DNA of 64,000 nt from assembly GCA_003224085.1 (NCBI GenBank), contig QHYK01000093.1, positions 1 through 64,000 on the forward strand, written 5' to 3'. Of the stretch, positions 1-64,000 are shown piece after piece. A program made the position numbers and the translations under genes. A model generated the notes under the pieces. It was not told the DNA's origin and ran no database searches. It worked only from the letters and a program-made list of their open reading frames with translations. How positions within the stretch are numbered: the stretch's first letter is position 1; each line of letters begins with the position of its first letter. The DNA comes from Acidobacteriota bacterium (lineage in GTDB: Bacteria > Acidobacteriota > Terriglobia > Acidiferrales > UBA7541).

Positions 1-259
1 CAGCCGCCGTGATCTTGTAGATCCTCGCCCGCCGATTATTCGACGTCACGCCCCAGACACCGTCGATCCAGCCGTTTAGCTCCAGCCGCTGGAGAGCGGG
101 GTACAGCGAGCCCTCCTCGACGAGGAGCTCATTGTCGGACGATTGTTGAATGAACTGGACGATGCCGTATCCATGGAGGTCGCGCAGCGACAGCGTCCGC
201 AGAATCAACATGTCCAGTGAACCGGGCAACGAATCGTTCTTTTGCGCCTTGCGTCCCAT
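1..259 (-). CDS. PadR-family transcriptional regulator, N-terminal part (runs off the window)
   Basis: The minus strand opens with MGRKAQKNDSLPGSLDMLIL and continues through HGYGIVQFIQ, EEGSLYPALQRLE and a wing ending RARIYKITAA. This is the winged-helix PadR signature (LDLLILxxL, GYxI, GSLYPALxRLE). About 86 residues are present; the C-terminal dimerisation helix lies beyond the left edge. PadR proteins are small homodimeric repressors, and in Acidobacteriota they often sit beside large FtsX-like permease genes, but no partner is visible here. The ATG at 257-259 is the only start before the motif. The upstream side faces the insertion sequence, so its native promoter may have been altered by that insertion. 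Confidence 0.9.
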   Translation of the reverse strand, partial: MGRKAQKNDSLPGSLDMLILRTLSLRDLHGYGIVQFIQQSSDNELLVEEGSLYPALQRLELNGWIDGVWGVTSNNRRARIYKITAA

Positions 260-379
260 ACCAAGAATTCTTAGCTTACGGCGACGAGATTACGCGAGTC
301 AAGTTCAGATTGGCGAGCCCAAAGTTGATTGGATAAGGTCGTCGGCTCCTTCCGGGCCGAGTAAACTTGGCGATTGTGA

Positions 380-394
380 CTCGACCAAGGCTCG
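380..394. repeat. Left subterminal inverted repeat of the IS1111-type element
   Basis: CTCGACCAAGGCTCG, an exact reverse complement of 1592-1606. It ends 18 bp before the transposase start codon. Confidence 0.8.
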
Positions 395-412
395 GAAGAA
401 AGGAGCCGAGCG

Positions 413-1468
413 ATGATAATTATCGGTTGTGATTTTCACACGCGGTTTCAGAAGATTGCAATGGTCGATACCGAAATAGGAGAGATCACCAAGCGTCGGC
501 TGGAACATGGGAACGGTGAGGCACGGGCGTTTTACGCGGCGCTTCCGGGTCCGGCTCGCGTCGGGATGGAAGCCACGATGAACGCTCAATGGTTTGAAAG
601 ACTGCTCCAGGAATATCACCACGAGCTGTGGGTCGGGGACGCGGCCCAGATCCGTGCGGCCGCGGTGCGGAAGCAGAAGACCGACGATCGCGATGCGCTG
701 CATATTCTCGACCTGCTAGTGCGGGACAAGTTTCCGCGGATCTGGATTCCGTCACCTGAGAATCGTGACCTGCGGCAAATGCTGCGTCATCGGGACAAGC
801 TGGTTCGCATACGCACCTCGGTCCAGAACCAGTTGCACGCCTTGGCGATGAGCCAGGGTCTGTGCCGCAAGGCAAAGCTCTGGACGAAGGCGGGACGCAA
901 GGAGCTCGAAGGTCTGCCGCTGGATCCCTGGGCCAGCCGTCGCCGGCGGGAGCTACTCCAGTTGTTCGACCAGCTCGACCCGCAGATCGACGAGTTGGAC
1001 AAGGTGGTGATCCAGGAGGCCGAGAAGCGTCCAGCTGCTGTGCACTTGATGACGCAGCAGGGCGTGGGGCCGGTGACCGCACTGGCGTTTGTGCTCACGG
1101 TCGGGCCAGTTGAGCGTTTCCCCACGAGCAAACACCTCGTCAGTTATCTGGGGTTGAATCCCAGCGAGGACAGCAGTGGAGGCCGGCAACGTCTGGGGGC
1201 CATCAGTAAGCAAGGCAACTCCATGATGCGCCACTTGCTGAGCGAAGCTGCTCAGACGGCCGTGAAGTTCGATCCGGAATTGCGGCGGGACTACTTGCGG
1301 TTAAAGTTCCGTCGCGGTATCAGCGGGGTGGCCAAAGTGGCCATCGCGCGAAAGTTAGCGGTGCGGCTGTACTGGAAGCTGCGTGAAGCAGCGCAGCCAA
1401 ACACCGCTGCTCGCATGCAGGGTAGCCCGACTAACCTGATGGTGGGGGAAAGTCCATCGAGAAGTTGA
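413..1468 (+). CDS. IS110-family (IS1111 group) DEDD transposase/recombinase
   Basis: A 351-residue protein, normal for the family. The RuvC-like DEDD domain is at the N-terminus: D7 in IIIGCDFH, E53 in GMEAT, and D91/D94 in KTDDRDA. The C-terminal transposase_20 domain contains GVGPVTAL (about 216-224), YLGLNPSEDSSGG with the candidate serine nucleophile at 254/255, and GAISKQGNSMMRHLL (262-276). Members excise circular intermediates and insert site-specifically, guided by a non-coding RNA from the element. AAAGGAG at 399-405 is a good ribosome binding site for the ATG at 413. All catalytic residues are present and the frame is intact. Confidence 0.95.
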   Translation: MIIIGCDFHTRFQKIAMVDTEIGEITKRRLEHGNGEARAFYAALPGPARVGMEATMNAQWFERLLQEYHHELWVGDAAQIRAAAVRKQKTDDRDALHILDLLVRDKFPRIWIPSPENRDLRQMLRHRDKLVRIRTSVQNQLHALAMSQGLCRKAKLWTKAGRKELEGLPLDPWASRRRRELLQLFDQLDPQIDELDKVVIQEAEKRPAAVHLMTQQGVGPVTALAFVLTVGPVERFPTSKHLVSYLGLNPSEDSSGGRQRLGAISKQGNSMMRHLLSEAAQTAVKFDPELRRDYLRLKFRRGISGVAKVAIARKLAVRLYWKLREAAQPNTAARMQGSPTNLMVGESPSRS

Positions 1469-1591
1469 TTGAGCGCCCTGCCTCCCCCTGGCAGTCGAAA
1501 GGGGAGTTCGGAGAAAGAATCATGGTCGAAGTTTGAAGATCGAATACATGGTTGGTGGAGTTAGTTAAATTCCCCGTAGGATTCTGAGGAG
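1469..1591 (+). ncRNA. Candidate bridge/seek RNA region of the IS1111-type element
   Basis: In IS1111-group elements the guide RNA that pairs with donor and target DNA is encoded 3' of the transposase; in IS110-group elements it is 5'. Here the 3' non-coding part of the element, between the stop codon and the right repeat, has the right place and length. It can form a CTGCC/GGCAG hairpin (1478-1482 with 1490-1494) and has further pairing potential. Placement is inference from family knowledge; guide loops were not identified. Confidence 0.35.
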
Positions 1592-1606
1592 CGAGCCTTG
1601 GTCGAG
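1592..1606. repeat. Right subterminal inverted repeat of the IS1111-type element
   Basis: CGAGCCTTGGTCGAG, the exact reverse complement of 380-394. Confidence 0.8.
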
Positions 1607-1630
1607 GTGAACCAAAAGATTCCTAACAGG

Positions 1631-1731
1631 GACGAAGCTCCGCTTCGTCCGGCAGTCAATGGTGGCGAGCCGTCCGTAGTGTCAAGGGTCTTCGATAAAC
1701 GGCCCCGCTTCGCGGGGCTCGCCCTTGACAC
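1631..1731. repeat. Pair of hairpins just outside the insertion sequence
   Basis: First hairpin: GACGAAG (1631-1637) pairs with CTTCGTC (1643-1649). Second is nested: GTGTCAAGGG (1679-1688) pairs with CCCTTGACAC (1722-1731) around an inner GCCCCGC/GCGGGGC stem (1702-1708 with 1712-1718). No T-run follows, so a simple terminator is unlikely. A dispersed REP-like element or a structured transcript are possible. Confidence 0.55.
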
Positions 1732-1822
1732 CGCTCCCGGCTCGCGCGGGTCAAAAATTGCAGAAAGAGTTCTTGACAACGCCGACGACCTTATACACGG
1801 GTTAGGAGCGCAATCGTAAGAC

Positions 1823-1851
1823 TTGACCAAATATACGAATATACGTATAGT
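1823..1851 (+). promoter_or_regulatory. Sigma-70-type promoter of the higBA module
   Basis: TTGACC (1823-1828), a 17-bp spacer and TATAGT (1846-1851): a near-consensus promoter. Initiation would fall around 1858, only a few bases before the higB ATG at 1861, so the message could be nearly leaderless. Confidence 0.65.
1832..1849. promoter_or_regulatory. Candidate HigA operator overlapping the -10 element
   Basis: Inverted repeat TATACG-AATATA-CGTATA (6-6-6) overlaps the spacer and the -10 hexamer. Antitoxins of this type usually autorepress by binding such a palindrome at the promoter; assignment here is by position and symmetry. Confidence 0.5.
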
Positions 1852-1860
1852 AGTATACAG

Positions 1861-2222
1861 ATGAATGGCGAACTGAAGCCCATTCGCTGGATTGGAACAT
1901 CACTAAGGGATTTACGTTCTTTTCCTCGTTCGGTCAGGGTCGACATTGGACATGCTCTGTTCACCGCCCAAGAAGGCAAGACCGATCCCGCCGCCAAACC
2001 ACTTAAAGGCTTTGGCGGCGCAGCGTGCTCGAAATTGTAGCTTCGCACCACGCCAATGCGTGGCGCGCCGTTTATACGGTGCGTTTTCAGGATGCCATCT
2101 ATGTTTTGCACGTATTTCAGAAGAAGTCCACAAAAGGCATAGCTACACCGACGAGGGAGATTGATCTGATTAAACAGCGGCTCGCAGACGCCAAACGAGA
2201 CCACAGAGAAAGGCAGAACTGA
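1861..2222 (+). pseudogene. higB: HigB-type (RelE superfamily, Gp49-like) toxin, frameshifted
   Basis: Frame one reads from the ATG at 1861 (MNGELKPIRWIGTSLRDLRSF...) to GFGG and hits a stop at 2038-2040. From 2025 a second frame gives VLEIVASHHANAWRAVYTVRF, YVLHVFQKKS and KGIATPTREIDLIKQRL, which is the conserved second half of this family and ends at 2222. Together they make one normal ~120-residue toxin broken by a one-base deletion near 2020-2025. Family members are ribosome-dependent mRNA endonucleases. The second half holds conserved family residues, so frame-one product should be inactive. It lies 1 bp before higA. A sequencing error is possible. Confidence 0.85.
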
Positions 2223-2223
2223 G

Positions 2224-2571
2224 ATGAAATCCAAAGAGAGAAAAACAAACAAGCGCGTGGCTCATGTAACCGAAGGCAGCGGAAACGTCTTTGCAGACCT
2301 GGGCCTTCCTAATCCCCAACAGGAGTTGCTCAAGGCCCACCTTACCCTGCAAATCTACTCGATCCTGAAGGACAGCGGCATGACACAAGTTGAGATCGCC
2401 AAAATTCTCGGCGTGCGGCAACCTCAAGTCTCGTTGCTGATGCGAAATCGCGCGGGCAACTTTTCCGTTGGACGCCTCATGGAATTTCTCACGGCTTTGC
2501 GTCAAGACGTGGAAATCACCGTGCGACCGACCAACAAGGAACATGGCGCACTTTCAGTGGTCTCCACGTAA
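2224..2571 (+). CDS. higA: HigA-type antitoxin, XRE-family helix-turn-helix protein
   Basis: A 115-residue protein with a Cro/C1-type helix-turn-helix: LKDSGMTQVEIAKILGVRQP (about 49-68) then VSLLMRNRAGNFSVGRLMEFLTAL, as in antitoxins paired with Gp49-like toxins. It would neutralise HigB and repress the shared promoter at 1823-1851. The frame is intact although the toxin is broken, as expected if an orphan antitoxin persists as a repressor. The ATG follows the toxin stop by 1 bp, so translation was probably coupled. Confidence 0.85.
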   Translation: MKSKERKTNKRVAHVTEGSGNVFADLGLPNPQQELLKAHLTLQIYSILKDSGMTQVEIAKILGVRQPQVSLLMRNRAGNFSVGRLMEFLTALRQDVEITVRPTNKEHGALSVVST

Positions 2572-2633
2572 CGCATTGAGAGAAAGCTGGAAGGACTTGA
2601 CTACGAGGGCGCTAAGCTGAGGAACCGCCCTGG

Positions 2634-2855
2634 GGAATTCGCAGCATAACGGACAACAGACTATCAAGTCGTTGGGCTCGCGCCCCACAGGGTCTTTTCG
2701 CTAACCCCTTCCGCCTGAGAGCTTACATGGAATGCTACGGGGCACTGAGAGGGCAGTAACCTGACCGGGCCGGCTTGTGGAATCTCAGCACAAGGGACAA
2801 TCGACGGTTGAGCTGTTGGGACGGCAATCCCATGAGGTGGCGCTAAACGCTCATG
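2634..2855. repeat. Imperfect tandem duplication in otherwise gene-free DNA
   Basis: About 75 bases at 2634-2710 and 2779-2855 align imperfectly at a 145-bp offset. Shared blocks include GGAAT, CAGCA, GGACAA, GTTGGG, a CCC run and CGCTAA. No gene was seen in 2572-2891. Some blocks resemble recombination-site arms (GTTGGGC fits GTTRRRY) but no complete attC could be built. Confidence 0.35.
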
Positions 2856-2891
2856 TTCCCGGATAAGTCCTGAAGCGATTCTTGTCGATTC

Positions 2892-3122
2892 TCAGTGCCC
2901 GCCTCGAATCTTGGATTCCAGCGTGGAGCGCGGTATGCCCAACTTGGCAGCGGCCCCCGTGGGTCCGAACACGCGCCCGCGGCTTTCTCTCAGGGCGGCC
3001 TCAATCATGTCCTTCTCTTGCGCCAGGAGTCTTCGAGGCAGCTCAAGGTGGTCTTTCGCTTCTGTCCGGAGCGGCTGCTGTGGTGACCAGCCTTCGTCAA
3101 TCGAAAAAACCTCCGTTTTCCA
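2892..3122 (-). pseudogene. C-terminal fragment of a sigma-54-dependent regulator
   Basis: The minus strand reads VFSIDEGWSPQQ, then LAQEKDMIEAALRESRGRV, GPTGAAAKLGIPRSTLESKI and a stop at 2892-2894. This is the linker and Fis-type helix-turn-helix found at the end of FhlA-like enhancer-binding proteins. The frame closes at 3123-3125 and no AAA+ domain precedes it, so only about 76 residues of a roughly 500-700 residue protein remain. It marks a deletion or rearrangement. It is not part of the intact activator at 11714. Confidence 0.75.
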
Positions 3123-3735
3123 TTATTCCTGCTCTGAAGGAAAAAGGCGTGTTTTTCATGATCAAGTCGCTGACATCGCTTTTCAAATAGCCGAACGGCG
3201 GGCCGAGGAACTGCCAACCTTCAAGGAGGACTGGGAGGTCCGTGAGTATCTGGAAAAGAAAGGCTTCTTCACACGGGAAGAGAGAAAGGGTTTCGATGGG
3301 GTTTACGGTCTGCTGAGTTCCGGGACGCATAGAAAAGGCGATAAGAATCTTGGCCTCGCTCGGCCACGCTACGTGCATAATGGCCTGTCACTACGCTTTT
3401 ATGAAGTTTTCCCGCTCTTACGATAACAAGCCTGGGCAACGGTATAGCGCAAGCGGAATGCTGAATCCAAGTTCGAAAATCGTCTGCTAGGACCGAAGTT
3501 TCGTTTTCCATGCTGGCTCAACTGTGTCTACTCTAGTTCCACAAGCTGTTGGAGGAGAACAAATATCCCAAGAATCCCAACAATATTGTCTGGCTACAGC
3601 CCGACGACGTGTTGTTGACTTGCACGCGTGCGAGACAGAGATCCATCGACGCGAATGCGATTCTGGCTGTGGTGCTGGCGAAACAGCTGAAGCAAGCAAG
3701 GCGGACGCTCATTTTTGCCAAGTGGGATTGATGAC
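3123..3735. other. Gene debris without an assignable gene
   Basis: A plus-strand reading at about 3190-3426 (ELPTFKEDWEVREYLEKKGF and GVYGLLSSGTHRKGD) looks like real but unrecognised protein sequence. It has no proper start, because upstream the same frame runs antisense through the sigma-54-regulator fragment. A second short reading (3549-3731) is equally unassignable. It fits decayed accessory DNA. Confidence 0.4.
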
Positions 3736-4125
3736 CTACACCCGGGTGAGCTGAGGAAGCGCGTCAAAATGGGTGTCGCGGGCAAACAGGATAAGCGAAT
3801 ATTGCAGGACGAGTGCTGCAATCCACATATCGTTAGTCGGAATGGGGGTGCCCTGCTTACGCAGCTGCCGGTAAACGGCGGCGTAATGATGCGTCGTCTG
3901 CTCGTCGGCATACAGGACCCTGACACCCGGCTTCAGGAGAAAGCGGCGCAAGACAGCCTCGTTGCGCGGACCCTGGCTGCCCACAGCAAAGCCGGCGCGC
4001 AATTCTCCCAACACGATGAACGGCAGCCAGACTTCATCTGCCAGCTCGACCGTCTCGACGACAGACGCGTTGCCCCGGCAAAGATCGGTGTAACGGTTGG
4101 TGTCGAGCGCCAGCCTCAACGCCAC
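3736..4125 (-). CDS. vapC: VapC-type PIN-domain ribonuclease toxin
   Basis: A 129-residue PIN domain. Acidic residues are in place: D8 in LALDTNRYTDL, E41 in LGELRAGF, D99 in IPTNDMWIAAL and D117 near ARDTHFD. VapC toxins are Mg2+-dependent RNases that cleave tRNA or rRNA and are neutralised by the adjacent antitoxin. The start overlaps the antitoxin stop by 10 bp, implying coupled translation. The frame is intact and of normal length, so the module is probably functional. Confidence 0.9.
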   Translation of the reverse strand: MALRLALDTNRYTDLCRGNASVVETVELADEVWLPFIVLGELRAGFAVGSQGPRNEAVLRRFLLKPGVRVLYADEQTTHHYAAVYRQLRKQGTPIPTNDMWIAALVLQYSLILFARDTHFDALPQLTRV

Positions 4126-4358
4126 AACTCCGCATCGATCGCGTCCTGCTCTGCCAGGGCGCGGTCGAAGGCGGGATCTTTATGCCACGTTCGCGCGATA
4201 TCGCTGAGATCGCGCTGGCGTAATCGGCACTCACTGAGGCCGGCGCCGCGGGCCAGGGCCTCAATCGCCACTTCGTTCAGGCTTTTGCCCTGCTCACGGG
4301 CGGAGCGGCGAAGCGCGGCATCCAAAGGGTCGGGTACGTTGCGGATGGTGTATTGCAT
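4116..4358 (-). CDS. vapB: FitA/VapB-like ribbon-helix-helix antitoxin
   Basis: An 80-residue protein starting MQYTIRNVPDPLDAALRRSA followed by GKSLNEVAIEALARG, the Arc/MetJ ribbon-helix-helix fold of FitA-type antitoxins. The C-terminal tail (WHKDPAFDRALAEQDAIDAE) is the acidic part expected to wrap the PIN toxin. It is first in the operon with vapC. Upstream on the minus strand, TTGCAT, a 17-bp spacer and TACATT give a plausible but weak promoter. Confidence 0.85.
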   Translation of the reverse strand: MQYTIRNVPDPLDAALRRSAREQGKSLNEVAIEALARGAGLSECRLRQRDLSDIARTWHKDPAFDRALAEQDAIDAELWR

Positions 4359-4673
4359 GCATATAATGTAGGCACAGCAGTCAAGAAATGCAAGCAGGAA
4401 GGTTGGCTTCTGAGGGCGGCGGTGACTAGCGTGGTGGCGAGGGAGTGGTGATCCCGATGAACGTTTCTATTTCGAGATCTTCAGCAATCAACCGCATCAA
4501 CCGGCGCCACTTGCCCCGCGGCGCGCAGGCTGATAGCGAGCGTGCCATCCACGATAACCTCGCCACCGCCCATAACGTCTGGTTGATTGTTTCCGGTGCC
4601 AGTCAGCGGCTGGAAGAGGATCGTTCCTAGCTTGGTCACCGGCTGGGTTGTCAGGTCGATTAAATCAACCGCA
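4359..4673. other. Intergenic stretch containing a 16-bp direct repeat
   Basis: AATCAACCGCATCAAC occurs at 4486-4501 and 4663-4678, the second copy overlapping the end of the ABC ATPase gene. The DNA between can be read on the minus strand as DLTTQPVTKLGTILFQPL, protein-like but unassigned and without a start. Nothing else was recognised. Confidence 0.4.
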
Positions 4674-5552
4674 TCAACGCGGGGAGAGCTTCGCTGATCG
4701 CTCGGCGCATTCATCCTCATCAGCGATCGAAGCGGGGCTCCCGAGTTTATCGTTATGAAAATCAAGGAAAGGCCCACGGGGGAGCGCAGCGACAAGCTTT
4801 TGCGTGTAGGAGTGCTGGGGTGCGCCGAAGATTTGCGATGGGGGGGCGCACTCGACAATTTCACCGTCGTAAAGAATCGCAATCCTGTGACAGAGGGAAG
4901 CCACAGAAAGCAAATCGTGGGAAATGTATAGAATGGCGATTCCGAATTCACGGTTGAGACGCTGAAAGAGCTGCAGGATTTCGGATTGGGTGATTACGTC
5001 GAGGGCGCTGGTTGGCTCGTCCGCAATCAGAAGAGCGGGGCGATGCAAGATCGCCAGGGCGATGAGCACGCGCTGCGCTTGTCCCACACTCAATTGCGAA
5101 GGATAGCGCCGGAGAAAGGACCTCTCGGCAGGAAGGCTGACACTCGACATTGTTTCGAGGATCGTCTTGCGAGCCGCATCGCGCGATCCTTCGGCATGGG
5201 CGCGCCAAGCCTCTTCCAGTTGTGTGTCGATTCGAAGCGCGGGGTTGAGAGCGGAAAGCGGGCTTTGAAGAACTAACCCAAGTTCGCGCCCGCGCACGGA
5301 GCGCATCTCTCGCTCCGAGCGGTCCACTAGGTTGCGCCCTTGAAACCAAATCTCTCCGCGCGGCTCGCCCCTGTGAAGATGCAACAAACGGAGAATAGCG
5401 AGCGCCAGCGTACTTTTGCCAGACCCGCTCTGTCCGATCAGGCCAAGGGTTTCGCCGTGGTACATCTCCAGAGAGAGGTTGCGCAACACACTCGGCTTGT
5501 CTGGATAATCGACCGAGAGACGAAGCGAAAGTAGTGGGGTTGCCTGAGTCAC
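4674..5552 (-). CDS. Peptide/nickel-type ABC transporter ATP-binding protein
   Basis: A 292-residue ABC ATPase of the oligopeptide/dipeptide/nickel importer class. Walker A GQSGSGKST (about 38-46), Q-loop LVLQSPLSALNP (about 93-104), signature LSVGQAQRV, Walker B ALLIADEPTSALD and H-loop ISHDL. The C-terminal oligopeptide extension (FGAPQHSYTQKLVAALP) supports the class. The signature is LSVGQ, not LSGGQ. The GTG start overlaps the stop of the binding-protein gene by 4 bp (GTGA), so it is the last gene of the operon. Such importers usually use two ATPases; only one is here, so it may homodimerise or pair with a distant partner. Confidence 0.9.
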   Translation of the reverse strand: MTQATPLLSLRLSVDYPDKPSVLRNLSLEMYHGETLGLIGQSGSGKSTLALAILRLLHLHRGEPRGEIWFQGRNLVDRSEREMRSVRGRELGLVLQSPLSALNPALRIDTQLEEAWRAHAEGSRDAARKTILETMSSVSLPAERSFLRRYPSQLSVGQAQRVLIALAILHRPALLIADEPTSALDVITQSEILQLFQRLNREFGIAILYISHDLLSVASLCHRIAILYDGEIVECAPPSQIFGAPQHSYTQKLVAALPRGPFLDFHNDKLGSPASIADEDECAERSAKLSPR

Positions 5553-7180
5553 TGGCTGGCTCCACGCCCCTGATTGGAAAAGTAAAGAGTCTCGACGTTC
5601 CAGAACGTTTGAGGGCGCAGCACGACCGGCGAAGTATTTGCGAGCGCTGGAGAGATCACCACAAGCGCGTTTTTGTTCACCAGATAAATGAAGGGCTGCT
5701 GCTCCCAGACGATTTTCTGAACCTGATCAAAGTAACGTTTGCGCTGGTTTTGGTCATTCGTGGAAGCCTGGGCCTGCATGAGGCGGTCAATTTCCGCTTC
5801 CCAAGAAGTGGCGGGTGATTTTTGTTCCGGGTTCCATTGGTGATTGCTGGAAGAGCTGAGCCAGACGCTCATCTGCGCACTGGGATCCAGATCCACATTG
5901 ACGAGACCAAGCAAGCAAAGCTCATAGTCAAAGGTGCGGGAGATGCGTTCGATGAGGGAAGGAAAGTCCAAAGTCACGATGTTGAGTCGTATCCCGATCT
6001 GTTCCAGGTCCTGCTGGATCATGGCGGCCATCTGCTCGCGATATTTATTCCCAGCATTGGTGACCACGGAGAACTCAACCGCGTGGCCGCCGGGGTCGTT
6101 CAAGACGTGCCCGTCAAGGCGGAATCCCTCCTGCTGTAAACGACGCAGTGCGGCTTGAGGATCGTACGGATGAGGCTGGAGCGACTTGTCAAACCAGAAG
6201 AGATTTGCGGGCGAAACGGGCCCCACTGCCGGGCGCGCGTGACTGCCAAAGACGACGCGGCAAAGATCGTCGCGATTAATCGCTTCCGAAATGGCCAGGC
6301 GGAAGCTAGTGGAGCGGAACCAATTCTTCTTGTAATCCGGGATGGGGGCGGAGGGGACCTGATTGAACCAAATCTGTTCAGAATCGAGAGATGGACCAAT
6401 GTCCCGTACGGCCGAGGGCGCCTCCTTCGCGAGGTTCTCAAAGTAGGAAGCGTCGAGGCTGTTGATGAGTTGAATCTCGTTGCGTTTGAAACGGAGAAGC
6501 TCAAGATCTCGATTCTGCTGGATGTCTAACCGAATCGAATCGAGGTACGGAAGCCTCCGACCCCGGGCGTCCTTCTTCCAGTAAAGGGGATTCCGTTTCA
6601 GCAAAACGTAAGATCCGGACTTGTATTCGGCGACGACAAACGGTCCCAGAACAGCCGCTTCCTTCTTCGGAGAATGCGAGGAAACAACGGCCACCTGGTC
6701 AAAAAGCCGTTCGAGTCCGGCAACGGGAGCTGGAAACTCAATGGTGACATCGCGAGGGTTTGCGGTGGTCACACGCACCGGGCCCTGTGAGGAGCGGAAA
6801 GAGTCACCGGTGGGAGAGTGCAAGTCCGGGTTCATTAATTTCTGCATGGTGAAAGCAACGTCTTCAGCAGTAAACGGCGTTCCGTCGGAGAACAACAGGC
6901 CTTCGCGCGCGCGGAAGCTGATCTTCTTTCCGCCCTCGGAAACCTTCCAGGACACCGCCAGTTCCGGCTCAAGCGCCTGGGTCTTCCGGTTGACACGAAT
7001 GAGCACCCCGCCCGTCAGATAGCGAATGGTTTCAGAGGCCTCTTCATCGACAAGCATGGGGTCGAAGGTCTTTGGTTCGGAGCGCAAGACGAATCGCAAT
7101 TCGCCGCCGGATTGTGGTTTAGCGGGGAGAGCAGCCAAAAGGAAGCCTGCAGCTAGCAATGCGAGTCTATGGGTCCTCAT
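5549..7180 (-). CDS. ABC transporter extracellular solute-binding protein, family 5
   Basis: Begins with a signal peptide, MRTHRLALLAAGFLLAALPA, then the SBP_bac_5 core: GGELRFVLRSEPKTFDPML, FSDGTPFTAEDVAFTMQKLM, FRLAISEAINRDDLCRVVFG and a C-terminal DPSAQMSVWLSSS block. The chosen ATG (7178-7180) gives 543 residues and overlaps the permease stop as ATGA; a longer reading upstream has no signal peptide and lies in the permease gene. It should capture peptides or similar solutes in the periplasm. No lipobox cysteine was seen, as expected for a diderm. Confidence 0.9.
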   Translation of the reverse strand: MRTHRLALLAAGFLLAALPAKPQSGGELRFVLRSEPKTFDPMLVDEEASETIRYLTGGVLIRVNRKTQALEPELAVSWKVSEGGKKISFRAREGLLFSDGTPFTAEDVAFTMQKLMNPDLHSPTGDSFRSSQGPVRVTTANPRDVTIEFPAPVAGLERLFDQVAVVSSHSPKKEAAVLGPFVVAEYKSGSYVLLKRNPLYWKKDARGRRLPYLDSIRLDIQQNRDLELLRFKRNEIQLINSLDASYFENLAKEAPSAVRDIGPSLDSEQIWFNQVPSAPIPDYKKNWFRSTSFRLAISEAINRDDLCRVVFGSHARPAVGPVSPANLFWFDKSLQPHPYDPQAALRRLQQEGFRLDGHVLNDPGGHAVEFSVVTNAGNKYREQMAAMIQQDLEQIGIRLNIVTLDFPSLIERISRTFDYELCLLGLVNVDLDPSAQMSVWLSSSSNHQWNPEQKSPATSWEAEIDRLMQAQASTNDQNQRKRYFDQVQKIVWEQQPFIYLVNKNALVVISPALANTSPVVLRPQTFWNVETLYFSNQGRGASQ

Positions 7181-7983
7181 GACGCAAAGTCCTCCTGAGG
7201 CATGACAAGCTGAAAACAGCTCACAACCACAAAAAGCAAGACCAGCGGCGCCAACCGCGCGGGATTCGCTTGGACCGCGCTCCAATTTTCCAGCCCTCGA
7301 AGCAAGCCACCCCAGGAGGGCAGGGGTTCCGATACGCCGAGCCCAAGAATTCCTAAATTTGCCTCTGTAAGGATGAAAACCGGAATGGAGATCAGGAACT
7401 GCGCATACAGGACGGGGCGGAGATTGGGCAGAACTTGCTGCAGCAAGACGCGCTGGGAAGAACAGCCGCAAGCCTTGGCTTGCAGGACGAAGTCAGAGTT
7501 GCGCAAGCCACGCGCCCCGGCACAGATCACGCGCGCAGATGCCGCCCACCCGAAGAACCCAAGAAGACCGAAAGTAATGAGCAGCGAAGCAGCAGGAGGG
7601 AGGTTGAGCGGCAGGACAGCGCGCACTGTCAGGAGAAGAAAGAGCCAAGGCAGGGACATGGATAAGTCCGTACCAGCCAGCGCGATGCGCTCGATCCATC
7701 CGCCCACGTAGCCCGCTACTCCTCCGACCAGCGCGGCGATGATCGTCGCCAATAGTGATGCTGCTGGCGCCAAGAGAAGCGATACGCGGCTACCGTAGAG
7801 CAGTCTCGAGAAAAGGTCGCGGCCTAACTCGTCCGTCCCCAGGAGGTGTATTCGAGAGGGCAGTGCGTTAGGGGATTCCCGAAATTGCCTGGCATAGGGG
7901 GCGGGAGCAAGAATCCCTGCGAAAAGAGTTGCAATGAAGATAGCGACCAAAAACACGGCAGCGGTTTGGCGAAGGAATTTCAC
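7177..7983 (-). CDS. Peptide-type ABC transporter permease (DppC/OppC-like)
   Basis: With the GTG at 7981-7983 (KFLRQTAAVFLVAIFIATLF as first membrane helix) it is 268 residues, normal for DppC. It contains HLLGTDELGRDLFSRLLYG, the conserved DppC block before helix 2, several further membrane segments, the EAA-type loop (ACGCSSQRVLLQQVLPNLRP) and TEANLGILGLG near the end. The start overlaps the upstream permease stop as GTGA. A longer open frame upstream lies inside the other permease gene and is not coding. Confidence 0.9.
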   Translation of the reverse strand: MKFLRQTAAVFLVAIFIATLFAGILAPAPYARQFRESPNALPSRIHLLGTDELGRDLFSRLLYGSRVSLLLAPAASLLATIIAALVGGVAGYVGGWIERIALAGTDLSMSLPWLFLLLTVRAVLPLNLPPAASLLITFGLLGFFGWAASARVICAGARGLRNSDFVLQAKACGCSSQRVLLQQVLPNLRPVLYAQFLISIPVFILTEANLGILGLGVSEPLPSWGGLLRGLENWSAVQANPARLAPLVLLFVVVSCFQLVMPQEDFAS

Positions 7984-8846
7984 GCAGTGTGCCTCAAGAA
8001 CGCCTTCGTCGTCAGATCGGCGGCAGCGTTTGCGGCGAGCGTCACCAAGGTCACAAACAGGGTCATATTTACTAGGAGCGGCAAATCTCGGCTCAGAGCG
8101 GCCTGCCAAGCCAGTTGGCCGATCCCCGGAGAATCGCAGATCACTTCGATGGGAATTGCCGCGCCCAGGGCGATGCTGACGGAAACTCCGGCGAGCGCGA
8201 GGAGTTGGGGAGCAGCAACCGGGAAAATGTGCCAAAGGAGAATCCGTATGGCGGAGAGGCCCCTTGCTCTTGCCGTCAGGACGTGAGGTAGCGCGTAGGT
8301 CTGCACTAGAAGATTTCGAGCATAGCGGAAGACGCGGGGGAAGACGACCGCACAAATAGCCAAGGCCGCCGGTCCGCCGAAATAGAGAAAGAGGATGGCC
8401 ACGACTGCCGAAGGGAGACACAAGAATGCGCCACTGGCCGAGGACGCGAGGAAGTCAAAACTCCATCCGCGAAGTGTCGCAACAGGCAACGCGAGTACAA
8501 GAGCGAGCAGCCACCCTCCCACAAGGCCCAGAGCCACAGTCCGCAGAGTCATCGGCAAACGTTCTGCGAAAAGGCCCGCTACGGGACGGGCGAAGGAGTG
8601 GGAGACACCGAGATCTCCGTGGAGGACTCCCTCAAGATATGCACCGTAGAATTTGAGGAGATTCCGTTCGTTCGAGTGTGATTGGCGAAGGGCTTGAACG
8701 CTGTCTTCACGCAGGCGGATGTCGAGTTCGCGCTCGTCTACTCCAAATCCAGGCGCGAAGCGGACCAACGTGGCCCCAAGGATTCCTCCAAGAAGAGCCG
8801 TAAGCAAGAGAGTGCAGATGCGTCGGACGAGAACTCGGGTCCACAT
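7980..8846 (-). CDS. Peptide-type ABC transporter permease (DppB/OppB-like)
   Basis: 288 residues. An N-terminal membrane helix precedes LLKFYGAYLEGVLHGDLGVS, the conserved DppB motif, and about five more helices. The EAA-like loop is ARARGLSAIRILLWHIFPVA. The end (LPLLVNMTLFVTLVTLAANA) matches the last helix of the family. It follows the c-di-GMP enzyme by 27 bp and overlaps the second permease by 4 bp, so all five genes may be co-transcribed. It lacks a strong ribosome binding site. Confidence 0.9.
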   Translation of the reverse strand: MWTRVLVRRICTLLLTALLGGILGATLVRFAPGFGVDERELDIRLREDSVQALRQSHSNERNLLKFYGAYLEGVLHGDLGVSHSFARPVAGLFAERLPMTLRTVALGLVGGWLLALVLALPVATLRGWSFDFLASSASGAFLCLPSAVVAILFLYFGGPAALAICAVVFPRVFRYARNLLVQTYALPHVLTARARGLSAIRILLWHIFPVAAPQLLALAGVSVSIALGAAIPIEVICDSPGIGQLAWQAALSRDLPLLVNMTLFVTLVTLAANAAADLTTKAFLRHTA

Positions 8847-8873
8847 TTGCGCAGCAATCCAAAAGCTGTGGAG

Positions 8874-11363
8874 TTAGTGTATCGTGCTAGCTGGACTTGC
8901 CTCGACGGCAACGGCCGGGCTCGTATACAACTGGTTATGGTGCCGTCTCTTTTGCGCGAACATCCGCCGGTCGGCTTCGGAAAGAAGCTGTTCGGCATCC
9001 ATGCCTTCTTCCGGATAATAAGCGTGACCCACACTCACGGACAGCACATCTGTGCCAGATATCTCGCGGCCCGCCTCGGCGGCCAACCGTTGCAAATGGC
9101 GTATTTTGTCTTCCAGGGCTTCGGGCTTTAAGCCGGAGAGAACCAGAACGAATTCGTCCCCACCCATGCGGGCCACGTAGTCGTATTCGCGGCAGGTCTG
9201 CTTCAATTTCTCCGCAAAAGAAGTCAGCAGTCGGTTCCCTTGCAAGTGGCCGAACCGATCATTGATCTGTTTGAAGCCGTCCAGGTCACAGACCAGTACG
9301 GCGAGAGACATCCGGTGACGCCGGCAACGCGCGAGTTCGCTATCGAGATGGATAAAGAGGGAGCGAGCGTTTGGCAGACTCGTCAAATAGTCAGTTGTTG
9401 CCGTTCGCTCGGACTGCCGGTACTTCAAAGAATTTTCAAACGAGAGAGCGATTTTCGAACTGATTGCCAGCAGGATGCGGAGATGATCTCGCGTAAAGGC
9501 ATCCGCTTCCGTCCGGTAAAGCGCGAGAACGCCCACGACGCCATCCACGCCTTCCAAGGGAACGGCCAAGACCGACCGCAAAGAATGGCCGTTCGTAGGA
9601 TCATTCAAATACTCTGACTCAGTTGCCAGATTTCCGTTCACGATCGGCTTTCGGTTCGCGGCAACCCATCCCGATACGCCTTCCCCAATCGGAATCCGAA
9701 GCGAAGAAAGGAGCCGAAAATTATCGCCGCTCACGTGTTCGGGGACGAGCTGAATGTTTCGGACGGAATAGATTGCGATCGAGTCGTAGGGAACCAAGTG
9801 CTTCAGGCGAGCGGCAAGCATCGATAGCGTTTCGTCCAGGCTCAGCGAGCTACCCAGTTCTCGAGTGAGCTCGAACAGCATTTGCATTTCATGCCGCGCC
9901 GCAGCGATGGAAGTCAGGAAATCAATCGAACTGCTCCCCGGGGTGATCGGCCCGCTATCACTCTTTTCAAATCCCGCTCCCGGAGCTGTTCCGCTATCCA
10001 CTTTGATGTTTTTGGACAGTCTGGTTTGTTCGCCACCCTTGACGTTCGCCAGAAGCTCGAGTTCGCGGTAACGCCGATGAAGCACTTCTACTACTTTTGG
10101 GTCGAAGCTCTTTCCGGCTTCTCCAAGGACATGCTCCATGGCTTTTTCCAGTGGGAGGGCCGGACGATATTGGCGGTCCGAGGCAAGTCCGTCGAGGCAG
10201 TCAACCACTGCGAGGATTCGCGCACCGGTAGGAATTTCTTGCCCGCGCAGTCCGCACGGGTAACCATTCCCATCCCACCGCTCGTGGTGGGCACGCACGA
10301 TCGGAACCACCGGATAAGGGAATTGCACACGCTCAAGGATTTCCGCACCAACGTGCGGATGGATCTTCATGCGCTCGAATTCTTCGGGAGTCAGCCGCCC
10401 GGGCTTGCAGATGATGTGCTCAGGGACGGCCAGCTTGCCGATGTCGTGAAGAACCGCCGCCGCGCGAAGTGCTTCGAGCTCGGATTCCGACAGGCCCATT
10501 TCCTTTCCAATGGACATGGCATAGACCTGTACGCGCCGGAGGTGCTCATGCGTGCTGTGATCCTTGGCCTCGATTGCGAGTGCCAGAGCTTCGATCGTCC
10601 GCAGATGGAGAGCAGCCATGTTCTCAGCGTGATTCCGTTCCGCTTCCAGCCGGGCCAAGTAAAGACGGTAGGAACGGAAGATCAGATAGACAACCGGAAG
10701 AATCAGGACCGAAGACTGCCAGCCAGTTTTTTTGTCGATCAGTTCTACGACTCCCGCAATCGCGGCACCCAGCAAATAGTAGGGAAACGACCAAAAGTAA
10801 CACTCGGACCAAACCTTCCGCAGAGACTTTTGCTCGGTAAGCGAGATCACGCATGCTACGGGAGCGGTGTTCAGGACGAAGAATGTTGATGCTGCGGCGA
10901 CCAGCATAAGCAGCTGGTTATCCGCAACAAACTGGCTCACCCGCGAGTGAAACAAGTAAAATGTACCCGCCACGGCACTCGCCATGCTCGCAATGTTGAA
11001 AGCGACCTGGATTGGCTTCGGCCACCTTTTGGGTTTCCAGTAACACTGAATCACCGTGCCCAGAACGCCCATCAAAAGGGTTTGTGCCAGCGTCAGCTCT
11101 CGGACGCCGATCAGAATGAACAGAAAGATCACCGACATGGTTCCATGCACGCCGGGGAGACTCACTTTCATCCCGGAGGCCAGAAGAGCTAGAGCGAGAT
11201 AGCAGATGTAGCGTGAGGGCTCAGTCCACTGACCATGAAAAAGCCCAACAGACAAGGACAGAAGTCCCGCCAGAAGAGTAATGCCGATATAGAGCTGAGC
11301 TTTCGTGGAAGTCGGAACCATTAACCGTGCACCTGAATGGGGCTGGTGCAATCGGACTGCCAT
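8874..11363 (-). CDS. Membrane-bound c-di-GMP enzyme: sensor domain, HD-GYP, GAF and GGDEF
   Basis: About 829 residues. An N-terminal region of 6-8 membrane segments (about 20-235) has no family I can name. Next comes HD-GYP (about 245-425) with HDIGKLAVPE (306-315) and HHERWDGNGYP (359-369), both intact. A GAF domain (about 495-645) and a GGDEF domain follow, with RMGGDEF (GGDEF at 734-738) and an RxxD inhibitory site (REYD) five residues earlier. The enzyme could therefore make and degrade c-di-GMP, with product inhibition. The ATG at 11361-11363 is preceded by GGGGGATC; alternatives are GTG 11408 or ATG 11321, the latter matching best the start of the related protein at 17269. Three PilZ proteins nearby are candidate receptors. 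Confidence 0.88.
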   Translation of the reverse strand: MAVRLHQPHSGARLMVPTSTKAQLYIGITLLAGLLSLSVGLFHGQWTEPSRYICYLALALLASGMKVSLPGVHGTMSVIFLFILIGVRELTLAQTLLMGVLGTVIQCYWKPKRWPKPIQVAFNIASMASAVAGTFYLFHSRVSQFVADNQLLMLVAAASTFFVLNTAPVACVISLTEQKSLRKVWSECYFWSFPYYLLGAAIAGVVELIDKKTGWQSSVLILPVVYLIFRSYRLYLARLEAERNHAENMAALHLRTIEALALAIEAKDHSTHEHLRRVQVYAMSIGKEMGLSESELEALRAAAVLHDIGKLAVPEHIICKPGRLTPEEFERMKIHPHVGAEILERVQFPYPVVPIVRAHHERWDGNGYPCGLRGQEIPTGARILAVVDCLDGLASDRQYRPALPLEKAMEHVLGEAGKSFDPKVVEVLHRRYRELELLANVKGGEQTRLSKNIKVDSGTAPGAGFEKSDSGPITPGSSSIDFLTSIAAARHEMQMLFELTRELGSSLSLDETLSMLAARLKHLVPYDSIAIYSVRNIQLVPEHVSGDNFRLLSSLRIPIGEGVSGWVAANRKPIVNGNLATESEYLNDPTNGHSLRSVLAVPLEGVDGVVGVLALYRTEADAFTRDHLRILLAISSKIALSFENSLKYRQSERTATTDYLTSLPNARSLFIHLDSELARCRRHRMSLAVLVCDLDGFKQINDRFGHLQGNRLLTSFAEKLKQTCREYDYVARMGGDEFVLVLSGLKPEALEDKIRHLQRLAAEAGREISGTDVLSVSVGHAYYPEEGMDAEQLLSEADRRMFAQKRRHHNQLYTSPAVAVEASPASTIH

Positions 11364-11713
11364 GATCCCCCAGGGAGGTTGGCCAACCCCAACTTGTTGT
11401 GAGTTCACGACTTCGCGTCCTGGCTATACGTGTGCGCATTGCGCCGCTGGCTCGAGTGGTGACAACTTGTCACGTCCCTCTCGTACGCAGCCAAAGCGTC
11501 TCTGCACGTTTGTCTGCTATTTCCAAGAATCCCTGGGCGTCTCCGTATTGATAGGTGGTTCAGAAATAAAGAGTTAGCTCCTGCATCGGAGGGTACCTTC
11601 GGACCATATTTTCAGTTCAGAAGTACCATCGTCAATTTGTCCTTCTCGGAGCATCCTTTGAAAAGTTGCGACGCTCCATAGATCGTTTAGCGAGATTTCT
11701 GGGAGCAACGAGT
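11364..11713. promoter_or_regulatory. Divergent intergenic region between c-di-GMP enzyme and sigma-54 activator
   Basis: Roughly 350 bp carrying the promoters of two divergent genes. The only clear element is the perfect palindrome at 11459-11473. TTGGCCAA near 11381-11388 (minus-strand side) is a second small palindrome. No convincing -24/-12 or -35/-10 pair was identified. Confidence 0.5.
11459..11473. promoter_or_regulatory. Palindromic operator GTGACAA-C-TTGTCAC
   Basis: A perfect 7-1-7 inverted repeat, 240 bp before the activator gene. The same core TGACAA-N-TTGTC occurs at 13200-13214 and 15080-15094 before the two subtilase genes. Enhancer-binding proteins recognise such symmetric sites upstream of sigma-54 promoters, so the activator at 11714 is the natural candidate. 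Confidence 0.6.
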
Positions 11714-12673
11714 ATGGGTTGGAGTACAGGATCGATTCTTGGGTTACCGGCTGTCATCCACAGCGCAGCGATGCGGCGCGTAATGGAGATGGTCAAGCGC
11801 GTCGCCCAAACCGATGCCTCGGTCCTCATCACGGGCGAAAGCGGGGTCGGCAAAGAACTTGTCGCTCGGGCTTTGCACGAACAATCCCTTCGGTGCAATT
11901 CGCCCTGGGTGGACCTCAATTGCGGGGCACTCCCGGAGCATCTCGTCGAAAGTGAGCTATTCGGTTATGAGAAAGGTGCCTTCAGCGGTGCTACGCAGAC
12001 CAAGCAGGGTCTGCTCGAGCTAGCTCATCCCGGCACGCTCTTCCTGGATGAAATTGGCGACCTTGACGCCCGTTTGCAAGTGAAGCTGCTGCGAGTTTTG
12101 GATGGCGCCCCATATTACCGCCTCGGTGGGCTAAGAAAGATTTCCCCGGACGTTCGCATCGTGGCCGCGACAAACCGGGACCTGGAGAAAGATATTGAAG
12201 CGGGAAAGTTCCGCAGCGACCTCTTCCATCGGTTAACCCAGGTTCACATTCACGTGCCATCCCTGCGCGAGCGGCCGGAAGACATTCCCGTGCTTGCCGA
12301 ATTCTTCTTGCGCGAGCAAAACCACAATGTGGGTATCGCCCCGGCGGCACTGGAAGAGCTTCGTAGCTTCCCGTGGCCTGGCAACGTACGGGAACTCCGC
12401 AATGCGGTGATTCGAGCGGCGATCATGGGGTCCGGAAAGGAAATCCAGGAAGAGGACTTACCCCTGGGAAGGCAGAAAACCCCGCTGCAATCGGCTCCCG
12501 TCGTCACAAGTCTCGATGAGATGGAACGCCAGATGATTTTCCGGGCGTTGGATCAGACCTCCGGCCACCACGAGAAAGCCGCAAAGGCACTCGGGATTTC
12601 TCGGCGAACCCTGACTCGTAAGCTAAAAAAATATGAGGTCGCTAATGCACTTGAAGCAGTCGCTGCTGGCTGA
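11714..12673 (+). CDS. Orphan sigma-54-dependent transcriptional activator (PspF-like layout)
   Basis: 319 residues with no receiver or sensory domain, only about 20 residues before the AAA+ core. Walker A GESGVGKE, the sigma-54 contact loop as GAFSGA (usual form GAFTGA), Walker B LFLDEIGDL, sensor region AATNRDLE, and arginine-finger block SDLFHRLTQ. The C-terminus has a Fis-type helix-turn-helix, HHEKAAKALGISRRTLTRKL. It should open sigma-54 promoters from upstream sites. The ATG at 11714 has GGGAG nine bases upstream; a TTG 48 bp earlier is less likely. Its 3' end overlaps the PilZ gene. Without a sensor domain it is probably controlled by a binding partner or by its own abundance. Confidence 0.9.
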   Translation: MGWSTGSILGLPAVIHSAAMRRVMEMVKRVAQTDASVLITGESGVGKELVARALHEQSLRCNSPWVDLNCGALPEHLVESELFGYEKGAFSGATQTKQGLLELAHPGTLFLDEIGDLDARLQVKLLRVLDGAPYYRLGGLRKISPDVRIVAATNRDLEKDIEAGKFRSDLFHRLTQVHIHVPSLRERPEDIPVLAEFFLREQNHNVGIAPAALEELRSFPWPGNVRELRNAVIRAAIMGSGKEIQEEDLPLGRQKTPLQSAPVVTSLDEMERQMIFRALDQTSGHHEKAAKALGISRRTLTRKLKKYEVANALEAVAAG

Positions 12674-12971
12674 GCGCCCTCCGGGCCATCAGGAGGAACG
12701 TCGACGAAATCCACGCCGGGAAGTCCAGGGCGTGATCTTCCTCAGGATTCTGAAGTCAGATTTGCGCTCTGCGCCTATTCGTGCTTTTCTCATGGACTTG
12801 AGCGCGTCGGGATTTCGCGCTTCCCACGCTTCCAAAGAGCTCTGCTCCGGTCAAGAAGTTGCCTTCTGCCATGACGCAGGGAATGGAATGGCCAGGGTCG
12901 TCTGGACTCGCATCGATGGTCATAGCGTGGAGAGCGGCTTCTTGATTTGTCAGGGAAAACGCGAAGAGTAA
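12645..12971 (+). CDS. PilZ-domain protein, single domain
   Basis: About 108 residues. PilZ hallmarks are an arginine motif in RRRNPRREV and D-x-S-x-x-G as DLSASG, followed by beta strands (EVAFCHDAGNGMARVVWTR, ESGFLI). PilZ domains bind c-di-GMP and signal by protein contact. The ATG at 12645 or the one at 12633 lies inside the activator gene (overlap 29-41 bp), so expression is coupled to it. This suggests the receptor acts with the sensor-less activator, for example as its c-di-GMP-responsive partner; that is inference. Confidence 0.8.
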   Translation: MHLKQSLLAERPPGHQEERRRNPRREVQGVIFLRILKSDLRSAPIRAFLMDLSASGFRASHASKELCSGQEVAFCHDAGNGMARVVWTRIDGHSVESGFLICQGKREE

Positions 12972-13331
12972 GATCACGGAAGTGGCCGCCTTCGAGACTC
13001 CTGCCTGCCGATGCTCTCGCCCGCGCTTTAATCAGAGGTCGCCGTGGCTCGTGTATCCGAGATTTCCTTCCCTAAGGTTTTACCCCGCGAATGTTAGAGC
13101 CTGTTTAAGGGACACCTTGTCCGTTTCGCCGCAAGTTTGCCTAACCCGCGAAGTCCAAAGGGATTAACTGCCCGAACCTTGCTTAGAGAATCGCGGCAGG
13201 TGACAAATTGTCGCAACGACCGCCGCAACTAATTTCCTATAACGCCTTCATTCTAAAGCAGTACCCCGTATCCCTGGCAGGGAACGCCAAGTGCAAAAGA
13301 GAACTGTGGAAGCTAGAAGAGTGAAAGGTCA
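12972..13331. promoter_or_regulatory. Upstream region of the first subtilase gene
   Basis: 360 bp without a gene. It holds the palindrome at 13200-13214. A stretch near 13274-13290 (CTGGCAGGGAACGCC) looks like a -24 element but its -12 GC is misplaced, so no sigma-54 promoter is claimed. Confidence 0.5.
13200..13214. promoter_or_regulatory. Palindromic operator GTGACAA-A-TTGTCGC
   Basis: Inverted repeat GACAA-A-TTGTC with outer bases close to the perfect copy at 11459-11473. It lies 117 bp before the subtilase ATG, a usual distance for an upstream activator site. Confidence 0.6.
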
Positions 13332-15017
13332 ATGACTATGACAATGACGAGGAATCGCTGGCCAGTCCTTGCCTTTCTATTTATCTCCTTCCTGCCTAGC
13401 TGGGTGCTCGCCGGCCAAAACAAGATCGCCACTGACCTTCGAGTTGGCGATCCCACTTCCATTGTTGACGTTATCGTGCAATTCAAAGAGCTTCCGACCG
13501 AAGCGGACCACGGAAGGATTCACGAGCACGGTGGAACACTGAAAAGCGAGCTGCCAATAGTAAAGGGCGCTCTGTATTCTGTCCCCGTCTCCGCATTGAA
13601 AGGCCTGAGCGAGGATCCTCAAATCGTTTATATCTCGCCTGATCGCCCGGTGGGAGCTTCCCTGGATCTAACCACCGCGGCGGTAAACGCTCCCATAGCT
13701 TGGACCAACTACAAACTCGACGGCAGCGGCATTGGCATCGCTGTGATCGATAGCGGTATCTCCGCCCATCCGGACCTCGGAAGACGGGTGGTGTATCAGC
13801 AAGATTTCGTCGGCAGCGGGACTGGGGATCAGTACGGCCATGGGGAACATGTTGCTGGCATCGCGGCAGGGAACGGAATGAGTTCGAGCTGTTCGACGTG
13901 CACCCGCACCTTTAAGGGCCTGGCTCCGAACGCCTCCTTAATCAATCTCCGCGTGCTCGATCAAAACGGACAGGGGACGGACAGCGCGGTCATCTTGGCG
14001 ATCCAGCAAGCTATCAACTTAAAGACGAAATACAAAATTCGCGTCATGAACCTCTCGCTTGGCCGTCCGGTATTTGAAAGCTATCAGAAAGACCCTCTCT
14101 GCCAGGCAGCCGAGTCCGCCTGGAAATCCGGCATCGTTGTTGTCGTCGCGGCCGGCAACGATGGGCGGAATAATTCGATGGGGACCTACGGTTACGCGAC
14201 GATCAACGCACCGGGCAATGATCCGTACGTGATCACCGTGGGGGCAATGAAGACGGAGGATACGCCCCAGCGAACTGATGATCTGATCGCAAGTTATAGC
14301 TCCAAGGGTCCTACCCTGATCGATCATGTGGTGAAACCCGACATCGTTGCTCCAGGCAATTTGGTTGTCTCCCTTATGTCTCCGATCGGGACTCTCACCT
14401 CAAACTCGCAGACGCTGGTTCCGATTTCTTATTATGAACAAACGACGAGCACGGCCAAATCCACCTATTACTGCAGGCTGAGCGGCACAAGCATGGCTGC
14501 GCCGGTCGTAAGCGGGGCGGCCGCTCTCCTGCTGCAAGAGAACCCCAGCCTCACGCCGGATCAATTGAAGGCCCGGTTGATGAAGACGGCCTACAAGGGC
14601 TTCCCCGCTTTCAGCACGGCGACCGATCCAACCACCGGAGTCACCTATGTAGATCTGTACGACATTTTTACCGTCGGTTCGGGCTATTTGGATATCGCTG
14701 CGGCGTTGGCCAACGCAGATGTGGCCACCGGCAATGCGCTGTCCCCTGCCGCTACTTATAACTCGACCGATGGCTATGTCTATTTGGTCTCCAGCTCTGG
14801 CGCTGTTTGGGGTACGGGTGCGGTATGGGGAACCGGCGCGGTATGGGGCACAAACGTCTTTGTTAGCAGTACGGGAGCCGTCTGGGGTACTGGCGCCGTG
14901 TGGGGCACGAACACGGACAAGGGTTTTGGCGCGGTTTGGGGGACCGGCGCGGTATGGGGGACAAGTACGGAAGACACTGTGGGAAGCACCAACATAGCCA
15001 TTACAGGTGAAAACTAA
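13332..15017 (+). CDS. Secreted S8 subtilisin-like protease with a VWGT-repeat tail
   Basis: 561 residues. A signal peptide (PVLAFLFISFLPSWVLA) is followed by an inhibitor-like prodomain (VDVIVQFKELPT to PQIVYISPDRPV, about 45-107). The S8 core has D140 (AVIDSGI), H173 in GHGEHVAG (usually GHGTHVAG) and S387 in LSGTSMAAP, with oxyanion Asn in AAGNDG. The C-terminus (490-544) holds seven GAVWGT repeats and short spacers. It is homologous throughout to the protease at 15355. No PEP-CTERM or other sorting motif is seen. It probably acts outside the cell or at the surface. No strong ribosome binding site; the ATG at 13332 is followed by in-frame ATGs at 13338 and 13344. Confidence 0.9.
   Translation: MTMTMTRNRWPVLAFLFISFLPSWVLAGQNKIATDLRVGDPTSIVDVIVQFKELPTEADHGRIHEHGGTLKSELPIVKGALYSVPVSALKGLSEDPQIVYISPDRPVGASLDLTTAAVNAPIAWTNYKLDGSGIGIAVIDSGISAHPDLGRRVVYQQDFVGSGTGDQYGHGEHVAGIAAGNGMSSSCSTCTRTFKGLAPNASLINLRVLDQNGQGTDSAVILAIQQAINLKTKYKIRVMNLSLGRPVFESYQKDPLCQAAESAWKSGIVVVVAAGNDGRNNSMGTYGYATINAPGNDPYVITVGAMKTEDTPQRTDDLIASYSSKGPTLIDHVVKPDIVAPGNLVVSLMSPIGTLTSNSQTLVPISYYEQTTSTAKSTYYCRLSGTSMAAPVVSGAAALLLQENPSLTPDQLKARLMKTAYKGFPAFSTATDPTTGVTYVDLYDIFTVGSGYLDIAAALANADVATGNALSPAATYNSTDGYVYLVSSSGAVWGTGAVWGTGAVWGTNVFVSSTGAVWGTGAVWGTNTDKGFGAVWGTGAVWGTSTEDTVGSTNIAITGEN
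14799..14963 (+). repeat. Seven in-frame GAVWGT-coding repeats
   Basis: 18-bp units (first GGCGCTGTTTGGGGTACG at 14799-14816, last at 14946-14963) grouped 3-2-2 with spacers coding NVFVSST and NTDKGF. Units differ at synonymous positions, so the peptide, not the DNA, is being conserved. Confidence 0.9.
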
Positions 15018-15049
15018 AATGCAATCCCGACACAGCGCCGCATTGGTCC

Positions 15050-15094
15050 GAGACACGTTGTCTCTGGGACCCTCACTGAGTGACAAATTGTCTT
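15050..15094. promoter_or_regulatory. Two palindromes upstream of the second subtilase
   Basis: GAGACA-CGT-TGTCTC (15050-15064) and GTGACAAATTGTCTT (15080-15094), centres 30 bp apart, about three helical turns, so both would face the same side of the DNA. The second shares the TGACAA-N-TTGTC core with 11459 and 13200. They lie 270 bp upstream of the gene and 65 bp before the candidate sigma-54 promoter at 15159. Confidence 0.55.
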
Positions 15095-15158
15095 CTAAAC
15101 TCCGCGGTTTGGATCGCCCTAAGTGTCTCAATTACAACGAATTGTCGTTCGCAGGCGA

Positions 15159-15174
15159 TGGCATTGCACATGCA
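15159..15174 (+). promoter_or_regulatory. Candidate sigma-54 promoter of the second subtilase
   Basis: TGGCATTGCACATGCA has GG and GC exactly 10 bp apart, with TGGCA and TGCA matching the -24/-12 consensus TGGCAC-N5-TTGCA. It lies downstream of the paired palindromes at suitable enhancer spacing. The leader to the ATG at 15355 would be about 170 nt. Confidence 0.4.
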
Positions 15175-15354
15175 CCTTCTACACCGTGGCACGACACCAG
15201 GAAGGCCAGCAAACCTATGAATGGGTTGGACGATAGAGCAAAACTGATAGCCCCGACCTTGGGGTGTCGCGCTGCTTGCGGATCGCTTTTCTATGCAAAC
15301 AAGAATTCCGAGATCTACGTTTCGACCAACTTGGCACAATCTGGGAGTACTCCC

Positions 15355-17232
15355 ATGAGACAGTTCGACCGCGAAAACAAACTCATCCATCTTCCGGCGT
15401 TCAGCGCCGCAACGTGGGGCGCTCGCGTGTTGATGGCGATTGTAATTTGCGTGCTTGCGGCAGGCGCCTCCGTTGCCGACGGCAAGAAGCACAAGCTGTC
15501 TAAAGATCTCGACGCTCTGAAAGGCGGTCATAACGGCGCCACAGTGGACGTAATCATTCAATTCAACCAAACGCCGACCGCTGCCCATCACAAAAAGGTG
15601 CAAGACAAGGGTGGAGCCCTGAAGACGAAGCTAGACTTCATCAAGGGAGCCCATTATTCCGTCCCGGCTGGCTCGCTCGAGGCTTTGGAAAACGATCCCG
15701 ATGTTGCTTACATCTCGCCCAATCGTCCGCTCCGCGGCACCTCCACATCGACTCTCGACTACACTTCTGAAACCGTCAATGCGCCAGTGGCTTGGCAGCA
15801 GTGGGGTTTGGATGGCAGGGGCATCGGAGTGGCGGTTATTGACAGCGGCGTGACCGCGGTTGGCGATCTCTACTGGTGGAATCCTACCAATCAGACCTAC
15901 GGTTCGCGCGTTGTCTATAGTCAGAGCTTTGTACCCGGCACAACGGATACTTCGGACCAATATGGCCACGGAACGCATGTGGCCGGGATCATTGCGAGTG
16001 CGGGTTGGTTTTCCACCGGCGGGAACTTTACCCACACATTCAAAGGGATTGCGCCGAACGCAAACATCATTAACCTGAGAGTGCTAGATCAAAACGGCGC
16101 CGGCACCGACAGCAGCGTGATTGCGGCGATCCAGACCGCCATCAGCTTGAAATCTACGTACAACATTCGAGTGATCAACCTTTCCCTTGGCCGGCAGGTC
16201 CACGAGAGCTATACCCTCGATCCCCTCTGCCAAGCCGTCGAGGCGGCTTGGAATGCGGGCTTAGTGGTGGTTGCTGCGGCTGGCAACCAGGGGCGCAACG
16301 ACAGCGCGGGCACGGAAGGCTACGGCACCATCGCCGCTCCAGGCAACGATCCGTACGTCATCACGGTAGGCGCGATGAAGACGGCAGACACACCGACCCG
16401 CAGCGACGACACCATTGCCAGCTACAGCTCGAAAGGACCGACGGCTTACGACTTTGTCGTGAAACCCGACATCGTCGCGCCCGGAAATCAGGTCATCTCC
16501 ACTCTGGCGCCGAATGCGTCCCTACTGAGTGCTCCCACCGACGTTTATCTGAGCGAGTATTCCTCGTCCTCCTCCTCCTCGATGACCGCGAGCACTGGCT
16601 CGGGCGGCAACGGCAAGAACAATAAGAAGGACTCCACGTCAAGCCTCTCCACCATGACCACCAACACGATCTCGCCGTCTTATATGCGGTTGAGCGGTAC
16701 CAGCATGGCCACGCCGGTGGTCAGTGGCGCCGCCGTACTTCTGCTTCAGCAAAATCCGAACCTTACGCCGGATCAAGTCAAGGCCCGTTTGATGAAAACG
16801 GCCTCCAAGAACTTTCCTGCTTACAGTACAGTCGCGGACCCCACCACGGGCGTAACCTACACCGATTACTATGATATTTTCACGATCGGCGCCGGCTATC
16901 TGGACATCGCCGCTGCCCTCTCCAGCAGCGATCTGGCCGATGCTTCGGCTGTGTCTCCGGCCGCAGTCTTTGACCCCTCCACGCAAAGCGTCTATCTCGT
17001 TACTGGGCAGGGCGTTGTTTGGGGAGATTCTTCACCTTGGGCCACTTCGCTTGTTTGGGGCACAAACGTCTTCGTGAATGGAACTGCCGTGCTGTGGGGG
17101 AGCAGCGTTTGCTGGGGCACGAGCTCCAACGCGGGCTTCAGCGTCGTGTGGGGCACTGGGGTTGTCTGGGGCGACACCTCGAATCAGGCGACTTCCACAG
17201 CGTTGAGCATTTTGGTTGGCGGCGAGAAGTGA
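15355..17232 (+). CDS. Secreted S8 subtilisin-like protease with a degenerate VWG tail
   Basis: 625 residues from the ATG at 15355 (GGGAG eight bases upstream); an open frame runs further 5' through the operator region but is not coding. Layout: signal/anchor segment (WGARVLMAIVICVLAAGASV), prodomain (VDVIIQFNQTPT), S8 core with D163, H208 (GHGTHVAG) and S450 (LSGTSMATP). A Ser/Thr/Gly/Lys-rich insert at about 400-440, absent from the first subtilase, precedes the serine. The C-terminal tail carries VWG units (VVWGD, LVWGT, VLWGS, VCWGT, VVWGT) in diverged form with the same NVFV spacer. Probably an ancient tandem duplicate of the neighbouring protease. Confidence 0.9.
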   Translation: MRQFDRENKLIHLPAFSAATWGARVLMAIVICVLAAGASVADGKKHKLSKDLDALKGGHNGATVDVIIQFNQTPTAAHHKKVQDKGGALKTKLDFIKGAHYSVPAGSLEALENDPDVAYISPNRPLRGTSTSTLDYTSETVNAPVAWQQWGLDGRGIGVAVIDSGVTAVGDLYWWNPTNQTYGSRVVYSQSFVPGTTDTSDQYGHGTHVAGIIASAGWFSTGGNFTHTFKGIAPNANIINLRVLDQNGAGTDSSVIAAIQTAISLKSTYNIRVINLSLGRQVHESYTLDPLCQAVEAAWNAGLVVVAAAGNQGRNDSAGTEGYGTIAAPGNDPYVITVGAMKTADTPTRSDDTIASYSSKGPTAYDFVVKPDIVAPGNQVISTLAPNASLLSAPTDVYLSEYSSSSSSSMTASTGSGGNGKNNKKDSTSSLSTMTTNTISPSYMRLSGTSMATPVVSGAAVLLLQQNPNLTPDQVKARLMKTASKNFPAYSTVADPTTGVTYTDYYDIFTIGAGYLDIAAALSSSDLADASAVSPAAVFDPSTQSVYLVTGQGVVWGDSSPWATSLVWGTNVFVNGTAVLWGSSVCWGTSSNAGFSVVWGTGVVWGDTSNQATSTALSILVGGEK

Positions 17233-17268
17233 AGGCGTTGGCACCGATTGGCAGGCGGGGAACAGACA

Positions 17269-17997
17269 ATGCCCACTAAAGCCAAACTCTACATCTCGTG
17301 GATCGCCGCCGCCGGCCTCATCGTCTTGGTCGCGGGCTTGTCCCGCTGGCAGTCCACCGGACTCCGGCGTCTTCTCGCGTTCCTTTTCCTGGCGATGCTG
17401 CTCTCCACGCAAAAGATCCGTCTCCCGGGAATGAAAGGCACGATGTCACTCAGCTTCCCGTTCATCTTGGTCGGGATCGCAGACTTCGGCTTCGGCGAAA
17501 CACTTCTGCTCGGTTGCACCGCTGCGTTCGTGCAGACGCTGTGGCACGCCAAAACCCCGCCCAAACCGGAGCAGATCGTGTTCAACATGGCCACGTTGGT
17601 GCTGTCCGCTGGATGCGCGGACTGGCTCAGCCATGCGACACTGCGGCTAGTGCATCTTAATTCTCTCGTCCTGCTTCTTGCCTCTGCTTCTCTAATTTAT
17701 CTGCTCCTGAACACAGGCCTGGTTGCAGGAGTCATTTCGCTGGCGGAGGAAAAGCCTTTTCAGAGGGAATGGCTTCACTGCTTCTATTGGGCGTTTCCTT
17801 ATTTCCTGGTGGGCGCGGTTGCCGCCGGTCTGGTCAGCACATTGAACCAGTCCGGAAGCTGGGTCGCGGGGCTCTTGGTGCTGCCGCTGATCTATCTGTG
17901 CCATTTCTGGTATCAGATTCATGTCGAAAGAGCTGTCCGCGTGCAAGCCGCCGTCCCCGGTTCCGACGAGATTTCTGCGGTCCTCGTGCAAGACTGA
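17269..17997 (+). CDS. Integral membrane protein related to the sensor domain of the c-di-GMP enzyme
   Basis: 242 residues, about 7-8 membrane segments and no catalytic domain. It aligns with the N-terminal membrane region of the HD-GYP/GGDEF protein at 8874-11363: TKAKLYISWIAAAGLIVLV against TKAQLYIGITLLAGLLSLS, KIRLPGMKGTMSLSFPFILV against KVSLPGVHGTMSVIFLFILI, and LLNTGLVAGVISLAEEK against VLNTAPVACVISLTEQK. The ATG at 17269 follows GGCGGGGAACAGAC and matches the related protein's likely start. It lies 36 bp after the second subtilase, so they may be co-transcribed. Ligand and partner are unknown; a role in sensing or interaction with the c-di-GMP enzyme is inference. Confidence 0.75.
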   Translation: MPTKAKLYISWIAAAGLIVLVAGLSRWQSTGLRRLLAFLFLAMLLSTQKIRLPGMKGTMSLSFPFILVGIADFGFGETLLLGCTAAFVQTLWHAKTPPKPEQIVFNMATLVLSAGCADWLSHATLRLVHLNSLVLLLASASLIYLLLNTGLVAGVISLAEEKPFQREWLHCFYWAFPYFLVGAVAAGLVSTLNQSGSWVAGLLVLPLIYLCHFWYQIHVERAVRVQAAVPGSDEISAVLVQD

Positions 17998-18679
17998 CTG
18001 TTTGGTTTCTCAAGTCCCGACGAGGATGGCTACCCTTCAGTCTCGAAATCTGCACAGTGTGGCTGGTGTTATTTACGGCTGCGCTCGCTTCCGCCACGCT
18101 GCTTGTAGTGCGTCACTCGGCTCAGGCCCTAGTCCAAAGGCAAATCGAACAGGACGCCCGCAATGCGGTACTGACAATCCAGGCGTTCAACATCAGCGAG
18201 AGATGACGCTAAGCCGCAGGGCCGACCTGCTCGCGACTTTGGCATACGTGAGAAACGGAGACGCGACGACGATCAAGGATGCCAGCCAAAACCCGGGGCA
18301 GTTCGGCGAATGCGACCTGCTTGCGCTCGCGGACCGAAAAGGCAAGATTATCGCCCTGCAAACGACTACCTCAAGGCTTTCCATTGCTACCACCGAAAAA
18401 CTCCTTCGACGCTCATTCAAAGTGGGTAGTGGTCCCGGATGGTGGTTTGACGGCGGGCATCTTTTTCAGGTGGTGCTACAACCGTATTACGAGGATGAGC
18501 CAGGAAAAAGCCACCTCTTGGGCACAGTAGTTGTCGGGCGGGGGCTTGACGCTACGGGAGCGGGCAGGATCATTGCGCCGTGGGCGTTTACGGTGGCTGT
18601 CCGCGTTTCTTCAGAGACGGACTTGTTATCAGCTCCCTCCGCTCGAACTATCACAGAAACTTTTACTATGACACGCTGA
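17994..18679 (+). pseudogene. Membrane-anchored sensor-like protein, frameshifted
   Basis: Frame one gives a membrane anchor and a coiled segment (LEICTVWLVLFTAALASATL, ALVQRQIEQDARNAVLTIQA) and stops at 18204-18206. A second frame then continues with LSRRADLLATLAYVRNGDA, GECDLLALADRKGKIIAL and HLLGTVVVGRGLDA, the pattern of a periplasmic Cache-like domain of histidine kinases. One missing base near 18190-18205 joins them. No kinase or output domain follows. No good start codon was found; it abuts the membrane-protein gene. Either a decayed kinase fragment or a sequencing error plus truncation. Confidence 0.65.
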
Positions 18680-18732
18680 CTGCGGCGTTCAGCGTTGTGA
18701 TCCCCACTGTTTGACGGGGGGAAACTCCCCAT

Positions 18733-18758
18733 GAGGCCAAGCTTTCACCGTTGGCCTC
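18733..18758. other. Hairpin after the sensor-like pseudogene
   Basis: GAGGCCAA (18733-18740) and TTGGCCTC (18751-18758) form a perfect 8-bp stem with a 10-base loop. It is followed by an AT-rich stretch without a T-run, so only a weak terminator or processing site is suggested. 18680-18903 holds no gene. Confidence 0.4.
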
Positions 18759-18903
18759 TATATCTATAATTCGTTGCCGCCGTTTTTGCATCAATAGGAC
18801 TATCTCTCTAGGCGCATAGCTTGCCCATCGAACATTCACCTTTGACGCTCATAGGGGCGCGGGTTCGCTCCGGCAAAACTTCGTCACTTAGAGGGGTTCT
18901 TCG

Positions 18904-19108
18904 ATGAAAGCTGCTCCTTATGACATGTTCAGGAAAGACCTTCTCGGCACCCCTGTTTGGATGGAGGCTGTGCAAGACCTCGAAACGGCGAACTTTCGCG
19001 TAATGGAATTTAGCGGGCCGCTCGCCAGGTGAATATTTTGTTTTTTCCCAGGAAAGCAAAGAAATCGTAACCAATACTGCACCGCGCTCGTTTCCGTTAG
19101 CAATCTAG
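18904..19108 (+). pseudogene. Small acidobacterial-type conserved protein, frameshifted
   Basis: From the ATG at 18904: MKAAPYDMFRKDLLGTPVW, MEAVQDLETANFRVMEF, then a premature stop at 19030-19032. Dropping one T from the TTT at 19009-19011 restores ELAGRSPGEYFVFSQESKEI and runs to the stop at 19106-19108. That gives a 67-residue protein with the pattern (FRKD..G.PVW...V..LE.A......PGEYFVF) I recognise from many short acidobacterial proteins of unknown function. Function is not known. The break may be real or an error in a T run. Confidence 0.6.
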
Positions 19109-19338
19109 CTTCGTCTTCTATCGAATCGAAAACCTGATCTCATTTCATCTGTTTCAAATCTATCCCCGTGCTGCTTGGCCAGCCCACTTACGCACTGACA
19201 AATGGCTTCGCGTGCGGTGCCTTTTGGGGATATCAAAAAGATGTTGCCCCATTCGCACCTCGCAGGGGTGGATTCTCTTCTCCTTCAAAGCAATTCCCAT
19301 CAGACTAAAGGTTGAGAACTCATAGGAGTGATAGCTGC

Positions 19339-19695
19339 ATGGAATCTGGGAGTGGCAAACGCGCCAAAGAATCCGGTGTGCGTAACCGGCGATATTCCAT
19401 CCGCTATCCTCTCGCAGCCAACGTGGAGATGCTGGAACTGGAATCCGGGACTCGTGTGAGTGGGGTGACCTCAGATCTTTCTCTTGGAGGATGTTTTGTG
19501 TGTGCACGCAGCAACCTGGAGGCCGGCACCCGGGTCCGCGCAACACTCACGCACGAAGGCCAGAAAGCAAAGGTGCTCGCCGTGGTCCGTATGGTGAAGC
19601 CACATGTGGGGATGGGTCTCGAATTTCTGGACATGGATCCAGACTCCAATGCAACACTGCTGACCTGGATCGAAAATCTTCGCAAGCCGCAATGA
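19339..19695 (+). CDS. PilZ-domain protein
   Basis: 118 residues. The c-di-GMP binding signature is complete: RRYSIRYPLAANVEM (RxxxR) and SDLSLGGCFV (DxSxxG), followed by beta strands ending KPHVGMGLEFLDMD. The ATG at 19339 has AGGAG ten bases upstream. It is followed 31 bp later by a second PilZ gene in the same direction. A receptor for the second messenger produced by proteins such as the one at 8874. Confidence 0.85.
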   Translation: MESGSGKRAKESGVRNRRYSIRYPLAANVEMLELESGTRVSGVTSDLSLGGCFVCARSNLEAGTRVRATLTHEGQKAKVLAVVRMVKPHVGMGLEFLDMDPDSNATLLTWIENLRKPQ

Positions 19696-19726
19696 AACTT
19701 CTATCAGCTCCGGAGGTGCGCACGAC

Positions 19727-20053
19727 GTGACCGACGAGACCAGTCCTCCGAAGCGCAAATACGCGCGCATCTCACTGCCGAAGGGCATGCGGGTGGTTTG
19801 GCATGGCACCGATCTGCAACTTTTCTCGGGGGTGCGGACGCTCGGCATGGGAGGACTGTTCATTTCCGTCCCCGATCCACCACCAGTGGGCACGAAGCTG
19901 CGCCTTTCGTTTGAAGTGCCCCGCGGGAACGTGCACGCAGAGGCCATCGTGAGAAATATTGTCCCCGGCGATGGGATGGGTGTCGAGTTCACGAAGTTAG
20001 CGTTGAAAGACCGACTCTTGCTGGAGAAGTTGCTGAAGCGATTGTTACTGTGA
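19727..20053 (+). CDS. Atypical PilZ-domain protein
   Basis: 108 residues beginning at a GTG with CGGAGG ten bases upstream. It has RKYARISLPKGMRVVW (arginine motif) and VRTLGMGGLFISVPDPPP, in which the DxSxxG motif is replaced by TLGMGG. The end, DGMGVEFTKLALKDRLLLEKLL, is typical of PilZ proteins in this phylum. The altered motif may weaken or abolish c-di-GMP binding. Probably co-transcribed with the preceding PilZ gene. Confidence 0.75.
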   Translation: MTDETSPPKRKYARISLPKGMRVVWHGTDLQLFSGVRTLGMGGLFISVPDPPPVGTKLRLSFEVPRGNVHAEAIVRNIVPGDGMGVEFTKLALKDRLLLEKLLKRLLL

Positions 20054-20081
20054 CACAAAAAAGCCGGGCGCATCCCCGTTT

Positions 20082-20363
20082 CTATCTGTGCGCGCAGGGC
20101 CCGTCAACAGTCTGCGGATCAGACGTTCTCTGATTTTGCGGGCCCCCCGGGCTCGGGTGCTCGTGCTTCACGTTCAGGATGTAGTTCTGCACTTGGAAGG
20201 GAAGTTGGTTGGCGTAGCGATAGGGGCGTCGGCTCCGGTCGGTCAGCCCCTGAATGCCGCATTCCTGGTAGCGATCGAAGATCTTGTAGCCGATACGCAG
20301 AACTGAAAACCGCCGTACCATAGGCGCAGTACGATGCAACAGGTACTTACTTGAATCAAGCAT
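20082..20363 (-). pseudogene. Remnant of an IS481-like transposase
   Basis: The minus strand reads FDRYQECGIQGLTDRSRRPY and NQLPFQVQNYILNVKHEHPS, matching the N-terminal helix-turn-helix of IS481-type integrases (YK.LERYQ..G..GL.DRSR.P). After HPS the frame shifts; an adjacent frame gives KIRERLIRRL, the expected continuation. The DDE catalytic domain is missing. A degraded fragment with no detectable ends. Confidence 0.7.
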
Positions 20364-20440
20364 TCAGCGAATAAGAGCACGGTCCAAAATGCGCCTCACT
20401 GCAAGCTCGCCTTTTGCGTTTCCAGGAGTAGGATGAGGCG

Positions 20441-22248
20441 ATGATGAGCGCTCTCGAAAAGAAGGATCCGCACAGAAGACAGCAAACCGTTGCGCGGTTC
20501 CTGTTTGGAACTGTAGCCCTGGCCCTGTTCGTCCTTGTTCCCACTTCCTTCCTTTCAAGGTCCTATGTGGCTGCACAAGAGCCGAAGGCAGCGCAGACTA
20601 ACAACCCCGGCGGCCAAGCCACCCTCAAAACCACCGTGCGCCAAGTGTTGCTGGATGTCGTCGTAACTGACAGAAAAAACCATCCCGTTTCCGGCCTCCG
20701 CCAGGAAGATTTTTCTATTCTGGAAGACGGCGTGCCTCAGAACATCATTTTTTTTGAGCCCCACACGGCTTTTTCTGATGCATCAGCTCCGAAACTTTCG
20801 GAAGCGCCAGCCCTGCCGCCAAATACCTTCGTGAATACCTCCTCTGCGACCGACAAACTTCCACTGAACGTGCTGCTTTATGACCTACTGAACACTCCGC
20901 TCACCGATCAGCCTTTCGCGCGCCAAGAGATCGTCAAATTCCTGCGGAATCGGCCCGCTGGAAGCCGCTTTGCGATTTTCGTACTGGCGGACACGCTTCA
21001 CTTGGTGCAGGGATTTACCGACGACGAGCGCCAGCTCGTTGCGGCGATGCAGCGCAAGGAGGCCAACCCGCATTCCACTCTCTTTTATCAATCGTCGGCC
21101 GGACTTCAAGGTACATCCGCACAATTCGCAGGGAATCCTGCTCTCGGGAACGACGGGACCGCACAAGCGATGCTGGGCCGGTTACAAAACATGGAGCAGC
21201 TCACTAGGAGATTTTATCTGTCGCGCCGCGTGGAACAGACCCTTGCGGCTTTCGAGGAAATCGCGAGATTCTTGAGCGGCTTGCCCGGCCGGAAAAATCT
21301 GATTTGGCTTTCTGGTTCCTTCCCCGCGAATATTTTCCCGGGGACCGATCCATGGGCCCCTTTGGAGGCATCACGATCTACGATGCGTCTAACCCCGCGA
21401 CTTATCGCTCACCGGAAGACTTCCGCAGAGCGCACCAGAACTTCATTCTGGAGATTGCCGCCGAGCAGGCCACCATGGACCAGGTCGCCGACGACACCGG
21501 CGGCCATGCTTTCTATAACACCAACGGCCTGTCCGACGCGATTGCCACAAGTACAGAAGATGGCTCGAACTACTTCACGCTGGGCTATACGCCAAGCAAC
21601 ACAAAATTTGACGGCCGCCTCCGCAAAATCCGCGTCCAACTCTCTCACGGCGGTGACCACCTGGCCTACCGCCACAGCTATCTCGCCGACGACAGCGCCG
21701 TGGAGCAGAGTGCGGCCAACGCTGCGACGATGAGGCTTCAGGTGGCGCTACGGCGCGGGGCACCGTTGGCACAGGAGCTCTCCCTTCAGGCGCGCATCAC
21801 ACCGCAAGGGAGGGCCAAGGCGGCCACAAAGGAAGAGATCGCCCAGCTCGCTCAGTTTCCGGCGTACAACTCGCGAAAGAAGTGGGATGCCGTGAGAATT
21901 CAGCGCTACTCGCTCGAATATGCGATTGAAGGATCGCAAGTCGCCCTCGAGCCCGCCGAGGAGGGCGGTCTGCATGCCAAGTTCGAAATCCTGATTGGCG
22001 CCTACGACGAGGAAAACCGAACGATGTTCGGGTACCGGTCACCCCTCGAAAGGATGTATTTGGTGAAGAATGCCGACGAGGTCCTAAAGGGATCTTTTCA
22101 CTTGCGGCACATGGTGGAAATTCCAAGCGAAGCCGCTTGGCTGCGAGTGGCAGTGCGCGATGCCATTGGAGATCGCCTTGGCTCAGTCGAAATTCCCCTG
22201 CCGGTGGCCGTCAAGCTGCCTGTGAGAGCAAGCAGGATGCTGCGTTAG
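20441..22248 (+). pseudogene. Secreted VWFA-related (acidobacterial) domain protein, split by a frameshift
   Basis: The first frame starts at 20441 with a signal segment (FLFGTVALALFVLVPTSFLS), then TVRQVLLDVVVTDRKNHPVS, FSILEDGVPQ and LNVLLYDLLNTPL, the opening of the VWFA-related family common in Acidobacteriota. It continues to GRKNLIWLSGSFPANIFPG. Near 21350-21362 coherent coding moves to another frame (FGGITIYDASNPATYRSPED, DDTGGHAFYNTNGLSDAI, YFTLGYTPSNTKFDGRLRKI) and ends at 22248. The two halves make one ~600-residue protein with a one-base deletion. Function of the family is unknown. The good second half suggests a recent lesion or an assembly error. Confidence 0.85.
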
Positions 22249-22720
22249 ACCGTTATTGGGGCCCCAACCAGAATTTTGTCTCGTAATGCATGCCTTCGTT
22301 AGTTAGATCTTTTGGCGGCACGCATTCGTGCCGCACGGGGACATATTTCGTGGCAATAAGCAGAACGTTCAGGCCGGCAAGCGATTGCCTTGGGAGTCGA
22401 AGATTTCGGGGCCGCCGAAGAGGGGCTCACCAGTGAAAATTCTGGCGTTGCAGAAAACGCGTTCCGCCGCTTCGGCGGCGACAGGCCGTGTGGCGGTCAA
22501 CGAAAATGCGACTCCCAACAGAAGATATCCAGGAGACTTCCTCGGGCACCTTTCTCACTTCAAATTTTCCCGGCACTACGATTGATTCTCATTCATTGCT
22601 CCACACTCAACAACGGCTTCGCTTGTTGAAAAATCCAGAAGATTGGTAACATCAGGGCAATCAGATCAGGGCCAGTGAAACCGGTCGGAGCGATACTGCC
22701 AAAATCTAAACGAACATCCA
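22249..22720. other. Intergenic region with two palindromes
   Basis: 472 bp without a recognisable gene. TTGGGGCCCCAA (about 22256-22267) is a perfect 12-bp palindrome just after the VWFA gene; CCGCCG-CTT-CGGCGG (22464-22478) is a short hairpin. Neither has a T-run. Confidence 0.4.
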
Positions 22721-23551
22721 ATGAGGGAAAAGGCTAGGGCACGGGAAGACCATAAAAAACTTCTCCGATTTCTCACCGTGGGGCAAACGGCGCGGATTCT
22801 TGGCATTAGTCCATCCACTCTTCGCCTATGGGAAAGCGTTGGACTTGTCACGCCGGCACGCAGCTCGGGACGCTTTCGGTTGTACACACCCGAGCTCCTT
22901 GAGGTGCTGAAACGCATTAAGTATCTACATGACGTCAAAAGGCTCAACCTTCCTGGAATCAAAGAGGCCATGGCGCAAAATCTGCCGGCCAAAGCGAATA
23001 CGGATGGCCGTAAGGTCCCTGATTTCGGGCCCAAGCTGCGAAAACTTCGCAAGAGGCAGAGCCTGAGTTTGGCTGAAGCGGCAGAACGCGCGGGAGTCTC
23101 CGCCGGGTTCCTCAGTTCCGTCGAACTTTCACACGCCAAGCCTTCCGTGTCGACACTTTCGAGATTGGCCGCTGCCTACGGCACAACTGTTTTGGATCTG
23201 TATGAATTGCCAAAGCGGCCCGACCGCATCGTTCGTCCCGGAAAGCGACAATCCATTCAGACACAATCGGGAGTTCGGATGGAGCTGCTCTCAACAGGAA
23301 CGAAGATGCTCGAAACAATGTTGATGCGAGTTCCACCTGGAACCGGAAGCGACGGCGCGTACACGCACCAGGGCGAGGACTGGATCTACATGGTGAAAGG
23401 GGAATTAGAGATCTGGCTGGATGAAGCGGAATGTTATGTCCTCCATGAGAACGAGAGCTTTTGGTTCGAAAGCAACCGCGGACATCGCTGGTACAATCCT
23501 GGCAAAGAGGAAGTCCTTATGATCTGGGTCAACACTCCACCAACGTTCTGA
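22721..23551 (+). CDS. Three-domain regulator: MerR-type HTH, XRE-type HTH and cupin
   Basis: 276 residues. The N-terminus is a MerR-like winged helix (LTVGQTARILGISPSTLRLW, RLYTPELLEVLKRIKYLHDV, about 17-75). A second, Cro/C1-type helix-turn-helix follows (LRKLRKRQSLSLAEAAERAG, SSVELSHAKPSVSTLSRLA, about 105-165). The C-terminus is a cupin_2 sensor barrel (PPGTGSDGAYTHQGEDWIYM, LEIWLDEAECYVL, HRWYNPG; about 195-270). XRE-cupin regulators are common and sense small ligands; the extra MerR domain is unusual. It may read two DNA elements. The neighbouring TonB-dependent receptor gene is convergent, so the target is not obvious. Confidence 0.88.
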   Translation: MREKARAREDHKKLLRFLTVGQTARILGISPSTLRLWESVGLVTPARSSGRFRLYTPELLEVLKRIKYLHDVKRLNLPGIKEAMAQNLPAKANTDGRKVPDFGPKLRKLRKRQSLSLAEAAERAGVSAGFLSSVELSHAKPSVSTLSRLAAAYGTTVLDLYELPKRPDRIVRPGKRQSIQTQSGVRMELLSTGTKMLETMLMRVPPGTGSDGAYTHQGEDWIYMVKGELEIWLDEAECYVLHENESFWFESNRGHRWYNPGKEEVLMIWVNTPPTF

Positions 23552-23649
23552 CCCTGGCTCGGACGAACCACAATCGAAGTCTCCTCGGCTGCGTTGAGCT
23601 AAACTCTTCATCCCGAGCTAGGCATCATGCGCGAGGCGTTTAGCCACGA

Positions 23650-26600
23650 TCAGAAGGTTAGCCGCAGTGAAAACTGTTGTACCCGTTCCCTGGTCAGAGT
23701 GTTGGTGTACTGGCCGAAGCCGCCGTCGTCCGACCCGTTGTCGATAGAATTAGTGTCGAATCGCACTGAATTCGTGATGTTGAAAACATCCCAAGCAAAT
23801 TTCAGATTGAAACGCTCGGTGACCTTCCAAGACTTGGCCAGGCTCGCGTCGATTCCAAAAAAGCCTTGGCCGCGGAAAGTATTGCGGCTTCCGGCCTCGC
23901 CGGGAAACGCAAAGCGAAGTGGAGTAAGAGTCGCAGGAACGCCCGTTGTTATCGAAACACCGGCAACCACAGCCGCTGGGTCCGGAAAAGCGATGGGCGC
24001 CCCCGTTGTGGGATCGTGAAAAAGGCCCGATTGGACAGGGTCGGTCTTCACCATAAAGTCGTTGAACAAGAAATTGTTGGTAAAGCCGCGGGTGTCGACT
24101 ACGCTGAATGGCAACCCGCTTGTCCAGCGGCCTAGGCCCGATAACTGCCAGCCTCCGGTGATGGCATCCAACCCCGCACTTGCTTTGCTGCCCAGTGACT
24201 TGCCGCGCCCAAAGGGCAACTGGTAGACCCAATTTGTGGTGATGACATGCCGGATATCGAAATCCGACGGCGCATAGTTATGTCTGGGCCTCCAAGGGAC
24301 CTCAATGAAACTTCGAGTCGTGCTTCCTGGGCCAAGGCCGCTTCCTGTGGTAGATGTCGTGCCCTGGGAATTCGTGCGTTCGGCATCGGATCCCATGTCC
24401 GAAGATTTTCCGAACGTGTAACTAAAGTCCATTTGCAGTCCATGGCTCATCGGGTGGCGCAAGATGAATTGGCCGGCGTCATAGTTGCTGATCCCGATGG
24501 AGGACCACGCCATCAGGGAAGAGAATTGGGGATCCCAGAACGGAATCGGGGGCAACCCGAAACAAACAGGCGAGCCGCCGCCGTTCGCCAATTGCGTAGC
24601 GAGCAGGCCCAAACGGAACGGTGCTCCGATCTCCCTTCCAGGGCGATTGGCCCATCGGAAACCAGAGGGGCAGTTGGCGCTCCCTCCAGAGCCGGTGTAG
24701 ATATTCTGCGTGGCGCTGAATCCGTTGGCAGCGGCGGTGGGGAAGAGGTCCTCAAAGTAGGGAATTGGCGGAATCACGGCGTTGCGGTCTTCGCCGTGCG
24801 CCAAGGCGAATTGCGTCATTAACGTGGCTGCTGTGAAGTAATCCATACCTGACTTCGGGTCCACGAGATCGGTGGCGGCGGCAAGATCCAGCTGCTGCAG
24901 CAAATGCTTTCCGCGCCGCCCCACGTACGCAGCTTCAAACGTAAGTCCACCTTGGAGCTGGCGCTGTACAGAGAGGTCCATGGCAATGGAATAAGGCGTT
25001 TTGAGGCTGCCATCGATCCCATTGGAGTTGAAGGTAAATCCCGTTGTGTTTGGGTCGTCGGGCGGAGTTGCGGGGTAACTCACCCTGGACTGGGGAGGAG
25101 GTAGAATGTTGGTCGGTACACTCGTCCTGCCGAAATAACGTGGAGCGTCGTCCGGGGTAAGAATATTCGACGGGGCTGCTTGTGTGCTTGTCAGCCCGAA
25201 AGAGCCAAACTGAGTGAAGCCATCAACGATCCCTTCACCGAAGTGATCGTAGTACATGCCGATGCCGGCTCGGATAGAAGTCTTGCTGGGACCGCCGAAT
25301 AGGTTCCTCAAAAGACCATCCCGGAAGCCCGGTGAATACGCCAGAGAAAATCGGGGTGCGAAGTTGTCTTCGTTCATGGGCCAATAGGGTTTTCCTCCGC
25401 GGCCCTGGCCGGACGAAGCGAACGAAAACTCCGGCTGGTTGCCGAGACCCTGTCTCGCGGCGATCGCCCGGTTTTCAAACCACTGATGCAGATCGACCGT
25501 CGGCGCTACCTGTTGGCCATTCACTTCGTAAGGCGTTTGCAGAAGGCTGTGGCGCACACCCAAAGTTACCGTCAAGTTCGGCTTCAAGCGGTAGGACTCT
25601 TGCACATACCATTCGAATTCGTTGGCTTTGAAGTGGCGTGGGATCAGTTGAGCGATTGGCAAGAGTGTAGCTTGGATACCATCCTGCGAAACCTTGTAGT
25701 TGTTGTTGGCGTTGATAGTTGACAGCAGGCCGGCAACGCTGGTCACGGCGTTGTCATAGCTCGTGCCGAAGCAACCTCCCACTGCCGGGTAGCCGAACGC
25801 GGCAGGATCGAAGCTCTGGCCCGTACCTGCGATCGCGGCTTGGCTGATATTGCCTGCGCCGCTGGCGGCTGAAGCGAAGGACACCGCATTGGAAGCCGTG
25901 TTGTTGTGAATGATCCGCCAGTTCACTCCCAATTGCAGGGTATGTTTTCCCTTAATCCAGTTAACGTCGTCCAACAGGTTGTGAACAGGCACGTTGAGAA
26001 AAGTGCTGCGGTTTTCTGCAGTTAACGGGCTCAGGCCGGCGAAGTCGGAATAGGAGGCAGTTCCGGCACCCGCGACGTTTAATCCTTGCCGGATGTAGCC
26101 ATACCGGAGGTTGTTGATTAAGTTTTGTCCAATGGTCCACAAATGCCCGGCTGCCAGTCCTTTTGACGTGTCCGTTATCTCCGAACTCGGAACTTGCTTG
26201 GGAAGCTGGGGGCTGGCTGAAATCCTATCGCCCTGCTGAATGCCTCGAACAAAAAAGCGGCTGTGACTGGACATTTCGTAGTCCACTTTGGCGATATAGG
26301 TATTCAGGCTTGCTGGGTTAGGTGCAGAAAAAGTGAAGCCTCCCGTGTTGAGCCCGTCCCCGCCAGGAGCATTCGGCAAAGGGTAGGAATTGAACGTAGC
26401 GAGAGAGTTGGGGTCGGCGCCTGGTCCCCAAGGACAAGTCCCCTTCGATGTGCAATTCGGATCCATTGCGCCGAGGTCATCCTTGGGGCTGGCGTTCGGG
26501 CATTTGCCATTTGAAACAGAAATAGAGCCGCACAGAGTAACTACGTTCCCGCCCGTGTCCAGGTATTTCAAGTTGCCATCACGAAACGATTGCGTGGGCA

Positions 26601-27591
26601 CGGTTTGAAAGATTTGCTTATTCTCAGCCGTTCGCTGGCCTTCGTAGTTCAGGAAGTAGAATAGTCTGTCGCGCTTGATTGGACCTCCAACGGAAGCGCC
26701 AAAAGTGTTGCGGATCAACGGACCGGGTTTGTTCGGGAGGCCCGCCTGAAGCTCCGCGGTCTTGTTAAAGATATCGTTGGCATGACCGAAATTGGTTCGG
26801 TTGTATTCATAAATGCTCCCGTGAAGCTGGTTTGTGCCGCTCTTGGTTACGAGCACGACCTGGGCCCCCGATGAGCGCCCGTCCTCGGCATTGGCGTCAG
26901 TGGTAGTTACTCGGAACTCTTGCAGGGAGTCCAGCGTCGACCGCAAGACGCCCGTAAAAGCGTAACCTTGGCGCTGGTCGTTGTTATCGATTCCGTCTAA
27001 AGTCACATTGCTCTGATCCGAGCGTGCTCCTGCGACGGCACCGCTGCGGCTGTCGGTGTCGCGGTTCGAGCTGCTAATATTGTTGAACTTTTGGCCCAGG
27101 TACAGGACGCCGGGCTGCAGGCTCAGCAAGTCGGGAACATTCCGTCCTTCCATGGGCAGCGCTTGCACAGTTGTGTTGCTGACGGAGTTTCCGATCGTTG
27201 CGTCGGTTAGGTTTATGGTCTGCGCTTCCGTGCTGACCTCGACCGTAGTCTTTGACTCTTGAACCGAAAGCGCAAAATTGATCGTTGCAGGCTGGTTTAC
27301 CAGCAATTCAGCTTCTTTGGACTGAGTTCCAAAGCCCGCCATGGTGACTGTTACCGTATAGCGTCCCGGCGGGATTTGCAGGAAGCTGTATTCCCCGTTA
27401 GAGTCCGTAGTCCGGCTCATGTGCGCGCCAGTAGCCTTGTTGTCCAGCGCAACCTGTGCGTTCGGCACGACTCCCCCTGATGGATCGGTAACCGCTCCGC
27501 GTAGCGAGGTGAGCGCCGTCTGCGACTGAACGGAAACTACACAGGCAACAAAGAGTGCGAACAGGTGCAACACGTATATTAGATTTTTCAT
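23650..27591 (-). CDS. TonB-dependent receptor with N-terminal carboxypeptidase-regulatory domain (Oar-like)
   Basis: About 1313 residues from the ATG at 27589-27591, preceded by AGAGGG. Signal peptide (FALFVACVVSVQSQ), a carboxypeptidase-regulatory beta-sandwich (LRGAVTDPSGGVVPNAQVAL, YSFLQIPPGRYTVTVTMAGF, about 28-110), a plug with SVSNTTVQALPMEGRNVPDL and SNVTLDGIDNNDQR, then a very large beta-barrel ending in phenylalanine (FSLRLTF). These giant receptors are greatly expanded in Acidobacteriota and are thought to import or bind large oligomers; the substrate is not known here. The frame is intact. No partner SusD-like protein is present. Confidence 0.93.
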   Translation of the reverse strand: MKNLIYVLHLFALFVACVVSVQSQTALTSLRGAVTDPSGGVVPNAQVALDNKATGAHMSRTTDSNGEYSFLQIPPGRYTVTVTMAGFGTQSKEAELLVNQPATINFALSVQESKTTVEVSTEAQTINLTDATIGNSVSNTTVQALPMEGRNVPDLLSLQPGVLYLGQKFNNISSSNRDTDSRSGAVAGARSDQSNVTLDGIDNNDQRQGYAFTGVLRSTLDSLQEFRVTTTDANAEDGRSSGAQVVLVTKSGTNQLHGSIYEYNRTNFGHANDIFNKTAELQAGLPNKPGPLIRNTFGASVGGPIKRDRLFYFLNYEGQRTAENKQIFQTVPTQSFRDGNLKYLDTGGNVVTLCGSISVSNGKCPNASPKDDLGAMDPNCTSKGTCPWGPGADPNSLATFNSYPLPNAPGGDGLNTGGFTFSAPNPASLNTYIAKVDYEMSSHSRFFVRGIQQGDRISASPQLPKQVPSSEITDTSKGLAAGHLWTIGQNLINNLRYGYIRQGLNVAGAGTASYSDFAGLSPLTAENRSTFLNVPVHNLLDDVNWIKGKHTLQLGVNWRIIHNNTASNAVSFASAASGAGNISQAAIAGTGQSFDPAAFGYPAVGGCFGTSYDNAVTSVAGLLSTINANNNYKVSQDGIQATLLPIAQLIPRHFKANEFEWYVQESYRLKPNLTVTLGVRHSLLQTPYEVNGQQVAPTVDLHQWFENRAIAARQGLGNQPEFSFASSGQGRGGKPYWPMNEDNFAPRFSLAYSPGFRDGLLRNLFGGPSKTSIRAGIGMYYDHFGEGIVDGFTQFGSFGLTSTQAAPSNILTPDDAPRYFGRTSVPTNILPPPQSRVSYPATPPDDPNTTGFTFNSNGIDGSLKTPYSIAMDLSVQRQLQGGLTFEAAYVGRRGKHLLQQLDLAAATDLVDPKSGMDYFTAATLMTQFALAHGEDRNAVIPPIPYFEDLFPTAAANGFSATQNIYTGSGGSANCPSGFRWANRPGREIGAPFRLGLLATQLANGGGSPVCFGLPPIPFWDPQFSSLMAWSSIGISNYDAGQFILRHPMSHGLQMDFSYTFGKSSDMGSDAERTNSQGTTSTTGSGLGPGSTTRSFIEVPWRPRHNYAPSDFDIRHVITTNWVYQLPFGRGKSLGSKASAGLDAITGGWQLSGLGRWTSGLPFSVVDTRGFTNNFLFNDFMVKTDPVQSGLFHDPTTGAPIAFPDPAAVVAGVSITTGVPATLTPLRFAFPGEAGSRNTFRGQGFFGIDASLAKSWKVTERFNLKFAWDVFNITNSVRFDTNSIDNGSDDGGFGQYTNTLTRERVQQFSLRLTF

Positions 27592-28018
27592 CGCTTGTTT
27601 CCCTCTAGACTGGAATTGCGCGGTCTGATTTGTTCTGACCACTCGAGTACGCCGAGACCGCAGTTCTGGAGTGATCCTTAAGAGGAAGCTTCTGGAAGCA
27701 ACCTTGGATTTCGAATGAGACTCGTGGGTAGGGCGCAATAGTGGAATGGCCCGATCGAATAGCACTTCCCATCGAGAACCGCCAACTAACCTCCCACCGG
27801 TACCGTCACCCCATTAGAACCCTACAATAATCGTGGCAGGCTAGGGAAAGAGTGGCAGGCTGTCAAGCAAAATCTGCCATATGAGGCAAGGAGAGTCTTA
27901 ATGCATGTCTTTATGGAAGGCGTTTTGATGGACCGGTTCATTGGGCCGGGTTCCGTTGCATTCAGCCCCTGATACACAGAGTGCCCGAGATTCTGCCTTG
28001 CTTGCCAACTCAGCGGAA
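27592..28018. promoter_or_regulatory. Upstream region of the TonB-dependent receptor with a direct repeat
   Basis: GTGGCAGGCT occurs at 27833-27842 and 27852-27861, 19 bp apart. On the minus strand the second copy abuts TTGACA (complement of 27861-27866), a possible -35 for the receptor gene; the matching -10 (TAGCCT) is poor. The remainder shows no gene. Confidence 0.35.
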
Positions 28019-31000
28019 TTATTGGATCGTTACCCAGATGGTCGAATAGTGGGACACAGGCCCATTTGCAGCCTGGACACTGATATATTCCGTACCCGTG
28101 GCCACCACGTTGATCGTTGAGGATTGTGAGCCTTGATTTTGACTGTCGCCACTGTACTGCGCATAAATTTGATGCGTTCCCACAAGCGGCAGGCCTACTT
28201 GGCTTGATGCCGAACCGGCTACGATAGTTAGCGGTGGCGTGAGGGTTCCGTTGTTACCTTTCTCCCAGAATGTAATCGTGCCTGTGACAGCTTTCGTGGA
28301 CGTCACGCTTGCACTCAGAGTCACGGAAGGAGAAGTCCCCGCGGGCACCTTTGTCGCAGAGACTGTGATTGCAACCGAAGTGGGCCCTCCACCCCCGCCA
28401 ACCGTTCCTCCGCCCCCACAGCCAAATGCGTATAGCAGCCCAAAACCGGCCACCAGACCGAAAGCGAAACGCAAAATGCGATTCTGCCTTGGTAGAAGAA
28501 CCAGAAGCAACGCGACCAGGCACACCAGTTCAAGTCCTGGTTGCCAGCCCCGTCCGCCAGGCCAAGGAGGCCGCTTCACAGTGGGGGGAGCCAGAAGCAC
28601 CGCCGTCGAGGTGGCCGATGGAGGAAGAGTCGTTAGCGTTACGGTCACGGTGGCAGGCGTGCTGTTCGTAAGGTTCACGGAAGGTGGGCCGAACGAACAC
28701 GTGATCCCAACTGTCACCAACGTGCTGCAGGAGAAGGTGACCGTGCTGGCCAGGTTGTTCAAAGGCGTAATCGTTAGCTGCTGAGAACCCGTCTGGCCAG
28801 CGGTGGTTGTAAGATAGGCAGGGTCCGGCGCCATCGAAAAGTCCGGCAGAATGACCGTTATGAAGTTGCTGGTCGCCGAGACAGGAGCGTAATTGGAGTC
28901 GCCGGTGTAGTTGATGGAGAAGCCTTCACTATTCGAAGGCGTGACCGTGGCCGTCGCCTGAATTTCCCAATTTCCGCTTCCGTCAGGAGCGGTTGTGACC
29001 GTCAGCCCGTTTGTGATTTGCCCATCAGCATTGCCGTACAGAGAAATCGTACCGGTCGGTTTCAGAGAGACGTTCGACGCCGGGACCTTGGTATTAATCA
29101 CACCCGTTATTGTCACGGCGCTCCCGTAGTTCACGGTTGATGGACTAGCGCTTATGCTTGCCGTCGTGAGGTGGAGTACGTTCAAAGTGAACGCACTGCT
29201 CGCCGAAGGAGCATAATTCGAATCACCGCTGTATTGCGCGGTCAACGTGTGCGCGCCTGCCGTTGCTATCGTTACATTCGTGTAATTAGGATTGAGGCTG
29301 AACCCAGGTGCTGACCCATTCTGCCCAGGGAACCCGGTCACGGAAGAGGGGTTGCCCAACTGGGTTGTTCCATCGACGAAAGTAATCGTGCCGGTTGGAG
29401 CCGCACCCGACTGTGTCTGAGCGCTTCCATTTACTAGAACCTGAAATGGCAGGCCTTCTACAGGAGTGCTCACCAATGGCTGTGCCGTGGTCGTGGTCGG
29501 CGCAGGTGTGATGGTGAGCGCATAAGTGCTCGAGCTGGCGCCGTAGCTGTTGTCACCGCCGTAGCTGGCGGTCAGCAGGTGAGAGCCGCCAGAAAGCTGA
29601 ATAAGCTGGTCCTCGGTATAGCCTTCGCTATTGAGCGAGAATGTGCCGCCATCTAGAGCTGCTGCAGGCCCGCCGTTCAAAGAGTCCGTCCAGGTGATCG
29701 TTCCCGTGGGACAGCTCGGTGGGATACAGATTGGCTTGGCCGGAAAGGAGAGGGCCGCTTGCGCGTTGCCCACATCGATGCGAGCGAGGTAGGGAGAGCC
29801 GTATACCAAAGAGGTAGGCGAATTGCCCGTCTCCATACCCGTCTGGGGATCAAATGCGGGGATGCTTATCAAAGTCTTGCTCTTTTCGGCAGTGATGTTT
29901 ACCGGGATCCCGGGAGTGGAATCACTGGAGCCAAACGTCGCATCTCCTTGGTAGTGCGCCGTAAGGCTGTAAGAGCCGCCCGGCAAGATTATGCTGGTAC
30001 TGCTGGCGGTGCCATTCGCAAGAGTGAGAGCTTCGATCCCAAGGGATGCACTGAGATTTCCGGGCGTAGGATTCGGCGTGGCCATCAATGCGACCTGGCC
30101 TGTGGGAGTCCCGGTGGCGCCGGATCCAGCGCTCACATTGCTGCCGACACTGACCGGCGTACCATGCGCGACACTGATCGAAGTGACTGTTGCGCCGCTG
30201 ACGCTGGCGGCCAGCGTGGTCAAGGAAGGCAGGAATGTGATCGAGGACCAGTTGTTCACGAGGTTTTGGGCGTTCACCGAACCAAGACCCGTCGCTAGGT
30301 CATACCCGCTCCCCGTATTGTGGCCTGAAAGGATTCCATATTGATCGCTGGAATTTGATGTCGTGCAATTCGGGCTGCCTTTGGCACAGGGCATTGCGAT
30401 CGTTCCGGAGGTAATATCATTGAAAATGCATGTGCTCGCGGGCCCGTACTGGAATTACAGCTTGAGGCAGATTGTTTCGCGGCCAGCTTGTACAACGCGA
30501 CGTTGGCGTTGCCCTGTCTCGATTGGGTCTTTTGATTGACCATGGCCATAATGCCGGCAAACGCCGGGGCCGACGCCGAGGTTCCTCCAACACCCAGAAA
30601 ATTCGTCGTGCAGGGGCCAAGCGCTACGTCGGATTCACAAATAGCGTAAAAATCTCCGACGAAGCCGTCGCTCGCAAACAGAGACACATCCGGAACATCG
30701 CGCTGTCCATCGAGAGGAACGCCAGCTCCAATTTGCCAGGACGGTTTGGTGTAACCGCCCGCACAACTTGTAGGTGTTGGGCCAGAGGGAGTCGTGCAGC
30801 TGCTCTTGCCGCCACTACCGCCGATAGTATCCACGAGACCGGATAACCGCGCATTATTGCAATTTGTCTCTTCGTTCGTGCTGAAACCTATGCGAGGATC
30901 GCCGAGGATGGCGTTGCTACAGGAGTCGTTCCAGGTCGTTTCTGGGATGTAGCCCCTGGCAGACTGCTGCGTCCCCGGGTCATTTGTCGTGTTCCAATAG

Positions 31001-32373
31001 GTCGTTGGATTGAAAAAATCATTGAAATCCGTTCCACCGACCGCAATATTGTAAGGCGTCGAGGCCAATCCACTGACCTGTAAGCCTTTCAGGGCTGGCT
31101 CGGGCGTCAACCCCTGGTTAAAATCGCAACCAGCTGCGCCGTTGTCCCCAGAAGATACTAAAACAGTCATCCCCTGAGCCGCAGCCTGTTGCCAAAGGCT
31201 GTTGTAGAACTGGTTTCCGGATGTTCCCAGGTTCAGTTCACAGTCTCCAAAACTTTCGCTGAGGATGGGAGCCAAATTGTTGTCAACGATGTATACGGCA
31301 GAGAGGTCTACGCCCGCAGTGGTCTCGGTTGCCTGCGATACGACTAGCTTGATGGTCGCACCTTTGGCAACTCCCCCGGACCACTCTACGTCCAAGTCCG
31401 CTTCTGTCTCGAGGCCGGGAACAAGACCGGGATCGGGACCATTGACAACAACGACGGGGTCGTTCGCTGGGAGACCAAAGGAACTGCGAAAATCTCTCAC
31501 ATCTTGCACATTGATATTCGACTCGTTGGCAATCGCGATCGTTTGACCCGTGCCATCAATGGCAGGCGTTCCATTCCAGAGGGGCAGGAGGTTATAAATG
31601 GCGGCAAAATCATAGGGCACGAGACCGGAGCAATACAAAGGTTGGCCTGTATTCGGATTCGTGCCGCATTGGTAGCTCAGTTCAGGACTGGCGGGCTCCA
31701 TCAGCTTCACCTGACCTGTGTCTTTTGCTCGAGTGAACACTCCGACCAACCGATGCATCGCCTTCCGAGGGAAATTATGGAGACTGACAATCCCTGCAAC
31801 AGCCGGGGTCAACGCCGCCGGGATTCTGGGATCGCTCGCGTTTGCGAGATGCTTTTCTCCATGGAGCAAATACTGATGGATTTCTGTGTGAAAGGCATCA
31901 CGTACTTTGCCCACATTGCCGGAGAACTCGATCAGATTTCGCCCGGCGCCAACCTTAATATCCGCGAATCCATGCGCTGACAGCCACTGCGTAATGGTTT
32001 GGATGTCCGCATCGGACGGGCCAAACTGCTTGCCAAATTGTTCCGGCGTCAACCAGGCGTGGTAATTCGTTGAGGATTTATCCTCTTGTTGTTCGAGGAA
32101 GCGCTCCAAGGCGGCTTCCTGCTCAGGGCTGCGCTTTAGGAGCAGCAGCATGCGCTTCAAAGGCTGCGCGTCGGCAATGGGTCCTTGGTCAAACTCGGGG
32201 AGGGCCAGCGGATGGACGTTTCCCCGCAACATCACCAGATTCTTTTCATCGATGGCTTGCGTGATGCGCGCCGGAACAAAAGATGTTTGTGCTAGCACGC
32301 ACCGGAAAGAGACGAGCAGGAGAAAAACCAGAAGGATTGCACGTGTTGCCGAACTCGATTTCAGGAGTCGCAT
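28019..32373 (-). pseudogene. Sedolisin (S53, pro-kumamolisin type) protease with Ig-like repeats, one frameshift
   Basis: From the ATG at 32371-32373: signal peptide (AILLVFLLLVSFRCVLA), activation prodomain (RMLLLLKRSPEQEAALERFL, YHAWLTPEQFGKQFGPSDAD), S53 core with ETEADLDVEW (catalytic Glu/Asp), SSGDNGAAGC and GGTSASAPAFAGI (catalytic Ser). At about 30438-30446 one base is missing in GGGCCC; the next frame continues ASTCIFNDITSG, GYDLATGLGSVNAQNLVNNW (end of the S53 domain) and then several Ig-like repeats with TAxYxGD motifs, an FGCGGGG segment after a hydrophobic helix and a last repeat. Restored length is about 1450 residues. It may be an acid-acting extracellular protease; the shift could be an assembly error. 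Confidence 0.85.
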
Positions 32374-33051
32374 AAGTCCGCCCACTCTGCGGAGTCCGAT
32401 AGAGCCCATCCCAAGCGCCTTCGGCCACAATACGGAGACCCGCGGCTTAATTTCCGAGCGAGAACTCCTACGCGGACTTGGTCGGAGGCAAGACCGAAGG
32501 TCGTCGGCACAACACGGCCATCACCCTACTGCCAGTTTCGGTGCTAAATCACGACGCCGCGGCATGAGGGGTACTTGTCTCGGATCTATCACTCACTTCT
32601 GCCACAACGTCAAGGACGCGCAACTTGATAGCGCACGGAGCATTGCAGAACCATCCGGTGGACTCTGCACTGCGACCCTCGGGTATTCACCTGAGAGAAC
32701 TCCAAGATTCAAGACGGTTGCGTGCCTATGTCTTGCACCAAGAGTGCACCAATATCAGACCAGAAAGCTCAGCCCTACTCCGGACCTGCTGCCCGCGGAT
32801 AAGCACCCGCTTGACCGGAGAAATTGCTCTGGAAGCCGTGAAAACAGCCCGGTTCTGACCGTTATTAGTCAGTTCAGCACAGGGCCTGTTCGGAGCTGTT
32901 GCCAGCCGAAAGGCCTGAGGAGAAGCTAGGGACAACAGGCCTACTACTACTAGAACCATTGTTGGGGGTTCGCCTGCCGAGAAGAAGCGATCCTGCTGAG
33001 CCACGCTTGCTCACGAGGATCCCAAAAAAGACAAAGAAAAAGGGGACAAGC
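32374..33051. other. Divergent intergenic region, no gene recognised
   Basis: 678 bp between the sedolisin and kelch genes, expected to hold both promoters. No clear promoter pair, palindrome or conserved protein reading was seen. An AAAAGGGGAC sequence before 33052 is the ribosome binding site of the kelch gene. Confidence 0.4.
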
Positions 33052-35556
33052 ATGATCCCGGTCCAGAAAAGAATCCTAGTCCTTGCGGCAGGAGTAGCAC
33101 TCCTTATGTCCGCCTGCAGCTTGAAAAGATCAACGACCACCGGCGGGGGTGGCGGCACTGGTGGCAGTGGCGGAAGTGGGGGTAGTGGAGGTAGCGGCTC
33201 GTCCGGGCCCTTCACCGTCGGGGGTAGCGTGGTGGGGCTTCAAGGGTCCGGCCTGGTGCTCCAGGACAACGGCGGAGACGACCTCAGTATTACGGGCACC
33301 GGTACTGTTAGCTTAACGTTTAAGACGACGATCGCCAGCGGGGGCACTTACAACGTTACCATCAAGACGCAACCCGCGAATCAGGTGTGCAGTGTCGCCA
33401 ACGGTTCCGGAACGGCCACTGCGAACGTGACAAACATTCAGGTGAGCTGCGCTGCTACGTATACTGTCGGCGGGACCGTTTCAGGGTTGCAGGGGTCGGG
33501 TCTCGTCTTGCAAGACAACGGCGGAGACAATCTCACGATCAGCGGGACGGGAACAGTCAACTTCACCTTTGCGACGGCTCTTCTCGCCGGGGCCAATTAC
33601 GCCGTAACCATAAAGACCCAGCCATCAAACCCTAGTCAAACTTGCACGGCCGTTAACGGCACCGGCGCCATTGTCGGCAGTGTCAACAATGTTCAAGTTT
33701 CTTGCACACAGCCAAAGTTCCCGATTGGCGGCACCGTGGTTGGGCTCGTCGTTGGCTCGGGTGACACTCTCGAATTACAGGACAACGCCGGCGACAATCT
33801 CTTCGTTACGGGTGACGTGGACTTTACCTTTCCGACGTCATTCACGTACGGCACAATTTACAGCGTGGACGTCTTTCTCCAGCCTACCAGCCAGCCCGGA
33901 ATCGGATGCAACGTCTTCAATGCCACTGCCGTGGTCACAGCGATCGTTTCCAATGTGATCGTCGATTGCCAGCACAACGATTGGGCCTGGATGTTCCCCG
34001 GAACACAAGCTCCCGCAATCAACGCATATGGCACTGCCAAGCTACCGTCTTGGAAGAGTGGAAGTCCCATCCCCCTGCCGCCTTTTGCAACTTCAAACTC
34101 AAACACACCGGGCGGTAGAGACTTCGCCATGGCCTGGACCGACAACAACGGCAACCGGTGGCTCTTTGGCGGAGTCGGCTTTGAAGTCACTCATGATAAT
34201 ACCGACGGAACACCAGGCCTTTTGAACGATATGTGGGTTTGGCCAACGCGTCCAAGCACGGGCGAAGACGACGGCTGGTGGATTCCAGGTGCTTGGATCC
34301 CCGCCAATCTGCCAATCGTGTTCGACGCTACCTCAGCTAATTATTCGGCGGATATCACTTCGCTTCAGTTCAAGAATCAAGGGGGCAACTACGGCACTCA
34401 GAATGTCGGCGTATCCTGTGCGACTCCCGGCAGCGCCTGCACGGTACCGGAAGCGCGTTGGGGCGGCATTACTTGGACCGATGCCACGGGCAACCTTTGG
34501 ATGTTCGGCGGCCAAGGCGGGGGCGGGCTCCTCAACGATATTTGGGAATTCGATCTCGCTTCCGGCCCTTGCGCATTCGACGCGACAACTGGCACAGGTA
34601 TCTTCACCAAGTGCCAGTGGATATGGAAGGCAGGGTCGAGCTCAGCCAATCAGTCAACCACCACCACCTTCCCTGGCGGACGTTGGGGCGCTGCTAGCTA
34701 TACCGACTCCGCTGGCAACGTTTGGATGTTTGGCGGGCAGGGCGCCGACTCCACAGGCACGGTCGGCCTGCTGAACGATCTCTGGAAATACAACATCGCT
34801 GGAGGCACGTGGACTCTCGTCTCCGGTCCTACTTCTACAACGGCCAACCAGAACGGCGTTTATGGGACCCAAGGCACGGGTGCGACTACAAATCTGCCCG
34901 GCGGCCGCCAAACGACGGTGCTTTGGGCCGATAAGTCCGGAAACATTTGGCTCTTCGGCGGTTTCGGCCTGGATTCGAAGGGCACCAGTGGCACGACCCA
35001 GACCGGGTCGCTGCAGATTGGTTCGGTCCTTAATGATCTGTGGAAGTACGACCCCGTGGCCGGCCAGTGGACGTGGATTTCAGGCAGCAACCTAGCCAAC
35101 CAGAACGGCGTGTACGGAATGCAAGGCATTTCGAACGCCACAACCAACGCCACAGCAACCAGCGTTCCTGGCTCGCGGTGGGGAGCGCTGGGTTGGACCA
35201 ACCCGGACGGCAATCTGTTCCTTTTTGGAGGTTTTGGATACGGTTCCAACGCTTCGCTGCCTACCGGCTTCCTCAACGACGTCTGGGAGTATCAACTGAG
35301 CACCGGCGAGTGGATTTGGTGGAAGGGTTCGGTAGATGCCGATCAACCCGGAACCTACTTCACGACTCCTATTAACTACTTTCAGCTCAACTACACGAAT
35401 AACGCTGTGGGAGCGCGCCGGGGAGCGGCGCACTGGGTCCCAGACCTCCTTGGGTATGTCTACCTGTTCGGCGGAGAAGGTTACGACGCTTCGACCGGGG
35501 GCCCATACGGCGAACTCAATGATGTCTGGCGGTACCTGCCGTTCCCCACAAACTAG
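33052..35556 (+). CDS. Lipoprotein with tandem beta repeats and a kelch-type propeller
   Basis: 834 residues starting at ATG 33052. A lipobox (ALLMSACS, Cys at about 22) is followed by a Gly/Ser linker. Three tandem ~85-residue repeats follow, the first two nearly identical (VGGTVSGLQGSGLVLQDNGG, TVNFTF, YAVTIKTQPSN, NVQVSC). The larger C-terminal part carries kelch repeats: GGRDFAMAWTDNNGNRWLFGG, ARWGGITWTDATGNLWMFGG, GRWGAASYTDSAGNVWMFGG, LWADKSGNIWLFGG, SRWGALGWTNPDGNLFLFGG, each with LNDMW/LNDLWKY. It is probably surface exposed; propellers of this type bind proteins or sugars or carry oxidase activity. No catalytic motif was recognised. Confidence 0.88.
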   Translation: MIPVQKRILVLAAGVALLMSACSLKRSTTTGGGGGTGGSGGSGGSGGSGSSGPFTVGGSVVGLQGSGLVLQDNGGDDLSITGTGTVSLTFKTTIASGGTYNVTIKTQPANQVCSVANGSGTATANVTNIQVSCAATYTVGGTVSGLQGSGLVLQDNGGDNLTISGTGTVNFTFATALLAGANYAVTIKTQPSNPSQTCTAVNGTGAIVGSVNNVQVSCTQPKFPIGGTVVGLVVGSGDTLELQDNAGDNLFVTGDVDFTFPTSFTYGTIYSVDVFLQPTSQPGIGCNVFNATAVVTAIVSNVIVDCQHNDWAWMFPGTQAPAINAYGTAKLPSWKSGSPIPLPPFATSNSNTPGGRDFAMAWTDNNGNRWLFGGVGFEVTHDNTDGTPGLLNDMWVWPTRPSTGEDDGWWIPGAWIPANLPIVFDATSANYSADITSLQFKNQGGNYGTQNVGVSCATPGSACTVPEARWGGITWTDATGNLWMFGGQGGGGLLNDIWEFDLASGPCAFDATTGTGIFTKCQWIWKAGSSSANQSTTTTFPGGRWGAASYTDSAGNVWMFGGQGADSTGTVGLLNDLWKYNIAGGTWTLVSGPTSTTANQNGVYGTQGTGATTNLPGGRQTTVLWADKSGNIWLFGGFGLDSKGTSGTTQTGSLQIGSVLNDLWKYDPVAGQWTWISGSNLANQNGVYGMQGISNATTNATATSVPGSRWGALGWTNPDGNLFLFGGFGYGSNASLPTGFLNDVWEYQLSTGEWIWWKGSVDADQPGTYFTTPINYFQLNYTNNAVGARRGAAHWVPDLLGYVYLFGGEGYDASTGGPYGELNDVWRYLPFPTN

Positions 35557-35724
35557 GCCAACCTGGCTGCTCCCCGCCGAGGCCCGGCGCCTGAGTTAGC
35601 CAACGAACGCAGAACTGGACAGAGGACTTGTAGCGGAAAACGATCTGTGGACCTATCTGGCCTAGAAAGAGAATGCCCGAGGAATCGGGCGGCGGGCCAG
35701 CGGGTACAAACCGAAAAACAAATC

Positions 35725-35766
35725 GGCAGCCAGGATGACAAGAAGTCCTGGCTGCCTTTGTTTTTG
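35725..35766. terminator. Rho-independent terminator, probably bidirectional
   Basis: GGCAGCCAGGA (35725-35735) and TCCTGGCTGCC (35746-35756) form a perfect 11-bp stem with a 10-base loop, followed by TTTGTTTTTG. On the other side an A-rich stretch (CCGAAAAACAAAT) precedes it, so it can also end minus-strand transcripts. It separates the convergent kelch and SGNH genes. Confidence 0.9.
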
Positions 35767-35816
35767 CATGCGATGGGCAAGCGTTGCGTTCGGAATTGGC
35801 AGCCTACTCGTGATGC

Positions 35817-36773
35817 CTAATCGAGTGAGCCGGCAGAGTCGTGGGCCAGCTGACGGGGAAGGTAGGTGGCAAGCGCGGAAGTGAAAATGGCCGCGCCTTC
35901 CGAGTTGAGGTGGATGGCATCCGCCTGGTAATAGTGAGCCGGCAGCACGGCGGGGTCTACCGGGACCAGCGTTTCCACGCCAGCTCTTCGCGAAGCCAGC
36001 GTCATTTCGTGAACGGCATCCTCCGAAGAAGGAGTAGGCGGCACGAGAATGATGAATTTCGCGCCGTAGGCTGCACACAAGCGGCGGAGGCGCTGCAGGC
36101 GGGGATTTGCAATGGCGTCGAATTCCGGCTCCGGTGGAACGGGCGGCTGCGGCCTCAAGAGCTGGAACAACTCTTTGCAGTGAGGAACGGTATGCCGCAA
36201 AATCTGCATGCGAAGAGCGCTGCGCGTGTCCCAAAACACGCTGGAATGCTCGAGCAAAAGATTGCTCGTTGCGGTGTTGTCGAACTTTAAATCGTCAGCC
36301 ACGCTGGCAACGTCTTTCAAGTCGAAGAACAATAACGGGGCATAATCCTGCCGCACACCGTTCGAGAGAAACGCGTTTACGCCGACACCGAGGACCACGA
36401 CTTGGGGCCTTGAGCCTTGCCGGAACAGACGCTTCAGCGCGTAAAGCCAGTCGTAATAGCCAGTAGCTTCCAGAAAAATAGGGTGGATGCTGAGCTGGCT
36501 CGAAGTTATTCTCTGCAAGCGGTCCACGTCGATCCCTTCCAAGAGCAGAGAATTGCCGACCATAAGGACTGACTCGGGCTCGCCCGGTTTTGCGGGACGC
36601 ACTTTCAAAGCATCGGCATATTGCCGCGAGATGCGCGCATAAGTTTCGGAATGATGCTTGAGCAAGTAACCGCTCAACAGCTCGAAAGAAATGGTGAGCG
36701 CCGCACAAATGGCGAACAAGAACCTGGCGTATTGGATCGCCGGATGCCTAGAACTGGAAATAGACGAAGGCAT
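35817..36773 (-). CDS. SGNH/AlgX-like hydrolase-fold protein partnered with an MBOAT acyltransferase
   Basis: 318 residues: N-terminal membrane anchor (FLFAICAALTISFELLSGYL), then an SGNH-like fold with SVLMVGNSLLLEGID (block I, Ser in GNS), VVVLGVGVNAFLSNGV (block with Asn) and DAIHLNSEGAAIFTSAL (block V, D..H). These proteins act outside the membrane with an MBOAT acyltransferase to O-acetylate polysaccharide. Its start overlaps the MBOAT gene end by 26 bp, supporting a joint role. It lies beside the exopolysaccharide operon on the opposite strand, so modification of that polymer is likely but not proven. Confidence 0.8.
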   Translation of the reverse strand: MPSSISSSRHPAIQYARFLFAICAALTISFELLSGYLLKHHSETYARISRQYADALKVRPAKPGEPESVLMVGNSLLLEGIDVDRLQRITSSQLSIHPIFLEATGYYDWLYALKRLFRQGSRPQVVVLGVGVNAFLSNGVRQDYAPLLFFDLKDVASVADDLKFDNTATSNLLLEHSSVFWDTRSALRMQILRHTVPHCKELFQLLRPQPPVPPEPEFDAIANPRLQRLRRLCAAYGAKFIILVPPTPSSEDAVHEMTLASRRAGVETLVPVDPAVLPAHYYQADAIHLNSEGAAIFTSALATYLPRQLAHDSAGSLD

Positions 36774-38181
36774 TCAGGTTACTCCCGGAAAAAAACGCCA
36801 GGGCCAAAAGCGAGCAGGCGCCGAGTGCGGTTCGAAACGCGTACGAGGTATTGGCAAAGGGATATTCTTGACCGCTGGCCTCCAAATGCAGGTCAATGAG
36901 AAAAAGAGGGATGGCATAGAGGCAGAGCAGGAAGAATGCCGAAGCGTACTCGGTACGCCAGGCGAAATTGGAGAGGCCGCCGAGAAATTCCACGGCAGCG
37001 TGAAGGGAAGTGGCCCGGAAAAACGCCAGGCTCAGGCAAAGAATGTGGAAGGTCAGAATGCGCTGTGCCCACAAGGCGAGAAAGCCGGTGGGAGGTCCGG
37101 CCGCACTACCGGCGGAGGCCCCGGCTTTCGCGGGGGAAAAGAACCGCTCGGCGGGTAGGACCATTCCGTGGATGGCTCCGAAGACAACGAAGGTCCAGTT
37201 CGCGCCGTGCCAAAGACCCGCTAGAACCATGGTCACAAAGAGATTGCGAACCGTCTTCCACCCGCCGAAGCGGCTGCCGCCCATGGGGATATAAAGATAA
37301 TCGCGGAGCCAGGTGCTCAGGCTGATGTGCCAGCGGCGCCAGAAGTCTTGCAGACGATGGGCAAGGAAAGGCTGGCGGAAATTAACCATAAAGTGAAAGC
37401 CGAGCAACTGCGCGCAACCGCGCGCGATGTCGCTGTAGCCGCTGAAGTCTCCGTAAACCTGCCAGGCAAACCCGTAGGTTCCAAGCAAAACGACCCAGAG
37501 GTTGGGCGGACCCAGTTGGCCGCCAAATGCGGCGTTCACCAGCAGCGCGCAATTGTCCGCGACGATGCATTTCCGAATCAGTCCGGAGAAAATCAGCATC
37601 AAGCCATCGAAGAAACGATCCGGCCCGAAGACGCGCTCCTTCTGGACTTGAGGCAGTAAATGGCTGGGCCGCTGAATGGGGCCGGCAATGAGGTGCGCGA
37701 ACAGACTGATGAACAGCCCATATTCGAAAAAGGATCGGGAAGCCTCGAGGCGCCCTTTGTAGACGTCCACCATGTAAGCGACTTCCTGAAACGTATAAAA
37801 CGAAATCCCCGGAGGAAGAATGATGCGAATCAGCGGCAGTGGAATGTTGTGAAGGCCGAGGTTGTTCAGCATCCCGATGAAGGAGCCGGCAAAAAAATCA
37901 AAATACTTGAAAATTCCGAGAATGGTGAAGTTCAAGACGAGCGAGAAGATGAACCACTTCCGGCGATGCGGATTTTGCTGCGCCGGAACGATTTTCTGAG
38001 CGATCAGAAAATCCATCATGGTGCTGCCAATCATGAGCGCGAGAAACCGCCAGTCCCACCAGCCGTAAAAGAAGTAACTCGCCAGCAGAAGAAAGACATT
38101 CTGGGCACGGCGGTTCAACCGCCAAAAAAGAAAAACGACGGGGATCAGGAACAAGAAGAAAGCCGGGGAATCAAAAAGCAT
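36748..38181 (-). CDS. MBOAT-family membrane O-acyltransferase (AlgI-like)
   Basis: 477 residues with about ten membrane segments. Family motifs are clear: SYFFYGWWDWRFLALMIGST, LPPGISFYTFQEVAYMVDVY, HLIAGPIQRP, GFAWQVYGDFSGYSDIARG, FWRRWHISLSTWLRDYLYIP and VLAGLWHGANWTFVVFGAIHG with the catalytic His. AlgI-like enzymes move acetyl groups across the membrane to an SGNH-type partner for polysaccharide O-acetylation. The gene starts 576 bp from the divergent exopolysaccharide operon and precedes the SGNH gene. Confidence 0.92.
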   Translation of the reverse strand: MLFDSPAFFLFLIPVVFLFWRLNRRAQNVFLLLASYFFYGWWDWRFLALMIGSTMMDFLIAQKIVPAQQNPHRRKWFIFSLVLNFTILGIFKYFDFFAGSFIGMLNNLGLHNIPLPLIRIILPPGISFYTFQEVAYMVDVYKGRLEASRSFFEYGLFISLFAHLIAGPIQRPSHLLPQVQKERVFGPDRFFDGLMLIFSGLIRKCIVADNCALLVNAAFGGQLGPPNLWVVLLGTYGFAWQVYGDFSGYSDIARGCAQLLGFHFMVNFRQPFLAHRLQDFWRRWHISLSTWLRDYLYIPMGGSRFGGWKTVRNLFVTMVLAGLWHGANWTFVVFGAIHGMVLPAERFFSPAKAGASAGSAAGPPTGFLALWAQRILTFHILCLSLAFFRATSLHAAVEFLGGLSNFAWRTEYASAFFLLCLYAIPLFLIDLHLEASGQEYPFANTSYAFRTALGACSLLALAFFSGSNLNAFVYFQF

Positions 38182-38573
38182 GGCACCTGGTGGGATTAAT
38201 CTTCATGAGAATTTGCGCACCTTCGCACTCAATCCAGCGTGTGCCGGCTGCACCCAAGCATATTGGTGCCGGCGCAAAACCGACAATCGGCTGATGTTCG
38301 GAATCGGGGTAGGGAAAACACCCGACTATTTATAGCGCCGGTGAAATACCCGTTATAGTGCAGGAGAAATGCCCGACTATTTATAACCCAGGAAAGGGCC
38401 ATCTGCTGATAATGACATTCGAAGAAATAAGGGCGACAAGACGCAAAGACAGCGGAAAACGGTCACTTTTTCAGCGCCGCTTTGCGCCCGTAAATGCCTC
38501 AAAAAAAAGGGCATGTGGTTCTGAGTACTTCTTTGGCCAAGTATTTAAGGTTTAGACCGGATTGTGAGCGTAG
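38182..38573. promoter_or_regulatory. Divergent control region with CCCGACTATTTATA direct repeats
   Basis: CCCGACTATTTATA occurs exactly at 38321-38334 and 38372-38385, with a looser copy (CCCGTTATA, from 38349) between them. The spacing of about 25 bp looks like an array of regulator sites. Promoters for the MBOAT and exopolysaccharide genes must lie in this interval; none matches a consensus well. Confidence 0.5.
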
Positions 38574-38724
38574 GACCCCAAGGGTAGCGTTGTCGCGGGG
38601 TCGGGATTTCCCGATTGCGGTGTAAGTCCGCGCATAGGGGCGGCGATTTAGCAGCAAGTAGGTAAGAAAAACGGGAAATGCGGACGAATGCCGACCCAGA
38701 GTCACTTCGAGCAACTGTGACTCT
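38574..38724 (+). ncRNA. Structured 5' leader upstream of the antiterminator gene
   Basis: Four hairpins can form in a row: GACCCC/GGGGTC (38574-38579 with 38597-38602), TCGGG-ATTT-CCCGA (38601-38605 with 38610-38614, competing with the first), GCGG/CCGC (38617-38620 with 38628-38631) and AGAGTCAC/GTGACTCT (38698-38705 with 38717-38724). The last ends 33 bases before the ATG. Antiterminators of the LoaP group are known to act with a leader RNA hairpin of their own operon; this leader is placed to serve that purpose. Confidence 0.45.
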
Positions 38725-38757
38725 TACGGCGGTAGCTTATCATCTGGAGGGAAGTAA

Positions 38758-39378
38758 ATGGGAGTCCGGCTTCAATGGCCTTGGTTTGCGATTCTGATCC
38801 GAACGGGGAGAGAAAAGACCGCCAACTTGCTTTTGGAAAACGCCGGCTACGAATGCTTTTTGCCCGTGAGCCAGAGTACACGCCGCTGGTCAGATCGCAC
38901 CAAGACCATCGAGGTGCCGTTGTTCCCCGGCTACTTGTTTTGCCGGATGAGTCCCCACAATCGCCTAACCGTTTTGATGACTCCGGGGGTCATTCAAATC
39001 GTAGGAGTTGGCAAGACACCTGTTCCCGTGGCAGAGGAAGAAATTGAGGCCATTCAGCGCGTGCAAAGGAGCGGGCTCTCCGCCATGCCTTGGCCGTACA
39101 TGCAAATTGGCAACGTGGCGCAAATTCTGGAAGGGCCGCTGCGCGGTTTGACCGGAATCGTAGTCAAGATCAAATCAGGTATGAAACTCGTGCTTTCCGT
39201 AAGTCTGCTGCAACGGTCTGTGGCTGTGGAAGTCGAGAGGAGTTGGGTTGGGGAAGTACGGGCGAGAAAACCGGCCGAGATGAGGGCCTCCGATCGCCCG
39301 CAGGCTTCTGCTCCCGGCGGGGCCGTCCACTTGGGTGCTGTGAAAGGCCTTAGCGACGAAACAATTCAGGCGGACTAA
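38758..39378 (+). CDS. NusG-like transcription antiterminator (UpxY/LoaP type)
   Basis: 206 residues. The NGN domain starts WFAILIRTGREKTANLLLEN and includes VPLFPGYLFCRM and PGVIQIVGVGKTPVPVAEEE; a KOW motif follows (GNVAQILEGPLRGLTGIVVK, about 121-140). UpxY and LoaP proteins are specialised NusG paralogues, usually encoded first in long polysaccharide or antibiotic operons, and let RNA polymerase pass terminators in that operon. Position and order fit exactly. GGAGGG lies shortly before the ATG. The tail after residue 165 is poorly conserved. Confidence 0.9.
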   Translation: MGVRLQWPWFAILIRTGREKTANLLLENAGYECFLPVSQSTRRWSDRTKTIEVPLFPGYLFCRMSPHNRLTVLMTPGVIQIVGVGKTPVPVAEEEIEAIQRVQRSGLSAMPWPYMQIGNVAQILEGPLRGLTGIVVKIKSGMKLVLSVSLLQRSVAVEVERSWVGEVRARKPAEMRASDRPQASAPGGAVHLGAVKGLSDETIQAD

Positions 39379-39415
39379 TTGGCGCGGCAGGGTTCGCTTG
39401 AGAGAGGAGGAGCGG

Positions 39416-40192
39416 GTGATTCACAAGCATCAAAAACTCTTCATCTTAAAATGTTCGAGACAAATCATTGAGATTCTTCTTCCGCTTCTCCTGGTGATGG
39501 CCGGAGCCGCTTCGACCAGAGCGCAAGAGCAGCGGGAACAGTTTCCTTCGGTCTCGCAACAAGCCCCTTCGGACGCTCCGGGAACGCCCTACAGTCGCGG
39601 ACAAACCGAAATTCTGCAGCACCGCAACCGCCGCTATCAACTGCATTCGGCGGACGTGCTCACGCTGGAATTTCCGTTCACGCCGGAATTCAACCAGACG
39701 GTGACCGTACAGCCGGATGGCTACGTGACGCCGCGCGGCATTGACAACATGCATGTTCAAGGGCTAACCGTGCCGGAAGTAACGAATACACTTCGCACGG
39801 CGTATTCAAAAATCCTGCACGACCCGGTCATCAACGTGGAACTCAAAGACTTTGAGAAGCCCTTCTTCATCGTCGGCGGGGAGGTAGGTCACCCCGGGAA
39901 GTTCGATCTGCGAGAAGACACAACCGCCTCAGAAGCCGTGGCGATAGCCGGTGGCTTCAGGGAATCCGCAAAACATTCGCAGGTGCTGCTGTTTCATCGT
40001 GTGCCGGGCGGATGGGCGCAAGTGAAAAAACTGAACATCAAGAAGATGATGAAAGAAGGCAACCTCGATGAAGACGCTTATCTGCGACCCGGTGATTTTC
40101 TCTATGTGCCGAAAAACACGATGTCAAAAATTGCAAAGTTTATTCCCACTTCGTCGATGGGCGTATATTCGAATCCTGGTGTGCTAAGGTAG
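39416..40192 (+). CDS. Polysaccharide export protein (Wza/OMA type)
   Basis: 258 residues from a GTG preceded by AGAGGAGGAG; an earlier TTG would lie in the ribosome binding site. A signal segment (IIEILLPLLLVMAGAASTRA) precedes the poly_export domain (YQLHSADVLTLEFPFTPEFN, VTVQPDGYVTPRGIDNMHVQ) and an SLBB domain (FFIVGGEVGHPGKFDLRED, TASEAVAIAGGF, LRPGDFLYVPK). It forms the periplasm-to-outer-membrane channel with the chain-length protein. No lipobox Cys was seen, unlike classical Wza. First structural gene of the operon. Confidence 0.9.
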   Translation: MIHKHQKLFILKCSRQIIEILLPLLLVMAGAASTRAQEQREQFPSVSQQAPSDAPGTPYSRGQTEILQHRNRRYQLHSADVLTLEFPFTPEFNQTVTVQPDGYVTPRGIDNMHVQGLTVPEVTNTLRTAYSKILHDPVINVELKDFEKPFFIVGGEVGHPGKFDLREDTTASEAVAIAGGFRESAKHSQVLLFHRVPGGWAQVKKLNIKKMMKEGNLDEDAYLRPGDFLYVPKNTMSKIAKFIPTSSMGVYSNPGVLR

Positions 40193-40198
40193 ACCACC

Positions 40199-41689
40199 AT
40201 GTTTGAAAGAAATCGGAACGGGAAACAAGAGGAAGACCAGCAATCCGTGTCATTGCGAGAATTGTTGAGCATTGGTTTTCGCCAGCGCCGGCTCATTATC
40301 AATGCTTTCCTGGGAATCTTAGCGGCGGTGATCCTGTTGGCGGCTATTCTGCCGAGAAAATACCAGGCCGAAATGAAGATTTTGGTGCGGCACGAGCGCG
40401 CCGACAACATGGTGACTCCGGACCGGGAACAGCCAATGCAGCTGCGTACGGACGTGACCGAGGCCGAGTTGCAATCGGAAGCCGAGCTGCTCAAGTCGAA
40501 AGATCTTCTGGCCAATGTAGTTACGGCCTGCGGCCTGCAAAAAACCGGCGACCACTCCATATGGAATTGGCTCGGGCACAAGGATGACGAACAGACCTCG
40601 CGCGCCGTTTTGGCGTTGGACAAAGACCTCAAGGTTGCGCCTCTCAAACTGACGAACCTGATCAGTGTGAAATACAGTTCGAAGGACCCGCAACTCGCAG
40701 CGCACCTATTAAACACGCTGGCGAGCCAATATCTCGAGAAGCACCTGGCTATGCACCGGGTTCCCGGGGAATTCGAATTCTTCCACCAGCAAGCGGAGCA
40801 ATACCGCAAAGCCTTGGTGAACGCAGAGGCGAAACTCACCAATTTCAGCCGTGAGCAGGGAGTCGTCAGTCCCGCACTGGAGAAGGAGATTACCGTTCGT
40901 AAGCTGGCGGAGGTGGAAGGGGATTGGAAGACAGCCAAAGCGAACATTGTGGAAACGCGAGAGAAAATCCGGAAACTGGAAGCGCAACTCCGAACGCTTC
41001 CCAACCGGCAGACCACGCAGATCCGCAAAACCGATAATCCCCAGCTCATGGAACGCATGAAGTCTACGTTGCTGGAACTGGAGCTGAAGAGGACCGACCT
41101 GCTGTCCAAGTTCGAGCCGTCTTATCGGCCGGTACAAGAAGTGGAGCAGCAAATCGCTCAAACAAAGGCCGCCATCGAAGCAGCGGAAAAGGCGCCACTG
41201 CGGGATGAGACGACAGACCGCGACCCAACTTACGAGGCGCTTCGGTCGGAACTGGCAAAATCACAGACCGACCTGGCGGCTCTCGAAGCGCGGGCGACGG
41301 CGGGGGCTTCTCTCGTGCGCTCCTACCAAAAGGAAAGCCAGGAACTCGACAACAAAGAAGCTCTTCACCAGGACATGCTGCGCGCGGCGAAAGCTGACGA
41401 GGAAAACTACATGCTCTATCTGCGCAAGCAGGAAGAAGCGCGCATCTCCGACGCACTGGACCGGCAGCGAATTTCGAACGTCGTGGTCGCAGAGCCGGCG
41501 GCGGTGCCCTTCTTGCCGCAGCCCCGGTGGTTGTTCGCATTGTTAGGCGGCGGGCTATTCGCGGCCCTGTCGAGCATCGCGCTGGCTTTTGCCGTGGATT
41601 ATTGGGATCCGTCGTTCCGGACACCGGAAGAGGTGGAATCGTTTCTCGGGAGTCCGGTGGTTGCGGCAATCCCGAGGGATGGCGACTGA
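40199..41689 (+). CDS. Polysaccharide co-polymerase/chain-length determinant (Wzz/GumC type)
   Basis: 496 residues with two membrane helices: LIINAFLGILAAVILLAAIL (about 32-51) and WLFALLGGGLFAALSSIALA near 445. Between them lies a long periplasmic coiled-coil region (residues about 170-420, rich in E, K, Q, A). The Wzz motif LPRKYQAEMKILV follows the first helix, and the proline-rich PFLPQPRW precedes the second. It sets polymer length and bridges to the export channel. The C-terminus (VAAIPRDGD) has no kinase domain, so the kinase-like function is separate at 43103. Confidence 0.9.
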   Translation: MFERNRNGKQEEDQQSVSLRELLSIGFRQRRLIINAFLGILAAVILLAAILPRKYQAEMKILVRHERADNMVTPDREQPMQLRTDVTEAELQSEAELLKSKDLLANVVTACGLQKTGDHSIWNWLGHKDDEQTSRAVLALDKDLKVAPLKLTNLISVKYSSKDPQLAAHLLNTLASQYLEKHLAMHRVPGEFEFFHQQAEQYRKALVNAEAKLTNFSREQGVVSPALEKEITVRKLAEVEGDWKTAKANIVETREKIRKLEAQLRTLPNRQTTQIRKTDNPQLMERMKSTLLELELKRTDLLSKFEPSYRPVQEVEQQIAQTKAAIEAAEKAPLRDETTDRDPTYEALRSELAKSQTDLAALEARATAGASLVRSYQKESQELDNKEALHQDMLRAAKADEENYMLYLRKQEEARISDALDRQRISNVVVAEPAAVPFLPQPRWLFALLGGGLFAALSSIALAFAVDYWDPSFRTPEEVESFLGSPVVAAIPRDGD

Positions 41690-41692
41690 GCA

Positions 41693-43060
41693 ATGTTTCT
41701 CGACTTTTATCGATTGCAAGAGCAGCCGTTCGGAGTAACTCCGGACCCGCGGTTCCTGTATTTCAGCTCGGGACACAGAGAAGCGCTGGCCTCGCTGTTC
41801 TATGGAATTGAGACAGGGCGCGGATTTCTATCTCTTGTCGCCCAGCCCGGGATGGGGAAGACCACGCTGCTGTTTCAACTTCTGAAACGGTGGAAGGGCT
41901 ACGTCCACAGCGCCTTTCTGTTTCAAACGCAGTGCGACTCCAGGGAACTCGTCCGCTATTTGCTGGAAGACCTGGGTCTCGACAGCCAGGACCGGGATAT
42001 CGTGCGCATGCACGCGGACTTGAACGATTTCCTCTTTCGCGAAACAAAGGCAGGGAAGCGCGTTGTGCTCTTCATCGACGAAGCACAAAATCTGGCCGAC
42101 TCGGTCCTGGAAACGGTTCGCCTGCTCTCGGACTTCGAGGCACCGGACAGAAAACTTCTGCAAATCGTTCTTGCCGGCCAGCCGCAGTTTGAACAGAGGC
42201 TGGCGCGGCCCGCGTTGACGCAATTAGCGCAGCGCATTGCCGTGCGGGCCCGGCTGGAAGCATTGCCTCCGGCCGAGGTTGTTCGCTACATGAATCACCG
42301 GCTTCAGGTGGCGCGTTACCAGGGCCCGGAATTGTTTACTCCCGAGGCCGCCGCCGCTATCGCCGATCGCAGCCAGGGAATTCCGCGCCTCATCAACCAT
42401 CTCTGCTTCAACGCGCTTTCGTTGGGGTGCGCCATGCGGAGCAGGCAAATCACCCGGGAAATCGTGCGCGAGGCTGCGGGAGACCTGGCCATGGATACCT
42501 CCGGGCCGAGGCCGCACGCAGGCGGTTCGCAGGCCCCCAAGCCGCAGATACAGCACCGCGCTACACAACCGGTGGTCCCCTCGCGCACATCTTTCTCCTC
42601 GTGGATGAAAACGAAACTGTTCCACGGAAGAGTCTTTCAAACTTCGCTTCTTGCGGTTTTGTTATTAGGCGTTGCGATTTATCTGGGAACACGCGCGGGG
42701 GCGGGAACGTTTCAACGCGAGAACGCGAACAATCCGCTTTCGCAGGTTGCAAAGGAAAGTCCGTCCAATAAGCGTCCGCTGGAAAGCCCGGTTACTACGA
42801 CCGCCCCGGACGGATTACCACCTAGCGATCCGCTGCCGATCGATGCGCCACCGGATGCGTCGAATATTTTTACCTATGTGGTTCAACCCACTGACACGCT
42901 TCGGGCGCTGTGCTTGTCGCTCGTTGGGCGATATGACGAATCCGTGCTCGAAGAAATTCGCCGGCTGAATCCAAATTTGAAAGATTTGAGGCACCTCAGC
43001 CCGGGACAAGAGATTCGGCTTCCGCTCGGCCCATCGAAACACAACGACGACTCGCGCTGA
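41693..43060 (+). CDS. ExeA/GspA-like secretion ATPase with C-terminal LysM domain
   Basis: 455 residues. It begins MFLDFYRLQEQPFGVTPDPR, the start of the ExeA-like family often found in exosortase/EPS loci. Walker A is AQPGMGKTTLL (about 49-59), Walker B VVLFIDEAQNL; sensor and lid follow (VLAGQPQFEQRL, GIPRLINHLCFNAL). After residue 300 a membrane helix (SLLAVLLLGVAIYLG), a Pro/Ser-rich linker and a LysM domain (YVVQPTDTLRALCLSLVGRY to LSPGQEIRLPLG) place the C-terminus in the periplasm to bind peptidoglycan. Its likely role is wall-anchored assembly of the export machinery. Confidence 0.88.
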   Translation: MFLDFYRLQEQPFGVTPDPRFLYFSSGHREALASLFYGIETGRGFLSLVAQPGMGKTTLLFQLLKRWKGYVHSAFLFQTQCDSRELVRYLLEDLGLDSQDRDIVRMHADLNDFLFRETKAGKRVVLFIDEAQNLADSVLETVRLLSDFEAPDRKLLQIVLAGQPQFEQRLARPALTQLAQRIAVRARLEALPPAEVVRYMNHRLQVARYQGPELFTPEAAAAIADRSQGIPRLINHLCFNALSLGCAMRSRQITREIVREAAGDLAMDTSGPRPHAGGSQAPKPQIQHRATQPVVPSRTSFSSWMKTKLFHGRVFQTSLLAVLLLGVAIYLGTRAGAGTFQRENANNPLSQVAKESPSNKRPLESPVTTTAPDGLPPSDPLPIDAPPDASNIFTYVVQPTDTLRALCLSLVGRYDESVLEEIRRLNPNLKDLRHLSPGQEIRLPLGPSKHNDDSR

Positions 43061-43102
43061 AAAACGAGCATCTAAAATTTAGACAGCAGACCACAGGAAC
43101 CC

Positions 43103-44395
43103 ATGAGCAAGAACTTCGAACTGCTGCACAACCTTAGCAACGAAAAAGGGCTCTTTGAAACTCTCGACGGCGGGGAAGAAGTCTCTGAGTCGGAGGCAGG
43201 CGCCAAGCCGAATCCGGAAATCGATGGAAAGGCACGCGCCAAAACCTTGCAGCAAGCTTCGTTGCCGGATGTGTTTCGCTCGATCATGGAGACTTTGGGG
43301 CCACTTGGTCCTTTGACTTCGCCCTTGGAGGGCAGTTCGGAGCCGGGCGCAAAGGACTGGCGTGAAACGCCTGACAGCGCGCTCCAAGAGAGGTTTCCCA
43401 TATCCCGTAATCCGCTTACCCGTATGGGCGTTGCTCCCGCCCTCCCGGCTTGGGATGGGCCTAAGATCGAACCCGAGAACGGCCTCGATCTTGGCAGTGA
43501 GGTGGAAGTGGAATGGGAGCCGGGACTCGGCCAGAACTCTGTTTTTACCGACGCGCCTAGCGAAGAGAAAACAACAAGCTTCAGCCGCACTGCAATTGAG
43601 GAGCCGCCTCCATTCAAGGAAGAAAGTCCCCATCCCGAGCCGCCTCGTTCAGCAAAGACTTCCCCTTCAGGCCCGCGCACAAACAGAGGGGTGGAGGAAA
43701 GCGAGCCGGTCGGACGCAGCCGCTCGAAGCCGGTCCAGCCGCGAGGCGTCTACAAAGACGCAAAGCGCGAGCAGATTGCGCGCGAGGAAGAATGCAAACT
43801 GGTCCAGCGCGTCTTCCTGGGCGAAGAAAACTCCACCCGCGTCGCGCTATTCGCGGGTCTTGAGCACGACGGCGGTTGCGCTTCGATTTGCGTTCGCGCA
43901 GCCGAGACACTCGCCGCGCACGGAGAAGGATCGGTCTGCCTGGTGGACGCAGATTTTCAGACGCCTTCCCTGCATGAATACTTTGACGAGCCAAACGGCA
44001 AGGGGCTTGCCGAGGCCACACAGGAGTCCAGGCCCATTCAGGAATTTGCGCGGCAACTCGCGCCTTCCAACCTCTGGTTGGTACCCTGCGGTTACGGCGC
44101 TTCGGCGTTGCATTCCGCAAAGTCTGCCGACCAGTTGCGGGCGCGCATGGAAGAACTGCGTAACGCATATCGGTATGTGGTGGTCCACTCCGGCCCCCTG
44201 GGGCTCCACGCCAACGCCATGCTCCTGAGTAAGTGGATCGACGGCGTGGTGCTCATTCTGGAAGCGAACGCCACCCGGCGCGAAACGGCGCGCCGCATCA
44301 AAGAAAAGCTGGCTGTTGCCAATGCAAAAGTTCTGGGCATCGTGCTGAACAACCGCTCCTATCCCATCCCCGAGGCCCTTTACACCCGGCTATAA
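43103..44395 (+). CDS. BY-kinase/CpsD-like protein with a degenerate P-loop
   Basis: 430 residues. The first ~220 are low in complexity (acidic, Pro/Ser-rich). The C-terminal half has the ParA/CpsD fold: RVALFAGLEHDGGCASICVR, CLVDADFQTPSLHEYFDEPN (Walker A'), and a Walker B-like YRYVVVHSGPLGLHANAML. In an active kinase the first motif would be GxxxGKS/T; here it is GLEHDGGCAS with no lysine, and no tyrosine-rich tail is visible. It therefore probably binds nucleotide poorly or not at all and may be a structural or regulatory partner of the chain-length protein. Its position after Wzz and ATPase is the usual kinase position. Confidence 0.75.
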   Translation: MSKNFELLHNLSNEKGLFETLDGGEEVSESEAGAKPNPEIDGKARAKTLQQASLPDVFRSIMETLGPLGPLTSPLEGSSEPGAKDWRETPDSALQERFPISRNPLTRMGVAPALPAWDGPKIEPENGLDLGSEVEVEWEPGLGQNSVFTDAPSEEKTTSFSRTAIEEPPPFKEESPHPEPPRSAKTSPSGPRTNRGVEESEPVGRSRSKPVQPRGVYKDAKREQIAREEECKLVQRVFLGEENSTRVALFAGLEHDGGCASICVRAAETLAAHGEGSVCLVDADFQTPSLHEYFDEPNGKGLAEATQESRPIQEFARQLAPSNLWLVPCGYGASALHSAKSADQLRARMEELRNAYRYVVVHSGPLGLHANAMLLSKWIDGVVLILEANATRRETARRIKEKLAVANAKVLGIVLNNRSYPIPEALYTRL

Positions 44396-44513
44396 GAAAG
44401 TCTTCACGATTCGCTATCAAAATCGCGGCGCGGAGCCCTTTTTAATCGGGCAAGCTTTGAAAGGGCAGCACCTTTTTCAGTGCTCAAATTCTCAAACTCA
44501 GGAACGAACAAAA

Positions 44514-45239
44514 ATGGCTGAACAACAAACTTGGCAATGGTCAACTCGGGTGGGGGTACAAGCGGTCGAATCAGAGAGTGTCCTCTATGGCGCCTTGAAG
44601 CGCGGTATGGACATCGTTCTGTCAGCTCTGCTCATTGTTTTTCTCTTCCCGCTGCTCCTGTTGATTGCGCTTCTGATCAAACTCGACTCCCGGGGACCGG
44701 TGATCTTCTCCCAGGAGCGCGTAGGCGCGAAGCGCCAGCGGATGGGAAGGCATCGCGTCTGCGTGGAGCGCAATTTTACGTTCTATAAGTTCCGCTCCAT
44801 GGTGCAAAACGCGGATCCTTCTCTGCACCAAGCCTATATCAAGGACTTCGTCGAGGGCCGCGTACAGCCTTCACCCGGGAGCGGAAAATTCAAGCTGACC
44901 AACGATCCTCGCGTAACCAGGGTCGGGCGGTTCCTCAGGAAGTTCAGCCTCGACGAGCTTCCGCAGCTTTTCAACGTGCTGAAGGGGGATATGAGTCTAG
45001 TCGGACCTCGTCCGGTCCCCACCTACGAAGTGGCCGGCTACCTGCCGCGTCATCACAACCGCTTTGCAGCCCTGCCCGGAATCACCGGTTGGTGGCAGGT
45101 AAAAGGAAGGTGCCGGGTTTCTTTCGAGGAGATGATTCGCATGGATCTGGATTACATCCGGTGTGCGTCTTTTTGGCTCGATTTGAAAATTCTATTTCTT
45201 ACCATCACCGCCGTTCTTTCTAGGAGAGGTGCGGAATGA
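44514..45239 (+). CDS. Initiating sugar-phosphate transferase (WcaJ/WbaP type)
   Basis: 241 residues from ATG 44514 (AGGAA upstream). One N-terminal hydrophobic helix ([20 protein letters not shown]) is followed by the bacterial sugar transferase domain: [63 protein letters not shown] and [11 protein letters not shown]. It transfers a hexose-1-phosphate to undecaprenyl phosphate to start the repeat unit. It lacks the four-helix N-terminal part of full-length WbaP. Its stop overlaps the next gene by 4 bp. Confidence 0.92.
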
Positions 45240-46360
45240 ACAGGGCCATCCATTCCGGTGTACAACAGATTGCCCATGACGCCAAGACTATGGGTATCGC
45301 TGTCATCGGTTGCGGTTATTGGGGGATGAATTACGTGCGAATCTTCAACGAACTCGTGGAGGCGCGCGTCGTTGCCGTTTGCGAACAAAGTCCCGAGCGC
45401 TTGAAAGAGGTCGCACGTCGCTTTCCCAACGTGTACTTAACGACGCAGCTTGACGACGTGATCTCGCAACCGGATGTACATGCCGTGGTCGTATGCACGG
45501 AAGCTACCTCCCACTTTAACGTGACGCGCCGCTTGCTTCTTGCGGGCAAGCACGCGCTGGTGGAAAAGCCGCTCACCACGACTTCCGCTTACGCGAAAAA
45601 ATTGATTGAAATCGCAGACGCGCATTCCGCCACTCTCATGGTTGGTCACACATTTATCTTCAACGCGGGCGTGCGCAAGGTGAAGGAGTACGTGAAGCAA
45701 GACAGCGGTCGCGTGTACTATCTCTATGCGCGCAGGACCAACCTGGGCCCCATTCGCCGCGACGTGAACGCACTCTGGGACCTCGCACCGCATGACATCG
45801 CCATCTTCAATTATCTGCTGGACCGCACGCCCGTGTGGGTTAGCGCCATAGGCGGGAGGGTTCTTGGGAACAGCCGCGATGACGTGGGATTTATCTCGCT
45901 TGGCTATCCCGGCAATATTCTCGCCCACGTGCACGTTAGCTGGGCGGATCCGGACAAAGCTCGAGAGGTTGTGGTGGTCAAGAGCGACCGCCGGATTGTT
46001 TTCGACGACCTCAATGGAACAGAACAAGTGCGGGTGTTCGAAAAAGGTGTAAGCCGTGTCGATGAAGAACCGCTCAACTATGGCGAATCTCGCTTCCAAA
46101 TCCGGGATGGCGACATTATCAGTCCCCGGATCGAACCGGCCGAGCCGCTGAAAAATCAGTGCCGGCACTTCTTGGAATGCGTCAGAACAGGCAAGCGTCC
46201 GGTGAGCGGCGGAGTTGAAGGACGGGATGTCGTGCGCGTGCTCGAGGCCATAAACCGTTCGATCGAATTAAAAGGATTGCAAGTGCCAGTGGAGGATAAG
46301 GCGGACTATGTCCACCCAAATTTCAGTGCACCCGAAGCACCCGAATGTTCCCTTCGTTGA
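45236..46360 (+). CDS. Gfo/Idh/MocA-family sugar oxidoreductase
   Basis: 374 residues. Rossmann motif [20 protein letters not shown] (about 21-40), EKP motif ([20 protein letters not shown]) and [17 protein letters not shown]; the AlaPheHis-type region reads [16 protein letters not shown]. The family uses NAD(P)H on sugars or nucleotide sugars. Together with the following aminotransferase it fits synthesis of an amino-sugar such as a 3- or 2,3-diamino hexuronate, for example as in WlbA/WlbE; the exact product is not known. ATGA overlap with the previous gene. Confidence 0.88.
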
Positions 46361-47501
46361 TTTAGGAGCTCAATACCGGGCGATCGCTGCTGAAATTAAT
46401 GACGCCATATCAAAAGTAATCCAGGAGTCAGACTTCATCCTCGGCCGCGAGGTGCGCCTCTTCGAGGAAGAGTTCGCCGCTTTCTGCGGCGCGCATTACG
46501 CCGTCGGCGTGGATTCCGGAACATCCGCCCTCGAACTGGCTCTGCGGGCGTTTGACATCGGGCCGAGCGACGAGGTCATCACCGCGGCGAACAGTTTCAT
46601 TGCCTCCGCACTCGGCATCTCCCACGCCGGTGCCAAGCCTGTATTGGTTGACGTCGATCCCTACACCCACACGATGGACGTGAAGGCGGTTGAAAGAGCC
46701 ATCACCCGCCGCACCAAAGCCATTATCCCCGTTCATTTGTACGGCCACCCGGCGCACATGGATGCGGTCCGGGAACTTGCCGAAAAACACGGCCTTATCG
46801 TGATCGAAGACGCATGCCAGGCCCACGGCGCGCGCTACAAGGGCAAGCGCGTTGGATCTTTGGGTCATGCGGCTGCCTTTAGCTTCTACCCTGGAAAAAA
46901 TCTTGGCGCCTACGGCGACGGCGGCATGGTTACCACCAATGACGGAAAAATCGCCAATCGTCTGGAAATGCTCCGGAACTACGGGCAGAAGGAGAAATAC
47001 AGGCACCTTTTCCGTGGTTACAACCGCCGCCTCGACACCATGCAAGCTGCCATCCTGCGCGTCAAGCTGAAATACCTGGATAAGTGGAACACGGCCCGGA
47101 GCCGGAAAGCCAAGCTGTATCAAAAGCATTTGGAGGACAGCAAAGTCGTGGTGCCAGGCCTGGCCCACGCCGCCGAATCCGTGTGGCATCTTTACGTAAT
47201 TCGCACCGAGCACCGCGATCAGCTGAAGGAACACCTCGCCAGCAAGGGCCTCAACGTAGGAATCCATTACCCAATCCCCATTCACCTGCAACCGGCCTAT
47301 CAAGACCTGGGCTATAAGCGCGGGGACTTTCCTGTCACCGAGGCTTACGCCGACAGAATTCTGTCTTTGCCGATGTACGCGGAATTGACTCCCGAGCAAA
47401 TCAAGCGCGTCTCCCGGGCTGTCGTTGAATTCTTAAGCGCAAAATCGCCCCGCGAGATACCTGCCGGGGCGGATACTTTGCGGGCCAGTCAAATCGCATG
47501 A
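46308..47501 (+). CDS. DegT/DnrJ/EryC1-family sugar aminotransferase
   Basis: 397 residues. PLP enzyme of the sugar aminotransferase family: [73 protein letters not shown] and [16 protein letters not shown] with the PLP lysine. It would aminate a keto sugar made by the preceding oxidoreductase. Overlap of 53 bp with that gene, and of 4 bp with the deacetylase, indicates strong coupling. Confidence 0.92.
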
Positions 47502-48511
47502 GCTTCCGTCGCGTGCTGGATGTCGCTGGACCGTTGTGCCTGGCGTCAGTTCGTCCATTCAAGGCCGGCGGCGTCATTATCTATGAGCACGTTCTCAATC
47601 GGGAGCAAACGCGCCGCCACGTCGAAGCACTCGGCCGCTGGTTTGATTTTATTCGCCTCGGCGACCTTCCCCACCGCCTCCGCGCACAAAGCAAGAAACC
47701 ATTCTGCTTGCTGACCTTCGACGACGGGAAACGCAGCAACGCCACCGTCGTGGCTCCAGAGCTGAAGCGCCTCGGCGTTCCGGCCGCATTTTTTGTCGTA
47801 ACTGGCGCTTTGGGTAGCAACACCCCTTTTTGGTTTGATCGCTACTGGGCGCTTCTTGCAAAGTTGCGCGTGGTGCCAAAAGAACTTGATTTGCACGCGC
47901 TGAAACAACTTCCTTATAGCGTGCTGACCGCCCGCATCGGGCAAGCCTGTGCTCGGCACGGCGTGGAAGCTGATTTGAGCAATGACGATATTCGCCCTAT
48001 GTCCTGGGACGAAGCCAGGCGCCTCGATCAGCAAGGGTTCAGTATTGGGGCGCACGGACACATGCACGCTATCTTGACCCGGGAAACCAGAAGCGAGGCC
48101 TTTGAAAACATCGCCAGGAGTCTCGCGACAGTCAGGCAAGAGACCGGCGAGCCCAGTCCCGCTTTTGCTTTTCCCAATGGGAATTACACGCCCGAGCTTG
48201 CTCTCCACGCCATGTCTTGTGGCGCCGGCGCAGTTTTGAATACGGAACCCACCTGGGTGGATGACACCTTTCCGCTCTGGCGGCTGCCGCGGGTGCAGTT
48301 GTTTTCAGATCACGGTCGGGGAGTCATTCAGTTCAAGCTGGCCTTGGCTGCCACCGGGAGAATTCTCAATAATCCAGATGGCACCGGCAGGAACTACCGG
48401 GCGATGAGGAGATTTCGCGACCGGGCATCTGGCAATTCTGATTTCTACACCCAGGCTGCCGCTGACCCCGCGCAAGCAGCTTCACAAAGAGCCCTCGAGC
48501 TCCCGCAATAG
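47498..48511 (+). CDS. Polysaccharide deacetylase (NodB homology)
   Basis: 337 residues. NodB motif 1 is [11 protein letters not shown] (TFDDG), motif 2 [15 protein letters not shown] (H-x3-H), then a conserved [16 protein letters not shown] block. No signal peptide is evident, so it may act at the cytoplasmic side or on lipid-linked units. Carbohydrate esterase family 4 enzymes remove N-acetyl groups from amino sugars, which suits the preceding amino-sugar genes. Starts ATGA within the aminotransferase stop. Confidence 0.88.
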
Positions 48512-48588
48512 TAATTCACGCTGCGCTTCGACCGCAGAAAGCAAGGCGCCTTCGCAAACGAGCAAGCCGCGCAACCAAACAATCATCG

Positions 48589-50067
48589 ATGCCAATGGCC
48601 ATGAATGAACGGTCCCGCCACGAAAGAGCTGTGCTCTCTTCCACTCCTGGGCCTTTCGCTGCAGTGCAGGATTCCATCGAGCGCCTGCGCCCTTCCCTGT
48701 CTTCTGCGCTCATCGTGGCTCTCTTTAGCCCTTTGGGCGTCTTGCAATCCCGCGCTGTGCAGAGAATCCTTCTTGCAACCGTTCTTCTCGACATTCCTTT
48801 TCAATTTGGGACCCATCTCTTCTACAGTGAAGAAGAGGCCGCTACCGGCGCCCTCAGCGGCTTGAGTATTTCCGCGACGACCATTGCTCTTGCCGGACTC
48901 TATTTTTCCTGGTTCTTGACCTCGTTTGTTTCCAGAAATCGCAGCGTGCGTCGCCGGCATATTTTCAACTTGCCTCTCGTCCTTTTCCTGGCTTTTAGCG
49001 CCGTCAGCGTCTTCGTGGCTTCCGACGTCAGCCTCGCCTGGTATGAGCTATTCCTCGCCCTGCAGCTCTATCTGGTCTATTTTTACGTGGCGAACAACCT
49101 GCGCTCACGCGAAGACGTCCGGTTTGTCGTGTCCTTTCTTTTGACTGGTTGTCTTATCGAGGGCCTCGCCATGATCGTCCTCGAATTCACCGGAATGCCG
49201 TCCACCATCTGGGGGTTGCCCACTCATATCCATCTCCAAACCGGCCCTCACGACTCTTTTATTCGCGTTGGAGGCACGGTCGGCTCTCCCAATGAGACCG
49301 GCGCCTACTTAAGCCTGTTGCTTCCTCTGGCTGTCTGCCTCTTATTCGCTGACATAACACGCCGGCAAAAATGGCTGGCATGTTCGGTTCTCGCGTCCGG
49401 TGGCATGGCACTGATCTTCACGTTTTCGCGCGGTGGCTGGATCGCCTTGGTTCTGGCTGCTCTGATGGTTGGCTTCACGCTGATGCGCACGCGCGGCATG
49501 TCCTTGAAGGCAGCGGTTGGAATCCTCGCGATATTGATCGTTCTTTATTTGTCGTTCCACAGTCTCATTGCAGCTCGCCTGTTCAGTAACGATCAGGGCT
49601 CCGCCGAGTCGCGCATTCCGTTGATCATGTTGGCCTTTCGCATGATCGCGGACCACCCGATTCTGGGAGTTGGCGCCAATAACTTTTCCCTGGCCATGCT
49701 GGCCTATTTGACCTCGGAATTTCGCAACGGATTTCTATACGCCGTTCACAACAAGTATTTGCTGATCTGGACGGAGACCGGAATTGGCGGGCTTTTGGCC
49801 TATCTCGCATTCTTAACGGGAGCCCTGCGCCTGGGTTGGAAATGCTGGCAGCAAAATAACGGTTTCTTGTCGATGCTCGCCCTCGCCATTACGGCAGCGA
49901 TCGCCGGACACATGGTGCACATGAATTTCGACCTCTTTCGGATTGGCCCGGTGCAGGAACTCCTTTGGCTGCTCGCCGGCCTTTTGATTCCCATATATCG
50001 CCTTGGTGAACCCGCTTGTCCGCGCGACGGCGTTTTCCCGCGACCCGCGTGGCAGCCGCAAGGCTAA
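48589..50067 (+). CDS. O-antigen ligase/polymerase-type membrane protein (Wzy/WaaL family)
   Basis: 492 residues, ten to twelve membrane helices and a large periplasmic loop: FVASDVSLAWYELFLALQLY before it and RVGGTVGSPNETGAYLSLLL and FTFSRGGWIALVLAALMVGF after it. The Wzy_C motif includes SRGGW and the following region AESRIPLIMLAFRMIADHPI, LGVGANNF. Such proteins polymerise or ligate the lipid-linked units outside the membrane. Several start codons are possible (48589, 48598, 48604); no clear ribosome binding site distinguishes them. Confidence 0.88.
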   Translation: MPMAMNERSRHERAVLSSTPGPFAAVQDSIERLRPSLSSALIVALFSPLGVLQSRAVQRILLATVLLDIPFQFGTHLFYSEEEAATGALSGLSISATTIALAGLYFSWFLTSFVSRNRSVRRRHIFNLPLVLFLAFSAVSVFVASDVSLAWYELFLALQLYLVYFYVANNLRSREDVRFVVSFLLTGCLIEGLAMIVLEFTGMPSTIWGLPTHIHLQTGPHDSFIRVGGTVGSPNETGAYLSLLLPLAVCLLFADITRRQKWLACSVLASGGMALIFTFSRGGWIALVLAALMVGFTLMRTRGMSLKAAVGILAILIVLYLSFHSLIAARLFSNDQGSAESRIPLIMLAFRMIADHPILGVGANNFSLAMLAYLTSEFRNGFLYAVHNKYLLIWTETGIGGLLAYLAFLTGALRLGWKCWQQNNGFLSMLALAITAAIAGHMVHMNFDLFRIGPVQELLWLLAGLLIPIYRLGEPACPRDGVFPRPAWQPQG

Positions 50068-50088
50068 GACATCGAGGGCACTGTTCGG

Positions 50089-51126
50089 ATGAAAGCACTG
50101 ATTATCACGCCTATTTATCCCACCGCGGAAAGTCCTGCCATCGGAACGTTTGTGAAAACGCAGGTTGAATCTCTCAGGCAGGCCGGGGTTGAAGTCGACG
50201 TGCTTCCTCTGAGCGGGCGCTCTCGAAAGTGGAACTATCTGAAAGCTGCGTTTCAACTTCGACGGCGTCTTGGGGAGAACGCCATTGATTTGGTCCACGC
50301 CCATATCGGTTTTGCCGGCATGGTGGCGCGCACGCAGCGGCAAGTGCCGGTCGTAGTCACTTTTCACGGCAGCGATTTACTGGGTCTGATCAATGAGCAG
50401 GGCAAAACAGCATTCCTCAGCCCACTCGTGGTCAGAGCAGGTAAGATGCTGGCGCGGCACGTGGACGCTGCAATTGTTCAGAATTGCAAAATGGCAGCCC
50501 TGCTCAACAACGCGCCGAATGTTTTCGTCATCTCTTGTGAAATCGATTTGAATACCTTCCGGCCGGTGGAAAAAAATCAGGCCAGGGCCGCTCTCGGCTT
50601 GAACCAGGACAGGAAATACTTGTTATTCGCCGCCAATCCGCAAATTGCGGTAAAGCGTTTTCCCCTGGCGCAGGCGGTTGCGGAAGAGCTGAAACGGCGC
50701 GATGGGTCCACCGAGTTGCTCGTGGTCTACAAGGAACCGCAGGATCGCCTGGCCCTTTTTTTGAACGCTTGCGATGCTCTTGTGTTCACTTCTTACCAGG
50801 AAGGATCGCCGAACATCGTCAAGCAAGCGATGGCGTGCAACCTGCCGATCGTCTCTACCGATGTGGGGGATGTTCGGGAAGTCCTCGCGGATGCGAAAGG
50901 CTGCTATGTTTGTGACGCCGACGTCGACGCTTTTGTGAAGCCGCTGGAATCCATCCTGGCCGGCCGAGAAAGGACCGAGGGCCGAGCGAAAGTTGAGCAC
51001 CTTTCGAGACCTTTTGTCGCGCGCGAAATTATCCGGGTATACGAGCAAGTTCTTGGAAAGCGTTCGAGCCAAGTCCAGGAGCGAAATCAGACGGGCGTTC
51101 TGATTCCCGACAAACGAACGCAGTGA
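50089..51126 (+). CDS. Glycosyltransferase, GT4 family
   Basis: 345 residues. GT-B fold: IITPIYPTAESPAIGTFVKT, DLVHAHIGFAGMVAR, VVTFHGSDLLGL, and the C-terminal nucleotide-sugar site with CDALVFTSYQEGSPNIVKQA and PIVSTDVGDVREVLADAKGC (the E-x7-E region reads EGSPNIVKQAMA). It adds a sugar to the growing lipid-linked oligosaccharide in the cytoplasm. GAGGGC lies about 11 bases before the ATG. The frame is complete. Confidence 0.92.
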   Translation: MKALIITPIYPTAESPAIGTFVKTQVESLRQAGVEVDVLPLSGRSRKWNYLKAAFQLRRRLGENAIDLVHAHIGFAGMVARTQRQVPVVVTFHGSDLLGLINEQGKTAFLSPLVVRAGKMLARHVDAAIVQNCKMAALLNNAPNVFVISCEIDLNTFRPVEKNQARAALGLNQDRKYLLFAANPQIAVKRFPLAQAVAEELKRRDGSTELLVVYKEPQDRLALFLNACDALVFTSYQEGSPNIVKQAMACNLPIVSTDVGDVREVLADAKGCYVCDADVDAFVKPLESILAGRERTEGRAKVEHLSRPFVAREIIRVYEQVLGKRSSQVQERNQTGVLIPDKRTQ

Positions 51127-51276
51127 ATCGGAACTGACCTGCGAACATTGTTGGGTGGTTACGCGACATGCGTTTGAGCCATGCAGACTTGCAACATCCG
51201 GTCATAATTTGCCATCCGGACAATCGGCTCCTTCGGCGACCGGTCTGAAAAACGTTCATAAAAAACCTCGCGAAAA

Positions 51277-52650
51277 GTGCCGCTCATGAAAAAGAAGAAC
51301 CAAAAGCGGGATCGCATCCTGATGCTGCTGGAAAACCTGCCCTTCCCGCAGGATGTCCGTGTCCGACGGGAAGCCTTTGCTCTGAGCTCGGCAGGTTGCC
51401 AGGTGGCAGTCATCTGTCCCTCCGCAAAAGGACAGCCTTCTCGCGAAGCCATCCATGGCGTTTGCGTCTACCGCTATCCGGCCCCTACCGCGGGCAATGG
51501 TTTTTTCGCGTATCTCTGGGAATACGCGTACTCGATGGCCGCAAGCGCGGCGCTGTCGCTGGTCGCGTTCTTCCGCGAAGGCTTTGATGTGATTCACGCG
51601 CACAACCCGCCGGACACGTTTGTCTTCATCGCGTTGTTCTACAAATTATTTGGCAAGCGCTTTGTCTACGACCATCACGATCTGTCTCCGGAAATGTACG
51701 CGGCTCGCTTCCGCGGCGGCGGAAGGCCGATGGTTTATCGCACGCTTCTGTGGCTCGAAAAGCTGAGCTGCCGCTACGCCGACCATGTCATCGTCACCAA
51801 CGAGTCTTACAAGAAATTGGCAATGGAACGCGGCCGCGTCCCCGAGACGCACATTACCATTGTTCGAAACGGATTGGACCTCGACCGCGTGATGGCTCCC
51901 GTTGAGCCGGATCGGGCTCTCCGGCAGATAGGCAAAACGATCATCGGCTACGTCGGCGTCATGGGAGTGCAGGATGGTGTCGATTATCTCTTGCGCGCTC
52001 TCTATTACCTCATTCACGGCCTCCGCCGAACCGATTTCTATTGCGTCATCGTTGGCTTTGGCGATGCGCTGGAAGACTTGAAAGCGCTCGCGCAAGAGCT
52101 GAGCCTTCAGGACTATGTGCGATTCACGGGGCCAATTTTCGGAGAGGATCTCCGCCGGATTCTCGCGGCAGCCGATATTTGTGTGGATTCCGCGCCGGCT
52201 AATCCGTACACCGATCGCTCAACGATGTTCAAGATTATGGAATACATGTCGCTGGGCAAACCGATTGTGGGGTTTGATTTGCCCGAGCACCGCTTCACGG
52301 CGGGTGGTTCCGCCGTCTACGTCACTCCCAACGATGAACGAGCGTTTGCGCGCGCGCTCGAAAAACTTATGGGCGATCCCGCGCGCCGCGAGGCGCTCGG
52401 CGCTTTCGGCAGGGAACGCATCAAAACGCAGCTGGCCTGGGAGTACTCCATTCCGAACCTGCTCGCCGCCTACCGCAAGATTCTGCCCGTCTCAGGAATC
52501 CCCGAACCCGAGGCCTCTTGCGAGCCAGCGCGCCTACCGCAAGCGCTGCCGTTTCCGGAGGTCAGCATGAATCCGCAAGCTGGTCCATCGAAAGGCGTGC
52601 TTTCTCCGATAAAAGAATTGGAGCCCAAGCAAACATCCCATGTGGCTTGA
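51277..52650 (+). CDS. Glycosyltransferase, GT4 family
   Basis: 457 residues. N-terminal ILMLLENLPFPQDVRVRREA, DVIHAHNPPDTFVFIALFY and FVYDHHDLSPEMYA, then an acceptor region and IIGYVGVMGVQDGVDYLLRA, RFTGPIFGEDLRRILAAADI and MFKIMEYMSLGKPIVGFDLP. This matches GT4 enzymes of WbuB type that transfer N-acetyl-fucosamine or mannose, but the donor cannot be read from sequence. 150 bp separate it from the previous gene; no terminator was seen in that gap. Confidence 0.92.
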   Translation: MPLMKKKNQKRDRILMLLENLPFPQDVRVRREAFALSSAGCQVAVICPSAKGQPSREAIHGVCVYRYPAPTAGNGFFAYLWEYAYSMAASAALSLVAFFREGFDVIHAHNPPDTFVFIALFYKLFGKRFVYDHHDLSPEMYAARFRGGGRPMVYRTLLWLEKLSCRYADHVIVTNESYKKLAMERGRVPETHITIVRNGLDLDRVMAPVEPDRALRQIGKTIIGYVGVMGVQDGVDYLLRALYYLIHGLRRTDFYCVIVGFGDALEDLKALAQELSLQDYVRFTGPIFGEDLRRILAAADICVDSAPANPYTDRSTMFKIMEYMSLGKPIVGFDLPEHRFTAGGSAVYVTPNDERAFARALEKLMGDPARREALGAFGRERIKTQLAWEYSIPNLLAAYRKILPVSGIPEPEASCEPARLPQALPFPEVSMNPQAGPSKGVLSPIKELEPKQTSHVA

Positions 52651-52669
52651 TTGAAGCAAGCATTTCGCA

Positions 52670-53776
52670 ATGCCTTTCGACAGCTCCTTCAGGCAATCCG
52701 TTTCAGAGGAGGCAAGAAAATTGAACGTTGTAGCCAACGTTGTGACGGTCGACCCGCGAACCGATTCGTTGTGGGCCAAGCTGGTCGAGCAGGTTCGCAG
52801 CAGCGTTTTTCACTCTCCCCAGTGGATGCGGGTAATTTCCAGTACCTACGGGTGGGAGCCGAGCGCCCACATCGCGTTGGATGAGCAGGGGCAGCCCCTG
52901 GCAGGCGTTCCGTTCTGCCGGATTTCGGACATGCTGGGGGAACGCATCGTCATGTTGCCGTTCTCCGATTACTGCGACCCCCTGGTGAATGACCACGAGT
53001 TGTGGCACGTCCTGATTGATCCGCTGGTGTCCGAACACATGCCTCTCAGTGTGCGCTGCCTGCACAATGATCTGCCACTGGGCGACAAGCGGTTCACACT
53101 TGCGAAGCAGGCGAAGTGGCACTGCCTTAACCTGCGGCCGGATCTCCAGGCGCTCTGGAAAACCATGCACGATTCCACGCACCGCGCGATCCGGAAATCG
53201 GAGCGTGAGGGCGTTAGGGTGCGGATGGCGGAGTCGGAGCAAGAGCTGCGTATCTTCTTCGAGATGCACCTGAAAATCCGGAAATACAAATACGGTTTGC
53301 TGGCGCAACCTTACAGCTTCCTGCAAAACATCTGGCGCCATTTCGTGGAGCCGCAGCACGGATTCCTGATGCTCGCGATTCACGAAGACAAGATCGTGGC
53401 CGGCGATTTTTTTCTGGAGTGGAAGGACACGCTGTACTACAAATTCAACGCCTCGCTCCCCGACGATCTTTCTCGCCGGCCGAACGACCTGCTCATCTGG
53501 AGCGGAATGCAAGAAGGAAAAAAGCGCGGCCTCACCTACCTGGACTTCGGGCTAAGCGACATCGACCAGGATGGCCTCATTCGCTACAAATGCAAGTTCG
53601 GCACCGAAGAGAAGACCATTTCCTTCCTCCATTACTCGCCGAACGGAGGGCCGACGCGCACACAAAAGGAAATTCGCGAGCTGCTCGGAAAACTCACCGC
53701 ACGTTTTACCGACCACCAAGTCCCCGACCAGATTACCGAGAAGGCTGGCGAGGATTTGTACCGGTTGTTTAGCTAG
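52670..53776 (+). CDS. FemAB-like acyltransferase of the EPS/exosortase-associated type
   Basis: 368 residues with two GNAT-like halves. It reads SVFHSPQWMRVISSTYGWEP, IVMLPFSDYCDPLV, HRAIRKSEREGVRVRMAESE, FFEMHLKIRKYKYGLLAQPY, GFLMLAIHEDKIVAGDFFLE and YYKFNASLPDDLSRRPNDLL. This fits the FemAB-related proteins that accompany exosortase/PEP-CTERM and other EPS loci. They are thought to transfer an amino acid or acyl group to the polymer or its lipid carrier. Last gene of the plus-strand operon; a relic region follows. Confidence 0.85.
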   Translation: MPFDSSFRQSVSEEARKLNVVANVVTVDPRTDSLWAKLVEQVRSSVFHSPQWMRVISSTYGWEPSAHIALDEQGQPLAGVPFCRISDMLGERIVMLPFSDYCDPLVNDHELWHVLIDPLVSEHMPLSVRCLHNDLPLGDKRFTLAKQAKWHCLNLRPDLQALWKTMHDSTHRAIRKSEREGVRVRMAESEQELRIFFEMHLKIRKYKYGLLAQPYSFLQNIWRHFVEPQHGFLMLAIHEDKIVAGDFFLEWKDTLYYKFNASLPDDLSRRPNDLLIWSGMQEGKKRGLTYLDFGLSDIDQDGLIRYKCKFGTEEKTISFLHYSPNGGPTRTQKEIRELLGKLTARFTDHQVPDQITEKAGEDLYRLFS

Positions 53777-53835
53777 TCTAGCCCACCCCCCAGCCCACCC
53801 GCTGTCCCCCGTTCTTGCGTAAGTGCGGATTCCAA

Positions 53836-53997
53836 AGGACTTAGCTTTTGCCCAACTCCTTTCGACCGAACCGTCCGGCTGGCCCCAGGTCCAGACGGAC
53901 ATGAGGAGCTACATTTACAGCGACATCAATGGAAACGCTCGTCCAGGTCGTGGGGGAGGCTCGGGACCTGGGAGCAATTCAGCATCAGCAGATTTTT
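53836..53997 (+). pseudogene. Relic of a third beta-helix protein (C-terminal end only)
   Basis: The plus strand reads TDMRSYIYSDINGNARPGRG followed by GGSGPGSNS. Both intact beta-helix proteins nearby end similarly: ADLKKYIYSDFAGNPRPHGG and SDLKNYIYTDINGKARPPGG, then DPGAYQ or DLGAYQ. The match covers only the last ~50 residues, in the opposite direction to both intact genes. Earlier parts are absent. It marks an old duplication or inversion at this spot. Confidence 0.65.
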
Positions 53998-54054
53998 TCC
54001 GACCGACCAAATCAGCCCTGGCCCGCTCGGACGCTCACGTGAGCAGGTCCGGGT

Positions 54055-55593
54055 TCAGTGCCGCGGCAAGGAACTTGATTGATACGCGCCGAGGTCGAAC
54101 GAACCGCCGTGAGGGCGCGGGTTTCCGGCGAAGTCGGAGTAGATGTACTTCTTCAGGTCGGCGGCGAGTTCTTTAGGCAATCCTGGCAGAGTTGCGGGAT
54201 CGACACCCTTGGCGAGCGCGGGGCTGTGAGGTAGCAGGGCAAATCCATCAGCAAGTCTATCGTTGGGGCCGTCCTCCAAAGTGGGCTGCGGAGATGTTTC
54301 CCTCGTTTTTGCAGGAAGAGGAATTTCCGGCTGCGCTCGGAATGACGAGGAAAGGGCTTGTTCGGCAGGGATGCTTGGATCGAGATCCGGCGGGCGGGCG
54401 AAGAGGGGATCTGCGGAGAGGAACTGAGAATCGGCGTCCGCGAGAAGATTCGAACTGCCGAAGCACAGGTTCGCAAAGTAGTGGATGTTCTCGATGGTAT
54501 GTTCTTCCGCGTAGCAGGGGTGAGAGGCTCCCGCGGCAACAACAAGATTGTTGACGACGTAGCCGTCGTGGGAATTGTTGACGGTGATGGAAGCGTCGGT
54601 CCTGTCGGGAAGGTCGAGGACATTTTTGTAGCAGGTGTTGTTGACAAACCAGAAGTTCGTCACCGTGTAGGCTTCCAGGCAGCGACCGCCGTTTCCATAG
54701 ACAACATTGCTGATGACGAGAGCCGGCGGCGTGTTGGCGGAGCTGTAGTCGTAAGTGCGATTGCTTAGGTCGAGGATGATGCCGTTGCCGTCGGAGTGCT
54801 TCGAGCTTTGATCGACTTCGCCGGCGACGACGTTGTTGGAAATGATGTTGTGGAAGCCGGGATAGCGGTCCAACCACTGATCGGAGTTGAACGAGATGCC
54901 GCTCGACCAGCTATACCATCGCGGGACTCGGGTAGAAGGCGGCACGTAGCCGTTGTGAACGATGACGTTGTGATCGGCGGTGAGGTAGTCGCAGCCGATG
55001 GAGCCGATGCCGGAGCCGCCGGTGCCGGTGATGGAATTGTCGATGAAGCGCAGATGATGACCGCCGCGGCAGAAGAAACCATCGCCGGCGCTGCCGCGGC
55101 CGTCCAGATGGAGGCCGCGAAATTCCAAATAGGAAGGGCCGGAAGGAAATTTGCCGGACCCGAGCCTGAACATGGGAGAAGCGTCGGCGGGGCCGGTATA
55201 GACGATGTTGGCGGGGCCGTGGCCACAGCTTTTGTAGACGATCCACGCGGAGGGCGCGCCGCTCTGGGGCGAAGCGAAAGAAGAGTCCAGGTTATAGGTA
55301 CCGGGGAGAAGGCAAACGGTGGTGCCAGGGCGAGTGGCAGCGGCGGCGCCGCGAAGCGTCTTGGGGGAAGATGGATCGCTCCCGGAATTTTTGTCGGTTC
55401 CGGAAGGCCCGGCGTAGATGGTGCAATGGGAGGAGCAGGGCCCGCGGTCGAATTCGCGGATGACGGTAAAACCTTTGACCGGATAAATCAGCAACGAAGA
55501 AAAAGCAGCAATGGCAAGCGAGGTTAGTAAGATCGCTCCGCGGCTGGCGCGGTCGGGAAAAGCCTCGGGCTTGCTTGCAAAGCGCGAAGACAT
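54055..55593 (-). CDS. Secreted right-handed beta-helix (pectate-lyase-like) protein
   Basis: 512 residues from the ATG at 55591-55593; a longer open frame upstream has no sequence support. N-terminal membrane/signal segment (AILLTSLAIAAFSSLLIYPV), then CTIYAGPSGTDKNSGSDPSS, PGTTVCLLPGTYNLDSSF and a parallel beta-helix: EFRGLHLDGRGSAGDGFFCR, LRFIDNSITGTGGSGIGSIG, CDYLTADHNVIVHNGY, ISNVVYGNGGRCLEAYTVTN and NNLVVAAGAS. The region about 410-445 is an insertion (see the repeat at 54301). It shares most of its sequence with the C-terminal half of the protein at 58760. Probable extracellular polysaccharide binding or cleavage; catalytic residues were not identified. Confidence 0.85.
   Translation of the reverse strand: MSSRFASKPEAFPDRASRGAILLTSLAIAAFSSLLIYPVKGFTVIREFDRGPCSSHCTIYAGPSGTDKNSGSDPSSPKTLRGAAAATRPGTTVCLLPGTYNLDSSFASPQSGAPSAWIVYKSCGHGPANIVYTGPADASPMFRLGSGKFPSGPSYLEFRGLHLDGRGSAGDGFFCRGGHHLRFIDNSITGTGGSGIGSIGCDYLTADHNVIVHNGYVPPSTRVPRWYSWSSGISFNSDQWLDRYPGFHNIISNNVVAGEVDQSSKHSDGNGIILDLSNRTYDYSSANTPPALVISNVVYGNGGRCLEAYTVTNFWFVNNTCYKNVLDLPDRTDASITVNNSHDGYVVNNLVVAAGASHPCYAEEHTIENIHYFANLCFGSSNLLADADSQFLSADPLFARPPDLDPSIPAEQALSSSFRAQPEIPLPAKTRETSPQPTLEDGPNDRLADGFALLPHSPALAKGVDPATLPGLPKELAADLKKYIYSDFAGNPRPHGGSFDLGAYQSSSLPRH
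54301..54350. repeat. Short dispersed-repeat-like insertion inside the beta-helix gene
   Basis: CCTCGT (54301) and ACGAGG (54345-54350) bound a 50-bp block containing GCGCTCGGAATGACG, whose complement CGTCATTCCGAGCGC is a sequence I know as a recurrent intergenic repeat in this phylum. In protein terms it adds FRAQPEIPLPAKTRETSPQ, absent from the related protein at 58760, without breaking the frame. Confidence 0.45.
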
Positions 55594-55902
55594 AAAAAAG
55601 TTCTGCTGAATACAAGGGCAGCCAGAAGAAGCCATGATAGCCGCTGGGAAGAAAATGGCTTCCGGCGAGGGATCGAAGGCATTCTCGGGAAAAGGCAACC
55701 CCATCCGCAATCGGGTGAATGCTTGCACCTGGCCGAGCTTCCACACCTGTTGATTCCCAAGCTCGAAATGGACGCTCCCTGGGGATTTTCTGGATAGCGG
55801 GCCAGGTATATCCCCGATTTCCGGGATGGCCGGCCGCTTATAGCGTGTAGGCAGAACGAGATGCAGGGGTAGGGAAGTCCACGCCCGACCCAAGGCAAGC
55901 CG
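55594..55902. other. Divergent intergenic region, no gene recognised
   Basis: 309 bp between the beta-helix gene (minus) and the flippase (plus). Presumably holds both promoters; no clear element was seen. Confidence 0.4.
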
Positions 55903-57384
55903 ATGAGCAGCAGCCTGCGAAATATTGGTGCGAACGCGCTTTCGATTCTCACGAGTGACGTGATGAACCGCGCGACCAGCTTCGTGATCTATGCGATGGT
56001 GGCGCGCAAGTTCGGCGCGTTTGAGTTTGGGCAAATGTCACTCGCGCTGTCGCTTTTTTACATTTTTCTGATCTTTGCCGCGGCGGGTTGGAAAACGCTG
56101 CTCATAAGGGAGGTGGCGAAAGACCGGTTGCAGACGCAGAAGTATTTAGTCAACGGATGCCTGATCGTGGGCGTGATGTCGTTGGCATCGCTCGGGGTGG
56201 TATTCGGTTTCGTGCGCGCCGTGCACTACGTGGCGGGGACGAAGCTGGTGGTGCTGCTGCTCTCGCTGGGACTGTTGCCCTCCGCGATTTCGGCGATTTG
56301 TGAAGGAATTTTTCAGGCGTGGGAGCGGATGCACTACATCGCTTACGTGAACGTGCCTTCCAACCTCACAAAAATGACGGGCGCGTACCTGCTGCTGTTT
56401 TGGAACCGCGGATTGTACGCCGTCATTCTGCTGTTGCTCGCCGCGTTCTTTACCGTTGCGGGCGTGGAACTGTGGCTGGTGTTGACGCGGTTCCAGGCAG
56501 AGCCAGCCCCGGGGCGCGACAGACGCGGCGCGGGCATTGACCTGCGGTTTGCCCTGAGTACGCTGCGTTCGGCGAGCACGTTTTTGGGGATTGACAGCAC
56601 GTGCGCGGTTGCAGGAAACCTGAACATCATTCTTCTGTCGAAATTGGCAACCGAGAAGGAGGTAGGCCTGTTTAGCGCGGCGACGCAGATGATGGTGCCG
56701 CTGCTGCTGGTGTATCAGAGCATCGCGCAAAGCATTTTTCCGGTGATGTGCCGGAAAATCGAGCCGGGGCTGCGAACGTTGAGGCGGATTGCAGAACAAG
56801 CGATCGAGGTGCTGCTGGCGTTGGCGGTACCGACCGTGGCGGGAATCTTTTTTGTGGGCCAATGGGCGCTCTCGGTTCTGTACAAGAATCACGCCTTTGC
56901 CGAGGCCGTGCCGGCGCTGCGAATCATATCGTGGCTCCTGGTGCCGCAAGTGTTCTCAAGCGTACTGGGACAAGTGCTGGTGGCCACACGCCGGGAGAGA
57001 ATCACGCTGAAGATCGCGATGGTCAGCGGGGCGTTGAATCTTGTTGTTGGGTGGCCGCTGATCCGGTGGTTTGGCTTGGAGGGTGCGGCCACGATAACGG
57101 TGGTCACGGCATTGGTCGGCAGCATTCTGCACTGCATTCCCGTGGCGCGGCTGCTCTCGGGAATCTCCGTGCTCAGGACCATTTGGAAGCCCGTTGTGGC
57201 GGCGGGCTGCATGGCTGTTTATCTAGCCGTGGCCATCACACGCGTGGATATCTTTGCAGGTTTGTCGGCCACACTGGTTTACCTGGCTGTCTTTGTTCTG
57301 TTGGCGGTCTGGGCGTCGGGCGGGCCGCGTCAGTTCAAAGAAAAGTATCTCGTGCTCCCGGATAAGGCTGCGGAAGAGAATTGA
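55903..57384 (+). CDS. Polysaccharide flippase (Wzx/MATE-like)
   Basis: 493 residues with about 12-14 membrane segments of the polysaccharide biosynthesis protein family: NIGANALSILTSDVMNRATS, FVIYAMVARKFGAFEFGQMS, then STFLGIDSTCAVAGNLNIIL and SKLATEKEVGLFSAATQMMV. It would flip lipid-linked repeat units for the Wzy-type polymerase at 48589. It lies outside the main operon, separated by the beta-helix gene, but points the same way. The stop overlaps the next glycosyltransferase start by 4 bp. Confidence 0.92.
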   Translation: MSSSLRNIGANALSILTSDVMNRATSFVIYAMVARKFGAFEFGQMSLALSLFYIFLIFAAAGWKTLLIREVAKDRLQTQKYLVNGCLIVGVMSLASLGVVFGFVRAVHYVAGTKLVVLLLSLGLLPSAISAICEGIFQAWERMHYIAYVNVPSNLTKMTGAYLLLFWNRGLYAVILLLLAAFFTVAGVELWLVLTRFQAEPAPGRDRRGAGIDLRFALSTLRSASTFLGIDSTCAVAGNLNIILLSKLATEKEVGLFSAATQMMVPLLLVYQSIAQSIFPVMCRKIEPGLRTLRRIAEQAIEVLLALAVPTVAGIFFVGQWALSVLYKNHAFAEAVPALRIISWLLVPQVFSSVLGQVLVATRRERITLKIAMVSGALNLVVGWPLIRWFGLEGAATITVVTALVGSILHCIPVARLLSGISVLRTIWKPVVAAGCMAVYLAVAITRVDIFAGLSATLVYLAVFVLLAVWASGGPRQFKEKYLVLPDKAAEEN

Positions 57385-58571
57385 AACAGGAAAATATCGG
57401 GCTTATGTTGCGGAAAGAACGCTTGAGGGTCGCGCTGGTTTCCGTGAGCTTCGGGGAGTATTGCATGCGGCTGGCGAATGCCCTTTCGCCGCATGCCGAC
57501 GTTTTGCTGGTAATGCCGGAAATGGTGGTGCGGCCTTATGCGGGAAAGCTCGATGGCCGGGTGCGCTTGTTTTCGTATGCGAATCCCCGGCTGAGGCAGC
57601 CCCTGCGGCAGCTTCGAACCATTCGAACGGTGATGCGGGAGATCGCAGCATTCTCGCCGGAGGTGATCCACTACCAGGGCTTCCATATATGGTTTGATTT
57701 GGCGCTTGGGGCGTGGCACAGGTATCCGCTGGTGTTTACGGTTCATGATTTTCGCGCGCATCCCGGAGACAGGCTCACGCAAAAGACGCCGTTTTGGGTT
57801 GAAATGCTTGCGCGGCGGCGTGCGGACCAAATTATCGTGCACTCCCAGCATGTGGAAGAGTTGCTGGGAAGAGAGCTCGGCGGCAAGGCGAGAAATATTC
57901 ATCGCATACCACACCTTCAAATTGGCAGCGGGACGGGGTCGGCCAAGTTCGAGGAAGAGGAAAAGTTGATTCTCTTCTTTGGGCGGATTTGGGAATACAA
58001 GGGGCTGGAGTATTTGATACGCGCGGAACCGCTCATCAGCGCGCGAGTGCCGCAGGCGCGGATTTTGATTGCGGGTCAAGGAGAGGATTTTGAGCCTTAC
58101 CGGCGAATGATGAAGAATCCGGAGCGCTTTCTCGTCGACTATGAATACATTTCCGAAGAGCGCACGGCCGAATATTTTCATCGTGCTGCCGTTGTGGTTT
58201 TGCCGTACATCGAGGCCTCACAAAGCGGCGTAATTTCCCTGGCCTACTCGGCGGGAAAGCCGGTCGTGGCGACAACGGTCGGTGGGCTTCCGGAAATGGT
58301 CGAGGACGGGCGGACGGGCTTCCTTGTGCCGCCGCGCGATGAGTCTGCTTTGGCGGATGCGGTAGTGCGGCTGCTCGAGGATCGGAAACTGCGGCGTGAA
58401 ATGGGAATCTGTGGGAAGAAGAAGCTCGAGGCAGAGTGTTCGCCGGAACTGGTGGCCCAAAAGACGATGGAAATTTATCGTCGCGCGATAGAGGGAATCG
58501 CTTACGCGGAGAAAGCAACGGTCGTCAGAGATGCTTCAGCAGCGATACCGCGGACCGGTGGCGGAAATTAA
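57381..58571 (+). CDS. Glycosyltransferase, GT4 family
   Basis: 396 residues if the TTG overlapping the flippase stop (TTGA) is used, 388 from the ATG at 57405; upstream GGAAGAGA favours the first, AGGAAA the second. GT-B features: LVSVSFGEYCMRLANALSPH, EVIHYQGFHIWFDLAL, VFTVHDFRAHPGD, LILFFGRIWEYKGLEYLIRA and VVVLPYIEASQSGVISLAYS, AGKPVVATTVGGLPEMVEDG. Acts with the flippase in polysaccharide assembly; donor and acceptor unknown. Confidence 0.9.
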   Translation: MKQENIGLMLRKERLRVALVSVSFGEYCMRLANALSPHADVLLVMPEMVVRPYAGKLDGRVRLFSYANPRLRQPLRQLRTIRTVMREIAAFSPEVIHYQGFHIWFDLALGAWHRYPLVFTVHDFRAHPGDRLTQKTPFWVEMLARRRADQIIVHSQHVEELLGRELGGKARNIHRIPHLQIGSGTGSAKFEEEEKLILFFGRIWEYKGLEYLIRAEPLISARVPQARILIAGQGEDFEPYRRMMKNPERFLVDYEYISEERTAEYFHRAAVVVLPYIEASQSGVISLAYSAGKPVVATTVGGLPEMVEDGRTGFLVPPRDESALADAVVRLLEDRKLRREMGICGKKKLEAECSPELVAQKTMEIYRRAIEGIAYAEKATVVRDASAAIPRTGGGN

Positions 58572-58577
58572 AAACAC

Positions 58578-58636
58578 GCGAGAGGGAGGTGCCAGCCTGC
58601 GCCACTTCTCGCAGCGGCACTTGAACTCCCCCTCGC
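58578..58636. terminator. Large hairpin between convergent genes, possible terminator
   Basis: GCGAGAGGGAG-GTGCC (58578-58593) pairs with GGCAC (58616-58620) and CTCCCCCTCGC (58626-58636), with one mismatch and a 5-base bulge; TGCG/CGCA (58598-58601 with 58610-58613) extends it. No T-run on either side, so it may block transcription or protect ends rather than act as a classical terminator. It sits 7 bp after the glycosyltransferase stop. Confidence 0.45.
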
Positions 58637-58759
58637 GCGGGATTGAGACGGGGCAGGGGCTAGAGAAAGCCGTCAGGCAATGTCTTGTAGTCGAGCGGTC
58701 CGTCGCTCCTTGGGCAAGTACCTCGTTGGTCTTCAGTCGATACATAAGCATACACCACT

Positions 58760-61357
58760 CTAGTGCTGATAGGCGCCGGGGTCGGAGCCGCCGCCTGGGG
58801 GACGGGCTTTGCCGTTGATGTCGGTGTAAATGTAATTCTTGAGGTCGCTCAGGATGGCCGAAGGCAAACCGGACAGAGTGCTGGGATCAATCCCCTTGCC
58901 GTAGGCGGGGCTGCCGGGCTGCAAAATGAGGTCATTGCCCAGCTGCAACGGAGGCAGCGCCGAGAAATAACCATACTGGGTCAAAGACGGCGGATTGACG
59001 AAGAGGGGATCGGCCTGGAAGAGTTGCGAATTGCTGAAGTTGGGAGAGCTGCCGAAGTACAAGTCGGCGAAGTACTGGATGTTGGAGTTGGTGCCCTCCT
59101 GGATGTAGGTGGGATAGAGGGAACTCCAGGCGACGGAGATGTTGTTGATGAAATAGCCGTTTTGCGAGCCGTTGGTGGAGAAGGAGCCGGCGGTACCGAG
59201 GGTGGGGTCGAGATTGTTGTCGTAGCAGGTGTTGTTGACGATGTAGAAGTTGGTGACGATATAAGCGTGGATGCAGCGGCCACCATTGCCGTAGACGACG
59301 TTGTTGATGATGAGGACGGGCGGGGTATTGGCGGTGGAAGCATTATAGGAGCCGTTGGAGAGATCGAGAATGATGCCGTTGCCGTCGGTGTGGTTGGTGG
59401 AGGAATCGAATTCGCCGACGACGATGTTGTTAGCGATGATGTTGTGGAAGCCGGAGTAATTGTCGAACCACTGATTGGAGTTGTAGGAGATGCCGCTGGT
59501 CCAGCCGTACCACTGGGGGGTGGAGGTGGAGGCGGGCAGGTAGCCGTTGTGGTTGATGAGGTTGTGGTCGGCGGTGAGGTAGTCGCAGTCGCGGGTGCCG
59601 ATGCCGGCGGTGCCGGTATCACTCATGGAGTTGTTGATAAAGCGGAGATGGTGAGTGCCCTGGCACCAGAAGGCATCGCCGGAGTTGCCATGGCCATTGA
59701 GGTTGAGGCCGCGGAACTCGATATAGGAGACGCCGCCGGAGGGGAAGGAGCCGGAGCCGAGGCGGAAGAGGGGAGAAGCGTCGGCAGGGCCGGTATAGAC
59801 GATGTTGACGGGGCTGTCGCCGTAGCTTTTGTAAGTGATCCAGGAAGAGGGCGTGCCGCTGGAGGGCGGGGTGAAGGAGGAGGAGAAGTTATAAGTGCCG
59901 CCGAGGAGGCAGACGACCGAGCCCGGGGAAGTGGCGTTGGCGGCGCCGGAGAAGGTTTTGGGGGCAGAGACGGAAGCACCGGAATTGGAATCATTGCCGG
60001 AGGGAGAGGCAAAGAGGGTGCAATCGGAAGCGGTCGAGCCGTTGCTGTTCGCCACCGTAATGCTGAGGTTGCTGGACGCGGTGTGGGCGGTGGCGTCTGT
60101 AACTTGGACGGTAAAGGGGAAAGAGCCGGCAGAAGTGGGAGTGCCGGAGATGCTGCCGGAAGAGCTGAGCGCAAGGCCATTGGGCAGAGAGCCACTACCG
60201 AGTGACCAGCTATACGGAGTCGTACCACCGGTGGCCGTCAGCGTGCCGTTGTAACTCTTCGTCAGAATGCCACTAGGAAGCTGGGTCGTGGTGATCTGCA
60301 GCGCGGAACTGCCGCCGGAGCCCGAACCCGAACTTTGCATCACTTCAATTCCGTTGATCTTGGGATTTTCGACGGAACCGGGAATGAAGCTGAGACTCAG
60401 GCGTCCACTGGTGACCGTGACGGGGAAAGTTTTCCGCACCGCGATGTTCATTCCGCCGGCGGCGGCGTAGATATCAAAACTCGTGAGGACTTGGGTGCCA
60501 TTGACGGCGATGCTGAAAATGCGCTGGCCAGGACCGGTGACATAGGTTTCAGCAAAGTCCAGGGTTACGTTGTAATTGCCGTTGGCCATGGGGATCGAGT
60601 AGCTAAAGGCGGAGCGGCCGCTGCCGTAACGCTCGGTGCGGTAAATCTGGGGATAGGAAGTGCCGGAAACGGTGTTGGAATTGGTATAGGCCGCGCCGCC
60701 CTGGAAGTACTGATCGGCGAGCCAAGTATTGCCATTTGGATCCGTATAGGCGGAGGTAGCGCCTGCATTGACCCTCGCGGACGTCGGTGAGGGCGGCGGC
60801 GTGGTTGACGCCAGCACGGCTTCGATCCCGTTGATCTTTGGATTCTCGATGGATCCGGGTATGAAATTGATGCTCAGGGTTCCATTGGTGACCGTGACAG
60901 GGAAAGTTTTCTGAATTGCAATGTTCCTGCCGCCAGCCGCGGCGTAAATATCAAAGTTCGTGAGGACTTGCGCGCCATTGATGGCGACGCTGAAAATACG
61001 CTGGCCGGGACCAGTGACATAAGTCTCGACAAAATCGAGACTGACGCTATAGCCGCCGTTGGCAATAGGAATGGAGTAGCCAAAGGAGGAGTGGCCGCTG
61101 CCGTAACGCTCGGTCCCAAATACCTGAGGATAGGAACTGCCGGAGATGGAATTGGAATTGGCGTAGGTCGCGCCGCCGGTGAAGTATTGATCGGCAAGCC
61201 AGGTATTGCCGTTCGAATCTGTCAAAGAGGAGGTCGCGCCCGCGTTAATGCGGACCGAGGCAGCGCCGACTGGTGCGGGACTGCTTAACATCGAAACCAG
61301 AAAAAAAACCAAGGTTCCCCAAGATAAGAGAGAAAAAGCTTTAGCGTTCAACGACAC
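58760..61357 (-). CDS. Secreted protein: two malectin-like domains, Ig-like domain and beta-helix
   Basis: 865 residues from a GTG at 61355-61357 (a TTG six bases later is possible). Signal segment (LLSWGTLVFFLVSMLSSPAP). Two ~170-residue malectin-like carbohydrate-binding domains follow, nearly duplicates: VRINAGATSSLTDSNGNTWL ... FVETYVTGPGQRIFSVAING and VNAGATSAYTDPNGNTWLAD ... FAETYVTGPGQRIFSIAVNG. Next is a putative-Ig domain (TTQLPSGILTKSYNGTLTAT), then the beta-helix shared with the protein at 54055 (LRFINNSMSDTGTAGIGTRD, CDYLTADHNLINHNGYL, VVYGNGGRCIHAYIVTNFYI). Likely binds extracellular polysaccharide, perhaps the polymer made next door. Confidence 0.88.
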   Translation of the reverse strand: MSLNAKAFSLLSWGTLVFFLVSMLSSPAPVGAASVRINAGATSSLTDSNGNTWLADQYFTGGATYANSNSISGSSYPQVFGTERYGSGHSSFGYSIPIANGGYSVSLDFVETYVTGPGQRIFSVAINGAQVLTNFDIYAAAGGRNIAIQKTFPVTVTNGTLSINFIPGSIENPKINGIEAVLASTTPPPSPTSARVNAGATSAYTDPNGNTWLADQYFQGGAAYTNSNTVSGTSYPQIYRTERYGSGRSAFSYSIPMANGNYNVTLDFAETYVTGPGQRIFSIAVNGTQVLTSFDIYAAAGGMNIAVRKTFPVTVTSGRLSLSFIPGSVENPKINGIEVMQSSGSGSGGSSALQITTTQLPSGILTKSYNGTLTATGGTTPYSWSLGSGSLPNGLALSSSGSISGTPTSAGSFPFTVQVTDATAHTASSNLSITVANSNGSTASDCTLFASPSGNDSNSGASVSAPKTFSGAANATSPGSVVCLLGGTYNFSSSFTPPSSGTPSSWITYKSYGDSPVNIVYTGPADASPLFRLGSGSFPSGGVSYIEFRGLNLNGHGNSGDAFWCQGTHHLRFINNSMSDTGTAGIGTRDCDYLTADHNLINHNGYLPASTSTPQWYGWTSGISYNSNQWFDNYSGFHNIIANNIVVGEFDSSTNHTDGNGIILDLSNGSYNASTANTPPVLIINNVVYGNGGRCIHAYIVTNFYIVNNTCYDNNLDPTLGTAGSFSTNGSQNGYFINNISVAWSSLYPTYIQEGTNSNIQYFADLYFGSSPNFSNSQLFQADPLFVNPPSLTQYGYFSALPPLQLGNDLILQPGSPAYGKGIDPSTLSGLPSAILSDLKNYIYTDINGKARPPGGGSDPGAYQH

Positions 61358-61774
61358 ACCCCATGAGGCGGTTTCGGGACGCGTTGTTAACTTTTCAGCG
61401 GCCCCAAACGAGCAATGTGGGAGAATTGAATTTGAGAAGGGGCTGAGGAGGACCTGGCTGGGGCGAAGCGGTCTGCCTGGGTTTGGCCCGTGATGCCGTT
61501 CTCAACGTCCCAATTACGAGCGAGAGCATAAAGCGGAGGCGTTTCTCCAGGCTGTCAGTAGGGAAATGATTCTGGTGTCAGACCTTATGGTTCGGTCGCG
61601 TCTCCCGATGTCCTACAGCAGGGCGGGCGGCTCGCGCCTGCCCCTTTGTGTTGCGCCTAGCCAGCCAATTGCCGGAAAAAGCCCCGGTTTGAAATGAGGG
61701 ATTCCGGCAGTTTGTTTCAGGTGACTTCCCGGTTGCCCGGTGGGGCACGGGCGGATGACGGTACCCAAAGGATT
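61358..61774. other. Divergent intergenic region, no gene recognised
   Basis: 417 bp before the histidine kinase. Nothing beyond AAAGGA, the ribosome binding site for 61775, was identified. Confidence 0.4.
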
Positions 61775-63412
61775 ATGAATACACGCCGAAGTTCTGGGTC
61801 GGGAGCCCATGCTGCGAAAACCGCACTCAAGAAACCAGCAGAAGCCATAGCGTCTCTCTATCCCGAGATTCTCAAAGGCATGCCCGTGGGTATGCTGGTC
61901 TTGCATTTGGAGAATCCGCGCGATTCGAAGACATTCAGGATCATAGACATCAATCCGGCCGCGGCATCTTTAACGGGGACAACCTTGGAAGACTTTCGCG
62001 GCAAAACGCTCGCCGATTTTCCCAAGCTCTTGAAAACGACGCTGCCGGTCTCTTGTCTGGAGGCTCTCCGCGCTCAGGAGCCAATGGATCTGGGTGAGAT
62101 TACCTACGGGGATGAGCGGATCCGAGAAGGCATTTACGCCGTCAGGGTATTCCCGCTGTCCCTTGATTTTCTGGGAGTCGCTTTTGAAAACCTCACGGAC
62201 CGGAGGCGATCGGAACGCGCGTTGCGTGAGAGCGAAGAGCGGTTTCGTTTGCTCATTCAAGGCGTCCAGGAATACGCCATTTGTCAGCTGGACCCGTCGG
62301 GTAACGCGGTGAGCTGGAATCGGGGAGCGGCGCGCCTGAAGGGCTATCACGCGGAGGAAATCATCGGAAAACACTTTTCGGTGTTTCACCCGAAAGAGGA
62401 TGTGTTGAACGGAAAGCCGGAGCGCCTTCTGGCGGAGGCGGTGCGAAACGGGCAAAGCGAAGACGAAGGATGGAGGGTCCGCAAAGACGGATCGCGCTTC
62501 TGGGCAAACGTTGTTCTCACGGCGCTACGGGATTCTAGGGGGAACTTGCGCGGTTTCGCCAAACTTACCCGGGACATGACCGAGCGACGCGAAAGGGAAG
62601 AAGCGCTCACGAGGGCGAAGGAAGTGCTGGAGCTCCGAGTCGAACAGCGTGCCGCAGTCCTCACCCGAGTGAACGAAGAACTGCGTGTGGAGATTGCAGA
62701 ACGCAAGCATGCTGAGGAACAATTTAAGGAGACGCTCGACCAGCTTCGCGCGCTAGCCGCGCGCCTTCAGAGCGTCCGCGAGGAAGAGCGCGCCTCCGTG
62801 GCGAGGGAGATTCACGACGAACTCGGCCAGGCGTGCACGGCGATCAAGATGGACCTGGCATTGATTGGCCGCAAGATCTCAAAGAGGCAAGCCCCGCTGC
62901 GCTCGAAAATCGAATCTTCGATGAGGTTGGTGGATGACATGATTGTGACGCTGCGGAGGATTGCCTCGGATCTGAGGCCGAGAGCCCTGGATGATCTTGG
63001 GCTTGCAGCCGCGCTTGAGTGGCAGGGCCAGGAGTTCGAGAAACGCACCGGGATTCACTGCCATTTGATTCTGCCGGGGGAACCGTTGAATCTGGATTCG
63101 GAACGATCGACAGCCATCTTTCGAATCTTTCAGGAATCGCTGACAAATGTCGCGCGCCATGCGCAAGCAACGACGGTCGAGGCGCGCCTGGAAATGGAAG
63201 ACGACCAGATTCTTTTCCGCGTCCACGACAACGGCAAGGGCTTTGACCCGCAACAAGCCAAGGCCAAGAAATCCCTCGGCCTGGTCGGGATGCAAGAGCG
63301 CGCGCACCTCCTCAAGGGGGAGGTGCGCTTTGAGGGGATTCCCGGCTCCGGCACGACCATGATTTTGCGCATTCCATTGCAAACGTCAACCCCGCCCCGG
63401 CAGGATACATAA
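61775..63412 (+). CDS. NarL-type hybrid-free sensor histidine kinase with two PAS domains
   Basis: 545 residues from ATG 61775 (AAAGGA just upstream); an earlier start at 61694 is unsupported. No membrane segment, so cytoplasmic. PAS-like domain 1 (about 30-160), PAS domain 2 (FRLLIQGVQEYAICQLDPSG to DGSRFWANVVLTALRDSRGN, about 175-285), coiled coil, HisKA_3 with phospho-acceptor H about 347 in VAREIHDELGQACTAIKMDL, and HATPase with FRIFQESLTNVARHAQA, VHDNGKGFD and GLVGMQERAHLLKGEV. It shares one base with the response-regulator start (TAATG), so the two form a two-component pair. Confidence 0.92.
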   Translation: MNTRRSSGSGAHAAKTALKKPAEAIASLYPEILKGMPVGMLVLHLENPRDSKTFRIIDINPAAASLTGTTLEDFRGKTLADFPKLLKTTLPVSCLEALRAQEPMDLGEITYGDERIREGIYAVRVFPLSLDFLGVAFENLTDRRRSERALRESEERFRLLIQGVQEYAICQLDPSGNAVSWNRGAARLKGYHAEEIIGKHFSVFHPKEDVLNGKPERLLAEAVRNGQSEDEGWRVRKDGSRFWANVVLTALRDSRGNLRGFAKLTRDMTERREREEALTRAKEVLELRVEQRAAVLTRVNEELRVEIAERKHAEEQFKETLDQLRALAARLQSVREEERASVAREIHDELGQACTAIKMDLALIGRKISKRQAPLRSKIESSMRLVDDMIVTLRRIASDLRPRALDDLGLAAALEWQGQEFEKRTGIHCHLILPGEPLNLDSERSTAIFRIFQESLTNVARHAQATTVEARLEMEDDQILFRVHDNGKGFDPQQAKAKKSLGLVGMQERAHLLKGEVRFEGIPGSGTTMILRIPLQTSTPPRQDT

Positions 63413-64000
63413 TGAGAGTACTGATCGCTGACGACCACGCCGTATTTCGTCGTGGGCTCAAAGAAACCATTGGCGAAGCCTTCCCCAAAGTCGCTTTCGG
63501 CGAAGCAAAGACCGCAGAGGAGGCCCTCGCTTTTGTCCGCCAGCAGGACTGGGAACTCGTGATTCTGGACATTAGCATGCCCGGCAAAAGCGGACTGGAT
63601 ATCCTGAGTGACCTCAAGCGCCTCCGGCCGAAACTGCCCGTTCTCTTCCTGAGCATGTATCCCGAAGAGCAGTATGCCCGGAGGGCGCTCAAAGCCGGCG
63701 CTGCTGGTTACTTGACCAAGGACAGCGTTCCCGAAGAGCTGAAGACCGCCGTGCGGCGCGTGCTGTCGGGTGGCCGTTACGTGAGTGTAACTCTCGCGGA
63801 ACGTTTGGCTTACGATTTGCGAAAAGGAGCCGACACTCCGGTTCAAGAACTTCTTTCTGACCGCGAATTTCAGGTGTTGCGAATGATTGGGGCCGGAAAG
63901 ACAGTCAAGAGCATCGCGGACGAGCTTTCTCTCAGCGTAAAAACCGTGAGCACTTATCGCTCTCGAATCCTGGAGAAAACAGGGATGAAAACTACGGCCG
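63412..64000 (+). CDS. NarL/FixJ-type response regulator (truncated by the window end)
   Basis: About 196 residues present. Receiver domain: D7/D8 in VLIADDHAVFRR, phospho-acceptor D53 in VILDISMPGKSGLDIL, K103 in AGYLTKDSVPEEL. The LuxR-type helix-turn-helix follows a short linker (LSDREFQVLRMIGAGKTVKS, IADELSLSVKTVSTYRSRIL) and is nearly complete. It is translationally coupled to the kinase by the TAATG overlap. Targets unknown. Confidence 0.92.
   Translation, partial: MRVLIADDHAVFRRGLKETIGEAFPKVAFGEAKTAEEALAFVRQQDWELVILDISMPGKSGLDILSDLKRLRPKLPVLFLSMYPEEQYARRALKAGAAGYLTKDSVPEELKTAVRRVLSGGRYVSVTLAERLAYDLRKGADTPVQELLSDREFQVLRMIGAGKTVKSIADELSLSVKTVSTYRSRILEKTGMKTTA

Follow-up and report, generated by a model that had tools for sequence, protein, structure and literature searches.

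The two neighbouring subtilases encoded in the window (the whole analysed stretch of 64,000 nucleotides from an Acidobacteriota bacterium) end in tails of tryptophan-containing hexads, which are a repeat family absent from Pfam and NCBIfam. As read from the sequence, the hexad tail is placed behind a Peptidase S8 domain, and the genes carrying it form same-strand, often overlapping pairs with genes for MASE9 proteins of varying output. We give roughly even odds to the reading that the tail is a partner-specific module of secreted subtilases working with MASE9-type membrane sensors.

Features of the protease locus and its neighbourhood (nucleotide positions in the window)
Feature	Position	Strand	Remarks
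MASE9-like, HD-GYP, GAF and GGDEF protein	8874..11408	-	transcribed divergently from the protease operon
Sigma-54 activator with Fis-type HTH	11666..12673	+	first gene of the + strand block; PF00158 2e-66, HTH_8 4e-14
PilZ-like protein	12633..12971	+	before subtilase 1; PF07238 E 0.0087, below cut-off
Subtilase 1 (S8)	13332..15017	+	N-terminal signal peptide (by eye), C-terminal W-hexad tail; Pfam Peptidase_S8 E 3e-56
Tail of subtilase 1	14799..14963	+	seven GAVWGT hexads grouped 3-2-2, separated by NVFVSST and NTDKGF; Tandem Repeats Finder arrays
Subtilase 2 (S8)	15355..17232	+	ATG 15355 assumed, start uncertain; Pfam Peptidase_S8 E 9e-52
Tail of subtilase 2	17011..17175	+	hexad layout as in tail 1, diverged; spacer NVFVNG
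Standalone MASE9-like membrane protein	17269..17997	+	directly downstream of subtilase 2; 5-6 transmembrane helices (crude hydropathy count)

Peptidase_S8 is the sole Pfam match of protein 1 (561 aa, residues 131-422) and occupies residues 154-486 of protein 2 as numbered from ATG 15355, with PF00082 scores of 191.1 and 176.6 bits against a cut-off of 21.8. A putative signal peptide, recognised by eye, follows this ATG; GTG 15007, the listed start of subtilase 2, overlaps gene 1 and is unlikely. The active-site columns are conserved in the alignment of subtilase 1 with 35 homologues (36 rows, two incomplete): H170 and S387 are invariant and D140 nearly so, and we take these residues to be the catalytic Asp-His-Ser set.

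An earlier note on this DNA had described protease 1 as ending with seven GAVWGT units in 3-2-2 groups and protease 2 as carrying a diverged copy with the same NVFV spacer. All seven units of the first tail are exact, and the second tail is retrieved as a paralogue of the first with an E value of 2e-18. The tryptophan spacing is also identical in both (6, 6, 13, 6, 12, 6), the 13-residue gap holding NVFVSS in tail 1 and NVFVNG in tail 2, while Tandem Repeats Finder detected an array in the first tail only. The units were said to differ in synonymous codons, and the seven exact units of tail 1 indeed have seven different DNA spellings. The same layout was found again in relatives of the same genus and is therefore not due to chance. 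The tail is conserved in orthologues; among 36 homologues five of its seven tryptophan columns are invariant and the other two at least 90% conserved. No Pfam or NCBIfam domain scored above cut-off in the tails of the window, in agreement with the earlier view that they match no nameable domain. That view of a conserved C-terminal module without a named domain stands; it took no account of the MASE9 partner, which lay outside the coordinates it covered.

The hexads typically follow the consensus x-[VILA]-[VIL]-W-G-[DNST], a composition that is partly circular, since the search pattern already fixed which residue classes could stand at positions 2, 3, 5 and 6. Matches to the family came from 79 of the 297 Acidobacteriota genomes, and in 11 genomes an S8 domain precedes the tail in 46 of 47 matches. 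The number of hexads varies widely among homologues, with runs of 3 to 32 in register, and in five of the ten long tails listed the last hexad is the exact end of the protein. A search of genome contigs with protein 1 returned one relative, and plasmids yielded the tail at one place only, with no annotated gene beneath it. In the viral-contig loci scanned there were 51 ORFs with spaced tryptophans, none of which had an S8 signature; several of them are phage hexapeptide-type proteins.

Tailed S8 genes are repeatedly followed on the same strand by a MASE9-type gene, which encodes this domain alone or with HD-GYP, GGDEF, GGDEF-EAL or histidine-kinase outputs. Among 88 S8 genes of 11 genomes, a MASE9-like match to profile A5, which was built from loci beside tails and to which 7 of the 11 genomes contributed rows, lies within 3 kb of 17 of the 32 tailed genes versus 0 of the 56 untailed ones; in the four genomes without A5 rows, three of six tailed S8 genes are near a MASE9-like gene. 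The Pfam MASE9 model is curated and was not built in this analysis. Across the 297 genomes, 17 of its 83 above-cut-off matches have a listed tail at most 2 kb away (16 genomes with a pair; about 0.12 expected), and all 17 are on the same strand and downstream of the tail. Conversely, tryptophan-repeat tails were present in 22 of 22 S8 genes chosen for preceding a MASE9 or MASE9-like domain, 19 of which were not among the tail places already listed; among 20 random S8 genes of the same genomes that are not beside MASE9, two had such tails. The genes overlap in 14 of 45 same-strand pair rows, and 21 of the 45 either overlap or lie at most 30 nt apart. PF20972 scored above cut-off in two of six non-window partners (34.6 and 26.3 bits; three below, no match at L066) and in four of ten further partners (28.1, 32.1, 25.1 and 25.7 bits; three below, three without a match). 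Among the matches listed, 68 of 105 tails have no MASE9 listed within 5 kb; MASE9 is absent nearby for 14 of the 32 tailed S8 genes of the 11 genomes, in five cases a tailed S8 gene is accompanied by a GNAT-like one instead, and of 42 curated MASE9 matches from 20 genomes, 27 lack a listed S8 neighbour. Because the S8 genes are related, the pair counts probably stem from an ancient pairing, retained or lost, rather than from independent origins.

In the window, the standalone membrane protein matches PF20972 with E 0.0015 and 18.9 bits, under the cut-off of 24.3; its E value against profile A5 is 2e-85, but the protein is itself an A5 row. The divergently encoded protein contains HD_5 (1e-36), GGDEF (2e-39) and GAF_2 (1e-14) domains and reaches E 0.0035 and 17.7 bits for MASE9, again under 24.3. 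A block with the sigma-54 activator also occurs at loci L035, L037 and L048, and the PilZ-like gene at four loci in cluster c9.

Through the tail and MASE9, an envelope protease may be linked with c-di-GMP or kinase signalling in a way functionally akin to LapG/LapD, a proposal that we rate as evenly balanced and in which a direct contact is presumed. We infer that the protease is matched to the membrane domain of its partner, because that domain is the element common to the partners, while their outputs vary. After export the protease would be kept on the outer side of the inner membrane, its tryptophan-rich tail docked onto the MASE9 helices or next to them. This docking, or undocking once the protease is engaged or shed, would alter c-di-GMP turnover or kinase activity. 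Alternatively, the protease would be restrained by the sensor, as LapG is by LapD. In the class represented by the window, the role of dock or co-receptor next to the MASE9-HD-GYP-GGDEF protein would fall to the standalone MASE9 protein. More tentatively, the hexad tail might itself serve as MASE9's ligand or docking element, that is, a protein-encoded, co-evolving input for a membrane-embedded sensor domain.

The earlier note had suggested an anchoring or substrate-binding module. As the strongest competitor, though a rather unlikely one, the tail would fix the protease to the cell surface or to a polysaccharide, and MASE9 would be adjacent only through co-regulation of biofilm protease and c-di-GMP genes. 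Aromatic-rich repeats often bind glycans, MASE9 is absent near many tails, and the HD-GYP, GGDEF, EAL and PilZ-like neighbours suggest a surface or biofilm programme. However, co-regulation leaves unexplained the constant membrane domain with its varying outputs, the output-less MASE9 copies and the lack of MASE9 beside untailed S8 genes, and no pointer to a polysaccharide or wall ligand was found in the analysis of sequence and neighbourhood.

A hexapeptide-type beta-solenoid (left-handed beta-helix, LbH) serving as a stalk or for oligomerisation, with any MASE9 contact made via the protease domain, is less probable again. This fold is suggested by W-free tails (GVLVGD-type) at the same position in homologous S8 proteins, three of four of which pass the Hexapep cut-off (38.1 bits for L334, 29.3 for L341 and 39.7 for L331; no match for L330), and one of which matches hexapeptide enzymes in the PDB. 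A PDB sequence search with the W tails gave sub-threshold matches only; all of these (2 of 2 and 9 of 9 rows) are by name of the hexapeptide transferase or gamma-carbonic-anhydrase type, and presumably have that fold. Apart from its tryptophan, the register W-G-[DN]-[ST]-[VI]-x also fits what we take to be the hexapeptide consensus. Against this, it is doubtful on steric grounds that the narrow LbH core could take a tryptophan, and structure prediction, which the earlier note had proposed, was run twice with AlphaFold2 and gave the tail no confident structure (pLDDT 28.5 on a 16-unit tail). PF00132 had no match in the window proteins or for L081, and L058 reached 10.3 bits versus a cut-off of 27. 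With the tryptophans masked, none of five forward tails reached Hexapep (one gave another sub-threshold match), and reversed controls did equally well or better, two of five giving sub-threshold LbH_EIF2B matches. Alignment of a tail with a W-free target by hhalign gave 94.7% forward and 94.4% reversed, the latter a weak control, as the target reads identically backwards. The sequence controls thus did not discriminate; a further fold, considered in theory, would be an antiparallel meander with its turns at G-[NDST].

The strictly C-terminal position of the tail, together with the long tails that end on their last hexad, would suit a C-terminal propeptide or a secretion or sorting element cleaved off the mature protease; this is improbable, since it leaves the MASE9 link unexplained and we know of no sorting system that uses a signal of this kind. 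Neutral DNA slippage, which would account for the varying unit number, is disfavoured as a very improbable origin of the repeats by the codon differences between units and the conserved tryptophan columns.

The preferred reading, a tailed subtilase working with a MASE9 sensor, bears on a class of domains whose ligands are, to our knowledge, largely open. A pair kept across the phylum while the outputs change offers a concrete, testable candidate input for MASE9. Should the tail indeed be the MASE9 ligand or dock, one interchangeable membrane domain would link an entire family of envelope subtilases to c-di-GMP enzymes and kinases, to which these proteases would report or by which they would be restrained. 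Literature searches found no description of the W-hexad tail, of S8 with MASE9, of the pairing of MASE9 with a tailed subtilase or of output-less MASE9 copies. MASE1 is counted among putative sensory domains without discernible physiological purpose in one review (PMC8846402).

The proteases belong to S8 (PF00082) by their catalytic domain and active-site motifs, but their hexad tail lies outside the Pfam and NCBIfam matches. The tails share the six-residue period and the G-[DN] step with hexapeptide LbH proteins (PF00132; PF18836, YdcK), but have tryptophan where LbH has a conserved aliphatic residue. Several partners score above the MASE9 (PF20972) cut-off, whereas the window members remain below it. 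By the general definitions of LapD and LapG, the system is of another type: Pfam gives S8 and MASE9, not a LapG-type cysteine protease and a LapD periplasmic domain, and the HD-GYP and histidine-kinase outputs of the partners are not those of LapD. LapD/LapG, as described in PMC5231407, joins an extracytoplasmic protease to an inner-membrane c-di-GMP protein in bi-directional signalling. The arrangement proposed here would likewise couple an extracytoplasmic protease to a protein of the inner membrane that carries c-di-GMP domains, but with a subtilase as the protease, a MASE9-like membrane part and no adhesin substrate identified; it suggests another evolutionary route to protease/c-di-GMP coupling, beside that of LapD/LapG.

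The window carries a tandem pair of genes whose products are S8 subtilases according to Pfam, each ending in a run of tryptophan-containing hexads (the tail). Tail 1 comprises seven exact GAVWGT hexads, grouped 3-2-2 and all spelled differently in the DNA, and tail 2 keeps this layout in diverged form, with tryptophan spacings of 6, 6, 13, 6, 12 and 6 in both. The tandem arrangement, the repeated tails and the differing codons had all been described correctly in the earlier note, while its interpretation of the tail as a selected, possibly anchoring or substrate-binding module was right in part; to it is added that no Pfam or NCBIfam hit covers either tail region. The genome contains 13 Pfam S8 matches, and a tail 1 query against it retrieved, apart from the two tails, a single weak hit (E 0.04, 31 residues), located on a contig without a Pfam S8 match. 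The genome to which the window belongs is itself from Acidobacteriota, and its nearest named relative is an Acidobacteriota MAG (L004; 56% identity in the best segment). The active-site histidine motif of subtilase 1 is HGEH rather than HGTH, as in L004 and three other loci (L038, L039 and L052). A T-W-G-x-R motif, common at the N-termini of many tailed proteases in our alignment, immediately precedes the hydrophobic stretch of the signal peptide in subtilase 2 and is absent from subtilase 1.

Features of the tandem subtilase region and its surroundings
Feature	Position	Strand	Remark
MASE9-like/HD-GYP+GAF+GGDEF fusion	8874-11408	-	divergent to the + strand block
Sigma-54 activator		+	first in the + strand block
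PilZ-like		+	second in the block
Subtilase 1	13332-15017	+	third in the block
HGEH motif	13839-13850	+	in subtilase 1
Tail 1	14799-14963	+	in subtilase 1
Subtilase 2	~15355-17232	+	fourth in the block
T-W-G-x-R motif	15412-15426	+	in subtilase 2
Tail 2	17011-17175	+	in subtilase 2
Standalone MASE9-like gene	17269-17997	+	last in the block
Two overlapping ORFs	20441-22248		different frames; from the ORF list, apparently one gene split by a frame change, presumably for a von Willebrand-type secreted protein

The tail represents a repeat family for which neither Pfam nor NCBIfam has a model. Tail 1 found matches in 26 of 121 relatives' genomes, and its conservation in orthologues, set beforehand as a test, was confirmed: five of the seven tryptophan columns are invariant in the aligned homologues and the remaining two at least 90% conserved, the active-site motifs being kept too. 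A profile of 21 tails (E up to 0.01) matched 79 of 297 Acidobacteriota genomes in 58 of 167 genera, a few matches being weak or spanning stop codons; in an 11-genome set, 46 of 47 matches lie directly behind an S8 domain. Hexads typically read x-[VIAL]-[VLI]-W-G-[DNSTE]. Of 85 S8-like ORFs in the loci retrieved, 62 contain, by script, runs of three or more hexads (29 all with tryptophan, 28 mixed and five without; 3 to 32 units), and 23 contain none. The last hexad is the exact protein end in five of ten long tails (L076, L078, L080, L081 and L082), and many other tails end in GEN, GEK, GED or GD. The five family f31 genomes examined, all counted among the 79, have tryptophan-free hexads (GVLVGD, GVLIGD and GVIAGD). 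Six viral-contig proteins (L209, L215, L218, L238, L258 and L263) carry AKVWGN/AKVSGD-type hexads, phage repeats in which the tryptophan occupies a different position; L209 scores above the Bactofilin cut-off and, like L218, matches the YdcK solenoid below threshold.

The AlphaFold2 model of protein 1 has a mean pLDDT of 67.0 (320 of 561 residues at 70 or above), falling to about 22-34 from residue 481 onward, and a 16-unit TLVWGD tail scored 28.5. Three of four proteins with tryptophan-free tails exceed the Hexapep cut-off. All 11 sub-threshold PDB rows for tryptophan tails (10 distinct sequences) are of the hexapeptide type, by name or recall, masked and reversed tail controls giving no discrimination for this likeness. 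Arginine, glutamine and asparagine are tolerated at hexad position 1, which would lie in an exposed turn in a hexapeptide register.

Clustering of neighbouring genes revealed a second family adjoining many tailed genes, whose members share a MASE9-like membrane domain; a crude count gives it about 3-6 hydrophobic segments. Of eight partners scanned with Pfam MASE9 (PF20972, cut-off 24.3 bits), two score above it (L278, 34.6; L279, 26.3 bits), five below (the window's two, 18.9 and 17.7; L049, 21.5; L294, 14.6; L299, 17.2 bits), and that of L066 gave no match; in a set of ten taken from other genomes, four exceed the cut-off, three fall short of it and three gave no MASE9 match. The standalone form (~230-300 aa), directly downstream of the tailed gene, occurs chiefly in the window's own class, and fusions to HD-GYP+GAF, HD-GYP+GAF+GGDEF, GGDEF, GGDEF-EAL or HisKA-HATPase are found there and elsewhere. 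In L279:1957-3612 (-) and L362 (G286:C872) the tailed protease is followed by two consecutive MASE9-like domains.

Among all 88 S8 matches (E up to 1e-10) of the 11 genomes, a MASE9-like domain lies within 3 kb of 17/32 tailed vs 0/56 untailed genes (Fisher, 9e-10) and within 5 kb of 18/32 vs 0/56 (2e-10), neither value being corrected for kinship. Conversely, 22 of 30 MASE9-like matches are within 3.4 kb of a tailed gene. The MASE9-like profile used here derives from tail-adjacent loci, with rows from seven of the 11 genomes; in the other four, three of six tailed genes have such a neighbour. Across the 297 genomes the profile is positive in 69/79 tail-positive genomes vs 33/218 others, uncorrected for kinship. 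Among the matches listed, at least 37 of 105 merged tails have a MASE9-like domain within 5 kb, while placing them at random in a genome of 4.5 Mb would give about 0.3 within 3 kb; in genomes that contributed no profile rows, at least 18 of 75 listed tails have one within 1.5 kb, all 18 downstream on the same strand. Because of the origin of this profile, the curated Pfam model was also used: of its 83 above-cut-off matches, at least 17, in 16 genomes, have a listed tail no more than 2 kb away (0.12 expected), and all of these matches are downstream of it on the same strand. With matches down to E 1e-3, at least 23 of the 105 tails, among the matches listed, have a MASE9 neighbour, again always downstream on the same strand.

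The association was also followed from the sensor side in 20 genomes, most of them picked for MASE9 matches not near any listed tail. At least 15 of 42 curated MASE9 matches have an S8 gene within 2.2 kb, every one upstream on the same strand (149 listed S8 rows used, omitting the second piece of one gene). Together with seven sub-threshold or profile rows, taken from 14 selected by hand, these curated loci amounted to 20 distinct ones, to which two from the curated-model survey were added. All 22 S8 genes preceding a MASE9 or MASE9-like domain have tryptophan-repeat C-termini, 20 by script and two by eye (L357, and L354 with only three units seen ahead of a masked stretch); three were already among the listed tails. 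Their hexads often have new spellings (SIFWGQ, GIAWSD, GMFWTD and GLIWGG), and in the 18 of the 22 that were counted, tryptophan accounts for 7.5% of the final 110 residues vs 0.95% elsewhere. A control of 20 random S8 genes, drawn from 89 in the same genomes not next to MASE9 (about 40 weaker rows left out), had tryptophan tails in two, whether the last 150 or 110 residues were taken (all 20 C-termini seen), and no MASE9-like gene in the 20 stretches.

In 45 same-strand rows (44 distinct pairs, one present twice), with sensor starts called mechanically at the first start, the protease stop overlaps the sensor start in 14, and overlap or a gap of at most 30 nt is found in 21 (median 33 nt). 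Five rows show a distance of about 1 kb (L317, L331, L334, L341 and the second partner of L301); in L331, L334 and L341 a gene of ~300 aa separates a GVLVGD-tailed protease from the MASE9-like/GGDEF gene. In L056 and L068 the S8 gene beside the MASE9-like gene seems broken, the tryptophan tail lying in a separate short ORF. In cluster c8 (L292, L293 and L295-L297) a GNAT-like acetyltransferase, assigned from visual inspection of four sequences, directly adjoins a tailed S8 gene with spaced NIVWGD-type hexads.

In a tree of 106 S8 domains the MASE9-adjacent rows do not form one clade; adjacency changes at least 22 times, 15 of these forced by supported branches, compared with a mean of 35.5 in shuffles. 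This suggests an old pairing, many times kept and lost, and the counts given above are not independent events. The tree does not speak to how often the tail arose, since its labels are rough and untailed rows few: most untailed controls failed the entry filters, and only 11 rows are labelled untailed, of which at least two (L045 and L064) carry tails missed by the script; L056, L068 and L354 are disrupted or masked.

The finding is larger than first described: besides the repeat family, which has no model, it takes in a conserved pairing of protease and sensor. The module consists of a subtilase with a signal peptide, a tryptophan-hexad tail, a MASE9-like membrane domain and a variable output. 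The tail and MASE9 may come together at the membrane, given that the partners share the membrane domain, which is also found alone, and that no untailed subtilase in the sets tested has MASE9 beside it. The sensor could restrain the protease, or the protease could signal to the sensor. A literature search on the tail and on S8 with MASE9 found no description of such a pair; its nearest working analogy is LapD/LapG (PMC5231407, PMC3032545, PMC3032553).
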